Below, one piece after another: positions 1-38,941 of a DNA stretch of 38,941 bases. Position 1 is the first letter of the stretch; each line of letters starts with the position of its first letter. The position numbers were made by a program, and so were the translations under genes. Source of the DNA: Gammaproteobacteria bacterium (GTDB lineage: Bacteria; Pseudomonadota; Gammaproteobacteria; Pseudomonadales; Azotimanducaceae); NCBI GenBank assembly GCA_012269545.1, contig JAAXKB010000064.1, forward strand, positions 1 to 38,941, read 5' to 3'. The notes under the pieces are model-generated. The model saw only the letters and a list, made by a program, of their open reading frames with translations, did not search any database and was not told the origin of the DNA.

Positions 1-2
1 GT

Positions 3-374
3 ATATACGTCGTTGATGCACCGGCGGCGACCATGACGTTTTTTCGTCAGATCATGGAAAATGAGCCAGAGCGCTTCGCCGCAATGAACCGTATTTTTCA
101 CCATGCTCAAAGCAGCTTGCAGGGAGCCGGCTGGGCAGTCACGCGATTTGGTGGGGTCGTATATCTGAGTTTGTCGATGTGGGATGAGATCTACGTGAAG
201 TGTGTGCCGCGCTCGTTGGCGGCGGTAGCGGCTTCCACAGCCCGGCGCTTTGATCGTTTTTTGGACAGCACGGTTTCTAACCGGCATTCGTCAGACGACT
301 CGTGCGCAATGCCGGCGATACTTGCAGATGCCCTGCGCGGCCCGACAGTGATCAAGGGCCTGAATCTGATGTGA
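3..374 (+). CDS. Unrecognised protein, 5'-truncated by the window edge
   Basis: The reading frame is open from the window edge to a TGA at 372-374, so this is probably the C-terminal part of a longer protein; an internal ATG at 33 would give 113 aa. I do not recognise the family. The visible part has a hydrophobic stretch (GGVVYLSLSMW) and an alanine/arginine-rich helix, with no membrane segment or catalytic motif that I can name. A 6-bp hairpin (CGTGCT at 386-391, AGCACG at 400-405) lies just after the stop but lacks a T run. It could be a real gene tail or a chance open frame; the same strand carries the next regulator gene. Confidence 0.35.
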   Translation: MYVVDAPAATMTFFRQIMENEPERFAAMNRIFHHAQSSLQGAGWAVTRFGGVVYLSLSMWDEIYVKCVPRSLAAVAASTARRFDRFLDSTVSNRHSSDDSCAMPAILADALRGPTVIKGLNLM

Positions 375-620
375 TTGCATGCAAACGTGCTTCACTCTGA
401 GCACGCAAAAGACCCAAAATGCGCGTTCATCCACTTTTTGTTACCACTCCTCCGAAAATCCTGTTTCTGCGCTCGCGCCGAGAGAGACTTTCCGGCATGC
501 GCAGCTAGGCGGTTAGTTGTCCCAGCATTGTGCGAGTTAGTGGTTTGCGCTTTCAGCAAGCCGCTTCAAATCATGAAAGCGACTCACCGTAAGAAAGGTG
601 GTCTGCGAAAGGATGGACCT

Positions 621-1160
621 ATGGCTATGGCGACCCGTAAACGCAAAAGTGATAACGCAACGAGCGATAAACCAACGAGCACTGACGCTTCTGATCAAAC
701 AACGCAGCTCGAGGGTACGGTAACGAAAACCGGCAAACCAAGAGGGCGGCCGAAAGACGATCGAGCAAACTTGGATGCAGACTCCATTCAGGCAATGGGA
801 TACGGGCCTAGGGACTCTGGCGATCTGGGTCGCTCGTTCTCCGCGAGACTTCGAGAACTGCGACGTTCTAAGGGGCTTTCTTTACGCAAGTTAGGACGAG
901 ACATAGGCGTAACCGCCAATGCGGTACTGCGCTGGGAAAAAGACGAGGTGACGCCGACTCGCAGCAAAATGCTTGAATTATCCCGTCATTTTGAGGTTGA
1001 ACCCGCTTGGCTGGCATGGGGTATCGGCGCGCGACGCAACCGACTAAAACCCGTCGACCTTGTCTCGCAACTCGAAAAGTGCGACGAACCGCAGCTTCGC
1101 GCGATCAGTGCCTTGTTAGAGGCGTTTGATCAACACGGTGGCGCGGGCGGCCCCCGGTAA
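621..1160 (+). CDS. XRE-family HTH transcriptional regulator with AT-hook-like N-terminal tail
   Basis: A DNA-binding regulator of 179 aa. The frame is open from about 375, but the ATG at 621 has a good Shine-Dalgarno (AAAGGA, 608-613) at 7 bp spacing, so I start there. Residues 1-60 are a lysine/serine/threonine-rich, probably disordered tail containing PRGRPK (about residues 40-45), which matches the AT-hook core RGRP. Residues about 73-125 form a Cro/CI-type helix-turn-helix (arginine-rich entry, LSLRKLGRDIGVTANAVLRW, then a recognition region), followed by EPAWLAWG, a motif common in XRE regulators. The C-terminus (about 140-179) looks helical and may dimerise. No sensor domain is seen, so the ligand and targets are unknown. 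The flavin monooxygenase gene starts 94 bp downstream on the same strand and could be a target. Confidence 0.8.
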   Translation: MAMATRKRKSDNATSDKPTSTDASDQTTQLEGTVTKTGKPRGRPKDDRANLDADSIQAMGYGPRDSGDLGRSFSARLRELRRSKGLSLRKLGRDIGVTANAVLRWEKDEVTPTRSKMLELSRHFEVEPAWLAWGIGARRNRLKPVDLVSQLEKCDEPQLRAISALLEAFDQHGGAGGPR

Positions 1161-1254
1161 GCTGCGAACAAAGCATCTGGGCGGTGAGCGCATTGTTTTG
1201 CGATCCCTCTTGTAGTTCACTCCGTCAGTGACGTGGGCAAGGAGAGAGGGAGCT

Positions 1255-2334
1255 ATGCCGATAAACGTGCTGGGAATGATTGGGGTAACACCGCCTCTGG
1301 ATACAGCGACCGTGCACATTGTTGGCGGTGGCGTGGATCGCGACTACATCAAAGCGTTTACGCAAGCCCATGAGCAATCGGGGTTCGACGCCGTTCTGAT
1401 TGGTCATTCGTCCAGTTCTGCCGATGGGTTTGCTATCGCCCAATACGCGGCGACTCACTCAGACCGTATTAAAATTCTGCTCGCCCACCGCCCGGGCTTT
1501 TCGTCGCCTACTCAGGCTGCGCGTCGGGTGGCGACGCTGGATAACTTGATTGAAGGCCGTTTATTGCTGCATATCATCACCGGTGGTGTGGATGCAGATC
1601 AGCGACGAGACGGTGATTACACCCCTCATGACGAACGCTACCAGCGTACAGATGAGTACTTAGAAGTGATGCGAATGGTTTGGAATGCCACGGAACCGTT
1701 CGATTTCGAAGGTGAATTTTATCGTGTCAGCCGGGCCTCCAGTGACGTTCAGGGGCATCAAAAGCCCCACGTACCGCTTTGGTTTGGCGGTGTGTCCGAC
1801 GCAGCCATTCCGGTAGGTGCGAAGCATTGTGATACTTATGCGTTGTTTGGAGAGCCGCGGGCTCAGGTACAGGAGCTAATGACTCGGATCGATGCCGAAG
1901 CGGAGGTTTTCGGGCGTAAACCTGCCTACAACTTATCCTTTCGGCCGATTATTGGCGCAACAGAAGCGGAGGCTTGGCGAAAGGCGAAGGATATCTTGGC
2001 TGGGGTGGAATCCGCCGGAGGCAGTGGACAAAGCCGAGTACCCGAAGCGGAAACCGCGCGCCGATTGATGAGTTTAATTGATGGTGGTGAAGTGCAGGAT
2101 GAACGGCTATGGGTTCCAATTGCCGCTGCGGCCCAAGGCAGCGGCAATTCTACTGCCTTAGTAGGTACTGCCGAGCAAGTTGCCGAGGCGATTGCGAAGT
2201 ACTACGACATGGGTGTTAGCGGTGTTTTAATTCGCGGCTTCGACCCGTTCAACGATGCTGTTGAATATGGGAAAGAGTTGATTCCTCAAATTCGAGAGAA
2301 AGTTGCCGCCCGAGACGCAGCCTTATCGGCTTAA
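1255..2334 (+). CDS. LLM-class flavin-dependent oxidoreductase (alkanesulfonate monooxygenase SsuD-like)
   Basis: A 359-aa luciferase-like monooxygenase. SsuD-family enzymes use reduced FMN and O2 to cleave alkanesulfonates to aldehyde and sulfite; related members act on other substrates, so the substrate here is not certain. The order of conserved segments matches SsuD: AHRPGFSSPTQAARRVATLD (flavin-pocket region), HIITGG, an ERY motif, PLWFGG, and the late TALVGTAEQVAEAIAKY segment with a GxxxxLIRGF ending. The ATG at 1255 follows a purine-rich GGAGAGAGGGAG tract. A GTG at 1228 is in frame but is less well placed. No ssuE flavin reductase or ssuABC transporter lies nearby, so it would depend on a reductase encoded elsewhere. 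A weak 6-bp hairpin (2342-2358) follows the stop. Confidence 0.85.
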   Translation: MPINVLGMIGVTPPLDTATVHIVGGGVDRDYIKAFTQAHEQSGFDAVLIGHSSSSADGFAIAQYAATHSDRIKILLAHRPGFSSPTQAARRVATLDNLIEGRLLLHIITGGVDADQRRDGDYTPHDERYQRTDEYLEVMRMVWNATEPFDFEGEFYRVSRASSDVQGHQKPHVPLWFGGVSDAAIPVGAKHCDTYALFGEPRAQVQELMTRIDAEAEVFGRKPAYNLSFRPIIGATEAEAWRKAKDILAGVESAGGSGQSRVPEAETARRLMSLIDGGEVQDERLWVPIAAAAQGSGNSTALVGTAEQVAEAIAKYYDMGVSGVLIRGFDPFNDAVEYGKELIPQIREKVAARDAALSA

Positions 2335-2390
2335 ATCGACTCGAGCATTCCTTGCTCGCCGCCGTCAAGATTATTTGCAACGGGCTGCGC

Positions 2391-2564
2391 TCAGTAAGCC
2401 CGTCCTTCCAGTGGTCCGATGATGACCCAGTCAACGAGAGCCGCAGCCACGGCAAGTGTTACACAAACGAGAAAGATTACGCCCAGCAAACGCCAAATAT
2501 GGAATTTTTCCTCTTTCCCGTCCTCTTCTGTGTCGGGTGCGGGTGGTTGTTCGTCTGGGTGCAT
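2391..2564 (-). CDS. Small single-pass membrane protein, hypothetical
   Basis: A 57-aa protein that I do not recognise. The N-terminal half is acidic and proline-rich (about residues 1-20, with DEQPPAP and a run of acidic residues), followed by one strong hydrophobic helix (about residues 26-48, LLGVIFLVCVTLAVAAALV) and a short tail. The ATG at 2564 has a GAGGG Shine-Dalgarno 6 bp upstream, which argues that it is translated; an in-frame start at 2624 would overlap the end of the dehydrogenase gene. It lies 43 bp downstream of the Ldh/Mdh-type dehydrogenase on the same strand and is probably cotranscribed with it. It could be a small inner-membrane accessory protein. Function unknown. Confidence 0.6.
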   Translation of the reverse strand: MHPDEQPPAPDTEEDGKEEKFHIWRLLGVIFLVCVTLAVAAALVDWVIIGPLEGRAY

Positions 2565-2607
2565 TTGATTCCCTCTTCTGAGTACTCGGCCTGCTCGTTT
2601 TCTGTGG

Positions 2608-3687
2608 TTAGTTGTCCAATACACTTGCTAAGGAGGCAATACTGTCTCTGTCCAAACCGGCATGTTCGGCGGAGGTTAATACAGAATCCCAGCTATTCGG
2701 ATCGATTTCGATACCGTTTGCGATCCGTGCGGAGGCGCTCTCTTTTTCAGGGTCCCCCGGCAACCGCACCTGATCAACCCCTGCTGCTGGAGTGCTTGCA
2801 TAAATGTAGTTGATCATTGCACCCACTTCATTATCGAAGGAAGCCAGATCGCCGACGGCTTCTGGATCGATCAATACAGACAGCATGTTGTTGAGGGTTG
2901 CACCGCGCCGGGGATGTTCAGGTTGCATCGTGAATAAACCACCCAATGCTCCACCAAGCAGTTCGCAAATCACCATCAATCCGTAACCTTTGTGTCCGCC
3001 GAAGGGCTGCATCGCTCCTTTTGGGTTGTCGCCAAAGATAACGCCCGGATCTGTGGTTTCCAGACCGTTTTCATCTACCAGCGATTGGCCGGGTACGGCA
3101 GTGCCTTTCATGTGCGCGACCCTGACTTTGCCAGCCGCTACGGTTGTCGTAGCCATGTCGAGTACAACATGCTGACCGTCCGGGCGAGGAACTGCGCAGC
3201 AGTAGGGATTGGTAATAAATCGGCGGTCACGGCCCCCGAAGGCAACCACCATCGGGTCATGTCCTACAACGTTCACGTAGTGCATCGACACTAAACCATG
3301 GTCTGCACAGTACTCAGCGAAAGCGCCAATCCGGCCGAGATGGGCGGCATTGCCCAAGGCGACGCAACCAATGCCAAAGTTCTTGGTTCGCTCAATACCA
3401 ATATCCATGGCCTCAAAGCCCACGATGCGACCAAGGCCGGTACCGCCATCAATGGAGACAATGGCATTGTTGTCTTTGATAATCTGAGCATGGCGATTAG
3501 GGTCAACTTGCTTGTCGATCATGCCTTTTACATAGGCGGGAATCATACCGACGCCGTGGGAGTCGTGACCTTTCAGATTTGCTTCGACCAGATGGTGGGC
3601 TACCGCGTCAGCGTGCGCTCTCGGTGCGCCGGCTGCTTCAAGAATGGCACTGGCAGTGCGGGTCAAGGAAGTGTGTTCGATGAGCAT
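2608..3687 (-). CDS. Ldh/malate-dehydrogenase type 2 family (COG2055) NAD(P)-dependent 2-hydroxyacid dehydrogenase
   Basis: A 359-aa cytosolic oxidoreductase of the YbiC/AllD/ComC fold, which is unrelated to classical Rossmann malate dehydrogenases. Members interconvert 2-hydroxy acids and 2-oxo acids (malate, sulfolactate, ureidoglycolate and others); the exact substrate cannot be read from the sequence. Support comes from the N-terminal GHDSHGVGMIPAY motif containing the catalytic His, the segment GLGRIVGFEAMD, the NAAHLGRIGAFAEY helix, a VLDMATTTVAAGKV strand, and the glycine-rich GGHKGYGLMVICELLGGALGG near residue 250. The ATG at 3687 has AAGGGG 6-7 bp upstream; an upstream in-frame start adds 17 residues with no homology. 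It sits just downstream of tRNA-Arg(ACG) on the same strand. The small membrane protein follows it. Confidence 0.88.
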   Translation of the reverse strand: MLIEHTSLTRTASAILEAAGAPRAHADAVAHHLVEANLKGHDSHGVGMIPAYVKGMIDKQVDPNRHAQIIKDNNAIVSIDGGTGLGRIVGFEAMDIGIERTKNFGIGCVALGNAAHLGRIGAFAEYCADHGLVSMHYVNVVGHDPMVVAFGGRDRRFITNPYCCAVPRPDGQHVVLDMATTTVAAGKVRVAHMKGTAVPGQSLVDENGLETTDPGVIFGDNPKGAMQPFGGHKGYGLMVICELLGGALGGLFTMQPEHPRRGATLNNMLSVLIDPEAVGDLASFDNEVGAMINYIYASTPAAGVDQVRLPGDPEKESASARIANGIEIDPNSWDSVLTSAEHAGLDRDSIASLASVLDN

Positions 3688-3761
3688 GTTATCCCCTTGA
3701 AATGTTGCATCCGCTTTGAAACGAGCAGCTAGGAGCAAATCTCAAAAGGACGAGAAGAAGG

Positions 3762-3838
3762 TGGCGCACCCGACAGGATTCGAACCTGTAATCCCCGGTT
3801 TCGTAGACCGGTGCCTTATCCAGTTTGGCCACGGGTGC
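3762..3838 (-). tRNA. tRNA-Arg(ACG)
   Basis: A 77-nt cloverleaf read on the minus strand. Acceptor GCACCCG pairs with CGGGTGC, the discriminator is G and the 3' CCA is encoded. The D stem is GCC/GGC, the anticodon stem CCGGT/ACCGG with loop CTACGAA (anticodon ACG, presumably edited to ICG), and the T stem ACAGG/CCTGT with loop TTCGAAT. All stems are perfect. It decodes the major CGN arginine codons. Confidence 0.97.
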
Positions 3839-3863
3839 TTCGGGCAGATCTTCTGCGGGCGGC

Positions 3864-3892
3864 ATTATCTTGAAGAATGCATGAGTTCTCAA
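3864..3892 (-). promoter_or_regulatory. Sigma-70 promoter for tRNA-Arg(ACG)
   Basis: On the minus strand, TTGAGA (3887-3892) and GATAAT (3864-3869) are separated by exactly 17 bp and stand about 25 bp upstream of the tRNA 5' end. Both boxes match 5 of 6 consensus positions. Confidence 0.6.
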
Positions 3893-3990
3893 GATGTTTC
3901 CTTCTTTCCTGTTGAATTGGTTGCTCGGAATCCATCGCCAAGACTAAAACAATCAGGATATGCTAGGGGCTGACAGCAGAGGTTTTTGGT

Positions 3991-4242
3991 ATGAGTAATT
4001 TGCTGGACCCGCTTGTGGGTGCAGGTATTGAATTGATGCTTGTGGGCATGGGAACGGTATTCTTGTTTCTGACGCTGTTGGTGTTTGTGGTGAAACTGAT
4101 GAGCGCGCTGGTGTCTCGCTTTGTCACATCAGAAACCGCCGTCACACCTGCGACTGCCTCCCAAAACAATCCCTCTGCAGCAATACCAGCTGCCCACGTT
4201 GCTGCAATAGCCGCAGCGATTGATCAGCACAGGAACCGCTAA
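3991..4242 (+). CDS. oadG: Oxaloacetate decarboxylase gamma subunit
   Basis: An 83-aa membrane-anchored gamma chain of the Na+-pumping oxaloacetate decarboxylase. In the known complex it bridges the soluble alpha chain to the membrane beta chain and stabilises assembly. The sequence shows the family pattern: a short N-terminus with GAGIELMLVGMGTVFLFLTLLVFVV forming one transmembrane helix (about residues 11-35), then an Ala/Thr/Pro-rich cytosolic linker ending in a short polar tail (AAIAAAIDQHRNR). The ATG at 3991 is preceded by AGAGG. It is first in an oadG-oadA-oadB order with 66-67 bp gaps, the classical arrangement, so operon membership supports the call. Confidence 0.9.
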   Translation: MSNLLDPLVGAGIELMLVGMGTVFLFLTLLVFVVKLMSALVSRFVTSETAVTPATASQNNPSAAIPAAHVAAIAAAIDQHRNR

Positions 4243-4308
4243 CGTAACCTTTGGCTGGGCCTGCGTGGTATGCGCTGGGCGCAGAAGTCACAAAGATTGG
4301 AGAGGATA

Positions 4309-6099
4309 GTGAATCAGTCTGTCTTAGGAATTACCGACGTCGTGTTGCGCGATGCGCATCAAAGTCTGCTAGCCACCCGCCTGCGTATAGAGGACATGTT
4401 ACCCATTGCCGAGAAACTGGATCAGGTGGGGTTTTGGTCGCTGGAGTCTTGGGGTGGCGCGACCTTTGATGCTTGCATTCGCTACCTAGGTGAGGATCCG
4501 TGGGAGCGTATTCGCTTGCTGAAGAAGGCCATGCCCAATACCCCTCAGCAGATGTTGTTGCGTGGTCAGAATATCTTAGGGTATCGGCACTACGCCGATG
4601 ATTTAGTTGAAAAATTTGTTGAGCGCGCGGCAGTGAATGGCGTCGACGTCTTTCGAATTTTTGATGCGATGAACGACATGCGCAACCTGCAAACCGCGAT
4701 TCAGGCAACGCGGGCTGTTGGCGGGCATGCCCAAGGGACCATTTCCTATACCGTAAGTCCGGTGCATACGCTGCAGTTATGGCTGGATTTGGGCAAACAG
4801 ATCGAAGATATGGGCGCCGACAGTCTGTGCATTAAAGACATGGCAGGATTGCTAAAGCCCTATACCGCTTTTGAATTGGTGAGCGGTTTGAAAGCCAGCC
4901 TCGATATTCCCATTCATATGCAATGTCATGCGACCACGGGGATGTCGACAACAACCTATCTCAAGGCGATCGAAGCTGGCGTCGACAATGTCGATACGGC
5001 GATCTCGTCAATGAGCATGACTTACGGGCATTCGGCAACAGAATCCTTGGTTGCGATTCTGCAAGATCAACCGCGTGATACTGGGTTGAACATTGAATTG
5101 CTGGAAGAAATTTCTGCGTACTTCCGTGAGGTTCGGAAAAAGTATGCGCAGTTCGAAGGCAGCTTGCGTGGCGTCGACTCTCGGATTCTGGTGGCTCAAG
5201 TGCCTGGCGGCATGCTGACGAATCTTGAAGGGCAGCTGAAAGAACAAAGTGCCGCTGATCGGTTGGATGAGGTGTTGGCTGAGATTCCAAAAGTGCGTGA
5301 GGACCTGGGCATGATTCCCTTGGTGACGCCCACCTCTCAGATTGTCGGCACTCAAGCAGTTATCAACGTGCTCAGCGGCACTCGCTACAGCTCCATAACT
5401 CGGGAGTCGGCTGGGGTTTTGCGTGGCGAGTATGGTTCGACGCCCGCGCCGGTGAGCGCGGTGCTGCAAAAACGTGCCTTGGACGGTGATGAGCTCATTA
5501 CCGATCGTCCAGCCGATCATCTGGCGCCGGAGTTAGATTCCCAGACAACGGCGTTGCGAGAACTTGCTGCGCAACAGGGGTTTGATTTGGCTGGGTCGAA
5601 AAGCGGCGAGGGCGAAGACGTTGACGATGTTTTGACCTACGCATTATTTCCCCAAGTGGCAGCGAAGTTTCTGGCAAATCGAGGAAACTCCGACGCATTC
5701 GAGCCAGTCCCGAGTGTGGCGCCGGTAACGGTACTCGCAGAGGCGCCTGCAGGGACGCAAGAATCTGCTCACTACACAATTTCGGTGGATGGTCATTCCT
5801 ATCAGGTGATTGTTGCTGAGGGTGATGTAACCCTAGCGCCGACGGTGACCGAGCCTACCACTTCAGCGCCCCTATCAACCGGCCCTGCAACAAATATCAC
5901 GGCAGGTTTGGCGGGCACAATTCATGAGGTATCGGTCACTGTGGGCGATGTCGTCGCCGAGGGGCAGGTGGTGTGTGTTTTGGAAGCCATGAAGATGGAA
6001 ACGGAGGTCCGTGCCGCCGCTTCTGGCACCATTCGCACCATCGACGTGAGTGCCGGTGATAGTGTGACTGTCGGCCAGATTTTGATGAGTTTGAGTTAA
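4309..6099 (+). CDS. oadA: Oxaloacetate decarboxylase alpha subunit (biotin-dependent carboxyltransferase)
   Basis: A 596-aa cytosolic subunit that transfers the carboxyl of oxaloacetate to biotin, giving pyruvate; the beta subunit then decarboxylates carboxybiotin and pumps Na+. The N-terminal carboxyltransferase TIM barrel starts with [15 protein letters not shown] (residues 10-24), continues with [11 protein letters not shown] (catalytic Lys region) and MQCHATTGM (metal-ligand His region), followed by the conserved carboxylase domain. A Pro/Thr/Ala-rich linker at about residues 470-520 leads to a C-terminal biotinyl domain with EAMKMETEV; the biotin-accepting Lys is about residue 562. I choose the GTG at 4309 because GGAGAGGA lies just upstream and the homology starts there; an ATG at 4270 is in frame but has no support. 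Pyruvate carboxylase subunit B shares these domains, but oadG and oadB on either side decide the call. Confidence 0.95.
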
Positions 6100-6166
6100 C
6101 GGACCGGTTCCCGACACCATGGTCCCATTGAGTTCTAGAGAAGAAGCCAAATAGTGGAGAGCATCG

Positions 6167-7300
6167 TTGGAATTGATTGATCAATTATGGTCCGGCTCGG
6201 GTCTCGCGCAGATCAATACTGGTCAAGCGACGATGATCTTAATCAGCTTGATATTACTGTATCTGGCGATTGCTAAAAAATTCGAACCTCTGTTGTTGGT
6301 CACCATTGGCTTTGGTGGGTTGCTGAGCAATATTCCCGGGGTGGACATAGCGACCGGTGACGGATTGCTGCATTTAATCTATGTGGTTGGCATTGAAACC
6401 GGCGCGTTTCCCCTATTAATCTTTATGGGTGTCGGTGCCATGACTGACTTCGGTCCGGTGCTGGCCAACCCTAAAACCTTTCTTCTGGGGGCGGCGGCGC
6501 AATTCGGCATTTTCGCCACGCTGCTGGGGGCTCTGGCTCTGACGAGTATTGGCTGGATGGACTTCAGTCTGAGTCAGGCAGCGGCCATCGGTATCATCGG
6601 TGGTGCGGATGGACCGACCGCAATTTTTGTTGCTACCAAGCTTGCACCAGAGTTGCTTGGGGCTATCGCCATCGCAGCCTATTCCTATATGGCGCTAGTG
6701 CCAATTATTCAGCCGCCGATTATGCGTGCTCTGACCAATGAACAAGAGCGCAGCATTGTCATGGTTCAGCTGCGTGAGGTGAGTCAGCTCGAGCGCATCA
6801 TTTTTCCCTTGTTGTTGCTGATATTGGTGGCGTTTTTGTTGCCTTCGGCCGCGCCGCTGCTGGGGATGTTCTGCTTTGGAAATCTAATGCGAGAGTGCGG
6901 TGTCGTCGAGCGGCTTGCAGACACCACGCGCAACTCGCTGATTAATATCGTTACGATCATGTTGGGTTTGGGCGTGGGTTCAAAGTTGCAAGCGGAAAAT
7001 TTCCTGACAAGCGAAACTCTGGGTATCTTGGTGCTGGGTATGCTTGCTTTTGGAATAGGCACGGCTAGCGGCGTGCTGATGGCGAAAGTGATGAATCGCG
7101 TGTCCTCGACTCCGATCAACCCGCTGATCGGTGCCGCCGGCGTCAGCGCTGTTCCGATGGCGGCGCGAGTGGTGAACAGAGTTGGATTGGAGTCGAATCC
7201 ACAAAATTATTTGCTGATGCACGCAATGGGACCGAACGTGGCTGGGGTGATTGGCTCAGCCGTAGCGGCAGGTCTGATGATCATGCTTGTGGGTGGCTGA
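6167..7300 (+). CDS. oadB: Oxaloacetate decarboxylase beta subunit, Na+ pump
   Basis: A 377-aa polytopic inner-membrane protein that couples carboxybiotin decarboxylation to Na+ export. It contains the family hallmark [10 protein letters not shown] (residues about 145-154); the Asp at about residue 148 corresponds to the conserved Na+-binding Asp of OadB. A second conserved core occurs late ([18 protein letters not shown], then [18 protein letters not shown]). Many hydrophobic helices span the length and the size is somewhat shorter than the 430-aa Klebsiella form, as in MmdB/GcdB-type chains. The TTG at 6167 has GGAG 7 bp upstream and is the best start. It closes the oadGAB set; 56 bp later a different gene follows on the same strand. 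Confidence 0.93.
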
Positions 7301-7356
7301 TTAGCGCTTTGATCTGACGGCTGGTACCATCTCGCTTCGTTTTCTGGCGGCATCCT

Positions 7357-10308
7357 ATGAAACTTTCGAGACTCATCTTCTTTCTGCTCAGTGCCTTTGC
7401 GCCAGTGGTCGCGATGGCGGAGTATTGGGTATCGATCGCCAGTTTCAAAAATCGTGACGGCGCTGAAGCGGCCTTGGTGAATGCCCAAAGACAATTCGAC
7501 GAGTCGTTAAAAGTGCAGGGCGCAGGCACCGAAAAAGGCTACTTCTTTAGGATTGTTGCCGGACCGTACGCGACGCAAAGCCAAGCCGAAGACGCCCAAG
7601 ATTTGTTGGGTCTTGCAGGTCTAAATAGAGGATGGGTTTGGCAGGATCAGGGCGCCGGGGTAGCGGCCGAGGGGTCCCGGGCTTTTGACGGCCCGATCGA
7701 TTTTGAACGCCTCGAACTCGATCGTGATTGGAGAGAGGATCCCATCCTTGAGGAGGGCTTCGATTTTTCTCCAGAGGACTCGTTACTGCCTCAGAACATT
7801 GAGCCTGCCCGAGATCCTCTGCCGGAGGTCCCCGATACCGCACCAAAGGGGTACCAGTTAAACAAACTTCAAAGAGAAGCGAGAGCGCCTCCGCTGGAGC
7901 CGTTAAATTTCCTTTTTTCCCTGAGTCAGACGCGCCCTAACTTTCCTCCTTCTTCAGCCACTTCGACCGACACGAACCCAAACAGCTCAACGTCCCTGAA
8001 TGTCATTACGTTCTCTCGAGACACGCCTGTCATTCTTGCTCGCAGGGATCTAGGGCGAGATGACATTAAAGTCGATGGCCGCCTGGATGAAGCCATTTGG
8101 CGTGAGTTGGCTGGTGCCGACGGGTTTTTAGTGTCAGATCCTGAGACCTTGGCGAAGCCCGCCTACACCACGATTGTAAAAGCCTTTTATACCGACGAGG
8201 GGCTATACGTGGGTGTGGATATGGAACAACCGCGAGCCACATTGATTAGGCGTTTGTCCAGCCGAGATGGCAGGCGAGTCAATCGTGACGCGATTGGTAT
8301 TACATTGGATACATCTGGTGAGGGGCGCTACGGCTATTGGATGAATGTCGCCTTGGGTGGCAGTCAGTCCGACGGCACAGTATTGCCTGAGCGTCAATTT
8401 AGTAGTGATTGGGATGGCGCGTGGTACTCCGGTACCGCGGTTACCGAGAACGGATGGAGCGCAGAAATTTTGGTGCCATGGTCCCAAGTCGGGATGCCCC
8501 GGACTGGCAGCCTGCGCACGATCAACGTTGCGTTTTCTCGCAAGCTGGCCTCTTTGGACGAAAGCTGGGGGCTGCCTGCCTTGCCGGGCAGTCAGCCGTT
8601 GTACATGTCTGCTATGCAGCCTTGGCAGTTGGAAGGGGTTGCGCCGCAACAGCAGTGGAGTTTTTTTCCCTACGTATCTTCCGTCGTGGATTTGCTTGAA
8701 AGCCGTGCCAAGGAAAACGTTGGCGCGGACGTATTTTGGCGGCCGTCGACAAATTTTCAGGCAACGGCTGCGATACGGCCGGATTTTGGCGCGGTGGAGA
8801 GCGATGATGTGGTCGTGAACCTTGGCGCCTTTGAAAACTTTTTCCCCGAAAAACGGCTGTTTTTTCAGGAAGGCATAGAGGTCTTTACCGCGACTCCCAG
8901 AGCTGAGGGTGGAGACCCGACGACCCTGCTGAACACCCGCCGAATCGGCGGCATCGGCCGTGCGCCTGCACTGCCCGACGGTGTTGAACTGACTGACCTT
9001 CAACGCCAAAAGCCTGTTGAGTTGGTTGGTGCGCTGAAAACCGTCGGTGCAACGGGCGGATTTCGATACGGGTTACTCGGTGCTGCAGAAGACGATGCAT
9101 CATATGAGGCAGATGGTGCCCGATACACTCAATCGGGCACAGATTACGGGGTAGCTCGGGTGCTGTATGAGGGTAAGAGCAAGGCAGGGGATTATCGGGC
9201 GCTAGGCTTCTTGTCTGCTTTGACACGGCACGCCGAGCAAGACACGCAGGCTCACGGATTGGATTATCACTACCTAACGGCACAGGGCGAGTGGAAAGTT
9301 GACGGACAATTTTTGTTTTCAAGTGCGGACGAGCGCAAGGACGGTTTCGGCGGTTTCGCTGATATTCGCAGAAATTTCGGCCAAGGCCGTCGCTTGCATC
9401 TGGGTTATTCGTACTACGACGAAGAACTCGATATCAATGATTTGGGTTTTTTAAAGCGCAACGATTTGCGTGGCAGCAATGGGCGTTACGAAGTGACTCA
9501 TTCGGACTCCCCAAGGTATCGGAAGCGTTATTTATCTTACTGGTATCGATGGGAGCGAAACAGTGCGGGTGCGTATGTACGAAAAGGACTCGGTGTGGAT
9601 GCGGAAGTTGATTTGCTGAATCGTCATCAAATTCGTATTGGGGCGGCTTTTTTTCCGGGCAGGGACGAAGATCTGGACAGCCGCAATAACGGCACGTACC
9701 GCTTTGGTGATCGCAACCGATTCGATGTCCGCTATCGCACGGACCAAGCCAAGGCTCTCAGCTACGAAGTGAGGCTTCGGCACGAAACAGAAAAATTGGG
9801 GGGGGCGAATTTGTCGCCAACCCTAAGCATTAACTGGCGCCCGCGAGACAATTTGAGTTTCGCTACGACCTTGGGTTACGTGAATCGAAGAGGGTGGTTG
9901 CTGTGGCGCGATGGGATTGATTTCGCCACGTTTGAAGCTGAAGAGTGGCGCCCGGAGGTCAGATTGGAATACTTTGCGAGCGCGAAACATCAATTCAAGT
10001 TATTGGCTCAATGGGTGGGGATTCGCGCGACGCAGCTGCAAAACTACCAGTTGCAGATCGATGGTGCTGAGCTTACTCCGGTTGATGAGAGTATTGCCCG
10101 CAGCGACGACTTTGCGATTTCGAATTTGTCATTACAAGCGCGCTATCGTTGGGAGATTGCACCGCTGTCTGATTTGTTTCTGGTCTACACCCTGAACGGT
10201 AATCGAGAGGTGCCGCGCGAAGCCTTTGATGATCTGCTGTCCTCTACTTTTGACGATCCTTTGGCGGAGCTGTTTGCGGTTAAATTGCGTTATCGGTTCG
10301 GCTCATGA
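7357..10308 (+). CDS. SPOR-like / CBM9-like / DUF5916 outer-membrane beta-barrel protein
   Basis: A 983-aa exported protein. Residues 1-21 form a signal peptide (basic start, hydrophobic core, cleavage after AMA). Residues 22-95 resemble a SPOR repeat (YWVSIASFKNRDGAEAAL, then YFFRIVAGPY and a third strand), the fold that binds denuded peptidoglycan. Residues 100-220 are an acidic then Pro/Ser/Thr-rich linker. Residues about 236-400 match a CBM9-like domain (DIKVDGRLDEAIWREL, the TDEGLYVGVDM strand, SAEILVPWSQ). The remainder resembles the DUF5916 barrel: RPDFGAVESD, then NFFPEKRLFFQEG, then many alternating aromatic strands to the end YRFGS. Family members are outer-membrane proteins of unknown transport or binding role, often in polymer-degrading marine bacteria. 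The SPOR-like head is an unusual addition. It overlaps the next gene by 4 bp. Confidence 0.82.
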   Translation: MKLSRLIFFLLSAFAPVVAMAEYWVSIASFKNRDGAEAALVNAQRQFDESLKVQGAGTEKGYFFRIVAGPYATQSQAEDAQDLLGLAGLNRGWVWQDQGAGVAAEGSRAFDGPIDFERLELDRDWREDPILEEGFDFSPEDSLLPQNIEPARDPLPEVPDTAPKGYQLNKLQREARAPPLEPLNFLFSLSQTRPNFPPSSATSTDTNPNSSTSLNVITFSRDTPVILARRDLGRDDIKVDGRLDEAIWRELAGADGFLVSDPETLAKPAYTTIVKAFYTDEGLYVGVDMEQPRATLIRRLSSRDGRRVNRDAIGITLDTSGEGRYGYWMNVALGGSQSDGTVLPERQFSSDWDGAWYSGTAVTENGWSAEILVPWSQVGMPRTGSLRTINVAFSRKLASLDESWGLPALPGSQPLYMSAMQPWQLEGVAPQQQWSFFPYVSSVVDLLESRAKENVGADVFWRPSTNFQATAAIRPDFGAVESDDVVVNLGAFENFFPEKRLFFQEGIEVFTATPRAEGGDPTTLLNTRRIGGIGRAPALPDGVELTDLQRQKPVELVGALKTVGATGGFRYGLLGAAEDDASYEADGARYTQSGTDYGVARVLYEGKSKAGDYRALGFLSALTRHAEQDTQAHGLDYHYLTAQGEWKVDGQFLFSSADERKDGFGGFADIRRNFGQGRRLHLGYSYYDEELDINDLGFLKRNDLRGSNGRYEVTHSDSPRYRKRYLSYWYRWERNSAGAYVRKGLGVDAEVDLLNRHQIRIGAAFFPGRDEDLDSRNNGTYRFGDRNRFDVRYRTDQAKALSYEVRLRHETEKLGGANLSPTLSINWRPRDNLSFATTLGYVNRRGWLLWRDGIDFATFEAEEWRPEVRLEYFASAKHQFKLLAQWVGIRATQLQNYQLQIDGAELTPVDESIARSDDFAISNLSLQARYRWEIAPLSDLFLVYTLNGNREVPREAFDDLLSSTFDDPLAELFAVKLRYRFGS

Positions 10309-12545
10309 AGCGTTTTAGAAATGCGACCCAGTGGGGGATTTATGACATCGCGGTAGAAAGTGGCCGCATTGTCGACGTGAAAGGTATCGACGAGGATCCA
10401 GAAGCATCCGCTATCGGGCAGGTTTTACTTGATGGCGTGCAGCACGATTCACGCATACAGCGCCCGGCCATTCGTAAAGGCTGGCTTGAGAATCCTGATC
10501 GCCGACGTGATCGTCGCGGCGCAGATGAGTTCCACGATGTGCCATGGGACGAGGCGCTGGAAATAGCTGCAAACGAGCTAACGCGGGTTGTGGCCGAACA
10601 CGGCAATAAAGCAATTTTTGGCGGGTCCTACGGATGGGCCAGTGCTGGTCGTTTCCATCACGCTCAATCTCAGCTGCATCGTTTTATCAATTTGTTAGGT
10701 GGCTGCACCCGAGCCATGAATTCTTACAGCACGGCTGCTGCACAGGTCATCCTGCCTCACATCATCGCCCCCTGGCCTCAGATGGAGCTGCAGCAAACGA
10801 CCCTCGAAAGTGTGGTTGGGCATACCGAACTGTTTGTAGCCTTTGGCGGCCTTCCTTCAAGAAACGCCCAAGTGGCCTATGGCGGTGTGACTGAGCATCG
10901 CACCGCGAAGGATTTGCTTCGCGCGCGCCTGGCCGGTACAGAATTCGTCAATGTTTCGCCAGTCGCTGGGGACATAGATGCGCACTTGCAGCCAACTTGG
11001 TTGGCACCCATACCGGGTACTGATGTGGCTCTTATGCTGGGTATCGCCTACGTATTGGAAACTGAGGGGCTGGCTGCTAGAGATTTTCTGCACAGTCACT
11101 GCGTCGGTTATACAAAGGTAAAAGACTATTTATTGGGAACGAACGACGGAATGGCCAAATCCCCTGATTGGGCATCTTCAATATGCGGCGTAGAGGCGAA
11201 GACTATTGAAACGTTAGCGAGGAAAATGGCGCAGAAGCGCACTTTTTTAGCGGCCGCGTGGTCGTTGCAGCGGGGGGATCATGGCGAACAACCCTACTGG
11301 ATGTTGTGTACGCTGGCGGCCATGCTCGGGCAGATCGGACTGCCGGGAGGCGGATTTGGATTCGGCTACAGTGCAGAGGCTTTTGTTGGTACCAATTACA
11401 GGCGATTCAATTGGGCGACTTTGCCGAAAGGGAGAAATCCAACAGGGTTTGCCATTCCCGTAGCGCGAATTGCAGATATGTTGCTCAATCCCGGGGCCAC
11501 AGTGGACTACAACGGTGATGAAATCGTTTACCCGGACACCAAACTGATTTACTGGGCTGGGGGCAATCCATTTCATCACCATCAAGATTTAAACCGACTG
11601 GTAAAAGCGTGGCGCAAGCCAGATACGGTTATCGTCAATGAGCCTTGGTGGACTCCGGTAGCGCAATGGGCGGACATCGTTTTTCCGGCGACGACGTCGC
11701 TAGAGCGCACGGATATTTGCGCCTCCAGTCACGATGCCTATGCACACTACATGCAGCAAGCCTTACCGCCTCAACACGATGCGCGCTCAGATCACGAGAT
11801 CTTTACCGGGTTGGCCCGCGTGTTGGGTTTTGCTGAGGCATTCACGGAAAACAAAAGTGAACGCGATTGGCTCAGAGATATGTGGGAGCGTTCGCAAAGC
11901 TCGGCAAAGCAGCAAGGCTTTCAGCTGCCAACATTCGAGGAATTTGAAGCAAAGGGCATATACCGCCTGCCAGAAGAGCATCGCGTCAGGGACTGGATGG
12001 CAGACTTTCGTGAGAGCCCGGAGCTTTCGCCGCTCCAGACACCGTCCGGTAAGCTGGAGCTGTATTCTGCGACGATAGCTGACTTTGGCTACGACGATTG
12101 TCCCGGACAAGCGACTTGGCTTGAGCCTTTAGAATGGCAAGAGACAGATCGCCAGCGTTACCCGCTGCATCTGCTGTCCCCACAACCAAAACGGCGATTG
12201 CACAGCCAGTACGATCAAAGCAAATTCAGTCAGGATGGAAAAATCGACGGTAGGGAAGTGTTGACGATGCATCCTGAGGCTGCAGCAGAGCGCCAATTGA
12301 AAGCGGGTGCGCTGGTACGAGTTTTTAATGAACGCGGTGCTTGCTTAGCCGGGCTATCCCTCGATATCAACCAACGTAAAGATACGGTGACGCTGCCCAC
12401 TGGGGCATGGTTTAAGCCTTCCACGGGATACGGCGCGGAACAAAATGGTAACCCCAACGTGTTGACGCGGGATAAGGGCACATCCCGACTGGCTCAAGGA
12501 CCCAGTGCCCATACCTGCTTGGTACAGGTCGAAGCTGTTAATTAG
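10305..12545 (+). CDS. Molybdopterin-dependent oxidoreductase, BisC/TorA/DMSO-reductase type
   Basis: A 746-aa single-subunit molybdoenzyme of the bis-MGD S/N-oxide reductase group (biotin sulfoxide, TMAO or DMSO reductase). The SYGW motif gives Tyr109 and Trp111, equivalent to Tyr114/Trp116 of Rhodobacter DMSO reductase. Ser142 in the NSYSTAAAQ segment is exactly 33 residues after that Tyr, as is the Mo-ligand Ser147 of the Rhodobacter enzyme. Later segments also fit: GGSYGWASAGRFHHAQ, GQIGLPGGGFGFGY, WAGGNPFHHHQDLNRL, and a C-terminal MGD-binding region. No twin-arginine signal and no N-terminal 4Fe-4S cysteine motif are present, so a cytoplasmic BisC-like enzyme is likelier than periplasmic TorA. 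Its start (ATGA) overlaps the stop of the barrel gene, which implies translational coupling. Substrate uncertain. Confidence 0.88.
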   Translation: MKRFRNATQWGIYDIAVESGRIVDVKGIDEDPEASAIGQVLLDGVQHDSRIQRPAIRKGWLENPDRRRDRRGADEFHDVPWDEALEIAANELTRVVAEHGNKAIFGGSYGWASAGRFHHAQSQLHRFINLLGGCTRAMNSYSTAAAQVILPHIIAPWPQMELQQTTLESVVGHTELFVAFGGLPSRNAQVAYGGVTEHRTAKDLLRARLAGTEFVNVSPVAGDIDAHLQPTWLAPIPGTDVALMLGIAYVLETEGLAARDFLHSHCVGYTKVKDYLLGTNDGMAKSPDWASSICGVEAKTIETLARKMAQKRTFLAAAWSLQRGDHGEQPYWMLCTLAAMLGQIGLPGGGFGFGYSAEAFVGTNYRRFNWATLPKGRNPTGFAIPVARIADMLLNPGATVDYNGDEIVYPDTKLIYWAGGNPFHHHQDLNRLVKAWRKPDTVIVNEPWWTPVAQWADIVFPATTSLERTDICASSHDAYAHYMQQALPPQHDARSDHEIFTGLARVLGFAEAFTENKSERDWLRDMWERSQSSAKQQGFQLPTFEEFEAKGIYRLPEEHRVRDWMADFRESPELSPLQTPSGKLELYSATIADFGYDDCPGQATWLEPLEWQETDRQRYPLHLLSPQPKRRLHSQYDQSKFSQDGKIDGREVLTMHPEAAAERQLKAGALVRVFNERGACLAGLSLDINQRKDTVTLPTGAWFKPSTGYGAEQNGNPNVLTRDKGTSRLAQGPSAHTCLVQVEAVN

Positions 12546-12572
12546 GTTAGGCAGCTCTGTGGCGTAAATTTG

Positions 12573-12761
12573 CTAATCGGGCGGCTCAACTTGTTTGATC
12601 TGGAAACCGTCGAGCACGTCGACCTCGAATGCCTCGATAAACGCGTCAAGCATCACTCGGGCTGCGGCTTCAGAACCGTGACGGCCGAAGCGCTCGACAA
12701 CTTTTCCCGTCTCACGGTTAACGACAACCCATAGAGCGGCTCGCGAGGGAGGCTTTTTCAT
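12573..12761 (-). CDS. Hypothetical 62-aa protein
   Basis: I do not recognise this. It begins with a basic MKKPPSRAALW, has a beta-like segment (WVVVNRETGKVVERFGRHG), a helical middle rich in Ala and acidic residues, and ends with FQIKQVEPPD. There are no cysteines or membrane segments. Its ATG at 12761 lies 6 bp past the stop of the split XRE regulator on the same strand, so the two were probably cotranscribed. The Shine-Dalgarno is weak (AGG at about -13). It looks like a small cytosolic accessory protein from a phage-like or mobile patch. It could still be a chance frame. Confidence 0.45.
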   Translation of the reverse strand: MKKPPSRAALWVVVNRETGKVVERFGRHGSEAAARVMLDAFIEAFEVDVLDGFQIKQVEPPD

Positions 12762-12767
12762 GCGGGG

Positions 12768-13099
12768 TTATGCCTGATCTAGCTGAGCTAACGAAGTGGC
12801 GAGCCTTTGAATGAGACGGATCTTAGCGTCCGATGGAAGCTGCAGCGACTGAAGCATCAGTTCGTGTTCACTTAAAGTTGTTGTCGTATTCCCTGAGTGG
12901 TCAAGATCTAACCAACCGGATTGAAGTCCCATACCTTGCTCGATCCGCCGAGCCATAACATGGCCGATTCTTTTTCCCCTTTCAGCTGCGACAGGTAGTT
13001 AGCGGAAATCCCTGTGGCTGAGGACGCCTCTACCAAAGATGAGTAACATCTCAGTGCTTGAATAAAGTTTTGATGTCTATTGTCAAACGCTCCGACCAT
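12768..13099 (-). pseudogene. Cro/CI-like XRE regulator split by a single-base frameshift
   Basis: Two adjacent frames together make one recognisable small repressor of about 110 aa. The upstream frame (from ATG 13099) gives NFIQALRCYSSLVEASSATG then ISANYLSQLKGEK, a helix-turn-helix of the 'YLSQLxxG' class. The next part continues in another frame as RIGHVMARRIEQGMGL then QSGWLDLDHSG, the usual continuation (ARRIEQ...GWLD) of such proteins, ending at TAG near 12768. One extra A in the A5 run (T5 at 12971-12975 on the plus strand, next to C4) would rejoin them as ...KGEK-RIGHV... . So it is either a disabled gene, a sequencing/assembly indel at a homopolymer, or, less likely, a -1 frameshift product. 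The tail (LSEHELMLQSLQLP...) is helical. No strong Shine-Dalgarno is seen. Confidence 0.7.
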
Positions 13100-13524
13100 T
13101 TCGAGAAGTTAACAAAGCCAGACTGTTTTGACGCTTACCTATCGACAAACAGTAATAATTATCCGATAGATAACATTTGTTTTATGCTGTGGATTACCGA
13201 AGGCTGTAAGTTGTACGCGCACCGGTAGGGAATGCCTTTCATGCGTGACGGTAAGCTGCAAACGAAGCCTGCGGGCAGGATACTAAAAGTTTACATTATC
13301 ATCGGTCAGAAGGTGATGACTCAGGAGCCTTACTCAATTAGGTAATTTTGCCAGCCCGAAGGATTGATAGCCCAGAGAGGAATCGAAACTGCTTTTTGGC
13401 CGATCTGAGCCGCGTAAGTTATTGATTTTTTTGTCCCGCTGGCTGGCTTTGACTGAGACAGGCCCTTCTTGGCTGACAACATCGGTCGTAACGTCCTTGC
13501 ACCCCAACTGGATGAGCATGGCGT
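13100..13524. other. 425-bp intergenic gap, AT-rich at its left end
   Basis: No convincing gene lies here. The left part (13140-13185) is clearly AT-richer than the flanks and holds dyad symmetry listed separately, as expected of the upstream control region of the split regulator. A plus-strand frame of 37 codons (13232-13345) exists but has no proper ribosome site and no recognised similarity. The right part runs up to the end of the RND permease gene with no obvious terminator hairpin. Confidence 0.5.
13159..13173. promoter_or_regulatory. Candidate operator: TTATC-N5-GATAA dyad
   Basis: A perfect 5-bp inverted repeat (TTATC 13159-13163, GATAA 13169-13173) lies in an AT-rich stretch about 60 bp upstream of the split XRE regulator. 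A second, overlapping dyad CTATCG (13139-13144) / CGATAG (13164-13169) shares its right arm. This geometry suits an autoregulatory Cro/CI operator. No binding evidence can be given from sequence alone. Confidence 0.35.
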
Positions 13525-16500
13525 TCAAGCTGCAGCGGCTGCTGGTGTTAGAGCCTTTTTGCGGGCCTTCTTGCGCTGTATCGCCGCGTAGCTGGCCGGA
13601 ATCAGATACAGTGCGATTACGGCGGAGCCCGCCACACCGCCAGCAATGGCGGTTGCCAACGGGGGCCAAAACTTCCCACCGTTAACGATTAGCGGCACGA
13701 AGCCGCCAATAGTGGTGAGCGTCGTGGAAACAATGTGTCGGGATGCGTCCATAACCACGCTGACCACGGCCTCAGTGTCGCCCTCATTAGTGGCGGCGCT
13801 AGCCTTCAGGGCCGACAGCACGATGATTGCACCGTTAATGGCCAGCCCCATCATGCCCAAGGCGCCAATCAAGGCCATGTAGCCAAAAGGGTAGTCGAAA
13901 ATTCTTAGGCCCAGCAGTGCAAGACCGAAACTCAGTATGGCGACAGTGCCTATTAATCCTGCTTGGCGGAACGAATTCAGCGACAAAATCACCACCGCGG
14001 TCATGGCCAGAGCAAAGAAAATAAAAACAGACACGATGTTACCCATGGATTCGGCACTTTCTTCCGCCACGCCACCAATGCTCAGACGATAACCTGGCGG
14101 CGGCTGATAGCCTGTGTCCTCAAGTACCTTACGAATGTCCCTCATGACCGTGTCTGGCAGAGTGAAGGGCTGTAAAAACGCCTGCACCGTGCTAAGGCGC
14201 TCGCCTTGGCGTCGATCAATAGCCGAGGCCGTTGGCTGGAGCCGCCACTCGCCAAGCTCTTGAAGGGGTACACCATTACGATTGTTCGCCAGCAATGGCA
14301 GTGTCGTCAGGTCTGCAATGTCGTCGCGGAAACGGTCTGCTAGCTGCACTCGAACCGGAATTTGCCTATTGCCCTCTAACACCATGCCTGCGGTTTGACC
14401 GCTGAGCAGGGCGTTAATGCTCATGGCCAGTTCGCCGGTGCTGATACCGCTGGCAGCGGCGGCGTTTTCTCGCGGCGAAAAGGCGAGCTTGGGCTCCGCT
14501 GTAGACAGTGTGGCTCGAACAAAGGTCACCTTCGGCACCCCGGCGATTAGTGCTCGCAGAGTCTGGGCTTCTTTACGAAGCACTTGTAAATCCGGGCCAA
14601 TGATTCGGAGCTCGATGGGTGCGTCTGTTGGCGGGCCCTGTTCAAAGGGTATGGCCAGAACCTCAGCCTCTGGCAGCGCGTTAGATAAATCGTCCTGCAG
14701 GGTTTTCAGTACCGACTCGGTCTCTGCTGCTGATCGGGTATTGACCCAGCCTGAGGCAAAACTCGGCACTCGCTCGTTTAGAGAAACCACGTTGTAGTAC
14801 ACCCTTGGCGCACCCTCGCCAATGGTCCAATGGGTATTCGTTATCTTGGGGTAGCTGCGCAGAACCTCGTTCGCGCGAAACACACTGTCCCGCGTTTCCC
14901 AAATCGAGGCCTGACCAGGTAGTGCAATTTGAATTTGGAACTGATTTCGGTCTACCGCAGGAAAAAACTGGTTGGTCAGCGTGGGTGAGAGACTAAACCC
15001 AATCAGCGGCAACACGAGAGCGGCGGCTATACCAATGAACGGACGGCTAATGGCTATTGTTAAAGTGCGCCGATATATTGCGCTCAAACTTGGGTTTGAG
15101 AATCCCTGCTGCCACCAGCGTCCCGTGCTGCGAGAGGGCCAGCGTTCTTCCAGATAACCGGCAAAGGCGGGCACGACAGTCATGGCCAGAAAGAAGGAGC
15201 TGGCGACCGACAGGGCAACCGTCACACCAAGAGTGCCGGTGAAGTCGCCAACACCGCCGGGCGCTAGAGCGATGGGCATAAAGGCAAATACCGTGGTTGC
15301 TGTGGATGCCCCCAGTGGTATCCAGAGGTGATGTACAGATTGATTAATGGCGTCAGCGATAGCCGCCCCGGACTTTCGCTTAAGTTTATAGTCTTCCACC
15401 ACGACGATAGCGTTATCAATCAGCAAACCTAACGAAATGATCAGGCCGGTGACAGACATCTGGTGCAGAGGAATGTCCAAATACATCATGCCGATAAGCA
15501 CCATGGCCGCGGACAGTGGCAGGGCTAGACCAACGGTGACGGCGGAACGCAGCCCCATCATCCAGATTAGCACCAGCAGCACTAAAATCAGCGCAAAGAT
15601 CAGGTTGGTGGCCAAGGACACCATGCGATCGCCGGTATAGGTGTTCTGCTGGTAGACGATATCAAGGGCGATGCCGTCAGGCAGTTCAGCCTGAAGTTTG
15701 GCCACCGCGGCTTCGGCGTTTCGAGTCCAAGGCTCAATTTGCAGCCCCGGCTGCATCTTGGCGTTGACAAAAATCGTACGCCGGTCGCCCTGGTATGCCA
15801 AGCTGCGCGGCGGGTCCAAGGCTGTTTTGCTCACGGTTGCAATGTCTGAAACGCGCAGGGCTTGGCTTTCGGTGCCAATAGAAAGTGGGACCCGGCCTAT
15901 GCGCTCGGCAGATTGCAGGTCGGCCTGAACCTCCACCAGCATATCGCTGGCGCCGGAGCGAAGTCGTCCAGCAGGCACCTTGGTGTCAGCCCCGGCAATG
16001 GCGCTAGCAACCCGTTCCGCGCTCATGCCGCTGGCCACCATTTTGTAGGGATCAATGGCGACCCGAATCTCTTCTTCAACTTCCCCCCAAGTCTCCGCAA
16101 CTTCAGTCCCGGGCGTGTTGGCTAAACTGATGCGCAGGGTTTCTGCAATGCGAGACATAATGCCCAGCTGCTGAGGCGAGTCGTGCAGCCAGTTAATGGC
16201 GACAATCAGGGTGGAGGCAATGGGCTGACGGATTTGGAGCTCTGGCTCAACTGCGCCAGCTGGGAGCGCGGGTACTGTGTCGCTCAAAACGTCGCGGACC
16301 TCGGACCAAACGTTGTCGGTCTCAGAGTCGGCCACAGAGTCGTACAGCTCAATGTCGACAACAGACTGACCAGCCTTGGAGCTGGACGTTAATTCCTTGA
16401 TCTCTGGAATTTCTCGCAGTGCGGTCTCTATGGGCTCGCTGATGAGTGTCTCCATACGCAGCGCCGTGGCGCCGGGCAAAAAGGTGATTACCCCGGCATA

Positions 16501-16626
16501 GCGTTCGGCCATCTTGGGGTCTTCTTGCCTTGCGAGGCTGGTAAAGGAAGCGCTGCCAAGCACGACGATAAAAAGCACCAGCAGTATGCTAACCCGCGGG
16601 TTGGTAAAGAAGAGGTTAGCTCGCAC
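13525..16626 (-). CDS. RND-family efflux permease (AcrB/MexF-like inner-membrane pump)
   Basis: A 1033-aa proton-driven transporter. The topology is that of RND pumps: TM1 near the start (VSILLVLFIVVLGSASF), a large periplasmic loop, a TM2-6 bundle (NLIFALILVLLVLIWMMGLRS, PLSAAMVLIGMM), a second periplasmic loop and TM7-12. TM4 carries GLLIDNAIVVVED; the position equal to AcrB Asp407 is Asp404 and that equal to Asp408 is Asn405. The polar C-terminal tail is Lys/Ala-rich. I take the GTG at 16626, which overlaps the adaptor gene stop by 11 bp; an ATG at 16698 is in frame but would overlap by 83 bp and adds a non-homologous leader. It is partner to the adaptor upstream. No TolC-type outer-membrane gene is in the operon, so the tripartite pump probably recruits one from elsewhere. 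Substrate unknown. Confidence 0.92.
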   Translation of the reverse strand: MRANLFFTNPRVSILLVLFIVVLGSASFTSLARQEDPKMAERYAGVITFLPGATALRMETLISEPIETALREIPEIKELTSSSKAGQSVVDIELYDSVADSETDNVWSEVRDVLSDTVPALPAGAVEPELQIRQPIASTLIVAINWLHDSPQQLGIMSRIAETLRISLANTPGTEVAETWGEVEEEIRVAIDPYKMVASGMSAERVASAIAGADTKVPAGRLRSGASDMLVEVQADLQSAERIGRVPLSIGTESQALRVSDIATVSKTALDPPRSLAYQGDRRTIFVNAKMQPGLQIEPWTRNAEAAVAKLQAELPDGIALDIVYQQNTYTGDRMVSLATNLIFALILVLLVLIWMMGLRSAVTVGLALPLSAAMVLIGMMYLDIPLHQMSVTGLIISLGLLIDNAIVVVEDYKLKRKSGAAIADAINQSVHHLWIPLGASTATTVFAFMPIALAPGGVGDFTGTLGVTVALSVASSFFLAMTVVPAFAGYLEERWPSRSTGRWWQQGFSNPSLSAIYRRTLTIAISRPFIGIAAALVLPLIGFSLSPTLTNQFFPAVDRNQFQIQIALPGQASIWETRDSVFRANEVLRSYPKITNTHWTIGEGAPRVYYNVVSLNERVPSFASGWVNTRSAAETESVLKTLQDDLSNALPEAEVLAIPFEQGPPTDAPIELRIIGPDLQVLRKEAQTLRALIAGVPKVTFVRATLSTAEPKLAFSPRENAAAASGISTGELAMSINALLSGQTAGMVLEGNRQIPVRVQLADRFRDDIADLTTLPLLANNRNGVPLQELGEWRLQPTASAIDRRQGERLSTVQAFLQPFTLPDTVMRDIRKVLEDTGYQPPPGYRLSIGGVAEESAESMGNIVSVFIFFALAMTAVVILSLNSFRQAGLIGTVAILSFGLALLGLRIFDYPFGYMALIGALGMMGLAINGAIIVLSALKASAATNEGDTEAVVSVVMDASRHIVSTTLTTIGGFVPLIVNGGKFWPPLATAIAGGVAGSAVIALYLIPASYAAIQRKKARKKALTPAAAAA

Positions 16627-17746
16627 TGATAGCGAACTCTGCGGCGACTGGCAGCACCCTTTGCCCCTGCACAATGCGTTGGGTGCCTGTTGCGACAATG
16701 CGATCCTGGGGTGTTAGCAATCCTCGCACAAAGGCGCGATCGCCTTCGTGATGCAGAATTTCAACCAACCGTCGCTGCACTGTGTTTTCCGCATCGACAA
16801 TAAACAGGCCCCACAGACCTCGATCCATTGCAGTCAGCGCAGATAGCGGAACCCAAAAACCTTCGCTTGCCACGCGCTCGTCTAGGGCCAGCTCCAGCAC
16901 TGCGCCGAGCGGAATTCGTTGGTCGGTGAAGGTGAAAACCGCCGTGGCGGTGCGCGTGTTAGGGTCCACCTCGGGCAGTACGCTGCGTAGCAGGGCGGCG
17001 ACTTCAATGCCTTGCCAGCGAATGGGATATGACTGCCCCGCAGTTAGGCCTAAAACCACGCTTTCCGGGACGCCAACATGGGCCTCCCGAAGGCTGGTTT
17101 CAACGAGAACCAACGCTGGCGCCCCGGGCGTAATTTGCGAACCCTCATCCACATAGCGCGCCTGAATGACGCCGGCGAAGGGCGCCCGAATGACGGCTTC
17201 GCTCAGCTGGACTTTGATGGCGTCGACTGTCGCTTCGGCTCGTTTCAGTGCGGCCCTGGCTACCGACAATTGCGCGGTGCTGGCCTGCATTTTGAGATTG
17301 GCTTCATCAAAGGCCTGCTGCGAAACATGGCCCCTGGCCCGCATGGCGCGTATGCGGCGTTCGGTATTCGCTGCGAGTTTTTTTTGCGCTGTCGCCACTT
17401 GGCGATTGGCCTCGGCCAAAGCCTGCTCGGATTGCGCCTGGCGTAAATCTGACCCAAGTCCGCGAGCGTCCAGTCGGGCCACCACTTGGCCCGCTGCTAC
17501 GGTGTCTCCCAAGTCAACGGCGACTACAGAGATTTCTCCGCCCCGCTTGAAGCCCAATTCTGCTCGGCGGGCTGCCTTGCTGGTGCCTGCATAAACACGA
17601 CTGGTGCGGTAGGAAGCTTCAGGCGTGGCCGTGATGTAGGTTACCGTGAGGTCTGCCCACACTGAGCCAGAGGCACTGAGCCACAGGGCTGCAATCAGGG
17701 GCAGGGCGCTGGCGACATGACGGCAAACAAATAGGTTATCGGGCAT
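16616..17746 (-). CDS. RND efflux periplasmic adaptor (membrane fusion protein)
   Basis: A 376-aa HlyD/AcrA-family adaptor that links the RND permease to an outer-membrane channel. The signal peptide occupies about residues 1-31 (SALPLIAALWLSASGSVWA). A barrel-sandwich half follows (AELGFKRGGEISVVAVDLGD, AAGQVVARLD), then a long alanine/glutamine-rich coiled coil (LRQAQSEQALAEANRQV through RAALKRAEATVDA), the second lipoyl half (RAPFAGVIQARYVDEGSQIT) and beta-barrel/membrane-proximal domains. The ATG at 17746 is chosen because it precedes the signal peptide; the frame stays open upstream into the tetR start region. No lipobox cysteine follows the signal, so it is probably not a lipoprotein. 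It is the first gene of a two-gene operon, divergent from tetR. Confidence 0.92.
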   Translation of the reverse strand: MPDNLFVCRHVASALPLIAALWLSASGSVWADLTVTYITATPEASYRTSRVYAGTSKAARRAELGFKRGGEISVVAVDLGDTVAAGQVVARLDARGLGSDLRQAQSEQALAEANRQVATAQKKLAANTERRIRAMRARGHVSQQAFDEANLKMQASTAQLSVARAALKRAEATVDAIKVQLSEAVIRAPFAGVIQARYVDEGSQITPGAPALVLVETSLREAHVGVPESVVLGLTAGQSYPIRWQGIEVAALLRSVLPEVDPNTRTATAVFTFTDQRIPLGAVLELALDERVASEGFWVPLSALTAMDRGLWGLFIVDAENTVQRRLVEILHHEGDRAFVRGLLTPQDRIVATGTQRIVQGQRVLPVAAEFAISAS

Positions 17747-17870
17747 TAAGGCTCTCAAAATTCGATGGATCAACTTCTCTGAGTTGCTTAGCAGTCTAAA
17801 AAAAGCGTTAAATGTTAGCAATGCACACATTTGCCTTGACCTAAGGTACTGCCGAGGATGCTGAAAAAGC
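17747..17870. promoter_or_regulatory. Divergent promoter/operator region between the efflux operon and tetR
   Basis: This 124-bp gap must carry promoters for both directions. On the minus strand, TTGCTA and TAGACT lie about 17-18 bp apart and form a plausible weak sigma-70 promoter for the adaptor gene. The short imperfect dyad around CAATGCACACATTTG (about 17820-17834) is a candidate TetR site. TetR regulators usually bind such gaps, but the exact operator is not certain. Confidence 0.35.
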
Positions 17871-18497
17871 GTGAAATCTAAATCCAAATATCATCACGGC
17901 GATTTGCGAGCCACGTTGTTGCAACTTGCTGAGGCACAAATTGCGCTTGCAGGGGTTGAAAAGTTAAGCCTGCGAGCACTTGCGCGCCAAGCCGGGGTAT
18001 CTGCAACGGCGCCCTTCAGGCACTTCTCTGACAAACAGGCGTTGCTCGGCGCACTTGCCATCGATGGATTTAATGAGCTGGCGCAAAGCATCAATGAGGA
18101 GTCTAAGGCCTCGACCTCCCTGGAAATGCGCTTTGTTGGCATCGGCGTCTCCTACATTGCCTTTGCTCAGGACTTCCCAGTGCATTATCAGTTGATGTTC
18201 GGCTCAGTGCTGGGCGACTTTGCGCAACAGCCAGAGCTTCAGGAAGCTGCCGCCCGAACCTACGGGATTCTCGATGAGCTGCTCATGGATATGCGACGGC
18301 AAGAGGATCTGGCGATGCCGATTGAGGCCCTAGGTGGTTTGGTCTGGTCAACAGTGCACGGCATGGCCTCCCTGCTCATCAACATACCACCGGCTAATGC
18401 GCAAACAGACGTGGCACCACGCCAGGCGGTCAGGACACTTGCCGAAGATCCGCGCGGTCCCTTGAAGGCCCTCTATCGGGGCATCGTTGCAGGTTAG
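17871..18497 (+). CDS. TetR/AcrR-family transcriptional repressor
   Basis: A 208-aa regulator. The N-terminus has the TetR helix-turn-helix: YHHGDLRATLLQLAEAQI (helix 1), LSLRALARQAGVSATAPFRHF (helices 2-3), then SDKQALLGALAIDGF. The C-terminal ligand/dimer domain (about residues 85-205) resembles the WHG-type TetR_C seen in many gammaproteobacterial regulators (YIAFAQDFPVHYQLMFG, LGGLVWSTVHGMASLL). The start is GTG at 17871, with the conserved YHHGDLR only seven residues in. It is divergently arranged with the RND adaptor/permease operon, the standard layout of local efflux repressors, so it probably controls that operon and itself. The inducer is unknown. Confidence 0.9.
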   Translation: MKSKSKYHHGDLRATLLQLAEAQIALAGVEKLSLRALARQAGVSATAPFRHFSDKQALLGALAIDGFNELAQSINEESKASTSLEMRFVGIGVSYIAFAQDFPVHYQLMFGSVLGDFAQQPELQEAAARTYGILDELLMDMRRQEDLAMPIEALGGLVWSTVHGMASLLINIPPANAQTDVAPRQAVRTLAEDPRGPLKALYRGIVAG

Positions 18498-18689
18498 ACA
18501 CGCGGGAAAACAGGGCAGGCTGGCCCCGCGGCAACATCAAGGACTTAAATGAGCTTCGAGGCTGGATGATGCTTGTGGAACACGCCTCAGTAGCAAAACC
18601 CTTTGCAAGTCCCTCTTTGCGGCTTAAGTCGCTGGGCCGTTGTCCGTGTTTCGCTACTGTAAACTGCTTGCGCAACACAGCAGTTAAAG

Positions 18690-19008
18690 TGGTAGCCCCG
18701 ACAGGAGTCGAACCTGTATCTATCGCTTCGTACCCGCTACTGCTTTAGCAGCCGCCTTCTGGCGTTTGTGGTCTGGACTTTCTCATAACCGTGGCGCGAA
18801 ACACGCGTTAGGCTGCATCCGTCAAGTCTCTACACCTTCCAAGGGCGACAAACGCACTTGGCTTGGCTCGGGATTGCCATGCTCAGAAATGATCAGCGTC
18901 ATTGCTAAGAGAAGGTTTCCCCGAATTTGAATGCTTCTCACCAGTGGTTTCCCGTCTGATGACCCAATATTTAGGAGGCGATCGTTCTATCCATTGAACT
19001 ACGGAGCC
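18690..19008 (-). tRNA. tRNA-Arg(CCU) gene interrupted by a group I intron
   Basis: Read on the minus strand, the 5' exon is 36 nt (19008-18973) and the 3' exon 39 nt (18728-18690), giving a 75-nt mature tRNA with encoded CCA. Stems after splicing: acceptor GGCTCCG/CGGGGCT (with G-U at 1-72 and one internal wobble), D stem GTTC/GAAC, anticodon stem ATCGC/GCGAT with loop CTCCTAA (anticodon CCT), and T stem ACAGG/CCTGT with loop TTCGACT. The anticodon stem halves are about 250 nt apart, so neither half alone is a tRNA. The break falls between T36 and A37. This tRNA decodes the rare AGG codon. Standard tRNA finders may miss it or report a fragment. No other tRNA lies close by. Confidence 0.93.
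18729..18972 (-). ncRNA. Group I self-splicing intron, subgroup IC3-like, 244 nt
   Basis: The intron lies in the anticodon loop of tRNA-Arg(CCU). The exon triplet CCU can pair with GGG at intron nt 8-10, giving the U-G pair expected at the 5' splice site (P1). The last intron base is G, followed by exon AA. Core elements occur in order: GACGGGAAACCAC (P2 with GAAA loop), TCAAATTCGGGGAAACC, the P4-Q region ATGGCAATCCCGAGCCAAGC, then the R/P7 region GAAGGTGTAGAGACTTGACGG, and the P7 3' strand AAGTCC near nt 193-198. Each has a close counterpart in the Azoarcus tRNA-Ile(CAU) intron as I remember it. There is no open frame for a homing endonuclease, so it is presumably inherited vertically or moves with help in trans. 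The length is near that of the Agrobacterium tRNA-Arg(CCU) intron. Confidence 0.92.
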
Positions 19009-19072
19009 GTGCGAACATAGTAACAAGATGTTTTTCATGACCATAGCGACGAAACGGCGGAAGCACTTGCTG

Positions 19073-19717
19073 TTAGTCTGTCCATTTATCAAAGCGCAAG
19101 ATTTCCTCTAAAGGCTTGCGTGATACAGGACCGAACTTGCCGAGTGGGTAGCCGACAGGTATGAGTGCGTATGCCGCCATAGAATCCGGCAAGTTGAGGG
19201 TTTCAGCTACGGCTCTGCGGTCGGTTAGCGCCAAGGTGGTAGGCGCTGCGCCGAGGTCTAGAGCGCGAGCTGCGAGCAGCAGGTTTTGGATACCCGGCCA
19301 GATTGAGCCGTTGCCCCGGACGATCATATCGTTGGTTGCTGTGGTGCCGAAATCCATGCAAGCGATGATTAATGCAGGAATTTCGTGCATATGATCTCTC
19401 TGCCAAACAACCGCGTCGACCATCCGCTTGCGCTTTTCTCCGCTTTGATGCGACAGGCTACCCGGGTTGTCAATCAAAGGCGCCAAATAGGTGTCGACGC
19501 CTTGCCGATTCAAGTCTGCGAGCTGTTGCTTGGTCTCGGAGTCGCGCACGATGATCCATCGTGCGCCTTGGGTATTTGAGCCAGACGGGGCTTGGTTCGC
19601 TGCGCTGATGAGATCGCGCAGTAACGTCTCAGGCACCTCCCGACTGTCCAAACGACGCATGGCGCGACAGTTATACATGACATCGAAGAGGCCCATTTGG
19701 TTTGTTGATTCTGTCAT
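19073..19717 (-). CDS. Nitroreductase-family FMN-dependent oxidoreductase
   Basis: An FMN flavoprotein of about 214 aa. The N-terminal MYNCRAMRRLDSREVPETLL is the typical flavin-phosphate site (an RR/RS pair followed by a helix), AANQAPSGSNTQGARW is the canonical second FMN loop, and ARALDLGAAPTTLAL forms the late FMN contact. The end IPVGYPLGKFGPVSRKPLEEIL matches the family C-terminus. These enzymes reduce nitroaromatics, quinones or other electrophiles with NAD(P)H; the substrate is unknown. The ATG at 19717 is preferred, although a TTG at 19723 is closer to the GGGGAG ribosome site. It starts 37 bp after aroA on the same strand and is probably cotranscribed with it. Confidence 0.88.
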   Translation of the reverse strand: MTESTNQMGLFDVMYNCRAMRRLDSREVPETLLRDLISAANQAPSGSNTQGARWIIVRDSETKQQLADLNRQGVDTYLAPLIDNPGSLSHQSGEKRKRMVDAVVWQRDHMHEIPALIIACMDFGTTATNDMIVRGNGSIWPGIQNLLLAARALDLGAAPTTLALTDRRAVAETLNLPDSMAAYALIPVGYPLGKFGPVSRKPLEEILRFDKWTD

Positions 19718-19754
19718 GAACAATATGCTCCCCAGTTAGTTCAAGGATGTGACC

Positions 19755-21074
19755 CTACGTTTGCAGGCTGATGTAGTCCTCCCAAAAATTTGGGTAGGTT
19801 TTGTTTACAACGTTTTTGTCGTCGACGCTTAAGTTCCCATAGGCACTTCCAAGCGTTGCAAAGGCCATGGCCATGCGATGATCGTGGTATGTGGTAAGAC
19901 GGTGTGCAGTAGGCTCTGTTTCCAGCAGTGGTTCGATCAAAATGCTGGAATGCGTTGTGCGTAATGATACGCCCATGGCCCTATGTTCCGTGGCAGGGCA
20001 CTCGAGTCGGTCACACTCTTTGTGGTGCAAAGACTGCAGGCCGGTAATCTCGATCGGCGCGGGTAACAGCGGAGCCATGGCGATAAGCGTCAGTGCGACG
20101 TCGGGCATTTCTTGCATGTCGATATGCGACAACGGACTGAGTTGTTTGGGGCCGCGAATACGTGTCATGCCTTGTCGATCAATGGTGGCACCAAGCGATT
20201 CCATGATATTGCAAAAACCGTAGTCTCCCTGCACGCTGGTCGCGTCCAGATTGGTCAGCGTAACGGTGCCTTGGTGCAGTGTTGCCAAGGCCGAAAAATA
20301 GCTGGCGGCTGAGGCGTCTCCCTCAACCACGTAACTGCCGGCGGCATAATCTGCTGCAGGAATACACAACGTCTCTGGGGTGGCCCAGTGACCTGCGATC
20401 CCTCGTTTGCTCATCTCGTTGAGCGTGATGTCGATATAGGGACGCGAGACGAGATCACCGTCGATGTGTATCACCTGTTGGTCGATGCCTCGGCGGTGCG
20501 CAAGCACTGGAGCGATAACCATTAAGGCGGTGATATATTGGCTCGATAATGATCCGTCGATACGCAGCACGTCTTGCACATTAATGGGGCCGCACATGGT
20601 GGCTGGCAGCCGGCCGTCATCGCTGTCTATCTGGCAGCCGTGGTGGCGCAAAACATCAAACAGAGGTGCGTTCGTTCTGACGCGTAATGAGTCGTGGCCG
20701 TCGATCACAGTGCTGCCGGTGCGTAATGCCGCAAGGCCAATCAGTAAACGAGTTGACGCGCCGCTCATTCGGGCGTTGAGTTTTACGGGCTTAGCGCCAA
20801 AGTCCATTGGTCCAGTGACAAGGATGGAACCTTCCTGCCGCTCAATGATAACGCCAAGGGCTTCTAGGCAGTCGATCATCGCGTCGGTATCGTCGCATTC
20901 AGGGATGCCCGTTATGCGGCTTATACCTGAAACCAATGCACTCATTGCTAATTGACGCAAGGCAATGGATTTGCTGCCCGGCAATGTAATGCTGGCTTCA
21001 AACCCCGGCGACAACTTAGGGATAGTAAATGAGGGCTCGGGTATCATGACGCTTTGGTTGTTGGGTTTCGACAT
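19755..21074 (-). CDS. aroA: 3-phosphoshikimate 1-carboxyvinyltransferase (EPSP synthase), divergent
   Basis: A 439-aa shikimate-pathway enzyme that joins shikimate-3-phosphate and PEP to give EPSP, the chorismate precursor. Conserved residues are present: LPGSKS with the E. coli Lys22 and Arg27 equivalents (KSIALR), IDGSLSSQYITAL (Ser-Ser-Gln), GDLVSRPYIDITL, GDASAASYF, MPDVALT (the catalytic Asp), HKECDRL, YHDHRMAMAF and the late Lys in NKTYPNFWEDY. Two segments differ from the usual form: the Asn of KSxSNR is Leu, and LGNAGTAMRPL is replaced by ARMSGASTRLL, changing the positions equal to E. coli Thr97 and Pro101 to Ala and Leu while keeping Gly96. It stands apart from other aro genes, ahead of the nitroreductase. 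It could be a diverged or second AroA, but the catalytic set is complete. Confidence 0.9.
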   Translation of the reverse strand: MSKPNNQSVMIPEPSFTIPKLSPGFEASITLPGSKSIALRQLAMSALVSGISRITGIPECDDTDAMIDCLEALGVIIERQEGSILVTGPMDFGAKPVKLNARMSGASTRLLIGLAALRTGSTVIDGHDSLRVRTNAPLFDVLRHHGCQIDSDDGRLPATMCGPINVQDVLRIDGSLSSQYITALMVIAPVLAHRRGIDQQVIHIDGDLVSRPYIDITLNEMSKRGIAGHWATPETLCIPAADYAAGSYVVEGDASAASYFSALATLHQGTVTLTNLDATSVQGDYGFCNIMESLGATIDRQGMTRIRGPKQLSPLSHIDMQEMPDVALTLIAMAPLLPAPIEITGLQSLHHKECDRLECPATEHRAMGVSLRTTHSSILIEPLLETEPTAHRLTTYHDHRMAMAFATLGSAYGNLSVDDKNVVNKTYPNFWEDYISLQT

Positions 21075-21184
21075 ACTGTAACTCAGGCCCAGTCACTTTG
21101 ATAATCGCAGAAGATACTTAGCCTTTGGCGAGCCTATTTGGCTGGTTCTCGCGGGTTATCGACCATCACAACAGGGGGCATTTC

Positions 21185-22678
21185 GTGGGTAATTTTTTTG
21201 CAGAACTTGAGCAGGGTTTTGAGGCGAAAGCCGCGCAGACAGCCTTGATGCTCGCTGATCGCGACGATTGGACCTACCGCGATTTGCTTCGCAACATTAA
21301 TCGAGCTGCATCTGAACTCAGGGCTTTTGGGGTAAAGCCCGGAGATCGCGTGTTCGTGCAGGTACCGAAGTCGGCAGAGAATTTGGCGCTGTATTTGGCG
21401 TGCCTAAAGTTGGGGCTGGTCTATGTGCCGCTGAATATCGCCTACACTGAAGCCGAACTGGATTATTTTGTTAGTGACGCCGAACCAGTGCTGTATGTAG
21501 GCGATCAGGCTCGTGCTGATGTGGCTTGTGCCCAATTGCGGACAGGTAATTTCCAGCAGCTATTGGATTTTGGGTTGGGAGATGCCGGGCATAGAATTCA
21601 GCAGTCAGTCGCGACTGAGCCCAGGGAAAGCACTGATCTGGCAGCGATTTTATATACCTCGGGAACGACGGGCCGGTCGAAGGGCGCGATGCTCAGTCAC
21701 GGCAATTTGTCCTCTAACGCGCACTCGTTGAGTGATGCATGGGGCTGGCAAAGCTCTGATGTATTGCTTAATGCGCTGCCAATCTTCCATGTGCATGGTT
21801 TGTTTATCGCCAGTCATTGTGCATTGCTGAACGCGACGCCCATGATTTTTTTGGAGAAGTTTGAAGTGTCTCAGGTCATGGCGTGGCTGCCTGAAGCCAC
21901 GGTGATGATGGGAGTTCCTACTTTTTATACCCGACTGCTGGATCGGCAAGATTTGAATCAGGCCTACGTCGCCCATATGAGGGTATTTATTTGCGGGTCT
22001 GCGCCGTTAACCGAGCAAACCTTTGATGAATGGCAGCGGCGAACAGGTCACTTGATTCTAGAACGCTACGGCATGAGCGAAACCATCATTAACACAAGCA
22101 ATCCTTTGCAGGGCGAGCGGGTAGCTGGAACTGTCGGCTACGCCTTGTCTGGGCAACAGGTACGGGTTGCGGACGAGGCGGGCGTGCCCGTACCCGCGGG
22201 CGAGGTCGGTATGATCGAAGTCGCGGGCCCCAATGTGTTTCAGGGGTACTGGCGCATGCCGGAAAAGACCGCTGAAGAACTGCGCGCGGACGGCTTCTTC
22301 ATTACCGGTGATTTGGGTGTGCAGGATGCAGATGGCCGGCTCAGCATTGTTGGTCGATCAAAAGACTTGGTCATTTCCGGGGGTTACAACGTCTATCCCA
22401 AGGAAGTTGAGGCTGTGCTGGACGAAATGCCTGAGGTAATCGAGTCTGCGGTGATCGGCGTGCCGCATCGGGACTTTGGCGAGGCGGTGGTGGCTGTTGT
22501 AGTCGCCTCAGGTTCGGAGGTCTCTCTACAGGACATTGAGCTGGCGCTCGGCTCCCGTTTGGCCCGATTCAAACAGCCGAAGCAGGTGGTCAACGTGGCT
22601 GAACTACCTCGCAACACCATGGGTAAGGTGCAAAAGAACAAGCTGCGCGAACTGCATGCCAGTCTGTTTGATCAGTAA
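21185..22678 (+). CDS. matB: Malonyl-CoA synthetase / acyl-CoA ligase (MatB/ACSF3-like)
   Basis: A 497-aa adenylate-forming enzyme. MatB activates free malonate to malonyl-CoA. ATP-binding motifs are present: LYTSGTTGRSKGAM (P-loop), ERYGMSETI, TGDLG, GRSKDLVISGGYN (hinge) and PRNTMGKVQKNKL with the catalytic Lys. The segment DVLLNALPIFHVHGLFIA is typical of MatB. The GTG at 21185 is used because AGGGGG lies 6 bp upstream and the homology begins there (GNFFAELEQ); an in-frame TTG at 21125 would add 20 residues without support. No malonate decarboxylase or transporter is adjacent. It is divergent from aroA and ends at the shared terminator. Another short/medium-chain acyl-CoA ligase role is possible. 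Confidence 0.85.
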   Translation: MGNFFAELEQGFEAKAAQTALMLADRDDWTYRDLLRNINRAASELRAFGVKPGDRVFVQVPKSAENLALYLACLKLGLVYVPLNIAYTEAELDYFVSDAEPVLYVGDQARADVACAQLRTGNFQQLLDFGLGDAGHRIQQSVATEPRESTDLAAILYTSGTTGRSKGAMLSHGNLSSNAHSLSDAWGWQSSDVLLNALPIFHVHGLFIASHCALLNATPMIFLEKFEVSQVMAWLPEATVMMGVPTFYTRLLDRQDLNQAYVAHMRVFICGSAPLTEQTFDEWQRRTGHLILERYGMSETIINTSNPLQGERVAGTVGYALSGQQVRVADEAGVPVPAGEVGMIEVAGPNVFQGYWRMPEKTAEELRADGFFITGDLGVQDADGRLSIVGRSKDLVISGGYNVYPKEVEAVLDEMPEVIESAVIGVPHRDFGEAVVAVVVASGSEVSLQDIELALGSRLARFKQPKQVVNVAELPRNTMGKVQKNKLRELHASLFDQ

Positions 22679-22694
22679 CACCTCTAACTTGACG

Positions 22695-22720
22695 AAAAAA
22701 ACTGCTAGGGCAGTTTTTTT
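22695..22720. terminator. Bidirectional rho-independent terminator
   Basis: A perfect inverted repeat: AAAAAAACTGC, loop TAG(G), then GCAGTTTTTTT. A T run follows the hairpin on both strands, so it ends matB on the plus strand and the convergent acyl-CoA synthetase on the minus strand. This is the clearest terminator in the window. Confidence 0.9.
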
Positions 22721-22739
22721 CAGCCATGCCACGCGGGGG

Positions 22740-24434
22740 CTAGTGAGCGTCCTTGATGTCCAAGGAGTCGCGTAGCTCTCGCTTCAGAAACTTGCCCGAC
22801 GCGTTGCGGGGCAGTGCTTCTTCAACAAACCAGACATAACGCGGCACCTTAAACTTAGCCAGTTGGGTGGTGCAGTGGTCGCGCAGGGCATCCGCCGAGG
22901 CAGTGGCTCCAGGCTTTAGGTATACCGCGATGCCCACTTCTTCGCCCAAGCGGTCATCGGGTACACCAAATACCGTACATTCCGCTACGTCGGCGTGGTC
23001 GAAGATGGCACTTTCGACTTCCGCGCAATAAATGTTTTCGCCGCCGCGCAGCACCATATCCTTGATCCGATCAACGATGTAGATGAAGTCATCCTCGTCT
23101 TTCCGCGCCATATCGCCAGTGCGTAACCACCCGTCGATGATGGTTTCTGCGGTGGCTTCTTCTCGGTTCAGATAGCCGCGGATGACGTGAGCGCCTCGAA
23201 CCCACAGTTCACCGGGTTCGCCGGCAGGCACCTCTTCATGGGTTTCGGGGTTGACGATTTTGCTCTCAAAAGCAGGCATGGCCGGGCCGCAGCTAGCGGG
23301 CTTGTCGACGAAGTGATCGCCGCTGATCGACGTAATGATGCCGCAGGTTTCGGTCATACCGTAGCCGGTATTAGGCCGAGCCGTTGCTACTTGCTGGTCG
23401 ATTTTGCCAACCAAGTCCGGTTGCAACTGCGCGCCGCCGCCGCCGAGGGTCATCAAACTTGAGGTATCTGTTGACGCAAAGTTTGGATGGGAAATGATTT
23501 CTCTTGCCATGACGGGTACGCCGCTTACGGCGGTAATGCGCTCGCGTTCGATCAGTTTTAATGCTTCGCCCGCATCCCACTTGTACATATGCACCAGCTT
23601 GCCGCCGCCCAAGGTTGTCCCTTGAGCTGCACAGTTGTTCGCGGTGACATGGAACAGAGGGGTGGTCACCAAGCTGCAGCCAATAGGTGGTTCGTCATCC
23701 GCATTAACCAAGCCCTTCTGTATGGCCAGCGTGCGCTGCAGTCCGGCAGAAAAAAGCATGCTCCAAATGTTGCTGACGCAACCCCGGTGCGTGAGCTGTG
23801 CACCTTTTGGTCGGCCCGTCGTGCCTGAGGTGTAAAAGATGCAGGCATCGCTGTCCGTATCAATGTCGAGCACGGGCAGCGCGCCATCGCCGCTAACAAC
23901 GTCGCTCCACGGTGTTACGTCGGCATGAGCCTCCGGGAAACGCACGCCAACCAGTTTGATGTCGCTGACTTGGGCGCGGTGCTCTCCGAGTTGATCCAAT
24001 CGCTCTTTGTCGAGAATCATCACCTTCGGTGTTGAGTCTTCCAAGGCATAGAGCATTTCCGCTCCGATCCACCAAGCGTTCATGCCGACAACGGCAGCCC
24101 CCACAGACGTTATCGCCCAATAGGCCTGCATCCACTCAGGGTAGTTACGCATGGCAATAGCGACCCGATCACCGGGCTTGACGCCCTGTGCGATGAGCCA
24201 GTTTGCAGCAGACGCCACCCGTTGATGAGCCTCGCCGTAGGTAAGGCGCTCATCGTTGTAAACCAAATAGTCACGATCTGCGAAAGCCGTAGTGCTCAGC
24301 CAGACGTCCCGCAGACTCCCGGGTGCGTTAGCGTAGGTACGTATGTCGTTGCCACGCACGTTAGCTGTTGCGACCTCAAAGTCAGCGCCCGGCGCGGTTA
24401 GCTGCGCCCAAGCAGCCTTATAATCTTGGTACAT
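22740..24434 (-). CDS. AMP-dependent acyl-CoA synthetase (long/medium-chain fatty acid-CoA ligase family)
   Basis: A 564-aa ligase that activates a carboxylic acid through an acyl-adenylate to its CoA thioester. Motifs: FYTSGTTGRPKGAQLTHRG (P-loop), PLFHVTANN (substrate pocket region), TGYGMTETCGI, GWLRTGDMARKDEDDFIYIVDRIKDM (ATP/hinge) and PRNASGKFLKRELRD with the acyl-adenylation Lys. The N-terminal part (MYQDYKAAWAQLTAPG) is typical of a FadD-like group in gamma- and actinobacteria. The ATG at 24434 has GGGAGAG just upstream. The substrate cannot be told. It ends 19 bp beyond the bidirectional terminator and converges with matB; on its other side it is divergent from the glycosyltransferase pair. 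Confidence 0.88.
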   Translation of the reverse strand: MYQDYKAAWAQLTAPGADFEVATANVRGNDIRTYANAPGSLRDVWLSTTAFADRDYLVYNDERLTYGEAHQRVASAANWLIAQGVKPGDRVAIAMRNYPEWMQAYWAITSVGAAVVGMNAWWIGAEMLYALEDSTPKVMILDKERLDQLGEHRAQVSDIKLVGVRFPEAHADVTPWSDVVSGDGALPVLDIDTDSDACIFYTSGTTGRPKGAQLTHRGCVSNIWSMLFSAGLQRTLAIQKGLVNADDEPPIGCSLVTTPLFHVTANNCAAQGTTLGGGKLVHMYKWDAGEALKLIERERITAVSGVPVMAREIISHPNFASTDTSSLMTLGGGGAQLQPDLVGKIDQQVATARPNTGYGMTETCGIITSISGDHFVDKPASCGPAMPAFESKIVNPETHEEVPAGEPGELWVRGAHVIRGYLNREEATAETIIDGWLRTGDMARKDEDDFIYIVDRIKDMVLRGGENIYCAEVESAIFDHADVAECTVFGVPDDRLGEEVGIAVYLKPGATASADALRDHCTTQLAKFKVPRYVWFVEEALPRNASGKFLKRELRDSLDIKDAH

Positions 24435-24604
24435 AGTTCTCTCCCGTAAACCCGAAACTTTACAGGGTCGGTGTCAGTTTGCGAAGGCAATTGCGACGTG
24501 ATCTTTATCGTGAACTTGTCGGTCAACTAGTTAGCCTAAAAGGCCCACAGAATTTTCTGGCTAGCGTTGCCGCTCGCGTCAGGTCGAGTCACACTTGTTA
24601 TGCC

Positions 24605-25345
24605 ATGTCACACAACACCTCAGCCAATATGCGTCCTTCTTCAACAGCCATAACGTTATCTATCGTCGTGCCGGTGAAGACAGTGTCCCCGGGTTTCGCG
24701 GACCTTTTGCGAGCACTGGATGACGCCGATTGCGAGGTCATTGTCGTGCAGGCCCAAGGCTCGGAGTTAAGCGGCGGCCAGTACGACGGCCTCAACGCAA
24801 ACACAAAATGGACTTCTGCGCCGCCTTCTCGCGGCGGACAAATTGCCAAGGGAATTAAGCACTCTCGGGGAGATATGATTTGGGTGCTGCATGCCGACAG
24901 TACAGGAGTTGGCCAAGCCTTATCCTACCTAAAGACAATGGCGGCTTTAGGTAAGCCAGTTTGGGGACGCTTTGACATACGGCTCATTGGCCACCACTTT
25001 GGTCTGGTGTGGGTGGCTCGAATGATGAACTGGCGGTCGCGTTTGACGCGGATATGCACCGGTGATCAGGGAATGTTTTTTCATCGCTGCTTGCTCCTGC
25101 AGGCCGGCGGTTTTCCAGCGCAGCGGCTGATGGAAGACATCGAAATCAGCAAAAGGTTGCGCCGCGGCGGACGATTTTCGGCTCCCGGCATAAGCATCTG
25201 TACCAGCGGTGAGCGTTGGGAGCGCAGCGGCTTTTGGCGGACTATTGCCCGTATGTGGCAGTGGCGGTTGCGCTATTTTTTTGGCGCCTCAGCAGATCAG
25301 CTCTATGACGAATACTATGGGAGCCAATCGGGGGAGTTACCATGA
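24605..25345 (+). CDS. TIGR04283-type glycosyltransferase (family 2, 'arsenosugar biosynthesis'-named)
   Basis: A GT2-fold enzyme of about 246 aa. It keeps the family landmarks LHADST (the metal-binding HAD motif), WGRFDIRLIG, NWRSRLTRICTGDQGMFF, GGFPAQRLMEDIEISKRLRRGG and the late TSGERWERSGFWRTIARMW. The N-terminal nucleotide-binding motif, usually DGGSxDGT, is replaced by QAQGSELSGG, so the first conserved Asp is Gln. I start at the ATG at 24605, ahead of the TLSIVVPVKT strand; the frame is open further upstream. The start is uncertain and no clear Shine-Dalgarno is seen. The stop overlaps the start of the TIGR04282 gene (ATGA), and the two families are commonly paired. The naming rests on cyanobacterial arsenosugar work, so the substrate here is unproven; no arsenic gene is near. 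Confidence 0.82.
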   Translation: MSHNTSANMRPSSTAITLSIVVPVKTVSPGFADLLRALDDADCEVIVVQAQGSELSGGQYDGLNANTKWTSAPPSRGGQIAKGIKHSRGDMIWVLHADSTGVGQALSYLKTMAALGKPVWGRFDIRLIGHHFGLVWVARMMNWRSRLTRICTGDQGMFFHRCLLLQAGGFPAQRLMEDIEISKRLRRGGRFSAPGISICTSGERWERSGFWRTIARMWQWRLRYFFGASADQLYDEYYGSQSGELP

Positions 25346-25968
25346 CCAAGGCTCTGCTTGTATTTGCCAAAGCCCCAGAGCCCGGAGAGAGTAAAACCCG
25401 TCTAATCCCTGCGTTAGGCGCTAACAAGGCCGCCGCCGCTCATGAAATGCTTGTCCTGCGAACGTTGGACACGATAACTGGGCTCGCAGGGGAGGGCTAT
25501 GACCTCTCCTTGTGGGGTGCGGTCGCGCATCCCGTGCTGGATCGGTGGGCTAAACAGTTTGGTCTGCCCCTGTGCCTGCAGGCGGTCGGGGACTTGGGGC
25601 AGAAGATGCAGCAGGGTCTTGCATCGGTGCTTGAGGCGGGTGCCTCTCAGGCTTTGTTGATCGGCTCGGATTGCCCCGTAATGACCACTGAATATATTCG
25701 TCAGGCAAGCGCAGCTTTGGCAGCTTCGGATCTTGTGCTCGGCCCCGCAGAAGATGGCGGCTACGTGCTAATTGGCTGCAAACGAGCCCACTCAGAACTC
25801 TTTGCAAACATTACTTGGGGCAGCGATACAGTGCTTGCTGAAACACTTAAGCGAGCAGAGCAGTTGATGCTGACCGTTACCGTGCTCGGGACGATGTGGG
25901 ATGTGGATCGTCCGGAAGACTGGGTGCGGTTTCAGCGTTTAGAGAGTGAGTCTGTTGGCGGGGACTAA
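25342..25968 (+). CDS. TIGR04282/DUF2064 glycosyltransferase-like protein (NTP-transferase fold)
   Basis: A 208-aa partner of the preceding gene. It has the NTP-transferase/DUF2064 pattern: LLVFAKAPEPGESKTRLIPALG (nucleotide-binding loop, K-T-R-L), IGSDCPVMT (Asp pair for metal) and LVLGPAEDGGYVLIGCKR, followed by MWDVDRPEDWVRFQRL, as in CofC/MobA-like folds. The coupled gene supplies the GT2 domain. It ends so close to sufE that the two stop codons overlap on opposite strands (25965-25968), so no spacer or terminator separates the convergent genes. Family members are annotated as arsenosugar or sugar-nucleotide enzymes, but the real product is unknown. Confidence 0.85.
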   Translation: MTKALLVFAKAPEPGESKTRLIPALGANKAAAAHEMLVLRTLDTITGLAGEGYDLSLWGAVAHPVLDRWAKQFGLPLCLQAVGDLGQKMQQGLASVLEAGASQALLIGSDCPVMTTEYIRQASAALAASDLVLGPAEDGGYVLIGCKRAHSELFANITWGSDTVLAETLKRAEQLMLTVTVLGTMWDVDRPEDWVRFQRLESESVGGD

Positions 25969-26375
25969 GCTGGCTGGCTGCGCGCTACTTCTTTGATCCG
26001 GCTCACCATGGCTCGCAATCCATTGCCTCGAGTAACGGATAAATGGGCCAACAGGTCCAGTTGACCGAAGATACCCTCAATATCAAGCTGCTGGATTTCA
26101 GCGGCGCTCCGGTCTTGAATCGCAACGAGTACAACAGCGATCAGGCCGCGAACGATATGGGCATCACTGTCCATATTGAAGGCGAGCTTTCCTTCGGTGA
26201 TCTTGTAAGTCAGCCAAACTTGGCTTTGGCAGCCACGAATCAGATGAGCATCGGTTTTATCTGCATCCGGCAAGGCGGGCAGATCCTTGCCGAGGTCGAT
26301 AATGAAACGGTACTTGTCTTCCCAATCGTCAAAAAACTCGAAGGTCTCGACCAGCTCATCCAACGTCACGCTCAA
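25965..26375 (-). CDS. sufE: SufE cysteine desulfurase sulfur-acceptor
   Basis: A 136-aa cytosolic protein that takes persulfide sulfur from SufS and passes it to the SufBCD scaffold. The active Cys (Cys49) is in HLIRGCQSQVW, the conserved SufE/CsdE motif. The middle carries the FNMDSDAHIVRGLIAVVL strand-helix segment and the C-terminus a helical RGNGLRAMVSRIKEVA. The start is TTG at 26375, which overlaps the sufT stop (TTGA), with GGGAG 5 bp upstream. It is the last gene of the suf operon. Its stop overlaps the convergent TIGR04282 gene. Confidence 0.93.
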   Translation of the reverse strand: MSVTLDELVETFEFFDDWEDKYRFIIDLGKDLPALPDADKTDAHLIRGCQSQVWLTYKITEGKLAFNMDSDAHIVRGLIAVVLVAIQDRSAAEIQQLDIEGIFGQLDLLAHLSVTRGNGLRAMVSRIKEVARSQPA

Positions 26376-26899
26376 AACACTCCCAGCTCAAGCTGCGCTT
26401 CTTCGCTCATCATGTCACGCGACCAAGGAGGGTCGAAAACCAGTTCGACGTCAACGTCGATTATGTTTGGAACTTGGCGAACGCGGTCTTTCACTTCTTC
26501 AATCAATACCGGTCCCATGCCGCAGCCGGGAGCGGTGAGCGTCATTTCGATAGCAGCGCGGCCTGCGCTGACCTTGACGGCATAAATGAGTCCCAAATCG
26601 GCTATGTTGACCGGGATTTCTGGGTCAAACACAGAACGCAAGGCGTGCCAGATATGGTCGACATCAACATCCGAAGGCGTGGAACTCGGTTCAAATGTAA
26701 GAGGTTCTACGGTTAAGCCAATCGCGTCGGCATCGGCGCCAGCGATGCGAGCCATGTTGCCGTTGATGATCACGGTAAAACTGCCACCCAACGTTTGAGT
26801 TAGCGTAATGAAGGCTCCTGCGGGAATAGTGATGGGATCGCCGGTAGGCACCAGCCGGCCCGGGCAATCCCGAGTTGTGGTGACAATGCGTCTTTCCAC
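26372..26899 (-). CDS. sufT: SufT, putative Fe-S cluster assembly/maturation factor (DUF59/MIP18)
   Basis: A 175-aa protein of the MIP18 family; related proteins help Fe-S delivery to target apoproteins. An N-terminal extension (about residues 1-80, GDPITIPAGAFITLTQTLGGS, typical of SufT) is followed by the DUF59 domain: FDPEIPVNIADLGLIY (about 91-106) and TLTAPGCGMGP with the conserved Cys126, then VDVELVFDPPWSRDMMSEEAQ. The start is GTG at 26899, only 3 bp after the sufA stop, and it ends overlapping sufE. It is a normal member of extended suf operons in proteobacteria. The exact client is unknown. Confidence 0.93.
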   Translation of the reverse strand: MERRIVTTTRDCPGRLVPTGDPITIPAGAFITLTQTLGGSFTVIINGNMARIAGADADAIGLTVEPLTFEPSSTPSDVDVDHIWHALRSVFDPEIPVNIADLGLIYAVKVSAGRAAIEMTLTAPGCGMGPVLIEEVKDRVRQVPNIIDVDVELVFDPPWSRDMMSEEAQLELGVF

Positions 26900-26902
26900 A
26901 GT

Positions 26903-27310
26903 CTATGGCGTCCGAGTGGCGTCGGTGGCGAGGCTCGACACGCTTGCGCCATCGAAATCGTCTTCTTCACTCGTATCGATTAAGGCAAAGCTCTCGCCGC
27001 AGCCACAGTAGCTGGTGGCATTGGAATTCTTAAATACGAGGGCGGAATTCAGGCCCTGCGTCACCATGTCGATTTCCGTGCCGTCGACCAAGGGCAAATC
27101 CTGATCCTTGATGCACACGGTGACGCCTGTGTTTACTGCGACTAGGTGATCGTCGGACTCGGCAGATTCGAGAAAATCCAGCGTGTACATAAAGCCGTTA
27201 CAGCCGCTTTCCTTTACGCCCAAGCGTAAAAAATTAGTGCGCGTTTGTTGCACCTGAACACGAATGTGCTCTTGAGCGCGTTCTGAAACGGTAATTTTCG
27301 GTGTGCTCAT
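26903..27310 (-). CDS. sufA: SufA/IscA/ErpA-type Fe-S carrier (HesB family)
   Basis: A 135-aa A-type carrier that receives clusters from SufBCD and hands them to apoproteins. The three conserved cysteines are Cys37 (GVKESGCNGFMY), Cys102 and Cys104 (SYCGCGESF), which ligate the cluster. The fold markers IKVQVQ..LRLGV and GTEIDMVTQGLNSALVFKN fit the family. A C-terminal extension of about 25 residues (EEDDFDGASVSS) is acidic then Ser/Thr-rich and is longer than most. It lies 29 bp after sufS and 3 bp before sufT. It could equally be called IscA or ErpA-like; operon position favours SufA. Confidence 0.9.
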   Translation of the reverse strand: MSTPKITVSERAQEHIRVQVQQTRTNFLRLGVKESGCNGFMYTLDFLESAESDDHLVAVNTGVTVCIKDQDLPLVDGTEIDMVTQGLNSALVFKNSNATSYCGCGESFALIDTSEEDDFDGASVSSLATDATRTP

Positions 27311-27339
27311 AGTCGATATCTCAAGGGTATACGCTCTGT

Positions 27340-28539
27340 TTAAAGAAAAGTTGCGGCTTTTGCCACACCATTTATGAGGGCGTCAACGTCGTCTTCGTTG
27401 TTGTAGAGGCTAAAGGAGGCCCGCACCGTGCCCGGGATGCCCAACCGTGTCATCAATGGCATGTTGCAATGGTGGCCACTGCGTACGGCGATACCCTGCT
27501 GGTCGAGTAACGTGCCGACGTCGTTTGGATGACTGCCGTCCAACAAAAACGAAATGACCGACGCTCGGTCGTCAGGCTCGCCAATCAGGCGTAATCCCGG
27601 AATTTGTTTTAGCCCAGACAGCGCCCTGCGCACCAGTTCCGCCTCCTGTTCAATCAGCGTTTGCATCGGCAGCTCAGTAATGTAATCAAAAGCCGCCCCC
27701 AGTCCTGCACAGCCAGCAATATTAGGCGTGCCAGCTTCGAAGCGAAAAGGCGCTTGCTGGTAGGTGCTGGATTCGATGCTGACATGGTCAATCATTTCTC
27801 CACCGCCCTGCCAAGGGGGTAGCTCGTTCAGCAGGTCCAATCGGCCATACAGCACACCGATCCCTGTCGGAGCGAACATTTTGTGGCCGGAGAAAACGTA
27901 GAAATCACAATCCAGTGCCTGCACATCAATGCTCGTATGCAGTACCGCTTGAGCACCATCCACCAGAGTCAGGGCACCGCCCTGTTTGGCTTGTTCGATG
28001 ACCTTGGCCACAGGGTTGATCGATCCGAGGCCGTTGCTGATGTGGGTGATCGCCACCAGCGCCGTGTTACCCGTGATGAGGTCGGTCGCGTGGGCAAGGT
28101 CGAGATCGCCGTTTTCGTGAATGTCGATAGCCTTGATATTGGCGCCGGTGCGCTGAGCCAAAAGCTGCCATGGCACGATGTTTGAGTGGTGCTCTAGCTG
28201 GCTGATTACGATGTCTTGGCCAGGTTTAACGCGCTCGCTGATCACCTGAGCGACCAGATTGATGCCTTCGGTGGTGCCTCTGGTAAAGATCATCTCTTCG
28301 CGATGGGCTGCGTTTACGAACCCTTGAGCCTTGTTGCGACAGTCCTCGAGCAACGCCGTAGCTTCCTCGGCTAATTCATGCGCTGCCCGGTGCACGTTGG
28401 CATTGTGCTGACGGTAATAGCTATCAATGGCGGTAATGACCGACTCAGGTTTTTGTGTGGTTGCGCCATTGTCCAAATACACTAATGGCCGACCGCGACT
28501 GCTGCGCGACAGAATGGGAAAGTCGTTTCGAATGCTCAC
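27340..28539 (-). CDS. sufS: SufS cysteine desulfurase
   Basis: A 399-aa PLP enzyme that strips sulfur from cysteine, leaving alanine and an enzyme persulfide. The PLP Lys is Lys220 (FSGHKMFAPTGIGVLYG), the His/Asp pocket includes LEHHSNIVPW and LVDGAQAVLHT, and the active loop Cys358 lies in RSGHHCNMPL. Length and motifs match the group II (SufS/CsdA) type rather than IscS. The start is GTG at 28539, overlapping the sufD stop by 4 bp (GTGA). Downstream are sufA, sufT and sufE, the partner that accepts the sulfur. Confidence 0.96.
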   Translation of the reverse strand: MSIRNDFPILSRSSRGRPLVYLDNGATTQKPESVITAIDSYYRQHNANVHRAAHELAEEATALLEDCRNKAQGFVNAAHREEMIFTRGTTEGINLVAQVISERVKPGQDIVISQLEHHSNIVPWQLLAQRTGANIKAIDIHENGDLDLAHATDLITGNTALVAITHISNGLGSINPVAKVIEQAKQGGALTLVDGAQAVLHTSIDVQALDCDFYVFSGHKMFAPTGIGVLYGRLDLLNELPPWQGGGEMIDHVSIESSTYQQAPFRFEAGTPNIAGCAGLGAAFDYITELPMQTLIEQEAELVRRALSGLKQIPGLRLIGEPDDRASVISFLLDGSHPNDVGTLLDQQGIAVRSGHHCNMPLMTRLGIPGTVRASFSLYNNEDDVDALINGVAKAATFL

Positions 28540-29636
28540 GCCGCCTCTCCAGCCTTACCCGTCAGGGTCGCCAACGCTTGATCCGCCAGCGGGCCGTCAA
28601 TGCACTGGCGCAGGAAACCTTGGCTGAGCAAGCCTTCCGCGTCGGTTCGGTCGATGCCGCGACTGGTCAGATAGAACAGCGCGTCCTGCGAAATGGTCCC
28701 CACGGTGGCGCCGTGGGAGCAACTGACATCGTCAGTGTAAATTTCCAGTTCGGGCTTGGTGTTGATGGTTGCGTGTTCACCCATCCCCAAGTTCTTGTTG
28801 GACAGTTGGGCATTGGTGCCCGCAGCGCCCTCGTGTATGTGGATGCGCCCATTGAATGTGCATTTGCCTCCGTTCGCCACGATGTTGTGAACGGTTTGTT
28901 TGCTCTGGCCGCGTGGTTGCCGGTGCTCTAGGGTTACTTGCTGGTCGAGTGCCTTACCTCTTTCGATTTTGCCCGCAGAAACCAGTGTCGCGTCAGCGCC
29001 CTGGCCGTCCATGATGATATGGATGTCCTGCCGACGTGAGCCGCATCCGGTCACATGATTGTTCAACTGATAATGAGCACCGGCTTGTAGACGCACATTC
29101 AGGTACTGCCAATGCGAGGGGGCATCGTCTAGCGCATTGCGGCTATGCTGAACTTGAGCGTTGGGTGCCAGTTCAATCCAGATCGACTGCTGGGCGTTGT
29201 CACCAGCGTTCGCGTTTTCTATGAGAGTGAGGCTTACGCCGGCGGCGACACGAATCACCATGGGTCGGGTGTTGCCCGCGTGGTTAATAACAATGGGTTC
29301 GTTGGCTGATGCCGAAATATCCAGTGTTAAGACGCGGTCGGCATAACACAGGCGAGCAATAGCTTCCGGCCCTTGTTCCAAATCGAATCCGGCGAGAGGC
29401 GCATCGATCGACTGCCTGAGCACAACGCCACTTTGGGTTTCACCGCTGATTTGCGGATCGATCATCGGATGCTGGGTTGCGGCAACGAACGGCGCAGGCT
29501 TGGTGTACTTCCAGCGTTCCCGATGGGCGGGGCTATTGAGCGCCTGCTCCAGCACCTCGGGCAGAGCGCCCGAGTCGGGCAGGGTGGCGAGCCATTCTGG
29601 AACCGCCAATGTCGTGGGTAGCGTTAGGTCAGCCAT
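28536..29636 (-). CDS. sufD: SufD, SufBCD scaffold subunit
   Basis: A 366-aa beta-helix scaffold subunit that forms the SufBC2D complex and helps iron entry. The C-terminal half has the conserved AQLSNKNLGMGEHATIN, PELEIYTDDVSCSHGATVG and FYLTSRGI segments; the His in CSHGATVG is a conserved SufD residue. The N-terminus (LPTTLAVPEWLATLPDSG, then WKYTKPAPF) is typical. The ATG at 29636 lies within the last 13 bp of sufC, an overlap that favours coupling. No membrane or signal segment. Confidence 0.94.
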   Translation of the reverse strand: MADLTLPTTLAVPEWLATLPDSGALPEVLEQALNSPAHRERWKYTKPAPFVAATQHPMIDPQISGETQSGVVLRQSIDAPLAGFDLEQGPEAIARLCYADRVLTLDISASANEPIVINHAGNTRPMVIRVAAGVSLTLIENANAGDNAQQSIWIELAPNAQVQHSRNALDDAPSHWQYLNVRLQAGAHYQLNNHVTGCGSRRQDIHIIMDGQGADATLVSAGKIERGKALDQQVTLEHRQPRGQSKQTVHNIVANGGKCTFNGRIHIHEGAAGTNAQLSNKNLGMGEHATINTKPELEIYTDDVSCSHGATVGTISQDALFYLTSRGIDRTDAEGLLSQGFLRQCIDGPLADQALATLTGKAGEAA

Positions 29637-30379
29637 GCGTACCCTTTGGCTTCCAGCTCCAGCGCTAGCGACTTATCACCGGATTCAATGATCTTACCGT
29701 TGGACAGGACGTGCACGAAGTCTGGCACGATGTAATCAAGCAGCCGTTGGTAGTGGGTGATGAGCACGACACCGTTGTTGGCACTGCGATAGCGATTGAC
29801 GCCCTCTGCAACGACTTTGAGTGCGTCGATGTCCAAACCGGAGTCGGTCTCGTCCAGCAGCGCGAGCTTAGGCTGCAACAAGAGCAACTGCATGATCTCG
29901 TTGCGTTTCTTTTCGCCGCCGCTGAAACCTTCGTTTACCCCGCGCTTGAGAAAGGCTGGATCCAAATCAAGGGATGCGGCCAACTCGCGTACCTGCTTCA
30001 TGTAGGTGGCGGTATTGGGCTGCTCGTCCCCGCGGGCGCGGGCAAGGGAATCGATGCTCGCCTTGAGGAATTCCATGTTGCTGACGCCGGGGATTTCTAC
30101 CGGGTACTGGAAAGCCAAAAACAATCCGAGTTGGGCGCGCTCAAAGGGCTCCAATTCCAGTAGGCCGCGTTCAGTCAATGTCGCGGTCCCACTGTCCACA
30201 GTGTAGCCAGGGCGGCCGGCTAAAACATTGGCCAAGGTGGACTTGCCGGAACCGTTAGGGCCCATAATGGCGTGCACCTCACCAGGCCTCACGTTAAGGG
30301 TGAGGCCTTTGAGAATCGGCTGAGCGCCGTCATCAGTAATAACGCTTGCGTGTAGGTCCGTTACGTTGAGTAGGCTCAT
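29624..30379 (-). CDS. sufC: SufC, Fe-S assembly ATPase
   Basis: A 251-aa ABC-type ATPase that binds SufB and SufD and drives the scaffold's conformational change. Walker [10 protein letters not shown] is at about 40-48 (Lys46), the Q-loop lies in [13 protein letters not shown], the signature is [11 protein letters not shown], and Walker B is [12 protein letters not shown]. The ATG at 30379 is taken because it gives the normal N-terminus ([13 protein letters not shown]) and overlaps the sufB stop as ATGA. The frame stays open upstream by 29 codons inside sufB, which I regard as chance. Confidence 0.96.
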
Positions 30380-31869
30380 CCAACAGCACCTTCCAAGCTG
30401 ACCTCTAATAATTTCCCTGCCTCGACGGCAAACTCCATGGGCAGTTCCCGAAACACCTCTTTGCAAAAACCGTTAACGATCATGCTGACTGCTTGCTCGG
30501 TTTCTATACCGCGTTGCTGGCATGCAAACAGCTGATCGTCACTGACCTTTGATGTGCTTGCCTCGTGTTCGATGGTTGCGGAGTTATTTTTGTTTTCGAT
30601 GTATGGGAATGTATGCGCTGCGCACTGATCGCCGATTAGCAGCGAGTCGCACTGAGTGAAGTTGCGAGCGTTGTGCGCGGTGGGAGAAATACGAACCAAT
30701 CCTCGGTAGCAGTTAGCGCTGCCGCCGGCGCTGATACCTTTCGACACGATGGTGCTTTTGGTGTTCTTGCCCATGTGAATCATTTTGGTGCCGGTATCCG
30801 CCTGCTGACGGTTGTTTGTTAGAGCGACGGAATAAAACTCGCCCACCGAATCATCGCCTCGCAGCACCACGCTGGGGTATTTCCATGTAATCGCTGAGCC
30901 GGTTTCGACCTGAGTCCAAGAAATTTTCGCTCTCGGTCCGGCGCACAGCCCGCGCTTCGTTACGAAGTTGTAGATGCCACCCTTGCCATTTTCGTCGCCG
31001 GGGTACCAATTTTGTACCGTGGAGTATTTGATCTGTGCATCGCCCAAGGCAACCAGTTCCACGACTGCCGCGTGTAGCTGATTCTCGTCTCGCATGGGGG
31101 CGGTACAGCCTTCCAAGTAGCTTACATGGGAACCCTCATCGGCAATGATCAGGGTGCGCTCAAATTGGCCAGTATTTCTCTCGTTTATACGGAAGTACGT
31201 CGAAAGCTCCATTGGACAACGCACGCCCTTGGGAATGTAAACGAAAGAACCGTCACTGAAGACCGCTGAGTTTAGAGCGGCATAGTAGTTGTCGCGCTGG
31301 GGTATGACCGTGCCAAGATACTTTTGCACCAATTCTGGGTGGGAGTGAACGGCTTCGGAGATTGGACAGAAAATTACGCCAGCTTCGGCCAATGTTTCTT
31401 TGAACGTTGTTGCAATGGACACGCTGTCGAAAACCACATCCACTGCGACATTTGCGCCAGCGGGCGTGCCGATCGCGGCGGGGTCCGGCACGACGCCTGC
31501 CAAGGCAGCTTGTTCGTGGAGAGGGATTCCCAACTTCTCATAGGTACGCAGCAGTTCGGGGTCCACCTCGTCCAAGGATCTGGGGCCGTCGGTTTGGCTC
31601 TTGGGAGCGGAATAGTAAGAGATGTCTTGAAAGTTGATGGGCGGATAGTGCACGTGGGCCCAGTTGGGCTCGCGCATTTCCTGCCATTGAGCAAAGGCTT
31701 TCAGTCGCCATTGCGTGAGCCATTCGGGTTCGTTCTTCTGCGCTGAAATGTAGCGCACCACAGATTCATCCAACCCCGGTGGAAGCGTTTCTGACTCCAC
31801 GTCAGTGACGAATCCGGCATGATACTCGCTGCCGGCTTCGACTAGGTCATCAACACTGGAACTGCTCAC
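30376..31869 (-). CDS. sufB: SufB, Fe-S scaffold subunit
   Basis: A 497-aa scaffold on which the nascent cluster is built. Conserved segments are [76 protein letters not shown], and near the end [20 protein letters not shown], which holds the Cys equal to E. coli Cys405. The start is GTG at 31869 with AGGAG 6 bp upstream. It is the first gene of the operon, and no sufR or iscR regulator precedes it. The operon's control region must lie in the gap at 31870-32243. Confidence 0.96.
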
Positions 31870-32243
31870 AGGGTCTCCTGTTGTGGGTGCTTAGCAAGAG
31901 CGGTACAACGTCCGCTGACTCTGCATTTTGGGCGGCGAAGTTTACAGGCAGGTTTGCATGCAAGCAAAAGAGCACCGCTGTTATAGTCAACGATGATTGG
32001 GGGCAAATCCATTTGCTGCAAGGGTTTTGTCCGACCCGGCCGAGATGTCATTGCAGTAAAAGCTAGACAATGTCTGGCGCGAGTGAAATTCGGTGGTTGG
32101 TGTGCTGGTGGTGAAAATATGTCGACAAAACGGCAACAATGTCTTGTTGTCTGTTTCATACTGGCGCCATCGAAGGCTGGACAAAGGTGACAGCCTTCCC
32201 TCGGCGCAGGCTTCGTCTTCAATACTCGGCAAAGGTTCAATTC
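31870..32243. promoter_or_regulatory. Divergent control gap between suf operon and methyltransferase
   Basis: A 374-bp gap without a convincing gene; the minus-strand frames here show no family resemblance. ACAATGTCT occurs twice in direct orientation (32067-32075 and 32136-32144). The first copy sits in a small palindrome AGACA-A-TGTCT, the second in CAACA...TGTTG. A perfect 8-bp hairpin GAAGGCTG (32172-32179) / CAGCCTTC (32191-32198) lies about 50 bp before the methyltransferase start. A TATAAC-like -10 occurs on the minus strand near 31980. I could not find a clear IscR-type site. Confidence 0.35.
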
Positions 32244-32876
32244 ATGCCCAAGCTTCAACGGCTCCCCGAAGAACACATAGATTTCGCCTATGGCATTTTT
32301 CTTTTGCGAGACTCCCACCGGCTGATTAAGGCGCTAAAGCGCCGCTATCAGCCGAACATTCACGGCACACGAACCTGGGGTTCGGCTTTCTTGCTGATGG
32401 ATTACCTGCAAGAAAACCCACCTGCGAAGGGGCGCAAAGTCATGGAGTTGGGCTGTGGTTGGGGAGCCAGCTCCGTTTTTTGTGCCCACCACTTTGGATC
32501 CAGAGTAACCGCGGTGGATCTGGATCCAGCGGTGTTTCCTTACGTCGATGTTTTCGCTGAAATCAACTCGGTGCAACTCACCAACAAATGCTCGGACTTT
32601 ACCCGGCTAACCGGTCCGTTGTTGGGGCAGCATCAAGTCATCGTCGGCAGTGACATTTGTTTTTGGGACAATCTGGTGAAACCTCTGAAGCTGCTGGTCA
32701 ATCGAGCGTTCAAAAATGGCACCAAGCGCGTAATTATCGCAGATCCCGGACGTCCGCCTTTTTACGAGCTGTGCGATCAATTGTCCAAGAAACATCGGGT
32801 GTCTTTGCAAGAGTGGTACGCCATCGAGCCTGACCGAGTAGTCGGGGAGGTCGTTGAGATTCGCCCGCGGCCTTAG
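32244..32876 (+). CDS. Class I SAM-dependent methyltransferase (Methyltransf_16-like)
   Basis: A 210-aa Rossmann-type methyltransferase. SAM motif I is VMELGCGWGAS (residues 66-76). It is followed by VTAVDLDPAVFPY (acidic loop), the SDICFWDNLVKPLKLLV segment, and VIIADPGRPPFYEL. This set matches proteins related to the METTL21/20 lysine methyltransferases in proteobacteria, but the substrate is unknown. The ATG at 32244 has AAAGG 8 bp upstream; an in-frame ATG at 32139 would add 35 residues that look non-homologous. Its end overlaps the convergent secreted-protein gene by 4 bp. Confidence 0.85.
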   Translation: MPKLQRLPEEHIDFAYGIFLLRDSHRLIKALKRRYQPNIHGTRTWGSAFLLMDYLQENPPAKGRKVMELGCGWGASSVFCAHHFGSRVTAVDLDPAVFPYVDVFAEINSVQLTNKCSDFTRLTGPLLGQHQVIVGSDICFWDNLVKPLKLLVNRAFKNGTKRVIIADPGRPPFYELCDQLSKKHRVSLQEWYAIEPDRVVGEVVEIRPRP

Positions 32877-33226
32877 GGCGTGCCTGACTTTGCGGAGCTT
32901 TGTAGATCTGCAGGACAGTTCAGATAGCGCCTGTAGGCGTCCACTAATTTTTTCCGCAAAGCGGGTGAGTCTGTGCGTTCAATGGTTAGCAGAAGCTGAG
33001 CGGCGACAAAATCCTGATTTTCGCCGGTCGATGGCTGTTTGGACCTTCTAGCATTCGAGCACCGATCAATCAGGGCCCGTTCTGCCGATTCTACTGCTGT
33101 CTTATCCGATAGGCGTGGCGGTTCTGCGGCCTGTACTGCAGAGAACAATAGCGCCAAACCAATTAGAATGGCCTGCGCGACGGTCGGGCGTCTGGTGGGT
33201 TGTGCACGACAACGGATTTTTCTCAT
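32873..33226 (-). CDS. Small secreted/periplasmic protein, hypothetical
   Basis: A 117-aa protein that I do not recognise. A signal peptide with a basic N-region (MRKIRCRAQPTRRPT) and a hydrophobic core (AILIGLALLFSAVQA) ends near AQAAE, so the mature protein starts at about residue 35. The mature part is helical, with two cysteines (in DRCSN and NCPAD) that could form a disulfide. No domain is evident. The ATG at 33226 is preferred over 33262 because the signal peptide begins there; no clear Shine-Dalgarno is seen. It is divergent from tusA and converges with the methyltransferase. Confidence 0.65.
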   Translation of the reverse strand: MRKIRCRAQPTRRPTVAQAILIGLALLFSAVQAAEPPRLSDKTAVESAERALIDRCSNARRSKQPSTGENQDFVAAQLLLTIERTDSPALRKKLVDAYRRYLNCPADLQSSAKSGTP

Positions 33227-33360
33227 AGTAGGAATGCTGCAAAATTTTGGTTTGAAATGCACCCGCTCGTCTTAGCAATAATCATGTTTGCGTTTAGCAC
33301 TTGGTGTGAATCCCGTCCCAAGTGGCCTAACATTCCACCCTGTTTAACAAGGGGCTTTCG

Positions 33361-33606
33361 GTGGAATACGACGTTCAACTCGATGCGCGGGGTCTGCGCT
33401 GCCCGGAGCCACTTATGCTGGTGAGAAATAAGATTCGCGAACTTCCCGATGGTAATGTCTTGCACGTGCTTGCAACCGATCCCACCACCGAGCGAGATTT
33501 GGAGCACTTTTGCCAGTTTATGAAGCATGACTATCTCAAGATTGTTCGTGAAGGCTGGCATGACGATAGCAGTGTCCTGCAGTTCTGGATCAGGAAGAAC
33601 GGTTAA
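33361..33606 (+). CDS. tusA: TusA-family sulfurtransferase
   Basis: An 81-aa sulfur carrier. The conserved LDARGLRCPEPLMLVR motif holds the active Cys14; this small alpha/beta protein accepts persulfide from a cysteine desulfurase and passes it on. In E. coli it feeds 2-thiouridine formation in tRNA wobble positions. The start is GTG at 33361 with AAGGGG 7 bp upstream. It starts a co-directional cluster, tusA then epmC 6 bp later, then the FAD oxidase and NAD-kinase-like genes. Some TusA-like proteins serve other sulfur routes, but length and the CPEP motif fit TusA. Confidence 0.93.
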   Translation: MEYDVQLDARGLRCPEPLMLVRNKIRELPDGNVLHVLATDPTTERDLEHFCQFMKHDYLKIVREGWHDDSSVLQFWIRKNG

Positions 33607-33611
33607 CGGCT

Positions 33612-34184
33612 TTGAACGGTCAAAAGCACATCACCGATGAGGCGCTGGCTGAATCTATCGCCAAAGCCTTTGAAGACTGCTTTGCCTCCTACGAGACGAT
33701 GTTGGTGGGTGGTGCCGAGGAACCCCTCTACCAACCCGCAAAAGATGGCCACTCTGCCAAATTAGTGTTTCGGGAAGACTTTCCCGCATCGGCGTTACAC
33801 GAGATTGCCCATTGGTGCATTGCCGGTGCCAGGCGACGCCAGCAAGAAGATTTTGGCTACGCGTACATTTGCGGTCCCCGTAGCGCTGAAGAGCAAGACG
33901 CTTTTTTTGCCGCAGAGCTGAAAACTCAAAGCCTTGAGCGCGCATTTGCTGCAGCGTTGGGTCTTGAGTTTCGTCCCAGTGCCGACAACCTAAACGCTGA
34001 TGTTGATGCGTTCTCCGCCACGCTTGAAGATTACGAAAACTCATTGAACGCTTGGCTGACAACCACCGCTGGCCAGCGTGCCAGACGGTTTCTGCAGCGC
34101 CTGAGCATACTCAAAACTGCGTTATCTGAAGGGTCGGTAACCGCTTGCAGTGACTCCAGTGACCAGGCGGGAGTTGTGCAATGA
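33612..34184 (+). CDS. epmC: Elongation factor P hydroxylase (EpmC/YfcM family)
   Basis: A 190-aa protein of the EpmC family, which hydroxylates the beta-lysylated Lys of EF-P in gammaproteobacteria. The motif HEIAHWCIAGARRR (His63, Glu64, His67) corresponds to the metal-binding HEIxHW region of E. coli YfcM, with DFGYAY and RSAEEQDAFFAAELKTQSLE in the expected places. The start is TTG at 33612, 6 bp after tusA, with no strong ribosome site; it is the only sensible start upstream of the homology. A C-terminal extension (Ser/Asp-rich) is present. EpmA and EpmB are not in the window, so EF-P modification would rely on genes elsewhere. Confidence 0.9.
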   Translation: MNGQKHITDEALAESIAKAFEDCFASYETMLVGGAEEPLYQPAKDGHSAKLVFREDFPASALHEIAHWCIAGARRRQQEDFGYAYICGPRSAEEQDAFFAAELKTQSLERAFAAALGLEFRPSADNLNADVDAFSATLEDYENSLNAWLTTTAGQRARRFLQRLSILKTALSEGSVTACSDSSDQAGVVQ

Positions 34185-35260
34185 CCGACAAAGTCGATTG
34201 TATAGTGATCGGTGCGGGAGTGGTGGGGTTGGCTACAGCGGCCCAACTCGCCGCTGCAGGACGCGAGGTGATTGTACTGGAACAGCACTCGGCCATCGGT
34301 ACCGAGACCAGTTCACGTAATTCTGAAGTTATTCATGCAGGTATTTATTACCCCGCAGGCAGCCGCAAAGCCGAGCTTTGCGTTCGAGGCAAGGAGCTCT
34401 TGTACCAACACTGCGATGCCTATGCGGTGCCCTACAAACGCTGCGGTAAGGTGATTGTTGCCACCAGTGATGCCCAGCGTGAGGTGGTCGATGGATACAT
34501 CGCGCAAGCCAGCGCCAATGGCGTGACCGACTTACGCTGGATTGATCAAGCGGAACTGAACGAGCTAGAACCGGAAGTTATGGGCGTTGGTGCCGCTTTG
34601 TCGCCGTCCACGGGCATCATTGATTCCCATGCCTATATGATCAGTTTGCAAGGCATTATCGAAGCCAATGGCGGCTTTATCGCCTTTCAAAACACCGTTC
34701 AGAGCGTAAATCATGCTGACGATCTCTGGGTGCACACCAATCAAATGACGCTAGCGGCGGACTGGGTCATTAATGCCGGTGGCCTGCATGCACCGGCTCT
34801 GGCGCAAAACGTTCCGGGTTCGCCAAGGGCTCACTATGCCATAGGCCACTACTACACCTACTCTGGGCCGCAACCCTTTAGGCGCCTCGTCTACCCCACG
34901 GCGGAGCAGGGCGGTTTGGGAGTGCATGTCACTCTAGATCTCGGCGGGCAAGTGAAGTTCGGCCCGGACGTGCGCTGGATCGACTCCGTGGACTACACCT
35001 TTGACGACAGTAAACGCTCAGACTTTGTCGATGCCATACGCGCCTACTATCCGGGTCTGGATGAAGAACGATTGCAGCCCGGCTACACGGGCATTCGCCC
35101 AAAAATCGATGGCCCGGGCGGTGCAGCCGATTTTTTGATTCGCGGCCCTAGGGATCATGGCGTATCTGGCCGCATTGATTTACTGGGCATTGAGTCACCG
35201 GGGCTCACCGCGTCCTTGGCTATCGCTGAAGCAGTGGGCGAGGTGATAAACGTTGAGTGA
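34181..35260 (+). CDS. FAD-dependent oxidoreductase, LhgO/L-2-hydroxyglutarate oxidase-like
   Basis: A 359-aa flavoprotein. The N-terminal GAGVVGLATAAQLA (residues 11-24) is the dinucleotide-binding loop, EQHSAIGTETSSRNSEVIHAGIYY matches the flavin-attachment/DAO-type region, and the C-terminal GYTGIRPKI and LLGIESPGLTASLAIAEAV are typical of LhgO/L2HGDH-like oxidases. LhgO oxidises L-2-hydroxyglutarate to 2-oxoglutarate and feeds electrons to quinones. The start ATGA overlaps the epmC stop. A related 2-hydroxyacid or glycine/glycerol-like substrate is possible, but the HAGIYYP motif favours LhgO. Confidence 0.83.
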   Translation: MTDKVDCIVIGAGVVGLATAAQLAAAGREVIVLEQHSAIGTETSSRNSEVIHAGIYYPAGSRKAELCVRGKELLYQHCDAYAVPYKRCGKVIVATSDAQREVVDGYIAQASANGVTDLRWIDQAELNELEPEVMGVGAALSPSTGIIDSHAYMISLQGIIEANGGFIAFQNTVQSVNHADDLWVHTNQMTLAADWVINAGGLHAPALAQNVPGSPRAHYAIGHYYTYSGPQPFRRLVYPTAEQGGLGVHVTLDLGGQVKFGPDVRWIDSVDYTFDDSKRSDFVDAIRAYYPGLDEERLQPGYTGIRPKIDGPGGAADFLIRGPRDHGVSGRIDLLGIESPGLTASLAIAEAVGEVINVE

Positions 35261-36449
35261 CTCTCGTTTGGTAAGTCCGACGCTGAGGGTTGGCTTGGTC
35301 GTGAACCCCATGGCGGGCATTGGCGGCGCGGTGGGTTTACAGGGCAGTGACGGTGCAACCCTGCAGCGCGAGGCGGTGAATCGCCAGGGTGTGCCGCGTG
35401 GCCCTGAGCGCCTTGAGTTGTTTTTCCGGGCCTTGGCGGAGGGACAGCCGCTGCAGTCGCAAGATATTGCTTGGTTCACTTGGGGTGGTCCCATGGGTGC
35501 TGACGCATTGGCGTCCGCAGGCGTAAATACGAGTATTTTAGGCGCCCCAGAATATCCCTCTACGGGTGCCGATACCCAGCAAGCTGTTGCAGCATTGTGC
35601 GCTCAAGGTATTGATTTGCTTATCTTTGTTGGAGGAGATGGTACGGCCAGAGACGTACTCGCCTCGATCTCCAATCAAATCTGCGTGCTGGGACTGCCTG
35701 CAGGGGTCAAGATGCACAGCGGCGTTTTCGCCATTAGCCCTGTCGCGGCGGCGGAGGTGGTTACAGGTCTGGTGCAGGGACATCTGATTGGTCGCATGGT
35801 GAGAGACGTTCGAGACTATGTGCCAGACACCGAAAGTCGAGCAACAGATACTCACGCCGCGGTGATCACCAAACGTTACGGTGAATTGTGGGTGCCGGAG
35901 GCGGCAGGTTACTTGCAGCAAATGAAAGTCGGCGGCAAGGAAGACGAAAGTTTAGTGGTGCAAGAAATCGCAAGCTATTTCTCGGATCACCCGGAGCTGT
36001 ATCAAGGTAAAGCTCTGGTGCTGGGTCCGGGCAGTACCAATTTGGCGATCAAACAGGCCCTTGGGTTAAACGGCACCCTGCTGGGATGCGATGTGTTGAT
36101 GCCTGACGGACGGACTGCAGAAAATGCCACGAAGGGCCAACTGCTGGAGTTGAGGGCTGAATTTCCTTTCCACGTGGTGATCAGCTTCACACGCCATCAG
36201 GGCTTTTTGCTGGGGCGCGGCAATCAACAGCTCAGCCCCGAGCTCATACAAAGCCTTGATTGGAAGCAGGATGTCACGGTGCTGGGGTCGCGGAGCAAGC
36301 TGGACACGCTGGCACAGCGTCCCATGCTGGTAGATACCGGTGATGCGTCCTTGGATGCGAAACTGTGCGGGTTAGTCAGTGTGCTGGCAGGCTACGACGA
36401 CTTCCTGCTTTACCGCGTGAGCAACACCTTGTTGCCCCACGCGTCCTAA
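35253..36449 (+). CDS. ATP-NAD kinase family protein
   Basis: A 398-aa member of the ATP-NAD/AcoX kinase family. The NPMAGIGG motif (residues 18-25) and the catalytic FVGGDGTARDV (GGDGT at about 127-131) are the NAD-kinase hallmarks, followed by LGLPAGVKMHSGVFA. The C-terminal half (LVLGPGSTNLAIKQALG, LLGCDVLMPDG) is the extended region of the AcoX-like group, which differs from the classical NadK of about 290 aa. It may phosphorylate NAD(H) or a different substrate. The TTG at 35253 overlaps the preceding gene by 8 bp and has GAGGTG upstream. It ends a four-gene co-directional run with tusA, epmC and the FAD oxidase. Confidence 0.85.
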   Translation: MSDSRLVSPTLRVGLVVNPMAGIGGAVGLQGSDGATLQREAVNRQGVPRGPERLELFFRALAEGQPLQSQDIAWFTWGGPMGADALASAGVNTSILGAPEYPSTGADTQQAVAALCAQGIDLLIFVGGDGTARDVLASISNQICVLGLPAGVKMHSGVFAISPVAAAEVVTGLVQGHLIGRMVRDVRDYVPDTESRATDTHAAVITKRYGELWVPEAAGYLQQMKVGGKEDESLVVQEIASYFSDHPELYQGKALVLGPGSTNLAIKQALGLNGTLLGCDVLMPDGRTAENATKGQLLELRAEFPFHVVISFTRHQGFLLGRGNQQLSPELIQSLDWKQDVTVLGSRSKLDTLAQRPMLVDTGDASLDAKLCGLVSVLAGYDDFLLYRVSNTLLPHAS

Positions 36450-36459
36450 ACCAAGGCCG

Positions 36460-37704
36460 TTACTGGCGATACGTCGATAGAAACCGTTTCAATCGGCCGA
36501 TGGATTCGTGCAGCTGCTCTGTGTGGGGTAAGAACACCACGCGAAAGTGATCTGGTGCTGGCCAGTGGAAGCCAGAGCCTTGCACCATCAACACTTTTTC
36601 TGCCAGCAGAAAATCCAAAATAAAACGCTCGTCATCGGCAATGTTGAATCGAGCTGTGTCGATCTTTGGAAACAAATACAGCGCGCCCTTTGGTTTTACG
36701 CAGGAGATGCCTTCGACCTCGTTCAACAATTCCCAAGCCACATTGCGCTGCTCCAACAAGCGTCCGCCGGGCGCTGTGAGTTCGAAGATGCTTTGGTGGC
36801 CGCCCAAGGCGGTTTGAATCGCATGCTGTGAGGGTACGTTGGAACACAGTCGCATGGACGCGAGAATATTCAGCCCTTCAATAAAGTCTGCCGCGCGCTC
36901 CCGTGCACCGCTGACGATCATCCAGCCAGTGCGAAAGCCCGCTACGCGATAAGACTTGGACAGCCCGCTGAACGTCATGAACAGCAGATCGTCCGCGTAA
37001 GACGCCAGCGGAATGTACTCCTGATCGTCGAATAAAATTTTGTCGTAAATCTCGTCGGCAAATACCACCAAATCGTGTTCCCGAGCAATTTGGATCAGCG
37101 CCTTCTGCATTTCAGGTGAATACACCGCGCCGGTGGGGTTATTCGGGTTGATCACGACGATGCCACGCGTATTGGGCGTGATCTTGCTGCGAATGTCGGC
37201 AAGATCCGGCTGCCAGTCGTCGTCCTCATCACACAGGTAATGCACAGGCTTGCCACCGCACAGGTTGACTGCGGCACTCCACAGGGGAAAGTCCGGGCAA
37301 GGCACCAGTATTTCGTCGCCATCGTTAACCAGCGCCTGCATGGACATGACCACCAGTTCGGAGACACCGTTGCCGATATAGATGTCTTCGACATCGATGT
37401 CGCGAATGTTGATTTGCTGGCAGTACTGCATCACCGCTTTACGTGCAGCGAACAAGCCCTTGGAATCGCAATAGCCTTGGGAATTCGGAATGTTGCGTAC
37501 CACGTCACGCAGGATTTCTTCCGGCGCACTAAAACCCCAAGGTGCAGGATTGCCAATGTTCAGCTTTAAAATCTGATGGCCTTCCGCCTCTAGCTGGTTG
37601 GCTGCGGTCAGCACCGGTCCTCGGATGTCATAACAGACATCGGCGAGTTTATCCGACTTGCGAATCTGGCCCGTGGGCGATGTGAGCGGCTGTACCTGGT
37701 TCAT
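36460..37704 (-). CDS. alaA: Alanine-synthesising transaminase AlaA (class I PLP aminotransferase)
   Basis: A 414-aa aminotransferase; E. coli AlaA transfers the amino group of glutamate to pyruvate. VCYDIRGPVL (residues 23-32), LKLNIGNPAPWGF, SQGYCDSKGL, INPNNPTGAVY and SGLSKSYRVAGFRTGW, which holds the PLP Lys250, match AlaA closely. The ATG at 37704 is used because AGGAA lies 5-7 bp upstream and the N-terminus then fits E. coli AlaA; an ATG at 37728 would add eight residues. It converges with the NAD-kinase-like gene (10 bp gap, no terminator seen) and is divergent from msrB. Confidence 0.93.
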   Translation of the reverse strand: MNQVQPLTSPTGQIRKSDKLADVCYDIRGPVLTAANQLEAEGHQILKLNIGNPAPWGFSAPEEILRDVVRNIPNSQGYCDSKGLFAARKAVMQYCQQINIRDIDVEDIYIGNGVSELVVMSMQALVNDGDEILVPCPDFPLWSAAVNLCGGKPVHYLCDEDDDWQPDLADIRSKITPNTRGIVVINPNNPTGAVYSPEMQKALIQIAREHDLVVFADEIYDKILFDDQEYIPLASYADDLLFMTFSGLSKSYRVAGFRTGWMIVSGARERAADFIEGLNILASMRLCSNVPSQHAIQTALGGHQSIFELTAPGGRLLEQRNVAWELLNEVEGISCVKPKGALYLFPKIDTARFNIADDERFILDFLLAEKVLMVQGSGFHWPAPDHFRVVFLPHTEQLHESIGRLKRFLSTYRQ

Positions 37705-37829
37705 GTGCTTTCCTAAAGGCTGTTTCATTCGCAGACGTCAATCGGCGGCGTCAGAAGAATGATCAAGGGCACTAGTCTAAGGTGCTGTCTTTGGCTTAGC
37801 ATCAACTAAGTGGATAAAAAGGGGGCAAT

Positions 37830-38240
37830 GTGAGCTCAGAAATCGAAAAGGTCGTTAAAAGCGACGAAGAATGGCGAAATCAGCTGTCACCAGAAGAATA
37901 CGCGGTTGCCCGCCAAGCGGGTACCGAGCGGCCGTTCACGGGCGTGTATTGGGATGAAGATCGCCCGGGCACCTACTTATGTAAGTGCTGCGACAGCCCG
38001 CTGTTTGACGCTGAAACCAAATTCGACGCAGGTTGTGGCTGGCCAAGCTTTTACGCGCCGCTGGAGTCCGACGCCCTGATCAATCGCGAGGACAATTCTC
38101 TGGGCATGCGCCGAATCGAAGTGCTGTGTGCACGCTGCGATGCTCACCTCGGGCATGTGTTTCCAGATGGCCCTGCGCCCACTGGATTGCGCTACTGCAT
38201 GAATTCGGTATGTCTAACGCTGGATACCGATTCCATCTAG
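37830..38240 (+). CDS. msrB: Peptide methionine (R)-S-oxide reductase MsrB
   Basis: A 136-aa repair enzyme that reduces methionine-R-sulfoxide in proteins. The zinc cysteines are Cys51/Cys54 (CKCC) and Cys100/Cys103 (CARC), GCGWPSF holds another conserved Cys69, and the catalytic Cys123 lies in RYCMNSVCL. The usual RY/FCxNSASL has VCL instead, adding a Cys128 next to the active site. The GTG at 37830 has GGGGG about 5 bp upstream. It is divergent from alaA (125-bp gap) and followed by the acyl-CoA ligase. Cytosolic, as no signal is visible. Confidence 0.95.
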
Positions 38241-38326
38241 AAAAATTCAAACCCACTCGGCGTATCAGTTGCATTGCCGGGTGGAATCATCAGCAACAAC
38301 CGACGAACTATTTTGGGGAGAAATAC

Positions 38327-38941
38327 ATGAGTCCAGCAGATATTGCAGCCACACACCCGGACAAGCCTGCCTACATCATGGCCGAGACCGGCGATACGGT
38401 GACCTTTGCCGAGCTCGAAGCCACCGCTAATCAAGGCGCGCAATTGTTCCGCTCGCTGGGTCTGCAGCGCGGCGATCACATCGCCATTTTGTTAGAGAAC
38501 CATCCACGATTTTTTCAAATCTGCTGGGCAGCCCAACGCTCGGGCATTTACTTCACCGCCATCAGCTGGCGTCTGCAGCAGCAGGAAGTGGACTACATCG
38601 TGAACAACTGCGAAGCCCGAGTCTTTATCACCTCCCACGCGCGTAAAGAGGTGGTGCAGCCCTTGGTGGGCAAAATGCCGCTGGTGGAACAATGCTACAT
38701 GCTCGATGGCACCATCGACGGTTTTGCCAGCTGGGAAGACGCCATCGCCGCCATGCCCGATCAGCCCATTGCTGATCAAAGTGAAGGCGCCGCCATGCTC
38801 TATTCCTCCGGCACAACAGGTTACCCCAAGGGCGTGAAGCGACCGCTGCCGGAACAGGATTACGGTGTCGAGGAGGGGGTTGATCTGTTGAAGGTGCTGT
38901 ATGGCGCTACGGATGAGTCCATATACCTTTCGCCAGCACCG
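38327..38941 (+). CDS. Acyl-CoA synthetase (AMP-binding), 3'-truncated by the window edge
   Basis: The first 205 codons of an AMP-dependent acid-CoA ligase; the frame runs open to the window end. The ATG at 38327 has GGGGAG 6 bp upstream. Visible family features are VTFAELEATANQGAQLFRSLG, GDHIAILLENHPRFFQICWAAQRSG, TAISWRLQQQEVDYIVNNC, and the P-loop MLYSSGTTGYPKGVKRPLP. The 'KGVKRPL' ending of the P-loop is typical of a FadD4-like/steroid or aromatic-acid ligase group in gammaproteobacteria. Substrate unknown. It is the third adenylate-forming ligase of the window. Confidence 0.85.
   Translation, partial: MSPADIAATHPDKPAYIMAETGDTVTFAELEATANQGAQLFRSLGLQRGDHIAILLENHPRFFQICWAAQRSGIYFTAISWRLQQQEVDYIVNNCEARVFITSHARKEVVQPLVGKMPLVEQCYMLDGTIDGFASWEDAIAAMPDQPIADQSEGAAMLYSSGTTGYPKGVKRPLPEQDYGVEEGVDLLKVLYGATDESIYLSPAP

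Follow-up and report, generated by a model that had tools for sequence, protein, structure and literature searches.

We identified a small group I intron that splits the tRNA-Arg(CCU) gene in a window of 38,941 nucleotides (the whole stretch of gammaproteobacterial DNA that was analysed). This intron very probably splices itself out to yield a tRNA that reads AGG, and it probably entered the gene once and has been inherited vertically since. The anatomy of the locus, an exact empty allele, a covarying structure and a set of relatives were established directly. The finding extends a known kind of bacterial tRNA intron by one lineage, and the split gene is overlooked both by default ARAGORN and by the Rfam cut-off. 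The intron is genuine but unexceptional within a family found in bacterial and some phage tRNA genes; the wider surprise is the presence of related introns in viral tRNA genes and plasmid records. Intron-bearing, intronless and apparently replaced alleles, together with a second intron and the viral and plasmid kin, provide a natural test bed for the spread and loss of tRNA introns.

Anatomy, detection and structure of the intron

The split gene runs from 19008 to 18690 on the minus strand, and the intron is inserted after U36, the position that marks bacterial tRNA-Arg(CCU) introns. The precursor is 319 nt long and the ligated exons form a 75-nt tRNA-Arg(CCU). P1 consists of the exon CCU against the intron GGG, with a U.G pair at the splice site. 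The features of the locus are as follows.

18973..19008, minus strand: 5' exon of tRNA-Arg(CCU), 36 nt, positions 1-36, ending in the anticodon CCU (ARAGORN intron option); identical in the uninterrupted alleles of genomes G033 and G022
18729..18972, minus strand: group I intron of the bacterial tRNA (IC3-like) type, 244 nt, terminal G (RF00028; covariation over 12 genus introns)
18966-18967, minus strand: UU just 5' of the guide GGG, candidate P10 with AA of the 3' exon
18963..18965, minus strand: internal guide GGG, forming P1 with exon CCU (sequence reading)
18939..18961, minus strand: P2, its apical part capped by GAAA; 5 of 8 pairs doubly changed, 93.8% of cells paired
18868..18924, minus strand: P4-P5 domain, P4 being UCGGG/CCCGA; both P4 and P5 paired in all 12 introns, with no variation
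18834..18867, minus strand: P6-P6a; P6 invariant, P6a with compensatory changes
18776..18828, minus strand: P7 (GACUU/AAGUC), the expected guanosine-binding helix, invariant in 12 of 12; encloses the 3' strand of P3 and P8
18729..18772, minus strand: P9.0, P9 and P9a with the terminal G; P9a loop UAAA in the window copy
18690..18728, minus strand: 3' exon of tRNA-Arg(CCU), 39 nt, position 37 to the encoded CCA

The original prediction had given the coordinates, the 244-nt length, the insertion after position 36, the guide GGG and the terminal G correctly to the base, and its reading of the insert in tRNA-Arg(CCU) as a group I intron whose 5' splice site has a U.G pair is supported. The motif UUGGG (intron positions 6-10) is invariant in all 12 aligned genus introns. 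P5/P5a is short, with no P5abc-type extension, and the host site reads as a tRNA anticodon loop, as in the IC3 introns, which are described in part of one source as being without P5(a-d) (PMC11835236). No ORF of 100 or more amino acids overlaps the intron, whose 244 nt offer room for 81 codons at most; among the ORFs listed at this length, there was thus no homing endonuclease of the kind expected in a mobile group I intron. A promoter and terminator scan found no promoter-like site near the gene.

With permissive filters, RF00028 matched positions 18978-18763 (model positions 1-253) with a score of 33.3 bits and an E-value of 7.8e-7 (1.0e-6 for the whole genome). The gathering score of this model is 50, so the intron is missed by Rfam at its curated thresholds, and a scan at gathering thresholds reported nothing at the locus; the homologue in G017, at 48.7 bits, likewise falls below 50. 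We nonetheless accept the match to the RF00028 core as identifying a group I intron: the search proposed in the original prediction recovered the full model, but not at a score above the curated cut-off. RF00028 by itself does not tell subgroups such as IC3 apart. The expectation that standard tRNA finding may miss the gene was borne out by default ARAGORN, which placed no tRNA at 19008-18690 and returned tRNA-Arg(ACG) at 3838-3762 as the only tRNA of the window; the intron option recovered the gene, as tRNA-Arg (cct), i(37,244).

We aligned 12 genus introns and drew a P2-P9 structure on the window sequence, with P3/P7 as a pseudoknot. This structure is paired in 92.2% of 692 cells, and 24 of its 59 pairs are changed on both sides (shuffle mean 13.3, with 0 of 500 shuffles reaching 24). 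The doubly changed cells number 62, against a mean of 24.1 in shuffles that do not keep sequence relatedness (0 of 500 as high). When the partners were slid, paired cells dropped to 27.0-39.5% and doubly changed pairs to 3-10, a comparison in which the drawn structure is favoured by its very derivation from the window's own row. One measure of five, further pair types, was no higher than in shuffles (388 of 500 as high). Compensatory pairing was identified in P2, P3, P5a, P6a, P8, P9 and P9a, and among the core helices both P3 and P8 are doubly changed; P4, P5, P6 and P7 are uninformative for covariation, since they are invariant in the 12 introns. P5a covaries yet is only 72.5% paired, with one further pair there at 37.5%, and the inner P8 helix is poorly kept (54.2% paired). 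The P9a loop is UAAA in the window, AAAA in its nearest relative G001 and GAAA in 10 of 12 introns, and P5 pairing in the window copy reads as poorer than in G001; tertiary docking may therefore be weaker in the window copy.

The own assembly is a draft of 88 contigs, which might lead one to suspect an assembly artefact or a chance insert in place of a group I intron. This reading, which we regard as vanishingly improbable, is refuted by homologous introns at the same site in 12 other genus genomes, 11 of which could be aligned and carry compensatory changes. Chance is further countered by the excess of doubly changed cells and by an identical uninterrupted allele in two genomes, G033 and G022, in which the gene equals the window's joined exons in 75 of 75 letters.

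Group I introns are removed in two steps, in which guanosine attacks at the 5' site and the freed exon then attacks after the terminal G. By analogy with the group I family, from which its chemistry, its splicing in the cell and the function of its product are taken, the 319-nt precursor would carry the intron after anticodon base U36 and the intron RNA would fold into a P3-P8/P4-P6 ribozyme. The guide GGG would pair with the exon CCU in P1, and a guanosine would be bound in P7. The bound guanosine would attack after U36 in P1, and P10 (UU/AA) would then align the freed exon for its attack after the terminal G, such that U36 is joined to A37 and the product is a normal 75-nt tRNA-Arg(CCU) reading AGG. 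This splicing chemistry is outlined in part of a published review (PMC3984707).

The window intron is most likely an active self-splicing intron, judged by its likeness to the group. The contrary view, of a decaying group I intron that splices poorly while AGG is read mainly by tRNA-Arg(UCU) via wobble, appears improbable. Decay would accord with the score of 33.3 bits, lower than those of eight relatives (37.6-48.7 bits in G001, G005, G012, G014, G016, G017, G021 and G025), with the non-GNRA loop of P9a, and with the intact tRNA-Arg(UCU) of G001, the closest relative. However, the introns of G030, G034 and G011 score lower still than the window copy, and none of the 12 introns varies in the guide, P4, P6, P7 or the terminal G. 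The gene does not appear to be drifting, since its exons are identical to the uninterrupted alleles. Moreover, a pattern search found no tRNA-Arg(UCU) in the own assembly, perhaps owing to an assembly gap.

Another intact tRNA-Arg(CCU) in the same genome, named in the original prediction as evidence against a functioning locus, was rejected, as an exact pattern search found no uninterrupted copy elsewhere in the own assembly (99.13% complete); this pattern would miss a gene with an odd T-loop or a copy lying in an assembly gap. An RF00005 list for the own genome, of at least 25 matches, was not decisive on this point. The codon served by the tRNA had been called rare; AGG is in fact not very rare, accounting for 45 of 650 Arg codons in 26 ORFs of the window.

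Distribution and genomic setting within the host genus

We searched 37 genomes of the host genus, the own genome (G000) included. The tRNA-Arg(CCU) gene contains the intron in 13 (G000, G001, G005, G011, G012, G014, G016, G017, G021, G024, G025, G030 and G034), is uninterrupted in 17, and gave no match in seven (G007, G009, G015, G020, G029, G035 and G036), five of which reach no more than 90% completeness. The intron of G024 is cut by the ends of two contigs. The 17 uninterrupted genes comprise 12 found first, one in G028 that was read at the end of a contig, and four whose sequence differs, recovered by pattern in G002, G004, G018 and G027. The clearly different uninterrupted sequences in G002, G004 and G018 (L397, L396 and L400) suggest that the gene has been replaced there.

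In all 10 intronless genus genomes examined at this locus (G033, G022, G013, G023, G026, G006, G019, G008, G003 and G032), a gene for a molybdopterin oxidoreductase is found no more than about 2.5 kb from the tRNA. The same holds for the intron-bearing genomes G001, G030, G017 and G021; in the window the gene occupies 10305-12545, farther from the tRNA. The 15.6 kb around the G014 gene did not show it, and neither did stretches of 2-3.3 kb around the genes of the other intron-bearing genomes. Because the same oxidoreductase neighbour occurs with and without the intron, the tRNA site is orthologous in most cases in which enough flank was seen. The window additionally contains an AcrB-type efflux pump, a membrane-fusion protein and a TetR regulator (13525-18497) between the oxidoreductase gene and the tRNA. 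No such block was found between the two in G001 and G030. It looks inserted beside the tRNA, which would account for the greater distance of the oxidoreductase gene from the tRNA in the window.

The 12 full genus introns formed one clade in an earlier core tree (support 100/98). The groups G000/G001/G011/G012 and G005/G016/G017/G021 were recovered alike in the intron tree and in a host tree of SufB (27 genomes, 21 of them of the host genus). Marking 17 genomes of then known state on the SufB tree required two changes; G002, G004 and G018 were left unmarked, as their different uninterrupted tRNAs were recognised later. In a more careful tree, and unlike in the earlier core tree, the introns of G025 and G034 join the G017 group (99/56). 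The number of gains and losses and the order of subgroups are not fixed by these data, given a single host gene, open deep branches and the shift of G025 and G034. The simplest reading is a single gain followed by loss or replacement: one entry of the intron into the tRNA gene, in one part of the genus, would probably have been followed by vertical inheritance, with the tRNA apparently absent or replaced in some species.

We identified a second intron in the own genome, distantly related to the first (G000:C61:5552-5279, minus strand; L172 1501-1774), which scores 77.2 bits with RF00028 and by our reading sits in tRNA-Ile(CAU) after U36. Derivation of the Arg(CCU) intron from this Ile(CAU) intron was rejected, as the two share 50.0% core identity and the latter belongs to a separate, long-branched Ile(CAU) lineage of the class. 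RF00028 matches outside tRNA-Arg(CCU) were found in 19 of the 37 genus genomes, 16 of them with an Ile(CAU) exon motif. Across the class, 56 of 369 genomes have an RF00028 match of any kind, rRNA introns included (L216). In the host-genus species G008, an intron is present in tRNA-Arg(UCU) after U34 (G008:C7, L031 411-697, minus strand), which RF00028 did not report; G019 has an uninterrupted tRNA-Arg(UCU) with the same exons around the site. A prophage around the G008 intron was rejected, since among 10 neighbouring proteins compared with Pfam (two without a match) are lon, clpX, clpP, trigger factor and MiaE.

Relation to known introns and possible origins

A pattern scan of named genome contigs returned at least 118 stretches with related introns; the pattern was built from the window intron and its kin, so this sample leans towards window-like introns. 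Among the stretches listed, 95 had a split tRNA recognisable by a typing script, which made 0 calls in 590 trials on the 118 loci when the flanks of the core motif were shuffled. These host tRNAs are Leu(UAA) split after position 34 in 47 cases, Arg(CCU) after 36 in 17 and Ile(CAU) after 36 in 14. The other 17 comprise Thr, Lys, Ser, Arg(UCU), further Leu, and CAU tRNAs split after 33, the last being probably initiators. The anticodon register was set by hand for five His-read loci and L002, all taken as Arg(CCU), and for L103, taken as Lys(UUU). Of the 23 stretches without a script-called tRNA, 15 were read by eye and four of these were added to the trees.

The trees exclude repeat loci and introns longer than 380 nt (earlier and quick trees) or 330 nt (careful tree, of 147 rows), and the gammaproteobacterial Ile(CAU) lineage was left out of the quick, careful and AU-tested trees. 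The AU-tested and careful trees further exclude named long-branch rows, and the careful tree and its AU test include 42 viral rows. The core comparison covers about 200 columns, with long branches and unsettled bootstraps.

Over 204 columns and among the matches listed, the window intron has a mean core identity of 66.6% to 54 Leu(UAA) introns (best 72.3%) and of 62.7% to 17 alphaproteobacterial Arg(CCU) introns. Its mean identity to 14 betaproteobacterial-type Ile(CAU) introns, used as stand-ins for Azoarcus, which is itself not among them, is 58.9%. The closely Azoarcus-like core of the original prediction thus finds no support, and an Azoarcus-like origin was rejected, the Leu(UAA) introns being closer.

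The general IC3 layout of the window intron is the same as that of the Azoarcus tRNA-Ile(CAU) intron. Introns of the Azoarcus kind also share with it the insertion after position 36 and the GAAA-capped P2, but differ in the tRNA, in their guide GUG and in their 3' end. Reinhold-Hurek and Shub reportedly described, in 1992, an alphaproteobacterial tRNA-Arg(CCU) group I intron of the Agrobacterium kind. The alphaproteobacterial Arg(CCU) introns agree with the window intron in the tRNA, in insertion after U36, in the guide GGG and in size (218-252 nt in the 17 collected, against 244), whereas they lie in another part of the best trees. The bacterial tRNA-Leu(UAA) IC3 introns have the closest core outside the genus among the matches listed, but interrupt a class II tRNA, after its U34. 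A gammaproteobacterial intron of the tRNA-Leu(UAA) type (L094 2308-2772, minus strand) carries a gene for an HNH endonuclease that belongs to a phage-type family, and by eye the introns of L071, L078 and L158 start like it.

Bacterial tRNA group I introns are recorded from cyanobacteria and from alpha- and betaproteobacteria (PMC4033280, in part). The original prediction had stressed the gammaproteobacterial setting, which is no surprise by itself, as putative group I introns missed by annotation are described in gammaproteobacterial Beggiatoa and Thiomargarita (PMC4853749, in part); these lie in other tRNAs, tRNA-Arg(UCU) and tRNA-Leu(UAA), and the same source leaves their intron type open. 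By title or abstract start, we found no gammaproteobacterial tRNA-Arg(CCU) intron among the papers listed. A tRNA-Leu(UAA) intron in a gammaproteobacterium is said to have been reported in 2002.

For the origin of the genus introns, we consider there to be about an even chance that their source was not an Arg(CCU) ancestor and that they arrived horizontally, from a Leu, Thr, Lys or initiator tRNA gene belonging to a phage or to a different phylum. The careful tree joins them with the Thr(UGU) introns of Tritonibacter and Salipiger, an acidobacterial Lys(CUU) intron and a Rhodothermaceae CAU-anticodon intron, whose host is probably an initiator tRNA (99/92), and places the alphaproteobacterial Arg(CCU) introns elsewhere; the highest core identity outside the genus, among the matches listed, is likewise to a Leu(UAA) intron (72.3%). 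Against this, AU tests did not reject a grouping of the genus and alphaproteobacterial Arg(CCU) introns (p 0.397 on the earlier tree, 0.112 on the careful set), and the small number of columns, long branches and unsettled bootstraps weaken any placement. Common descent with the alphaproteobacterial introns, from an ancient Arg(CCU) intron that most gammaproteobacteria have since lost, would explain the same tRNA and position 36 in alphaproteobacteria, in a betaproteobacterial Herbaspirillum MAG and in two other gammaproteobacterial-named contigs. All Arg(CCU) introns as one clade were not rejected either (p 0.132 on the earlier tree, 0.178 on the careful set). We nevertheless regard such descent as unlikely, as 0 of 21 genomes from other families of the same order matched the intron query and the best trees separate the genus and alphaproteobacterial groups.

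A lateral origin by transfer between tRNA genes is thus the favoured reading of the sequence comparisons, rather than an established one. The transfer between tRNA genes or lineages raised in the original prediction remains plausible insofar as the tree joins Thr, Lys and CAU introns, but is tempered by the single Arg(CCU) clade that the tests allow. In a quick tree the genus introns had fallen among mostly viral ones (97), and in the careful tree they did not; we made no use of this placement, since it was gone once long rows were removed and viral rows thinned. One of the Thr(UGU) introns, inserted after position 36, lies at about 1822-2151 of L042, from a 1.26 Mb replicon of Tritonibacter mobilis, and such an intron was also found in Salipiger.

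Viral and plasmid relatives

A scan for related introns returned at least 120 stretches of IMG/VR viral contigs (L275-L394), with 121 matches listed; IMG/VR may include misassigned cellular contigs. The typing script assigned 105 of the 121 matches to a split tRNA, and made 0 calls in 605 trials on the 120 viral loci with shuffled flanks. Three calls, all Phe(AAA), were dropped as spurious, representing one low-scoring pattern met three times, which left 102 matches in 101 of the 120 stretches listed. Among these, the host tRNA is Leu(UAA) split after 34 in 76 and Arg(UCU) in 15, and the other 11 are Ser, Thr, Met-type, Lys, Asn, Arg(CCU) and two further Leu. Three of 10 proteins from two viral stretches matched PHROGs. 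Of the 16 viral matches left untyped, several have flanking sequence from one and the same gene. In L302 the downstream flank of the intron matches a major head protein family, which places the intron of at least this stretch in a major head protein gene. The Gordonia phage Daredevil isolate (L354; L043 about 1879-2189), one of the 101, has a split tRNA-Lys(UUU) near an integrase gene, with no feature annotated there.

According to part of a 2014 review, every phage intron known at that time lay in a protein gene, although phages have many tRNAs (PMC3984707). A 2019 study, in the part available, describes introns in Lak phage tRNAs as enigmatic and, to its authors' knowledge, the first (PMC6784885). 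In a partial collection of the literature, we found no report by title of group I introns in phage tRNAs. It is possible, although we hold it as a tentative idea more doubtful than probable, that phage tRNA genes are a main vehicle by which this intron family moves between tRNA genes and bacterial phyla, residing in phage tRNAs and capsid genes and passing into host tRNA genes through recombination at the anticodon arm, which is conserved; the window intron would then be one landing.

On plasmid pCTX-M3 (L039 about 2861-3159), a group I intron splits a tRNA-Leu(UAA) that lies close to aac(3)-IId and to a gene for an AAA ATPase. The nearest introns, among the matches listed, are alphaproteobacterial, which hints at an alphaproteobacterial source of this segment. 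DNA similar to the tRNA-Leu(UAA) stretch was found in 1280 of 72,556 plasmid records (1257 of them with at least 80% of the query) and in 635 of 5426 E. coli genomes.
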